Below the pieces are notes generated by a model. It ran no database searches. It was given only the letters and a program-made list of their open reading frames with translations, and was not told the DNA's origin. The position numbers were made by a program, and so were the translations under genes. 20,127 nucleotides of DNA. Source: a virus. Location: the IMG/VR virus record IMGVR_UViG_3300044626_001398, positions 1 to 20,127 of that record, one strand, 5' to 3'. Positions 1 to 20,127 of this stretch are shown here, piece after piece; position 1 is the first letter of the stretch; the number at the start of each line of letters is the position of its first letter.

Positions 1-1
1 T

Positions 2-112
2 ACGGGCACCATGTACCAGAAGGGCGGCAGCGTCAAGAAGTACGCCACTGGCGGCTCGGTGTGTAGGGGCATGGGCGCGGCCACTAAGGGCGGCAAGTAT
101 AGCATCCGCTGA
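2..112 (+). CDS. Small Gly/Lys-rich phage peptide, C-terminal part
   Basis: An open frame enters from the left edge and stops at TGA 110-112, overlapping the next ATG by one base. The visible product is 36 residues, with KGGSVKKYATGGSV followed by the motif RGMGAATKGGKYSIR at the end. Short basic peptides ending in an RGxGxAxxGGKF-like motif recur beside tail and adaptor genes in T7-like and marine podoviruses; their function is unknown to me. An ATG at 11 would give a complete 33-residue peptide, but no stop codon lies between it and the edge, so a longer protein starting outside is equally possible. One cysteine is present and no membrane segment. Confidence 0.6.
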   Translation, partial: TGTMYQKGGSVKKYATGGSVCRGMGAATKGGKYSIR

Positions 113-780
113 TGGCTACTTCCGGGACAACCAATTTCAGCCTGCCCCTCGATGAATTGCTTGAGCAGGCTAGCCTCCGAGTTGGGGGCGAACCCACACT
201 AGGAACCGAGGCTCGGACATCCCGGCGGGCCTTGGATCTTCTTTTCACGGATCTGCAGAATCGCGGTATCCTTCTCCACACTTTGGAGCAGGTGCTTGTC
301 ACTCTTACGCAGTATCAGGTAACGGTTACGTGCAGCGCCGATACTTTGGATGTGTTGGATGCGGTAGTTCGGCGGACTAATACCGATTTGATGATGACCC
401 GAATCGGCTACGGGGAATACCTCGATATCCCCCGCAAGTCTCAGATGGGGCGGCCGACTCACTTTTTCGTTAACCGGCAGCGGGATTCTACTCTTATTTA
501 CCTGTGGCCTGCGTCGCAAAACAATACTGATATCTTGGTCTATTGGAAGATGCGGTTCGTGCAGGACGCAGGAAAGCTGTCCAATGACCCGGATATGCCG
601 CGCCGCTTCTGGCCCGCTTTGGTTGCCGGTTTGGCTTACTACCTTGCGTTGAATCGCGGGATGCAATTTCCCATGGATCGTCTCGCTATGTTGAAGGCAG
701 AGTACGAAGACCAACTTTCCCACGCTACAGACGAAGATAGGGAGAGGGCTACCCTTCGTATTGTCCCTAGGTATCGGTGA
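112..780 (+). CDS. Head-tail adaptor/connector-type virion protein
   Basis: A 222-residue protein with the pattern of a phage adaptor or head-completion family: an N-terminal ATSGTTNF segment, a helix around residues 38-65 (ALDLLFTDLQNRG, LHTLEQV), then DVLDAVVRR (80-88), IPRKSQMGRPTHFFV (106-120), a beta segment with LIYLWP (128-133), and RFWPALVAGLAYYLALNRG (165-183). I recognise this combination from podovirus virion proteins often annotated as structural or adaptor proteins. In such phages the protein sits under the portal and joins head to tail. The ATG overlaps the previous stop (ATGA), implying translational coupling; no strong Shine-Dalgarno is visible. A second adaptor-type gene lies at 6173, so the exact roles of the two are not settled. 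Confidence 0.65.
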   Translation: MATSGTTNFSLPLDELLEQASLRVGGEPTLGTEARTSRRALDLLFTDLQNRGILLHTLEQVLVTLTQYQVTVTCSADTLDVLDAVVRRTNTDLMMTRIGYGEYLDIPRKSQMGRPTHFFVNRQRDSTLIYLWPASQNNTDILVYWKMRFVQDAGKLSNDPDMPRRFWPALVAGLAYYLALNRGMQFPMDRLAMLKAEYEDQLSHATDEDRERATLRIVPRYR

Positions 781-784
781 CGCC

Positions 785-1075
785 ATGGGACAATTTGCAT
801 CCGGCAAACATAGTTGGAGTCTTTGCGATAGGTGCGGCTTTCGCTTCCGGTACCTTCAGATTCGTACCGAGATCGGAACCAAGTGGCGCGTCTGCAGCAC
901 CTGCAACGACGGTCAATTCAACTTAGTTTCCCATCCGCAAAATAGGCCGCCGCCCGTTTTCCCGGATCCCCAGGCTTTGCGGTTCCCCCGGCCGGATGTC
1001 AACTTGGCTCAAAGTGCCAATCTTGACGACGAGCAGCAGCTTCCGTTGGATGAGAGTGGACCGGGGACGCCCTGA
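785..1075 (+). CDS. Four-cysteine zinc-ribbon phage protein
   Basis: A 96-residue protein starting MGQFASGKHS. It carries CDRC (C14, C17) and CSTC (C37, C40), a spacing typical of a zinc ribbon, with aromatic residues between (FRFRYLQ). The C-terminal half is Pro-rich and contains DPQALRFPRPD (61-71), which I recognise from small zinc-ribbon proteins encoded beside tail genes in many marine and T7-like phages. The frame opens further at 761, but that start would overlap the upstream gene by 20 bases, while MGQFASGKH matches the usual N-terminus, so 785 is preferred. The four bases between stop and start suggest reinitiation. The stop overlaps the ATG of the next gene. The function in the particle or cell is unknown. 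Confidence 0.7.
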   Translation: MGQFASGKHSWSLCDRCGFRFRYLQIRTEIGTKWRVCSTCNDGQFNLVSHPQNRPPPVFPDPQALRFPRPDVNLAQSANLDDEQQLPLDESGPGTP

Positions 1076-2592
1076 TGTCTATCGTGTCTGGAGATCGTGT
1101 TAGAGAATTTTCGAACACGATGGGGCCCGGGAACATCTATCTGCAGGGGGCGGTACGGACCTACAGGCGATTTTCGGATGGCGTTGGTGTTGGCAACCAA
1201 ACCTATTACGCCATCGTCCATAGTACCCTCAATCAGTATGAGGTGGGCCTCGGTACCGTCATCACGGTGGGGGCCCTCTACTATCTGCAGCGCGATTCCG
1301 TAATTGTTTCTTCCAATAGCAACCAGTTTGTAAATTTCTCTGAGGGCATCAAACAGATCTCCACGGTTTACCCGGGGACCCAATTCGATCTCATTTCTGG
1401 CTATGTTTCCGCTACCCAGGGTTACGTGGTGGCAGCTTCTGCCTACGCGACGCAAGCTGCGCAGCAGGCATCGATTGCTGAAGTCCACGCGAATGCGGCT
1501 CAGGCGTATGTGGTTACCGCCCAGGTGGAAGCCAACGCGGCGGCAAGTCTTGCGGCAGTAGCTTCTGCTTTCGCAACGCAGGCACAGACGGCCAAAACTT
1601 CTGCGGAAATAGCGGCAGCCCAATCTTTTGTGTACGCTACCTCGGCGTCTGCCTTTGCTACTCAAGCGGGCGCTTTTGCCAATACTGCGTCGGTGGCTGC
1701 TGTATCCGCCAACAATGCTGCATCTTTGGCTAATGTTTATGCCAATGCGGCATCTGTCACTTATGTCAACGTAGTTTCCGTAGCCAATTATGTATCGGCA
1801 GTAGCTGCGGGTGTTTCCTCTGTTGCCGACCAAGTGTCGGCAGCGCAAGCTGCAGCGTCTGCCGCTTTGGTTTACAAGGCTTCTGCGTCGGCTTTTGCCA
1901 CGGATGCCGCAAACTACGCATCCGCCGCTTTGGTCTACAGGGCATCGGCGTCTGCATATTCTACAGAAGCCGGGGGCTACGCTTCCTTGGCGGCCATCTA
2001 TCGCACTAGTGCAAATGCGGGGGCCAGTCTTGCCGCCTATTATGCAGATATTGCGAGTGTCGCAGGGTTGCAAGCTGCGGCAGCAGCTTCGTCTGCGGCA
2101 ATCTATGTCAATCAGGCTGGGGTTGCTGCCGCTTCCGCTGCCCTTGGCGCGAGTCAGGCAGGTACTTTCGCTAACATTGCCTCTATCGCCGCTGTCTCCG
2201 CCAACAATGCCGCTAGTATCGCTAGCGTACATGCAAATACGGCATCTATTGCCGCAGTATCCGCAAACAACGCAGCTAGTATCGCAGGAGTTTTTGCGGC
2301 GTCAGCTTCAGCGTTTGCGTCTGCCGCATCTCGGGACGCCTCCCTTGCTTTCATTTACCGGACATCTGCGTCTGCATTCGCTACTTCCGCTGCTGCTGAT
2401 GCTTCTTTGGCGGCAATCTACAGAACTTCCGCCAACAATGCGGCCTCCATCGCGGGGGTATTCGCCGCATCTGCGTCAGTCGCCAACGTGTCTGCCCAGG
2501 CAGCGTTATCTGCGTTAAATGCTCGAATAACTTTTGGAACTGCCGTGCCTACGGGGGGTTCTAATGGAGATATTTACTTCCAGTATACTTGA
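1075..2592 (+). CDS. Ala/Ser-repeat tail fibre-like protein
   Basis: A 505-residue protein with three parts. Residues 1-100 have the pattern of a phage fibre attachment domain (DRVREFSNTMGPGNIYLQGAV, then YYAIVH, YEVGLGTV, L.RDSVIVSSN). Residues from about 113 to 483 are almost only Ala, Ser, Asn, Val and Tyr, in 7- and 21-residue periods, which suggests a long helical, probably oligomeric shaft. The last residues (FGTAVPTGGSNGDIYFQYT) form an ending often seen on phage fibre proteins. No enzymatic or clear receptor-binding domain follows the shaft, so binding may need another protein or the tip itself. The ATG overlaps the previous stop. Repeat units are similar in protein but diverged in codons, so the repeat is old or kept by selection on protein. 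Confidence 0.7.
   Translation: MSIVSGDRVREFSNTMGPGNIYLQGAVRTYRRFSDGVGVGNQTYYAIVHSTLNQYEVGLGTVITVGALYYLQRDSVIVSSNSNQFVNFSEGIKQISTVYPGTQFDLISGYVSATQGYVVAASAYATQAAQQASIAEVHANAAQAYVVTAQVEANAAASLAAVASAFATQAQTAKTSAEIAAAQSFVYATSASAFATQAGAFANTASVAAVSANNAASLANVYANAASVTYVNVVSVANYVSAVAAGVSSVADQVSAAQAAASAALVYKASASAFATDAANYASAALVYRASASAYSTEAGGYASLAAIYRTSANAGASLAAYYADIASVAGLQAAAAASSAAIYVNQAGVAAASAALGASQAGTFANIASIAAVSANNAASIASVHANTASIAAVSANNAASIAGVFAASASAFASAASRDASLAFIYRTSASAFATSAAADASLAAIYRTSANNAASIAGVFAASASVANVSAQAALSALNARITFGTAVPTGGSNGDIYFQYT
1411..2523 (+). repeat. Heptad/21-residue Ala-Ser repeat region in fibre gene
   Basis: Within the fibre gene, units of 63 bases can be aligned: ALVYKASASAF starts at 1864, ALVYRASASAY at 1927 and AAIYRTSANAG at 1990. 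A pair AAVSANNAASI starts at 2188 and 2251. Another pair, AFIYRTSASAF and AAIYRTSANNA, starts at 2347 and 2410. Each unit is 21 codons, equal to three heptads. Spacing between these clusters is not always a multiple of 63, so insertions have shifted the register. Outer boundaries are approximate. Confidence 0.65.
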
Positions 2593-2598
2593 TAGTCC

Positions 2599-2621
2599 CC
2601 TCACTTTCCGATAGAATGAGG
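2599..2621 (+). promoter_or_regulatory. Weak hairpin covering the ribosome site of the 2627 gene
   Basis: CCTCA at 2599-2603 is complementary to TGAGG at 2617-2621, and TGAGG is the only Shine-Dalgarno-like element before ATG 2627. Inside, T2605-A2615, T2606-G2614 and T2607-A2613 can also pair after one mismatch. The stem is short, so this is a candidate translational control element only. Confidence 0.3.
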
Positions 2622-2626
2622 CCATC

Positions 2627-3058
2627 ATGCCAGTGACAATTTCCCTGTATAACCACACGGCGCGGCGTTTTGCGGATGGCAGTAATTCCTCCGCAGACAC
2701 CTATAAAGTGTCTATGTACACTTCCGTTGTTTTCGACGCCACCAATACGACGTTGGCCTCCGCTGGGGGAAACGAAACTACGGGGGGTACAGGCTATACG
2801 GCAGGCGGCCAGATTCTAGCTAATGTCACTGTCGCAACAGTTACCACCAACGATGCTAGATTTGATGCGGATGATGTAACGTGGACTGCCACAGGTGGAA
2901 ACATTACGGCATCGTTTGCCATTATTTACAACGATACGGATGCCAACGACCCTCCTCTGGCTTTCATTAATTTCGATGGTAGCCAGACTGCAGGATCGGG
3001 TACGGACTTTAAGATCGTGTGGGATTCCAGCGGCATCTTTGCCTTTACGGTGGCCTAA
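2627..3058 (+). CDS. Conserved phage virion-type protein, beta-rich
   Basis: A 143-residue protein starting MPVTISLYNHTARRF, with DTYKVSMYTS, YTAGGQILANV, FDADDVTWTATGG, FAIIYNDTDANDPPLAF and FKIVWDSSGIFAFTV following. I recognise this set of motifs from a widespread family of uncharacterised proteins in structural modules of tailed phages. It is beta-rich, lacks cysteine, signal peptide or membrane segment, and is probably a small virion component such as a decoration or tail protein; that role is inferred from context. GAGG at 2618-2621 sits five bases before the ATG. Its TAA overlaps the ATG of the next gene (TAATG), suggesting coupling. Confidence 0.65.
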   Translation: MPVTISLYNHTARRFADGSNSSADTYKVSMYTSVVFDATNTTLASAGGNETTGGTGYTAGGQILANVTVATVTTNDARFDADDVTWTATGGNITASFAIIYNDTDANDPPLAFINFDGSQTAGSGTDFKIVWDSSGIFAFTVA

Positions 3059-4479
3059 TGGCTGACAATGTCGGCATAACCCCAGGCTCCGGCGCAACTG
3101 CTGCCGCCGACGACATCGGCGGTGTCCTGTACCAGCGTGTCAAAATTGTCACTGGCACCGACGGCGTTGCGGATGGCGATGTCTCTTCTGCCAACCCGAT
3201 GCCTGTCCAGATGCCCGGCGTCACGGCAGATGATCCCCTTCCCGTCCGCCTCGATCAGGGCCCAGAGGCCATTATCAGCACCAATGGGTCACTGCAAGTT
3301 GACGCGACGCAGTCTAATGAGATGTCTGCGGAAAGCCTCAACGCCCGCAACGCCGCGCTGCGGGGCGACGAGCCTGTGCAGATGGTGGGGCTGCATCCGT
3401 CGTATCCGCTGCCCATCGACACGGCGACCCCCCTGCCCGTGGCGGCACAAGCTCCCACCGGGGAATGGGTTTCGATTCCGGTTGTTGTTCCGAATGTTCC
3501 TGAAGCAACCGTTGTTACTTTTCCAACTTCTACCCCTAGCAAGACGAGTCCGATATGGAAAGGAACAGATCGTTTAGTTCCAGTTGCAGTCGATCCTAAT
3601 TTTGTGTATTCGCACAAACGATTTGCGCCGTATACTGTCTTTAACACAGGCGTTCATGCTCGATATGTGTTTGATACGATAGGCTACAGCGTCGCGCAGA
3701 TTTTGTATATTAAGGGAGGACTAAATATAGTAGGGGTAGAGTTTACAAATGACTTTACGTTGGGAAATTGGGTGCAATACTCTTGGTACGTCCAATCCGG
3801 AGGGGTAAGTAGTGGTAGCGGTCAGTGGCAAGGAGGCATCAACCCATCGGGGGTGTACCAAATTATCGTTCCGTGTTTTGCTCGGTACATGAGGCTTCAG
3901 TCCAACGTATCCAATCCACAAACAGATACGATAACAGTTACGTTAATGAATGGGGTCCAGATTCCGTTTACAAGTACTGCTGCAAATATAACTGCAATCG
4001 GTGGAACAGCGGTTACTGCCGCGTCTGCGCAGCTTGGCGTTAACGCATTTGGCCCCACCGCTTCTGGTGCTGCGCACAGCACCAACAACCCCGTGCAGAT
4101 GTCTGGCTCGGACGGCACCAACGTCCGCCGCATCCTCACTGACACCAGCGGCAACACCCGCGTCGTCGGCCCTCTGGCGGCGGGCACCTCGCTGATCCCT
4201 CCGACCAATGCCGCTTTCGCCCCCGCTCTGATGGGCATTACGGATCTGGAAGGCAGGGTCCGGCGCATCACCGGAGATGTGCGCGGCCGCCAAGCTGTGA
4301 CGCTGCCCGACGCCACCGCTGCCGATGACGGCATTATCGACGCCCTCAACAACGTGGTGCGTGAGTTGAAATTGTTGAACGCGAAGATCACGGATCTTCC
4401 CTACTGGCTAGGCATCAACTCGGTGATGCCGGATGACGGCCAATCTTTCCGAGATGATCCCACTCTTTTCAATAAGTAA
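3058..4479 (+). CDS. Modular virion protein with an AT-rich inserted domain
   Basis: A 473-residue protein starting MADNVGITPGSGATAAADDIGGVLYQRVKIV, an N-terminus common in phage structural proteins. The frame extends to 3019, but the ATG at 3058 overlapping the upstream TAA is the natural start. Residues 1-139 and 320-473 are GC-rich and carry VQM/VRL repeats, IGGTAV, NPVQMSGSDGTNVRRILTDTSGN and a C-terminal helix (DALNNVVRELKLLNAKI) that may help oligomerisation. Residues about 140-319 are beta-rich and encoded by much AT-richer DNA (see the finding). This middle part ends near PCFARYMRLQ, which loosely recalls carbohydrate-binding sandwich domains; that is a guess. It is probably a tail or baseplate-like surface protein. 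No catalytic motif was seen. Confidence 0.6.
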   Translation: MADNVGITPGSGATAAADDIGGVLYQRVKIVTGTDGVADGDVSSANPMPVQMPGVTADDPLPVRLDQGPEAIISTNGSLQVDATQSNEMSAESLNARNAALRGDEPVQMVGLHPSYPLPIDTATPLPVAAQAPTGEWVSIPVVVPNVPEATVVTFPTSTPSKTSPIWKGTDRLVPVAVDPNFVYSHKRFAPYTVFNTGVHARYVFDTIGYSVAQILYIKGGLNIVGVEFTNDFTLGNWVQYSWYVQSGGVSSGSGQWQGGINPSGVYQIIVPCFARYMRLQSNVSNPQTDTITVTLMNGVQIPFTSTAANITAIGGTAVTAASAQLGVNAFGPTASGAAHSTNNPVQMSGSDGTNVRRILTDTSGNTRVVGPLAAGTSLIPPTNAAFAPALMGITDLEGRVRRITGDVRGRQAVTLPDATAADDGIIDALNNVVRELKLLNAKITDLPYWLGINSVMPDDGQSFRDDPTLFNK

Positions 4480-4483
4480 GGAG
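4478..4483 (+). promoter_or_regulatory. Strong Shine-Dalgarno for the 4491 gene
   Basis: AAGGAG overlaps the TAA stop of the preceding gene and lies seven bases before ATG 4491. It fixes that start and suggests high expression. Confidence 0.75.
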
Positions 4484-4490
4484 CCTAGCT

Positions 4491-5162
4491 ATGCTTGTTC
4501 AAGGTACTACCGGCCCGGTCAATTTCGGCGACGGCGTCAACCCGTCCGTGCGGCAGGGACGCCAGGGCGATGTTATCGTCTCCGCGTTGCATGGTCGCTA
4601 CTACGAGCAGAACTACCGCAACAACGTCTACTTCACCGGCCACACGGCGCTGACGGCGCTGTCTGCCAACACCATCACGCTGACTGCCACGACGACGCCG
4701 ATTCTTGGCATTTACAATCCGCTGTCCAGCACTGTCAACGCCGTGGTTCTGCAGGCTATGCTGAATGTCGTTCCCAACAACTTAACGTCAGGCGCGGCGC
4801 CGGGGGCTTTTGTGTGGGCAGTTTCCACCGGCAACGGCGTAATCTCGACTGGCCTCACCCCCTACAATGCCAAGACCCTGATTGCCGCCGGTTCTCAGGT
4901 TCGTGGTTTTGCTGGTGCCACTGCGCTGACGGCCCTCACAAACAACCTTGTGGTTGCTGCCGGTTCGCAGCTTCCCAGTCCCAGCGGCCTTACGTATACG
5001 ACGTTGGCCAGCACTGCCCTTCTGCCCTCTTACTCTGGTCGTGAGGATCTGGATGGCAGCATCATCATTCCGCCCGGTGGTGTCCTGGCCCTTCTGAACA
5101 CCACCTCGTCTACGGTCTTCAGTGCTGTTGGCCGCCTGACTTGGGAAGAAGTCCCGGTCTGA
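4491..5162 (+). CDS. Conserved phage virion-type protein (GRYYEQNYRNNVYF family)
   Basis: A 223-residue protein starting MLVQGTTGPVNFGDGVNPSVRQGRQGDVIVS, followed by LHGRYYEQNYRNNVYFTG (about 34-51), a beta-rich middle with PILGIYNPLSSTVNAVVLQA and DGSIIIPPGGVLALL near the C-terminus. I recognise this as a recurring uncharacterised protein of phage structural modules; the many short beta strands and Thr/Ala richness fit a surface sandwich protein. A clear AAGGAG ribosome site precedes it, and it has an 11-base gap upstream, unlike most genes here, so it may be translated independently at high level. A role as a tail or head decoration component is inferred from context only. Confidence 0.6.
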   Translation: MLVQGTTGPVNFGDGVNPSVRQGRQGDVIVSALHGRYYEQNYRNNVYFTGHTALTALSANTITLTATTTPILGIYNPLSSTVNAVVLQAMLNVVPNNLTSGAAPGAFVWAVSTGNGVISTGLTPYNAKTLIAAGSQVRGFAGATALTALTNNLVVAAGSQLPSPSGLTYTTLASTALLPSYSGREDLDGSIIIPPGGVLALLNTTSSTVFSAVGRLTWEEVPV

Positions 5163-5167
5163 TCGTG

Positions 5168-5335
5168 ATGAGCATCGACTATCTTCTGGTGATCGCGGAG
5201 CGGCGCCTAGTCCAACTGGAGTTGGCTAGGCGCAACTCGGAGCAGACCGGCGATCTGGATGCCGTGATGTCGCTCGACGTCCAGATCATTGAGACGCAAA
5301 CGACAATCGCCAAATTGAAAACGCTAGTGAACTAA
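5168..5335 (+). CDS. Small coiled-coil phage protein
   Basis: A 55-residue protein starting MSIDYLLVIAERRLVQLELARRN. The whole chain looks alpha-helical, with a GDLDAVMSL turn near the middle and charged or Leu-rich heptads on both sides, so a helical hairpin or coiled coil is likely. Small proteins with an AERRL...GDLDA...ETE/ETQ.TIA.L layout are common beside tail genes in related phages. The frame extends back to 5141, but that would overlap the preceding gene; ATG 5168 gives the usual N-terminus, and GTG 5165 directly before it is an alternative. Function unknown. Confidence 0.6.
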   Translation: MSIDYLLVIAERRLVQLELARRNSEQTGDLDAVMSLDVQIIETQTTIAKLKTLVN

Positions 5336-5339
5336 CTGG

Positions 5340-5373
5340 TGGCCGGGTCGGGCGCAGTCGCTTGATCCGGCCA
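5340..5373 (+). terminator. 15-bp hairpin followed by TTTT, terminator or processing-site candidate
   Basis: In the only sizeable gap, arms 5340-5354 and 5359-5373 pair along 15 positions with loop CAGT (5355-5358). The outer seven pairs are perfect (TGGCCGG with CCGGCCA) and three G-T pairs lie inside. GAC and then TTTT at 5377-5380 follow, which resembles a rho-independent terminator with a short U tract. Because same-direction genes continue immediately, partial termination or an RNA-processing or stability site is as likely as full termination. Confidence 0.5.
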
Positions 5374-5399
5374 GACTTTTGACGGTGGCGGGCTGACGC

Positions 5400-6170
5400 A
5401 TGTCGCAACTGCAAGGCCTTACGTTTCTTTTTTCGCCGCTGCTGGGTGGCGCTGCCGGTACTGTCGCCTGCCCTGCTGCCCAAATTTTTCTGGTAGCCAA
5501 CGCGCCGCAGATCGCGGCTGGGAAGTCCATCTCGGTTCCGGCGGCTACCGTCACATTGGCAGGTGTTGCCCCCCTGGTGGGGACCGGGAAGTCCATCGCC
5601 GTACCGGCCGCTCCTGTCGTGTTGGCGGCCCAGGCGCCGCAATTGGCGCTAAGTACGTCGATCCAGGTTCCGGCGGTGACAATCGATCTCGCCGCATCTG
5701 CTCCCGTTATCTTAGTTGATCGGTTGGTATTCGTCCCGGCAGCCTCTTTGGGAATAGCAGGGGCAGCTCCCCAAGTCGTAAGTGGCAAAACGCTTGTCAT
5801 CCCTTCGGCTTCTATTGGGGTGAGTGGAAATTTTCCAGCGGTCAATTCCGGAAAATCAATCAACACTCCACCTGCTGCAATATCACTGGCAGCAAATGCC
5901 CCGGTTATTGGGCTCGGTACCAATATCTTCTGCCCCAACGCGCCCATCGCAGTTACTGCTTCGGCTCCGCAAATCTTCGTCAATCGAATTTTCGATATTC
6001 CGTCGGTTCCCATCGTCATCTCTGGGATTGCCCCCATCCAGGTGGGATCTACCAGGACTCAGGCATGGGTTAAAATTTCGGGGGTGTGGCGGCAGGCCAC
6101 CGTTTGGCTTAATGTTGGGGGGACCTGGAAAGTCGTCAGATCTTATGTTAAAGTGGGAGCTTGGAGGTAA
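5400..6170 (+). CDS. Virion-type protein built of nine 22-residue repeats
   Basis: A 256-residue protein. Residues 23-220 are nine uninterrupted 22-residue repeats; every unit has proline at positions 3 and 14, with short hydrophobic strands and usually a GKSI-like end. The last 36 residues are Trp-rich (WVKISGVWR, VWLNVGGTWK, VKVGAWR), the kind of ending seen on many phage tail proteins. The regular strand-turn pattern suggests a beta-solenoid or extended fibre-like rod, which is inference. No signal peptide or catalytic residues are visible. It follows the hairpin gap and precedes an adaptor gene, so it is likely a tail-associated structural protein. GGTGGCGGG about ten bases upstream is the only ribosome-site candidate. 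Confidence 0.65.
   Translation: MSQLQGLTFLFSPLLGGAAGTVACPAAQIFLVANAPQIAAGKSISVPAATVTLAGVAPLVGTGKSIAVPAAPVVLAAQAPQLALSTSIQVPAVTIDLAASAPVILVDRLVFVPAASLGIAGAAPQVVSGKTLVIPSASIGVSGNFPAVNSGKSINTPPAAISLAANAPVIGLGTNIFCPNAPIAVTASAPQIFVNRIFDIPSVPIVISGIAPIQVGSTRTQAWVKISGVWRQATVWLNVGGTWKVVRSYVKVGAWR
5466..6059 (+). repeat. Nine tandem 66-bp (22-codon) repeats
   Basis: Units start at 5466 and every 66 bases after it. Prolines 3 and 14 are kept in all nine units, giving a Pro every 11 residues. Units 1-3 share long identical codon runs such as GGGAAGTCCATC and look recently duplicated. Units 5-9 are diverged and AT-richer. Confidence 0.85.
6163..6168 (+). promoter_or_regulatory. Strong Shine-Dalgarno for the adaptor gene at 6173
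   Basis: GGAGGT lies four bases before ATG 6173 and inside the end of the previous gene. It supports ATG 6173 over an in-frame TTG at 6161, which would place the ribosome site within the coding region. Confidence 0.75.
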
Positions 6171-6172
6171 CA

Positions 6173-6832
6173 ATGGCTACCACTTACACCAACCTGTATA
6201 ACAGCATCATCGATGCTACGGAAAACGAGGACCCAGAATTCGCGGCCCGAATCCCCACTTTTGTGGATCAGGTTCGGATGCGACTTGCCCGGGACATCGA
6301 CACTTACGGCTTCGTCGTATACGCCACCGTTTCCGCGTCTGCTGGTAACCCCCTGCTTACCCTCCCCGCAGATTCTCTGATCGTTAAATCTCTCAACTAC
6401 ATCGACTCCGGTTCCTACAGCCAGTTGATTCTTCGAACCGATGAATTTCTCCGTGAATACTGGCCGGTGCGGACTTCCATTGGGGTTCCCAAATACTACG
6501 CCAAGCGGGGACACGACACCATCCTCCTGGCTCCCGCGCCCGCATCTTCGGCCGCCATCGAAATTTCCTACGTTCAGATCCCCGTCTCAATCGGGTCCGT
6601 GGGTACCTCCACCAATTGGCTTACCGATTTCGCCCCCGAGGCCCTCTTCTACGGGTGCATGCACGAAGCTAACATGTTCATGAAGAACTATCAGGCTGCC
6701 AGCATGTGGGAATCTAAGTACCAGGATGCCGTGGCCAAGCTTCGCAACGAGGCGCGGCGTACCCGCCAGGACGACAACCTCAACAATGCCTCCCCTGCCG
6801 GAGGTGACAACACCCTGCAAGGAGGCGTCTAA
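6173..6832 (+). CDS. SU10-type head-tail adaptor-like protein
   Basis: A 219-residue protein. The N-terminus, TYTNLYNSIIDATENEDPEFAARIPTFV, is a helical opening followed by a region with RMRLARDIDT (35-44), LTLPADSLIVKSL (62-74), GVPKYYAKRG (104-113), ILLAPAPASSAAIEISYVQIP (117-137) and the C-terminal helix from 155 (PEALFYGCMHEANMFMKN, WESKYQDAVAKLRNEARR). This order (helix, PxDxxxxxSL, GxPKYYA, APxP, AL..GC..EA..F, YxxA...L..EA) is that of the adaptor family typified by phage SU10 and phiEco32-like viruses, which forms the ring below the portal. GGAGGT precedes the ATG. Together with the protein at 112 the phage has two adaptor-like proteins. Confidence 0.75.
   Translation: MATTYTNLYNSIIDATENEDPEFAARIPTFVDQVRMRLARDIDTYGFVVYATVSASAGNPLLTLPADSLIVKSLNYIDSGSYSQLILRTDEFLREYWPVRTSIGVPKYYAKRGHDTILLAPAPASSAAIEISYVQIPVSIGSVGTSTNWLTDFAPEALFYGCMHEANMFMKNYQAASMWESKYQDAVAKLRNEARRTRQDDNLNNASPAGGDNTLQGGV
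6819..6825 (+). promoter_or_regulatory. Strong Shine-Dalgarno for the fibre gene at 6832
   Basis: AAGGAGG lies six bases before ATG 6832, inside the last codons of the adaptor gene, whose TAA overlaps this ATG. Confidence 0.75.
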
Positions 6833-8604
6833 TGCCCTCTACATATTCATCCTCCCTCCGCCTGGAGTTGATGGCGACCGGGGAAAACTCCAATACCTGG
6901 GGCGGCAAGACCAATAACAACCTCAATCTTTTGGAACAGGCCATCACTGGCTACGAGGCCATCACCCTCGCTTCTGCCTCTTCCACCTATTCTCTTTCCG
7001 TCGCGGATGCTTCTGCCTCCCCGGGGCGCAATGCCTTCATCGAATTCAAGGGTACCGTCGCCTCCGCCATTAGCATCGTTATCCCTGACATCGAGAAAGG
7101 CTACTGGGTCAAAAACAGCGCCACTGGATCTCCCCTCATCTTCCGTACCTCTTCGGGGACAGGTGTCACTCTTCCCACCAACCAGTGGGTTTTCCTCATC
7201 AGTGACGGTGCTTCCGTGGTGGATACCACCCCCACCTCCCTTACCAATTACGCCCGCCTCAACGCCAACAACAGCTTCTCTGGTGAAAACATCTTCACCG
7301 ATGCGGTCACTATCCTGGGAGAATTCCAAACTTCCTCTATTATCGCATCCGAAGCTTTCTTTTTCTCTACAGTCAACATCGCGAACGCCAGTGTTTCTGG
7401 GAGTTTCACGGTTTCTGGCGTGTCTACTTTCACTTCCGTAGTCAACGTCCGCGCCAACCTCAGCGTCACCGGAGCCACGAACCTAGTTGGTAACGTGGTG
7501 GTTTCCGGCGTCGCTACCCTGGCTTCTGCTGTGGACATCAAAGGCGCAACTTCTCTGGCTTCTACCTTGGTTGTTGGCGGCAACACCACGCTCAACGGCA
7601 GCGTCAGCGTGTCTGGAAGTTTCGCTGTTTCCGGGGCATCTACTTTCACTTCTGTCGTCAACATCCGGGCCAACGCCTCCGTAGTAGGCAACTTTCTAGT
7701 TTCGGGATCTACCATCCTAGCGTCTGCGGTAGACATCAGGGGGGCAACTTCTCTTGCGTCCACGTTGGTCGTCGCAGGTAACGCTACTTTCAATAGCAAC
7801 GTCAGCGTTTCCGGGACGTTGACTCTTCCCGCTGGAAGTAGGATTCGGACATCCGGGCCGCTTACTTCTGAGTTTAACGGCCATGTCGATTTTGGACCAA
7901 CTAGCGTTTGTTTTGTGACTTTTCGGCCTAACGCTGTATCCCAATTTCAAGGACCAGTACGAATTGACACTGTGATAGTTTCGTGTTCTAACACGACGTT
8001 TTTTCTCACAGATTTCTCCATGATCTCGTTTTCAGAGATCGGATCGGTGAACCCTCGTATTTATGGGACTGGTACTTCGGCAACCCAGAACATCAATATA
8101 GTTACTGCCGATGCCGGAATAGTAATTACCACCGATATCGGAATAGATTCGACCCTCAGCCTGTATGCTAACAACATTGTTGCGACAGGTTTCTTCACGG
8201 TAAGTGCTGGAAGATTTAACGTAGATACCTCTACGGTATTCACCAGCGGGGTGCAGATCGAAGGCAGCGCGGTAGCTTTGGGATCTGGTCAAATCCCGGA
8301 AGGATCTCAACTTCTGGTGATTTACAATGGCACTGCCCCTGTCTCTTCGACAGCAGACGGCGTCATTTTGTACGCTCAAGACATTGCGTCTAGTAGCGAG
8401 TTGCGAGTCCGAGATGAGGCAGGTAACGTCACTACTCTTTCTCCGCATAACTTTCAATTGTGCGGAGGGCCGTCTGAAGACTTGGCTTGGTCCTACTACG
8501 GAGAAAAGAATGGCAAGGCCATCAACGTAGACATGCTGAAGCTGGCTCGGGTCCTTGAAAAACTTTCTGGGGAGAAACTGGTGTACGTGGGAGATGCGCC
8601 ATGA
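6832..8604 (+). CDS. Tail fibre-like protein with attachment, repeat and tip regions
   Basis: A 590-residue protein. Residues 1-45 (SLRLELMATGENSNTWG, TNNNLNLLEQAITGYEAI) are a widely shared phage fibre N-terminus thought to attach to the tail. Residues about 120-340 are beta repeats with VSGxSTFTSVVN and LASAVDI.GATSLASTLVV motifs, likely a triple-stranded beta-helical shaft. A more variable and AT-richer part (about 345-495) precedes a C-terminal module: AADGVILYAQD-like segment, ELRVRDEAGNVTTLSPH, then DLAWSYYGEKNGKAINVDM and a Leu-rich helix ending GEKLVYV. That ending recurs on unrelated phage fibres and may aid trimerisation. It is probably a host-recognition fibre; the receptor is unknown. 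The stop overlaps the next ATG. Confidence 0.75.
   Translation: MPSTYSSSLRLELMATGENSNTWGGKTNNNLNLLEQAITGYEAITLASASSTYSLSVADASASPGRNAFIEFKGTVASAISIVIPDIEKGYWVKNSATGSPLIFRTSSGTGVTLPTNQWVFLISDGASVVDTTPTSLTNYARLNANNSFSGENIFTDAVTILGEFQTSSIIASEAFFFSTVNIANASVSGSFTVSGVSTFTSVVNVRANLSVTGATNLVGNVVVSGVATLASAVDIKGATSLASTLVVGGNTTLNGSVSVSGSFAVSGASTFTSVVNIRANASVVGNFLVSGSTILASAVDIRGATSLASTLVVAGNATFNSNVSVSGTLTLPAGSRIRTSGPLTSEFNGHVDFGPTSVCFVTFRPNAVSQFQGPVRIDTVIVSCSNTTFFLTDFSMISFSEIGSVNPRIYGTGTSATQNINIVTADAGIVITTDIGIDSTLSLYANNIVATGFFTVSAGRFNVDTSTVFTSGVQIEGSAVALGSGQIPEGSQLLVIYNGTAPVSSTADGVILYAQDIASSSELRVRDEAGNVTTLSPHNFQLCGGPSEDLAWSYYGEKNGKAINVDMLKLARVLEKLSGEKLVYVGDAP
7411..7842 (+). repeat. Two approximately 72-codon repeats in the fibre shaft
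   Basis: The segment beginning VSGVSTFTSVVNVRAN at 7411 recurs as VSGASTFTSVVNIRAN at 7627, 216 bases later. In each copy it is followed by LASAVDI, GATSLASTLVV and a GN.T.N end. A few residues in the middle differ in length between the copies. The right boundary is approximate. Confidence 0.65.
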
Positions 8605-8774
8605 ACGATGATAGCGTAAAGACCGCCGTCGATGTCGCATCTGTTGCCACTGTCGTCGGTACTCTTGCGGGTATGCTTCCAGCGATTGCGGCGCTTTTCA
8701 CCATCCTGTGGACGGCGATTCGGATCTACGAGTCTCCTACCGTTCAAAACCTTCTGAAGAAGTTCCGTGGCTGA
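8601..8774 (+). CDS. 57-residue holin-like membrane protein
   Basis: ATG 8601 overlaps the fibre stop (ATGA), and the frame closes at TGA 8772-8774. The product begins MNDDSVKTAVDVASVATVVG, has a hydrophobic stretch from about residue 13 to 41 with a Gly-Met-Leu-Pro break (LAGMLPAIAALFTILWTAI), and ends basic (NLLKKFRG). Small proteins with MLP.IAAL.TI.WTAIRIYE occur among structural genes of T7-like marine phages and are usually named holin or hypothetical. A holin-like role in lysis is therefore plausible but unproven, as no endolysin is adjacent. GGGAG, eight to nine bases upstream, is a fair ribosome site. Confidence 0.7.
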   Translation: MNDDSVKTAVDVASVATVVGTLAGMLPAIAALFTILWTAIRIYESPTVQNLLKKFRG

Positions 8775-10599
8775 CCGTCCTCAACTCGTCCCTGTAAAGC
8801 AGCGCCCCGGCATCGTCCGCGAGTTGACTCGCTATGCGGGAGAGGGCGGCTGGTACGACGGTGACAAAATAAGATTCAGGTCCGGACTCCCCGAGAAAAT
8901 CGGCGGCTGGCAAAATGTCAATGGTATTGCAAACAGCGATTTGGTCCCCGGTGCGGGGAGGGCTCTCTTCTCCTGGGTGACCCAGCCTGGAATCAAGTAT
9001 GTCGCCTTGGGCACCAACTCCCACTTGATGATTTGGGACGGCGGCAAATTTTTCGACATCACTCCCATCAGTGTTTCCGTTTCCGTCACAAACGCCATCA
9101 GTACTTCCGCCGGATCCACAACCATCAGGCTTTCCGTCACTTCCCACAACCGCACCACTGGTGACTACATCTACTTTACCTCGGTTGCCACCACTGCGGG
9201 CGGCAACATTCATCCTGTATCCGCCCCGCTTGGCGGCTATCGTGTTTCCGTAATCGACCCTAATACCCTCTCCATTGATGTCGGGGTTACGGCAGCGGCA
9301 ACTAGCGCCACTTGCGGCGGAGCCATTACCGGCTACTTCCTGGTTTCTTCAGGTCCTGTTTCCAACACTCTCAACAATGGGTGGGGTGGCGGAGTGTGGG
9401 GCGGCCTTACGGGATGGGGCAGCCCTCTGCAAAATCTGACTCCCCTCCAAAATTGGAGTCTTGATAACTGGGGCGAAGACTTGGTTGCCTGCCCCCGCAA
9501 CGGCGCCATTTACTACTGGGACAGCAGCGGGGGCACTGCCAGCCGAGCATACCTTGTCTCGACTTCCCCTTCCCAAAATACTCAGATCTTGGTTTCCCCA
9601 GAAGACCGCCACCTTATCGCCTTTGGTTGTCCTGACGCCCTCACCAGTGTAGTCAATCCTCTATACATCCGATGGTGCAACCAGGAATCCATCAACGATT
9701 GGAATGCCTCCGCTACCAACACCGCCGGAGACAAAGTCCTATCCGGGGCCACTAAGATTGTGGCGGCCCGGCGCACTAGGGGCCAGATTCTTATCTGGAC
9801 CGACGAGTCCCTTTTTGCAATGCAGCAAATCGGGCCGCCCTACACCTTTGGCTTCCAACTTGTCGGAACCAATTGCGGTGTCTTGGGCCCTAACGCCATC
9901 ACCGAAGTGGGCGGCAAAACTTTCTGGATGGCTGATGAACGCTTCATGGTATACGATGGTGCGGCGGCGCGCCCGATGAAATGCGACGTACTTCGGTACG
10001 TCTTCGATGCTCTCGACACCTCCCAACTTGACAAGATCGCTTGCGGCAGCAACTCTGCCTTCAACGAAGTCATTTGGTTCTACCCCACCACTTCGGGAGA
10101 AGTCGATAACTACGTCATCTACGATTACATGCAGGACGTTTGGAGCATCGGTACCTTGGTACGTACCGCATGGTTGGATCAAGGCGTCAATGCCTACCCT
10201 ATCGCTGCGTCGTACGAGGCTTCTGGTACTCGTCTCTACTACCACGAATTCGGCGCCAACGCCGATGGCGCGGCCATTAATTCCTACATTGAGTCAAATC
10301 TTTTTGATCTCAACGCTGGCCAGGAATTGATGTACGTGGACCGCATCATCCCGGACTTCAGTGACAGGGCTGGCGGCCCCATGCAGGGCAACCTTCAACT
10401 TACTCTTGCAGCCGTCAAGTACCCCAACTCCCCCACAGAAACTTCCAAGGGTCCGTACACCGTATCCGCCACCACCCAAAAAATCGACACACGGTTGCGT
10501 GGACGCCATGCCTACTACCGTATCGAAAGCAACGACGTTGGAGCTTCGTGGCGAATGGGTACGCTGCGTTTTCGCCTCACCGCAGATGGTGAACGATGA
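8767..10599 (+). CDS. Tail nozzle/hub-type protein
   Basis: A 610-residue protein whose GTG start (8767) overlaps the membrane-protein gene by eight bases; the next in-frame ATG is far inside. It opens PQLVPVKQRPGIVRELTRYAGEGGWYDGDKIRFR and SGLPEKIGGWQ, has an inserted Thr/Ser-rich domain (about 100-195), then repeated beta blades: WSLDNWGEDLVACPRNGAIYYW, IRWCNQESINDWNA, WMADERFMVYDGAA, CGSNSAFNEVIWFYP, YVIYDYMQDVWSIGTLVRTAWLD and LYYHEFG. This blade-like series matches the tail proteins that close the lower end of podovirus tails (P22 gp10-type or T7 gp12-type nozzle). It would bind the adaptor ring and hold the DNA until ejection. No catalytic site was seen. The stop overlaps the next ATG. 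Confidence 0.7.
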   Translation: MADRPQLVPVKQRPGIVRELTRYAGEGGWYDGDKIRFRSGLPEKIGGWQNVNGIANSDLVPGAGRALFSWVTQPGIKYVALGTNSHLMIWDGGKFFDITPISVSVSVTNAISTSAGSTTIRLSVTSHNRTTGDYIYFTSVATTAGGNIHPVSAPLGGYRVSVIDPNTLSIDVGVTAAATSATCGGAITGYFLVSSGPVSNTLNNGWGGGVWGGLTGWGSPLQNLTPLQNWSLDNWGEDLVACPRNGAIYYWDSSGGTASRAYLVSTSPSQNTQILVSPEDRHLIAFGCPDALTSVVNPLYIRWCNQESINDWNASATNTAGDKVLSGATKIVAARRTRGQILIWTDESLFAMQQIGPPYTFGFQLVGTNCGVLGPNAITEVGGKTFWMADERFMVYDGAAARPMKCDVLRYVFDALDTSQLDKIACGSNSAFNEVIWFYPTTSGEVDNYVIYDYMQDVWSIGTLVRTAWLDQGVNAYPIAASYEASGTRLYYHEFGANADGAAINSYIESNLFDLNAGQELMYVDRIIPDFSDRAGGPMQGNLQLTLAAVKYPNSPTETSKGPYTVSATTQKIDTRLRGRHAYYRIESNDVGASWRMGTLRFRLTADGER

Positions 10600-10856
10600 A
10601 ACCTATCCTTCCTCTCCCGCCCCCGTCTCTTCCTCCCGATGCCCAAATGGCTTGGGCTGAGTTGAATCGGGTTCTCACCCTATACCATGCTCAGGTAGTG
10701 ACGGGTCCTGCCGTTACCGGCTATACTCTCACCGGCGCTACCCCCACCAGCGCCACCCTAAACCTGGGTAGCATCAACGTCACTGCCGTAGCTATCACTG
10801 TCGCCAAACTCATCACCGATCTGCAATCCAAAAATCTCATAAAGGTGCAACAATGA
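10596..10856 (+). CDS. Small conserved phage protein
   Basis: An 86-residue protein. The Pro-rich start (PILPLPPPSLPPDAQ) is followed by a helix (MAWAELNRVLTLYHAQ), a Thr-rich strand region (TGYTLTGATPTSATLNL) and a C-terminal helix (AVAITVAKLITDLQSKNLI). Small proteins with a closing strand-plus-helix of the type VLATLI.DL...G.. are common next to nozzle genes in related phages; no function is known to me. ATG 10596 overlaps the preceding stop and TGA 10854-10856 overlaps the next ATG, so it sits in a tightly coupled series. Confidence 0.6.
   Translation: MKPILPLPPPSLPPDAQMAWAELNRVLTLYHAQVVTGPAVTGYTLTGATPTSATLNLGSINVTAVAITVAKLITDLQSKNLIKVQQ
10842..10847 (+). promoter_or_regulatory. Shine-Dalgarno for the 10853 gene
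   Basis: AAGGTG lies five bases before ATG 10853, inside the end of the upstream small gene. Confidence 0.6.
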
Positions 10857-12235
10857 GGGGCATCGATTCTGTCATGAAGGGATACGCCGCCGGGGGCAGC
10901 GTCAACCCCTTCACCGCTTATGCCGGGGGAGGAGTCAATCCCTTCACGGCTTTGGCGGCCCTTCCTTCTCGACCTACCTATGCCCCTTCGCAAGTTTCCG
11001 TGACCCCCGTTTCCACTCCCGGGTACATGTCCATCTACGGCAATCTTTCCGCCGTGGCTGCAGAACAGGCCCGGCGCAGAGCCTCCACTTCGGTACCAGA
11101 TACCGCCATTGCCATCTCCACTCCGGGAACCAATGAATCTGTGAGTCAGGGCGTCCATACCCTAGGAGATTTCGTGCCCGCTCCTACCACCCAAAGCACC
11201 CCGGGGGAAGGAATTGTCACCATCTCCTCTCCCTCCAATCCTATGGCTGATGCCCTAAGCAGGTACGGTGGCGAATTGCCTGGGGCTGATATTGCCAACC
11301 CTACAGCAACCATGCTTGCCAATGCTCTCGATGCTTACGGGGGCGAGGTTCCAGGTCTAGATGCTACTCCTATGACTCAACCTTCAGGGGGGTCTACCCT
11401 AGGAGATCTGGCGAAAGCCGGGTTAAGTGCCCTGACCTTTGGCCCCGCGTCTTTCTTTGACATCCTCGGAGGAATTGCGGCATCTCAGTACAAGGATCCT
11501 TCCGGCCCAGTCCAAACTCTGTCCCAGATGCTCACAGGTGCGCCCGGCTATTCTCCGGAGGCTCTCGCAGAAATGAAAGCCCGAGGGGAAGACGCAGGCA
11601 TAGCGGCTGCTCAAGCGATCCAAAGTGGCTACCTTACCCCGGATTTGGCAGCCACCATTCTCACCAACAATCCCAACCTTGTTGGCAGTGTTTCTCCCGC
11701 TGTGACTGCAATGGAAAACTACCTTAAATCCGAGACCCCTTCGCCAGAGTATTTTACTCCAGAAGTCTTGGACAATCTTCTCAGCAATCTCAGCGACAAT
11801 ACCATCACTCGCGACGAATCCAAGGCAGCCGTAGACGAAGCGTTTGGAAACATCGCGGGCCTCGGCGCCTACTCTCTTTCGACAGATACCGTTAGCGGCA
11901 GCGACGCTAGTGGTGGGGGATTCTCTGCGGGAGATGGGCAGCAGGACCCGGGAGGTGGCTGGGCTGAAGGCGGCTACATTCCCGGGAACAGCGGAGGCAT
12001 GGATGATGATGTGCCCGCAGTCATCGATGGCAAGCGACCCGCGCGACTGTCTTCTGGCGAATTCGTTTTTGATGCCGCAACCGTAGCCGCGTTTGGCGAT
12101 GGCAACAACGCGGCGGGGGCCCGCAAGTTGGACAAGTTGCGTAAAGCTATCCGCACCAAAGCCTACGGTCATCCCAAGCAACCACCTAAGAATTTTTCTG
12201 TGGGGGATTTGATTCGTGCTTATGACAGAAAGTGA
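10853..12235 (+). CDS. Virion protein with Gly-rich N-terminus and GEFVFDAATV C-terminal module
   Basis: A 460-residue protein. The N-terminus holds MKGYAAGGSVNPFTAYAGGGVNPFTALA, a short tandem duplication rich in Gly. The middle is Pro/Ser/Thr-rich with two similar stretches (PMADALSRYGGELPGAD and MLANALDAYGGEVPGLD), then helices (EALAEMKARGEDAGIAAAQAI). The C-terminus, with GGYIPGNSGGMDDDVPAVIDG, PARLSSGEFVFDAATVAAFGDGNNAAGARKLDKL, is a module I recognise from podovirus virion proteins and some T7-group proteins (SDGEFVIPADVV type). It is thought to be structural; its precise role is unknown. It lies directly before the acetyltransferase and internal-protein genes. Confidence 0.65.
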   Translation: MRGIDSVMKGYAAGGSVNPFTAYAGGGVNPFTALAALPSRPTYAPSQVSVTPVSTPGYMSIYGNLSAVAAEQARRRASTSVPDTAIAISTPGTNESVSQGVHTLGDFVPAPTTQSTPGEGIVTISSPSNPMADALSRYGGELPGADIANPTATMLANALDAYGGEVPGLDATPMTQPSGGSTLGDLAKAGLSALTFGPASFFDILGGIAASQYKDPSGPVQTLSQMLTGAPGYSPEALAEMKARGEDAGIAAAQAIQSGYLTPDLAATILTNNPNLVGSVSPAVTAMENYLKSETPSPEYFTPEVLDNLLSNLSDNTITRDESKAAVDEAFGNIAGLGAYSLSTDTVSGSDASGGGFSAGDGQQDPGGGWAEGGYIPGNSGGMDDDVPAVIDGKRPARLSSGEFVFDAATVAAFGDGNNAAGARKLDKLRKAIRTKAYGHPKQPPKNFSVGDLIRAYDRK

Positions 12236-12638
12236 CATTCCGCATATCCTTCCCCTTCTGCAGGAGATGCACGAAACCAGCCCCCTCAAATTGCCGCCCC
12301 TCTCCCTCCCCAAGGTAGAAGCTACCCTGCGCAATTGTTTGCGGGATGGCGTTGTCTTTCTTGCGCCTCGCTACGAAGGCATCCTGGCTCTCCGCCATTG
12401 CGCTTTCTGGTATAGCGATGCCACTTTTCTGGCAGACCAAGTCTTCTACGTTTCTGTCCACCATCGCAAATCTCGTCACGCCCTCCGCCTATTGTGCGCG
12501 GCCAAAGCCTATGCTAAAATGCGCAATCTTCCTCTCCTCATGGCCACTTCTCATGGGGGCGATGTGGAAAGGAAGAATAACTTCTACCAGCGCAGCGGGA
12601 TGCGGCTGATAGGCGGTGTTTTTGAAAGGGGACTCTAA
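12222..12638 (+). CDS. GNAT-type N-acetyltransferase-like protein
   Basis: A 138-residue protein with the short GNAT layout: an N-terminal helix-loop (SDIPHILPLLQEMHETS), strand segments (GVVFLAPRYEGILALRHCAFWYSDATFLADQVFYVSV), then HHRKSRHALRLLCAAKAYAKM (80-100), the place of the acetyl-CoA pyrophosphate loop, and FYQRSGMRLIGGVF (121-134), the usual motif-B end. The loop reads RKSRHA rather than the classical R/QxxGxG/A, common in phage members but leaving activity uncertain. GNAT proteins transfer acetyl from acetyl-CoA to an amine; the substrate here is unknown. ATG 12222 overlaps the upstream gene by 14 bases; GTG 12216 is an alternative. Being inside the structural block suggests late expression. 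Confidence 0.65.
   Translation: MTESDIPHILPLLQEMHETSPLKLPPLSLPKVEATLRNCLRDGVVFLAPRYEGILALRHCAFWYSDATFLADQVFYVSVHHRKSRHALRLLCAAKAYAKMRNLPLLMATSHGGDVERKNNFYQRSGMRLIGGVFERGL
12625..12632 (+). promoter_or_regulatory. Shine-Dalgarno-like element for the 12638 gene
   Basis: AAAGGGGA lies five bases before ATG 12638, within the last codons of the acetyltransferase gene, whose TAA overlaps the ATG. Confidence 0.5.
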
Positions 12639-13588
12639 TGGCTTTCCTGTGTTCCTCCAGCACAGACACCGTATCCACTACGGGTAGTACCACCCAGACA
12701 ATCCCCGCGTGGTACGAAGATGCACTGAAGCGTCTTGTCGCAGGCGGCGAAGCGGAACTGGAATCCCAGCCGTACCAGCGATACGATCCCAGCAAGCGGG
12801 TCGCTCCCCTTTCCCCCACAGAAACCGCCGCCATTTCGCAAGTCCCTCTGGCTGCTGGGTCGTATATGCCCGGCCTCTCGGCTGCGATGGGGGCCACGCT
12901 GGCGGGCACTCGCAGCCTTGCCCCCGAGGTGACCACGATGGGGGACAAGACTGTTACGACTCCGGGGGCCGATCTCTCCCCCTACATGAATCCCTACACT
13001 CAGTACGTCACCGACATCGCCCAGCGGGAAGCCATCCGCGATTACCAGAAGATGGTTCCACAAATGGGCTTCGAAGCTAGCCGCCAAGGTGCTTTTGGCG
13101 GCGCACGGTACGGTGTGCAGGAAGCCGAAAATCTTCGCAACTTAGGGCAGCGACTTTCTGACATCGAGACCCGGGGTTTGGAATCCGCCTTCACCGCAGG
13201 CACGGGCCTTTTTGAAAGGGAAGCCCAGCGCAATCTTGCCGCTGCCCCTATCTTTGGCAACATTGGGGCGCAAGCCCAGCAGCTAGGCCTCGGCGGGCTT
13301 CAGGCTACGATGCAGGCCCAGGCACTCCCACGTAGTCTTGAGCAGCAGCAGCGGGACCTGGAATTCCAGGAATACTTGCGAGGCCAAGGCTACGGGATGG
13401 GGCAACTGGGGGCTTTGTCCGGTTTGATCCGAGGTGTTTCTCCAGGGGGTACCACCACGACTACCAGCCAGCAACCTATCGCCCAGCAATCCCCCCTCTC
13501 CACTGCCGCGGGATTGGGCCTCGCGGGGGCAGGCATCTACAATCTTACAGGGGGCAAATTCAACCCCTTTTCTTTCTTTGGGAGTTGA
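12638..13588 (+). CDS. Internal virion-type protein (GAFGGARYG family)
   Basis: A 316-residue protein. It begins with a Ser/Thr-rich stretch leading to TIPAWYEDALKRL (21-33) and YQRYDPSKRVAPLS, then DLSPYMNPYTQYVTDIAQREAIRDYQK (112-138), ASRQGAFGGARYGVQEAENLRNLG (147-170), a long Gln/Ala-rich helix (about 170-260) and a C-terminal hydrophobic Gly-rich segment (STAAGLGLAGAGIYNLTGG) before a Phe-rich tail. The SPYM.PY..YV...QRE and GAFGG.R motifs are those of a common phage virion protein placed before ejection-protein genes. A role inside the particle or in DNA entry is inferred. Helical and mildly membrane-active character fits that. Confidence 0.65.
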   Translation: MAFLCSSSTDTVSTTGSTTQTIPAWYEDALKRLVAGGEAELESQPYQRYDPSKRVAPLSPTETAAISQVPLAAGSYMPGLSAAMGATLAGTRSLAPEVTTMGDKTVTTPGADLSPYMNPYTQYVTDIAQREAIRDYQKMVPQMGFEASRQGAFGGARYGVQEAENLRNLGQRLSDIETRGLESAFTAGTGLFEREAQRNLAAAPIFGNIGAQAQQLGLGGLQATMQAQALPRSLEQQQRDLEFQEYLRGQGYGMGQLGALSGLIRGVSPGGTTTTTSQQPIAQQSPLSTAAGLGLAGAGIYNLTGGKFNPFSFFGS

Positions 13589-13597
13589 GACTTCGCC

Positions 13598-14824
13598 ATG
13601 GAAACGTGGAAAGAATTCCAAGATTTCCTCAACGCCAAATCGCTGGAAGAGTTGCAGACACTTCGGGGGCACCCCGCGTATTCGGGGGCGATGTCTCAGC
13701 AGCAAATTCAAAACGCCATCTACCAAAAACAACTTGAAGGATACAAGGGCAGGTCTTTCGGTACTCAAATTTTGGAAGGCTTTCGGCGGCTTACGTCACC
13801 TCTGGAATCCCTTACGTCCAAACCTCCGGGGAAACTGCCTCTGGTTGGCAGCACTCGCACGGATGCATATGGCCGAGGTCCGGGGGAAGAAACCAGCCAG
13901 GGAATCCCCATTCCTCCGAGTCCCCCGCCAAAAGCTCCGGAAGCTATCCCGACAGCGACCCCAGAAGCGGAAGCCCCCGCGCCTCGCCAAGCATCCCCCG
14001 CAGTGGCTCTTCCTTCGCCGCCTCGGGTCACTCCAATGGATCCCGAAAAGATCCTTAGCACCATCCCCCAGGTGCCTCCTCGGGAAGAAGAAAAAACCTT
14101 TAAGGCCGATCCGTACATGACGATGCTGCAGACGGGTTTGCGCATCCTCGCAGCCAAGCCTGAATTGGGGCAATCGGCCATCTCTCAGATCGCGGGTCCC
14201 CTGGCTGCAGGGGTCGAACAGTACCGGGGAGAGAAGCGCGAAGAGACCAAGGCTGCTCGGGAAGAGAGGGCTGCCCAGCGGGAAGACCTCTACAAGCGGG
14301 CGCAAATTGGCCAGCAGGCTGCCACCCTTACTGCCAACATCGTGGGCAAGAATCAGGAATTGGCTGTCTCTTTGGCGAGGGCGGGAGCCGATCAAACTTC
14401 CGCAGCCGCGCAGATGCTGCGCGCCCAGTCGGAAGCAAACTTCAACGAATTCCGCCAAAGGGTCCAGGACCCGCAAGTCATCAACGCAATGGCATCCCAA
14501 CTGGCTCGGCGCAACACGGCCATCGAAGACATGCTTCGGGATCCCAAGTTGGATCCTGCGAAGCGGCGGGAGTTGCAGGCCGAAGCTAGTCTCAACCGAG
14601 ACAACATCAATACTATCCGGGGGACCAGCCGCGCCGAAGTAGCCGCCGGGGCAACCACGGATCGCAGCACCGTTTCCGCTGCTGCCTCCTTGCGGGCGCA
14701 GGCAGCCAAGCTGCAGCTTGTCGATCCGGTGGCCGCAAAACAGTTGATGGATCTTGCGGAGTCTTTGGATCCTCGCGTCACTGCGCCGGATATGTCTAGC
14801 CTTCCTCCTCGCCCCTCTCGGTGA
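13598..14824 (+). CDS. Internal virion-type protein with Pro-rich linker and helical tail
   Basis: A 408-residue protein in three parts. Residues 1-100 form a small helical domain (METWKEFQDFLNAKSLEELQ, QQQIQNAIYQKQLEGYKG). Residues about 102-162 are a Pro/Ala linker (PIPPSPPPKAPEAIP and similar). Residues 168-408 are almost wholly helical and rich in Ala, Gln, Arg and Glu, starting with TMLQTGLRILAAKPELGQSAISQIAGPLAAGVEQYRGEKR, a sequence type typical of phage internal or ejection proteins, and continuing as likely coiled coil (REERAAQREDLYKRAQ). No enzyme signature. It lies nine bases after the previous gene, and its TGA overlaps a GTG start of the next. Confidence 0.6.
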   Translation: METWKEFQDFLNAKSLEELQTLRGHPAYSGAMSQQQIQNAIYQKQLEGYKGRSFGTQILEGFRRLTSPLESLTSKPPGKLPLVGSTRTDAYGRGPGEETSQGIPIPPSPPPKAPEAIPTATPEAEAPAPRQASPAVALPSPPRVTPMDPEKILSTIPQVPPREEEKTFKADPYMTMLQTGLRILAAKPELGQSAISQIAGPLAAGVEQYRGEKREETKAAREERAAQREDLYKRAQIGQQAATLTANIVGKNQELAVSLARAGADQTSAAAQMLRAQSEANFNEFRQRVQDPQVINAMASQLARRNTAIEDMLRDPKLDPAKRRELQAEASLNRDNINTIRGTSRAEVAAGATTDRSTVSAAASLRAQAAKLQLVDPVAAKQLMDLAESLDPRVTAPDMSSLPPRPSR

Positions 14825-17800
14825 CCCCCATGGAAACTCCTCGTAAGCTGGAGTGGGATGACGCCACCAACGCCTGGGTTCCGGCAGTGGGCAAAGCTGG
14901 AGCTTCCTTCGTTGAGTGGGACGGGTTCAAGTGGGTCGAAGGTAAAAACCCTGAAGGTCCCGGGGCTTTCCGTCGAGGCCTTGCCACGGGGATGGAGCAA
15001 ATCAAGGGCACCCTTGCTGATGTTATCCCGGCGATGGCCCAGCAGGCATTGGGGTATGACGAAGCAGCCAAGCGCAACCTTGAGGAGTACAAGGCGCGCA
15101 TGGAAGCCCTTCGTGCCCAGGGTCTCTTGGCAGATACGGACTACCGTAACGTACAAGATCTGTCGTCTGCCCTCACTTTCGCAGGCGAGGCAGTAGGCCA
15201 GACTCTTCCTTCCCTTGCTACCTCCATTCTCGGCGGCGTTGGTGTTGGGGCGGGGGCTGCCCGGCTTGGGGCGGGTCGCCTTCTTAGTGGCCAAGTGGCC
15301 AAGCGGGCCGCAGAGTTGGAAGGTCGTACCGTTGCGGGGGAAGTCCTCACCAAGGAAGCCGCTCTCGCCATCGCCACCAAGGAGGCCGCCAACAAGGCAG
15401 GCCTTGCGGCTGGCGCTTTTGGCGGATCCGCTCTCCTCAACATCCCGGAATCCTACCAGTCTTTGGCGGAAGCAGGCAATGCTTCCCTTGGCGCAGCTTT
15501 CGCGGTGGGTACCCTTAAATCTACTCTCGATGCTCTGGGCCCCATCCGCCTTCTTACCCGTGTCCGGGGGCCGGAGTTTTCTGACAAACTCACGGATCTC
15601 ATTAGTGCCCGCCTTCTGAAAAATAAACCGGGAGTCGCAGGAACGGTGGGCGGCACCCTTGAGACTGCCGCCTTGGAGGGCCTCACAGAAGGTACCCAGC
15701 AACTCCTCGATGAGACAGCCGCTGCAATCCTCGCAGACAAATCCATTGATTGGAACCAAGTCATCAATGCGGCATTGATTGGCGGTGTCGGTGCTGCCCC
15801 CGTAGGCGCAGGAGCCGGGGCCCTAGGCGCTCGCCGCAAAGCTGCAGCAGAAACCGCAGAAACTGCAGCCGCCGAGGAAAGGCAAACCCAGCAGCAAGCT
15901 GCTCGGCAAAAGCAAATCCAGGAAACCGAGGAAGCTCTGTCCTTTCCGGAAGACTACGCTATCCGGCGGGAATTCGAAGAGATCAAAGATTCTGCAGGCT
16001 ACACCCAACTTGCAGACTACTTCGCTTCCAAGGCTAGGGAGAAGGGAGTCTCCCAAAAAAATCGAGACCGTTATTGGGAACAAGCCACCCGCTATAATAC
16101 GTTGGCCAAGACGGCGGATGCGGAGAATCTTGTCTCCCGTCTCGCCCAATACTACAACCTCAACGAGGAACAGGAGGCGGCCCTTCTTCGTTCGGCTACG
16201 GATTTCGGCGGCCCCAAGAGGGCAGAATTTGAAAACTTCGTGGCGGAAGTCCTCAAGGATCCCGCCGCAGTTGGCGCTATCCCCGGCCTGCAGACAGTAG
16301 AATTTTTATCTGTAACTCCCGCCCAGCCAGCCCAACTTCTCCTTCCGCCCCCCACGGAATTTTCCCTGGATGTTCCTGGCATCGGGGTCTTGACCCCCAA
16401 GCAAGCCGATGCTTACGTCAAGAGAATCTACGCCCAGCTTCAGCAGAAGCAGGATGAAGAACCTTCCGTGGATCGGGAAGAAAAGCTGTCCCAACTCAAT
16501 CAGCTTGACCCCACGGTAAACACCCAAGCCGCGACTATCGATCCCAACGAGCGGCGGCGTATCGCCTTGAGTATCGCCACCGGGATCGACGTTTCCCAAA
16601 TCCTGCAGCCCACGGAAACCCGTCTCCCTTCCGGGGAGACCGCCGAGACTTTGGAACCGGGGGAGCGGGTGACTCCCACAGGACAGGTCGGTACCCGGGA
16701 AGCTGCCTTAACATACGACAATCTGTATCAGCGGATAGTTGACAATCTTCCAAACGCTCCCGCCAAGGCTCTGGGGTTGCAGTGGCTGCAAGAAGCTGCG
16801 GGTTTCAAAAATCTTCCGCCCCCGCAAAATCCGCAAGATGCTGAAGCCGCCAAAGCTTACGCGAAGGATCAGGCAATCGGGGAAGCTGTCCGCGACAACG
16901 CCAAATATATCTGGCCGATGCTTGAGATGGAAGGGCGCATCGAGAAGCGGGGGTTCGGATACAAAGTGCGGCCCGAGGGCTTGCGCTTGCAGGAGTTGGG
17001 CGAAAAGGAAATCGACCGAATCGTCAACCTCCCCCGCCTGCAGCAAGCCCTCGATGCAGAGGCGGGCAAGGGTAAGAACTTGGGCCTCTCCTGGCTCACC
17101 AAGACCGTGCAACTTCCGGCAGCCCCGAAGGCGAGGCAGGCTGGTATTCGCCCGCGCGAAGCCCAGATGATATGGGATCGTCTGGAAGAGATGGGGTATG
17201 TCACCAAGGCGGGAGCCTTCTACAACGCCCTGCCCAAAGACCAAAGGGTTGCGAAGCCTCCGAAACCCAAGCCCCCGCCGTCAGCCCCGCCAGTAGCCAC
17301 GCCCCTGGGCAAACTTCCCCCGAATCTTCCGGCGGGAAAGTGGTCGCAGGACGGCGTGGATCTTTTGCCAGATCAGATCGCTAAACTGGATTCGCAACTT
17401 GAAGCCGAAGCCCGAGTCGGGTGGTCACAGCTTACGACGATAGACGAAAAGATTGGGCACCTCCGGTACAAACTTCTTTCCGAGCAGCGTCGAACTGGGT
17501 ACGAACATGCTGTAGTATTCAACCCTGCTGGAGATATCCTGTATGTTCACACGGACAGCGTAAGCGATTCGGTATCAACTCCAACTTCTTTCAAGGGACA
17601 CACCCTTGAGCCTGACAACAATTTGATATTTCAGCATTCGCATCCAAACAACTCTGTATCATCCTCGGGGGACACGGGGGCATTTTTTTATTCCCCAGGA
17701 ATTCTGGCGCAATTTGCCCACGGAGCCAAGGGCGCAGATGCCGTAACCTTTTCCACCTTCAAGACGCAGCAACACCCTGAAACCTTCAGGAAGGGGATCC

Positions 17801-18507
17801 TTGCCACGCATAGGACGGCGATTGCCTGGGGCTTGCTAAACTACCAAAAAGCAGCGTATAAATTTTTCCATTCTTGGGTAGCTGCCAACATCACTTCCAA
17901 GACCGCAAATAGAGAAGATAGATTCTTGTTGGCGGTTCGGCTTGGAAATCTGGCTGTCATGCGTACGGGGCTCATAGATTTTGCAGATACTGGCCCGGAC
18001 TTGTTAGATTTTGTACCTGGGTGGGAAGCTGCTATTGAGGCAAACCACAAAAACTGGTCGGCCTCCTCCGGCCTTGACTCTGCCATTGCCAATTCAGGGT
18101 ACCAATCCTTACAGAATGAGATGGACAACTATGGAAGACAATTCGCTGACAACTATCGTAGATACTCCCAGTCCTTTCGCCAGCCCGGAGGTTTTGAAAA
18201 ACTACTCCAGGACATTGGCGCGCCTTCCCCCGGGTCCGTACCGGGATCGGCTGCTGAAGGAATTCCAGGAGTTTCCGAAGATACGCCAGGAGGTGATGGA
18301 AATCGAAAAGCGGCGAGGGCTGAAGATTTAAGTCAGCGATCCGAAACCCCAAAAACTATCGACCAACTTTCCCAGACTTCCCGCCAGGGATTCCCCCAAG
18401 GCACCCCGGCCCAGATGCAGAAGCGTCTTGACTCGATGTTCGACAGGATGGAGCGGTTGCAGAAAGCCGCTGACGATGCTATATCTGACGACTATTCGTG
18501 CGGGTAA
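14821..18507 (+). CDS. 1228-residue internal virion protein carrying a JAMM/JAB-like domain
   Basis: A large ejection-type protein. Start: GTG 14821 overlaps the previous stop (GTGA); ATG 14830 is the alternative. Numbering is from 14821. The N-terminal third has helical and Gly/Ala-rich hydrophobic stretches (near 131-160, 190-215 and 318-338) that could insert in membranes, followed by an Ala/Glu/Gln coiled coil (339-380). Two similar winged-helix-like segments lie at about 651-707 and 754-795. A Pro-rich linker (about 812-842) precedes a JAMM-like signature: E895 on a strand, HSHP at 939-942, S948 and D951, matching E...HxHPx(n)SxxD of zinc-dependent JAB/MPN proteins. A helical region and a Ser/Gly/Pro-rich tail follow. 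Proteolytic function is inferred, not shown. Family and size fit an internal virion protein entering the cell with DNA. Confidence 0.6.
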   Translation: MTPMETPRKLEWDDATNAWVPAVGKAGASFVEWDGFKWVEGKNPEGPGAFRRGLATGMEQIKGTLADVIPAMAQQALGYDEAAKRNLEEYKARMEALRAQGLLADTDYRNVQDLSSALTFAGEAVGQTLPSLATSILGGVGVGAGAARLGAGRLLSGQVAKRAAELEGRTVAGEVLTKEAALAIATKEAANKAGLAAGAFGGSALLNIPESYQSLAEAGNASLGAAFAVGTLKSTLDALGPIRLLTRVRGPEFSDKLTDLISARLLKNKPGVAGTVGGTLETAALEGLTEGTQQLLDETAAAILADKSIDWNQVINAALIGGVGAAPVGAGAGALGARRKAAAETAETAAAEERQTQQQAARQKQIQETEEALSFPEDYAIRREFEEIKDSAGYTQLADYFASKAREKGVSQKNRDRYWEQATRYNTLAKTADAENLVSRLAQYYNLNEEQEAALLRSATDFGGPKRAEFENFVAEVLKDPAAVGAIPGLQTVEFLSVTPAQPAQLLLPPPTEFSLDVPGIGVLTPKQADAYVKRIYAQLQQKQDEEPSVDREEKLSQLNQLDPTVNTQAATIDPNERRRIALSIATGIDVSQILQPTETRLPSGETAETLEPGERVTPTGQVGTREAALTYDNLYQRIVDNLPNAPAKALGLQWLQEAAGFKNLPPPQNPQDAEAAKAYAKDQAIGEAVRDNAKYIWPMLEMEGRIEKRGFGYKVRPEGLRLQELGEKEIDRIVNLPRLQQALDAEAGKGKNLGLSWLTKTVQLPAAPKARQAGIRPREAQMIWDRLEEMGYVTKAGAFYNALPKDQRVAKPPKPKPPPSAPPVATPLGKLPPNLPAGKWSQDGVDLLPDQIAKLDSQLEAEARVGWSQLTTIDEKIGHLRYKLLSEQRRTGYEHAVVFNPAGDILYVHTDSVSDSVSTPTSFKGHTLEPDNNLIFQHSHPNNSVSSSGDTGAFFYSPGILAQFAHGAKGADAVTFSTFKTQQHPETFRKGILATHRTAIAWGLLNYQKAAYKFFHSWVAANITSKTANREDRFLLAVRLGNLAVMRTGLIDFADTGPDLLDFVPGWEAAIEANHKNWSASSGLDSAIANSGYQSLQNEMDNYGRQFADNYRRYSQSFRQPGGFEKLLQDIGAPSPGSVPGSAAEGIPGVSEDTPGGDGNRKAARAEDLSQRSETPKTIDQLSQTSRQGFPQGTPAQMQKRLDSMFDRMERLQKAADDAISDDYSCG

Positions 18508-20127
18508 TGACGATGATTTGTAATCCCTCCAAGTCTGCTGTCGTCAACCGCGAGATGGAAAGGGCTGTCGCCCTCCGGCGCATCGAGGAGACGAAGGAGA
18601 AATCACCTTCTCTCCTCAAGCAGCTTGGTTTTGCCCAGCTTTTCGCCAACGGCTTCATCCAGATCGACAACCTTGCTACGCGCTTTCCCCCGCTACGTCC
18701 ATTCGTGGAAGCCCTCCACATTGGGGAGAAGATGCGCAGCAATATGTCCCACGAATACAACCCCACATTGCGGGAAGTGGGAGACCTTTCCGATTCAGAC
18801 AGCGGAAAGATCATGCGTCTCGTAGAAGCCGCCAACGCCGGGGACAAGGTGACTCAGAATGCGGATGGCAGCGCCACCGTCGTTGCGTCCAAAGATTACG
18901 TTGGCTTAAAGAAGGGCCAATCCTACACGCTGCCTCCCAAACTCAACGCCACCCTCAACAAGGTGCGTACCTCTCTCGACTCCCTCTACGACAACGTCAT
19001 CCGCGCCACCGCCGCAGACTTGGGCTACGCCCCAGACACCCCCACTTCCCAGATGAAACCCGAGGACGCGGAAGTCATTAGCCTCCTCCTGGAGTCCCGC
19101 CGAGACAACTACTTCCCCCAGGTCCGCCGAGGTCGCTACGCCATCCAGTACATCCGCACAGTGGACGGCAAGCCTGTCAAACATCTGGAAGGTTTTGAAG
19201 CCTCCCTGGAAAAATCCCTTGCCCCCCTGAAAACTTCTCTCTCGCGCGTCAAGAATCGAGAAGCGGAATTACGCAAAGACCCCACCATCTCCGATATCGT
19301 CGTCCGCGATCTTCAGCAGGAACAGGAGATCTTCGACCTATATACTCCCAACGTGGACAGCCTGACAGCCATCGACTCCCTCTTTCAGGCCATCATGCTT
19401 CCCAACCAGAAGGATGCCTACGACACCACCCGCAAAGTCCTTCAGCGACTCAAGGCGGAAAGGGCGTCCAGCAGGCAGCAGCGTCTTCGTCGTCGCGCCG
19501 ATGTTCCAGGATGGCTGCGGGAAGATAACTTCGATACCTACTTCAGGAGTACCTTCCCATCTTACGTCTTCAGTATGTCGGACTACATCGCCAACAAAGC
19601 CACCGAGGGGCTGAGGCGAGAATCCATCAACAAAATTGGGGATGGCCAACTCCAAAAAATTGCCCGGGATACCGAAGAGTATCTCCATAGCGACGAGGCT
19701 GCCGTCGCGCGCCTCAAAAATTTCACCTTCCTCTACACCATTGGCGGCAATCTTTCTTCTGCCTTGGTGCAGCCGACCCAACTCCTGCATACTACGTGGC
19801 CTCTTTTGTCTGGCATCGGAGGCACAGGCCGCGCGGCCACCATTCTTGCCAAGGCCACCACCGATATCATCGGCGGTTTCTCTTTCAAGACCACTGCCGA
19901 AGATATCTTCAACATCGATAAGATGAAACTTCCTGCCGATGAGAAACAACTCCTTAGAGACATGTTTCGCAATGGGGTGGCAGAAGCCCTGCTGACTCGG
20001 GATCAGGCCCCCTCTTGGCTATCTCGCAGCCAGGACCCCAACATCTATGCCTTGGGCAAGGCTACCGGAAACGTGATGTCGGCCTTCTCCTTGGCCTTCG
20101 CTACCACGGAAACCCTCAATCGACTTG
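18507..20127 (+). CDS. Large internal virion protein, N-terminal part (runs off right edge)
   Basis: An open frame of 540 codons without a stop to the window end. ATG 18507 overlaps the previous TAA; a second ATG six bases on is an alternative. Mostly helical: AVVNREMERAVALRRIEETKEKSPSLLKQLGFAQLF at the start, DNYFPQVRRGRYAIQYIRTVDGKPV (about 215-240), a charged coiled-coil region (240-340), then a more hydrophobic part with FTFLYTIGGNLSSALVQPTQL (N415 in NLSSALV). NLSSALVNxTQ-like segments occur in giant phage proteins named PLxRFG-domain or internal virion proteins; the diagnostic C-terminus lies outside the window. It is likely carried in the particle and ejected. No catalytic motif is visible in this part. 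Confidence 0.65.
   Translation, partial: MTMICNPSKSAVVNREMERAVALRRIEETKEKSPSLLKQLGFAQLFANGFIQIDNLATRFPPLRPFVEALHIGEKMRSNMSHEYNPTLREVGDLSDSDSGKIMRLVEAANAGDKVTQNADGSATVVASKDYVGLKKGQSYTLPPKLNATLNKVRTSLDSLYDNVIRATAADLGYAPDTPTSQMKPEDAEVISLLLESRRDNYFPQVRRGRYAIQYIRTVDGKPVKHLEGFEASLEKSLAPLKTSLSRVKNREAELRKDPTISDIVVRDLQQEQEIFDLYTPNVDSLTAIDSLFQAIMLPNQKDAYDTTRKVLQRLKAERASSRQQRLRRRADVPGWLREDNFDTYFRSTFPSYVFSMSDYIANKATEGLRRESINKIGDGQLQKIARDTEEYLHSDEAAVARLKNFTFLYTIGGNLSSALVQPTQLLHTTWPLLSGIGGTGRAATILAKATTDIIGGFSFKTTAEDIFNIDKMKLPADEKQLLRDMFRNGVAEALLTRDQAPSWLSRSQDPNIYALGKATGNVMSAFSLAFATTETLNRL

Follow-up and report, generated by a model that had tools for sequence, protein, structure and literature searches.

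What enzyme does a large ejection-type protein of an uncultured phage carry behind a JAMM-like zinc motif, how did it come to be there, and what might it do in the infected cell? These questions are raised by a 20,127-base IMG/VR virus record, probably a fragment, which was analysed over its whole length and is called the window below. It holds a run of virion genes on the plus strand: adaptor-like and fibre-like genes, genes for a phage stabilisation protein (phrog_3287) and a DNA ejection protein (phrog_4287), and then the open reading frame (ORF) under study. The features referred to below are the following.

12638-13588, plus strand: neighbouring gene like the phrog_4287 DNA ejection protein (E = 9.6e-23)
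14821-18507, plus strand: ORF of the ejection-type (polyvalent) protein, 1,228 aa from GTG 14821
14830-15855, plus strand: conserved N-terminal part, approximately residues 4-345, 45-69% identical in 11 relatives
16021-17214, plus strand: middle region, residues 401-798, common to relatives L020 and L014 up to residue 798, with winged-helix-like repeats seen by eye
17437-17745, plus strand: predicted core of the RadC-like JAB/JAMM domain, residues 873-975 (AlphaFold pLDDT about 90)
17503-17505, plus strand: E895, predicted catalytic glutamate (E in 69/69 family members)
17635-17643, plus strand: H939-S-H941, predicted zinc ligands (from the family alignment)
17662-17673, plus strand: S948-x-x-D951, predicted active-site serine and third zinc ligand (from the family alignment)
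17746-18210, plus strand: helical extension of the module, residues 976-1130, common to L061 and L041 (low-confidence model)
18391-18504, plus strand: conserved C-terminal tail, residues 1191-1228, ending DDYSCG, retained across payload types
18498-20126, plus strand: next gene, PLxRFG/tail-700-like large virion protein (score below the curated cut-off), truncated by the window end

A JAMM motif in a large, probable virion protein

Residues were numbered from GTG 14821. The true start is probably ATG 14830, because relatives begin at M4, and residue numbers would then be 3 lower. A preliminary description of the sequence had placed the motif residues E895, H939, H941, S948 and D951 in this ORF, and all five were found at those positions: YEHAVVF spans residues 894-900 (window 17500-17520), HSHP residues 939-942 (window 17635-17646), and SVSSSGD terminates at D951 (window 17673). 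The arrangement E-x(33-52)-HxHP-x(4-8)-SxxD arose in 21 of 200,000 shuffles of the ORF protein, approximately 1 in 10,000, and HxHP followed by SxxD occurs a single time across the six frames of the window. The order E, HxH, SxxD is that of the JAB/JAMM superfamily. In the window domain the spacing is HxH-x6-SxxD, one residue shorter than the textbook JAMM spacing of HxH-x7-SxxD.

A small ORF between the virion genes (12216-12638) gave a weak GNAT acetyltransferase match (E = 0.18), and PADLOC returned no convincing defence family.

Conservation among diverged relatives

Used alone as a query, the window domain found no match in viral contigs, phage records, PDB sequences, Pfam or PHROGs. Because these direct searches failed, relatives were reached through a neighbouring gene, and a search with the stabilisation protein yielded 60 viral contigs. 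When the ejection protein was compared to these contigs by tblastn, its N-terminal part was kept, the middle was variable and the tail was kept; the JAMM region was common to L061 and L041 only. The JAMM domains of these two are 26-28% identical to the window domain, and the motif residues E, H, S, H, P, N, S, G and D are invariant in all three. A scan of the collection with the pattern HSHPxNxxFxxxD gave, among viral contigs, L041 and L061 as the only plausible members, the remainder being short chance frames, and in bacterial genomes a related pattern picked up L120 from Bacillus as a single clear relative, the other matches being unrelated.

Starting from a weak match on an Azospirillum plasmid, Ruegeria phage 45A6 was reached (E = 6e-5) and, with weaker matches, Sinorhizobium phage PBC5 and Agrobacterium phage Atu_ph08. 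In an alignment of nine diverged proteins just six columns remained invariant: E, H, H, P, S and D. Two further viral scans extended the family alignment to 69 rows, most of them retrieved by a pattern that fixed HNHP and the SxxD end and left E free. Since E was no part of the search pattern, its conservation at the E895 position in all 69 rows is an independent test. In rows selected by HNHP, the search itself imposed H, H, P, F, S and D, so their constancy there was given no weight; weight was given to the E and to rows that came by other routes. The key residues are thus conserved among homologues, a point on which the preliminary description had made its proposal depend.

None of the curated Pfam, PHROG and NCBIfam models matches the window domain. 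For Prok-JAB (PF14464) and RadC (PF04002) it has no score above the curated cut-off, also when the whole record was searched; its relatives reached 14.6-17.6 bits against Prok-JAB, where the cut-off is 25.

A bacterial megaplasmid, Azospirillum plasmid pAB510d, encodes a 231-aa protein (L121:5878-6570) that is related to the JAMM domain and stands alone.

Predicted fold and similarity to RadC

With the 69-row alignment as input, AlphaFold modelled residues 873-975 at pLDDT about 90; an input of three sequences gave 43. The predicted order of elements is helix, strand, strand, helix, strand, helix, strand, strand, which is the JAB order. The first strand starts just past E895, the third ends at HSH, and the following helix starts at S948/D951. 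Foldseek placed RadC (2qlc, probability 0.97-0.99), BubCD and the AMSH-like SST2 as best matches. Z scores in VIA were 8.4 for BubCD, 7.9 for P. furiosus JAMM1 (PfJAMM1), 7.2 for an archaeal Rpn11 homologue, 7.0 for RadC and 6.8 for AfJAMM, where differences below 1 count as ties, and 50 of the 50 matches listed have the JAB/MPN or deaminase fold. The strength of these matches is modest (Z 7-8, Foldseek E = 1e-3), and the model compared included the low-confidence helical extension. In a viral structure library the best named matches were phage minor capsid proteins, together with uncharacterised phage proteins. The JAB fold anticipated earlier thus appears in a confident prediction. Taking conservation, fold prediction and profile comparison together, the window domain is a JAB-fold domain with all five predicted catalytic-motif residues.

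Profile comparison by hhalign places the family nearest to JAB domains of the RadC type. The full family matched RadC at E = 2.5e-8 and Prok-JAB at 8e-3; with only those sequences that were not HNHP-selected the values were 4.4e-6 and 0.02, and the corresponding RadC score of 42 compares to at most 23 in 30 column shuffles. In the RadC alignment the motif residues are in register and the gap from HxH to SxxD is one residue shorter than in RadC. The three ejection-protein domains alone matched RadC at E = 0.005, too few sequences for a RadC link.

Exchange of modules on a conserved protein

The same N-terminal part, or chassis, carries different payloads in different relatives. L061 and L031 are 90.6% identical across residues 1-786 and then diverge into a JAMM domain (L061) and a GHKL ATPase with an HExxH motif (L031). 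L020 and L014 match the window protein at residues 7-798 and 1192-1228, with GHKL and HExxH in between, and L065 matches it at residues 4-368 and 1166-1228. A GHKL (HSP90/MutL-like) ATPase above the Pfam cut-off, combined with an HExxH motif in a sub-threshold WLM match, was seen in L020, L014, L058, L031 and L044; other HExxH segments were found in L048, L012, L008 and L065. The JAMM carrier L041 also has a ddrB-ParB domain (133.6 bits), and L034 has a ParB-like C-terminal region, recognised on inspection and from its similarity to L041. An ART-like stretch (YRGV...FWSPS...DEGIEF), seen by eye and lacking a Pfam match, is the payload in L059:5346-8924 and L060:13366-16971. JAMM and HExxH never occur together, in a sample of three JAMM proteins that is too small for significance. 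In a tree of the N-terminal part, proteins with JAMM are interspersed with those that carry zincins, and well-supported branches force at least three changes of label.

These data demonstrate that the JAMM domain is an exchangeable payload in an ejection-type polyvalent protein, of the kind in which several unrelated domains share one polypeptide and are swapped among relatives. The proposal of a separately acquired module in an ejection-type protein therefore stands in its first part, through the swaps and the tree, and in its second part as probable, through homology and gene order. The N-terminal region is weakly similar to phrog_2206 virion RNA polymerase (E = 4.7e-5) and to the virion structural protein phrog_6958. 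We infer packaging of the protein in the particle and its injection along with the DNA, because a DNA ejection gene lies upstream and the N-terminal part resembles the N4 virion RNA polymerase family, in which the N-terminal domain inserts in membranes (PMC12633501). The conserved C-terminal tail may be a packaging signal.

A contrast in GC content had also been offered as a sign of acquisition. Its counts were exact (85/180 vs. 78/120), but as proof it was rejected since the stretches compared had been selected. What held is that the dip spans the module: residues 851-1130 have a GC content of 49.6% compared to 58-60% for residues 1-800, this is the 6th lowest value among 322 sliding 840-nt windows, and L061 and L041 show the same dip in GC and GC3 relative to their N-terminal parts. 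Exchange is shown far better by swapping between near-identical relatives than by GC.

The 38-residue tail (window 18391-18504) ends in Cys-Gly or Cys-Arg among the relatives (DDYSCG, DISCG, YDCR, FSCR), and the next gene overlaps here as well. Sigma-70 region 1.1 was detected in the relatives L061 (L061:18029-18193, residues 709-763, E = 1.3e-14), L058, L031, L044 and L043, and FtsK gamma winged helices in L058 (E = 3.2e-33) and L043; these could possibly be injected decoys or DNA-binding parts.

Proposed function and alternatives

The interpretation that we favour, and consider rather probable, is a RadC-like JAB/JAMM zinc hydrolase carried as a swappable payload of a phage ejection protein, most likely a peptidase. 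The conserved N-terminal part would probably insert into the host membrane as the DNA enters, the swappable enzyme module would be carried behind it, and the conserved tail may direct packaging. The payload would then act in the newly infected cell at once after entry, most likely as a zinc metallopeptidase that cuts a host protein or frees parts of the injected protein. A peptidase is favoured because HExxH zincin-like modules repeatedly fill the same slot. A nucleic-acid or nucleotide reaction stays in the balance because of the kinship to RadC, since a nuclease activity has been proposed for RadC and for toxin JABs. Given the fold, we put a peptidase at slightly short of an even chance, a nucleic-acid or nucleotide hydrolase at a sizeable minority chance, another function or an inactive domain at a distinctly smaller one, and the removal of ubiquitin-like tags at the smallest.

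A substrate other than protein, either nucleic acid or a signalling nucleotide such as a defence second messenger, would fit the profile and Foldseek results that place RadC closest, and also the DNA-binding-type winged helices and the ddrB-ParB domain in ejection-protein relatives. Iyer and colleagues argue, in the parts of their papers seen, that RadC and toxin JABs are nuclease-like members of the deaminase fold (PMC5512222, PMC3482391). The main texts of the literature consulted report no demonstrated RadC-type nuclease activity, however, and the slot otherwise holds HExxH metalloprotease-like, ATPase and ART-like modules, so that we regard this substrate as possible but tentative. The substitution of zincin-like HExxH modules on the same chassis agrees with self-cleavage, in which the protease would divide the large ejection protein into its working parts, either ahead of injection or after it, and autoprocessing is a published proposal for the zincin domains of polyvalent proteins (PMC5512222, main text). 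Yet L059, L060, L038 and L034 share the N- and C-terminal parts and have no visible peptidase motif; because such chassis relatives exist, the chassis does not in general require a peptidase of its own for processing, and self-processing as the role of the domain is doubtful.

Besides proteolysis and cell-wall cleavage, the preliminary description had raised the removal of ubiquitin-like tags that host defence puts on phage particles; such tags would come from bacterial systems of the Bil/Bub type. The top VIA match, BubCD, is part of a bacterial ubiquitin-like system, but its Z of 8.4 ties with the 7.9 of an archaeal JAMM. In addition, the family is RadC-like by profile, and the idea is weakened because the RadC-type clade is argued, in the text seen, to lack a groove for the ubiquitin tail (PMC5512222); annotation by homology showed no ubiquitin-like gene in the window. 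We therefore hold tag removal to be very unlikely. Dead JAB/MPN domains are common in general, and the domain could be a catalytically dead binding or structural part of the virion. This too seems highly improbable, as all five catalytic residues are retained across very diverged members. A broader counter-defence scheme, in which a fixed chassis offers one slot, the JAB payload eliminates, within the first minutes, a signal of host defence or a tag that defence has placed, and payloads are exchanged according to the defences met, is improbable in our estimate. On balance, the JAB domain is most likely an interchangeable tool for the first minutes of infection.

Comparison with known systems

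The RadC-family JAB (PF04002, 2qlc) gave the best match in both Foldseek and profile comparison, and its E, HxHP and SxxD align in register. The window domain differs in its x6 rather than x7 spacing, in falling below Pfam detection, in its place in a large phage ejection protein and in its extra helical extension. The N4 virion RNA polymerase (gp50), weakly similar in its N-terminal region (phrog_2206, E = 4.7e-5), is ejected, its N-terminal part inserting in the membrane and the enzyme behind it lying in the cytoplasm (PMC12633501); the payload here is a predicted JAB hydrolase and not an RNA polymerase. Tox-JAB-1/2 of polymorphic toxins and the JAB of lambda K-type tail proteins belong to the same superfamily and share the E/HxH/S/D motif, but there was no match to the toxin JAB Pfam model above the cut-off (L061 14.4 bits, cut-off 21), and no NlpC/P60 partner or Ubl neighbour was seen. 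MuF and Phage_min_cap2 proteins, from the MuF/minor capsid group known for C-terminal effectors (Jamet et al. 2017, PMC5576092), have homologous JAMM domains at their C-termini. The carrier is a different one, as the ORF protein has no Phage_Mu_F or Phage_min_cap2 match, and the motif there is mostly HNHPxGxxFSxxD, compared to HSHPNNSVSSSGD in the window.

Phage-type polyvalent proteins, including DarB-like ones, are large virion proteins built of many domains, with enzymes swapped as they are here (Iyer et al. 2017, PMC5512222), and L041, which has the same JAMM module as the window, also has ddrB-ParB. Polyvalent proteins, MuF metallopeptidases, the lambda K JAB and RadC in conjugative elements were already known from the parts of the literature covered here (PMC5512222, PMC5576092, PMC3482391). 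The main text of the polyvalent survey names peptidases of the zincin, assemblin-like, DD and LonC kinds and restricts RadC to conjugative elements (PMC5512222); a JAB module in phage ejection proteins is absent from that main text, and the supplements may differ. Because the survey's main text has no JAB peptidase and confines RadC in this way, we count a RadC-like JAB payload in a phage ejection-protein slot, swapped with zincin-like modules on one chassis, as new relative to the main-text literature and as an extension of it. RadC-type JAB domains are widespread and have no agreed reaction, and a stand-alone payload that is traded for a metalloprotease-like module is a natural experiment that narrows the options. 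The ejection protein of these uncultured phages has a definable chassis and payload slot, and effectors delivered before any phage protein synthesis can therefore be listed from sequence.

The DarB-like proteins of PBC5 and Atu_ph08 contain a related JAMM domain, which is new by the same main-text comparison and extends a known kind. In these antirestriction proteins (L123:3969-11543 and L124) the JAMM domain is unannotated and has no Pfam JAB match, and the PBC5 protein also has an SNF2 helicase and LPD39.
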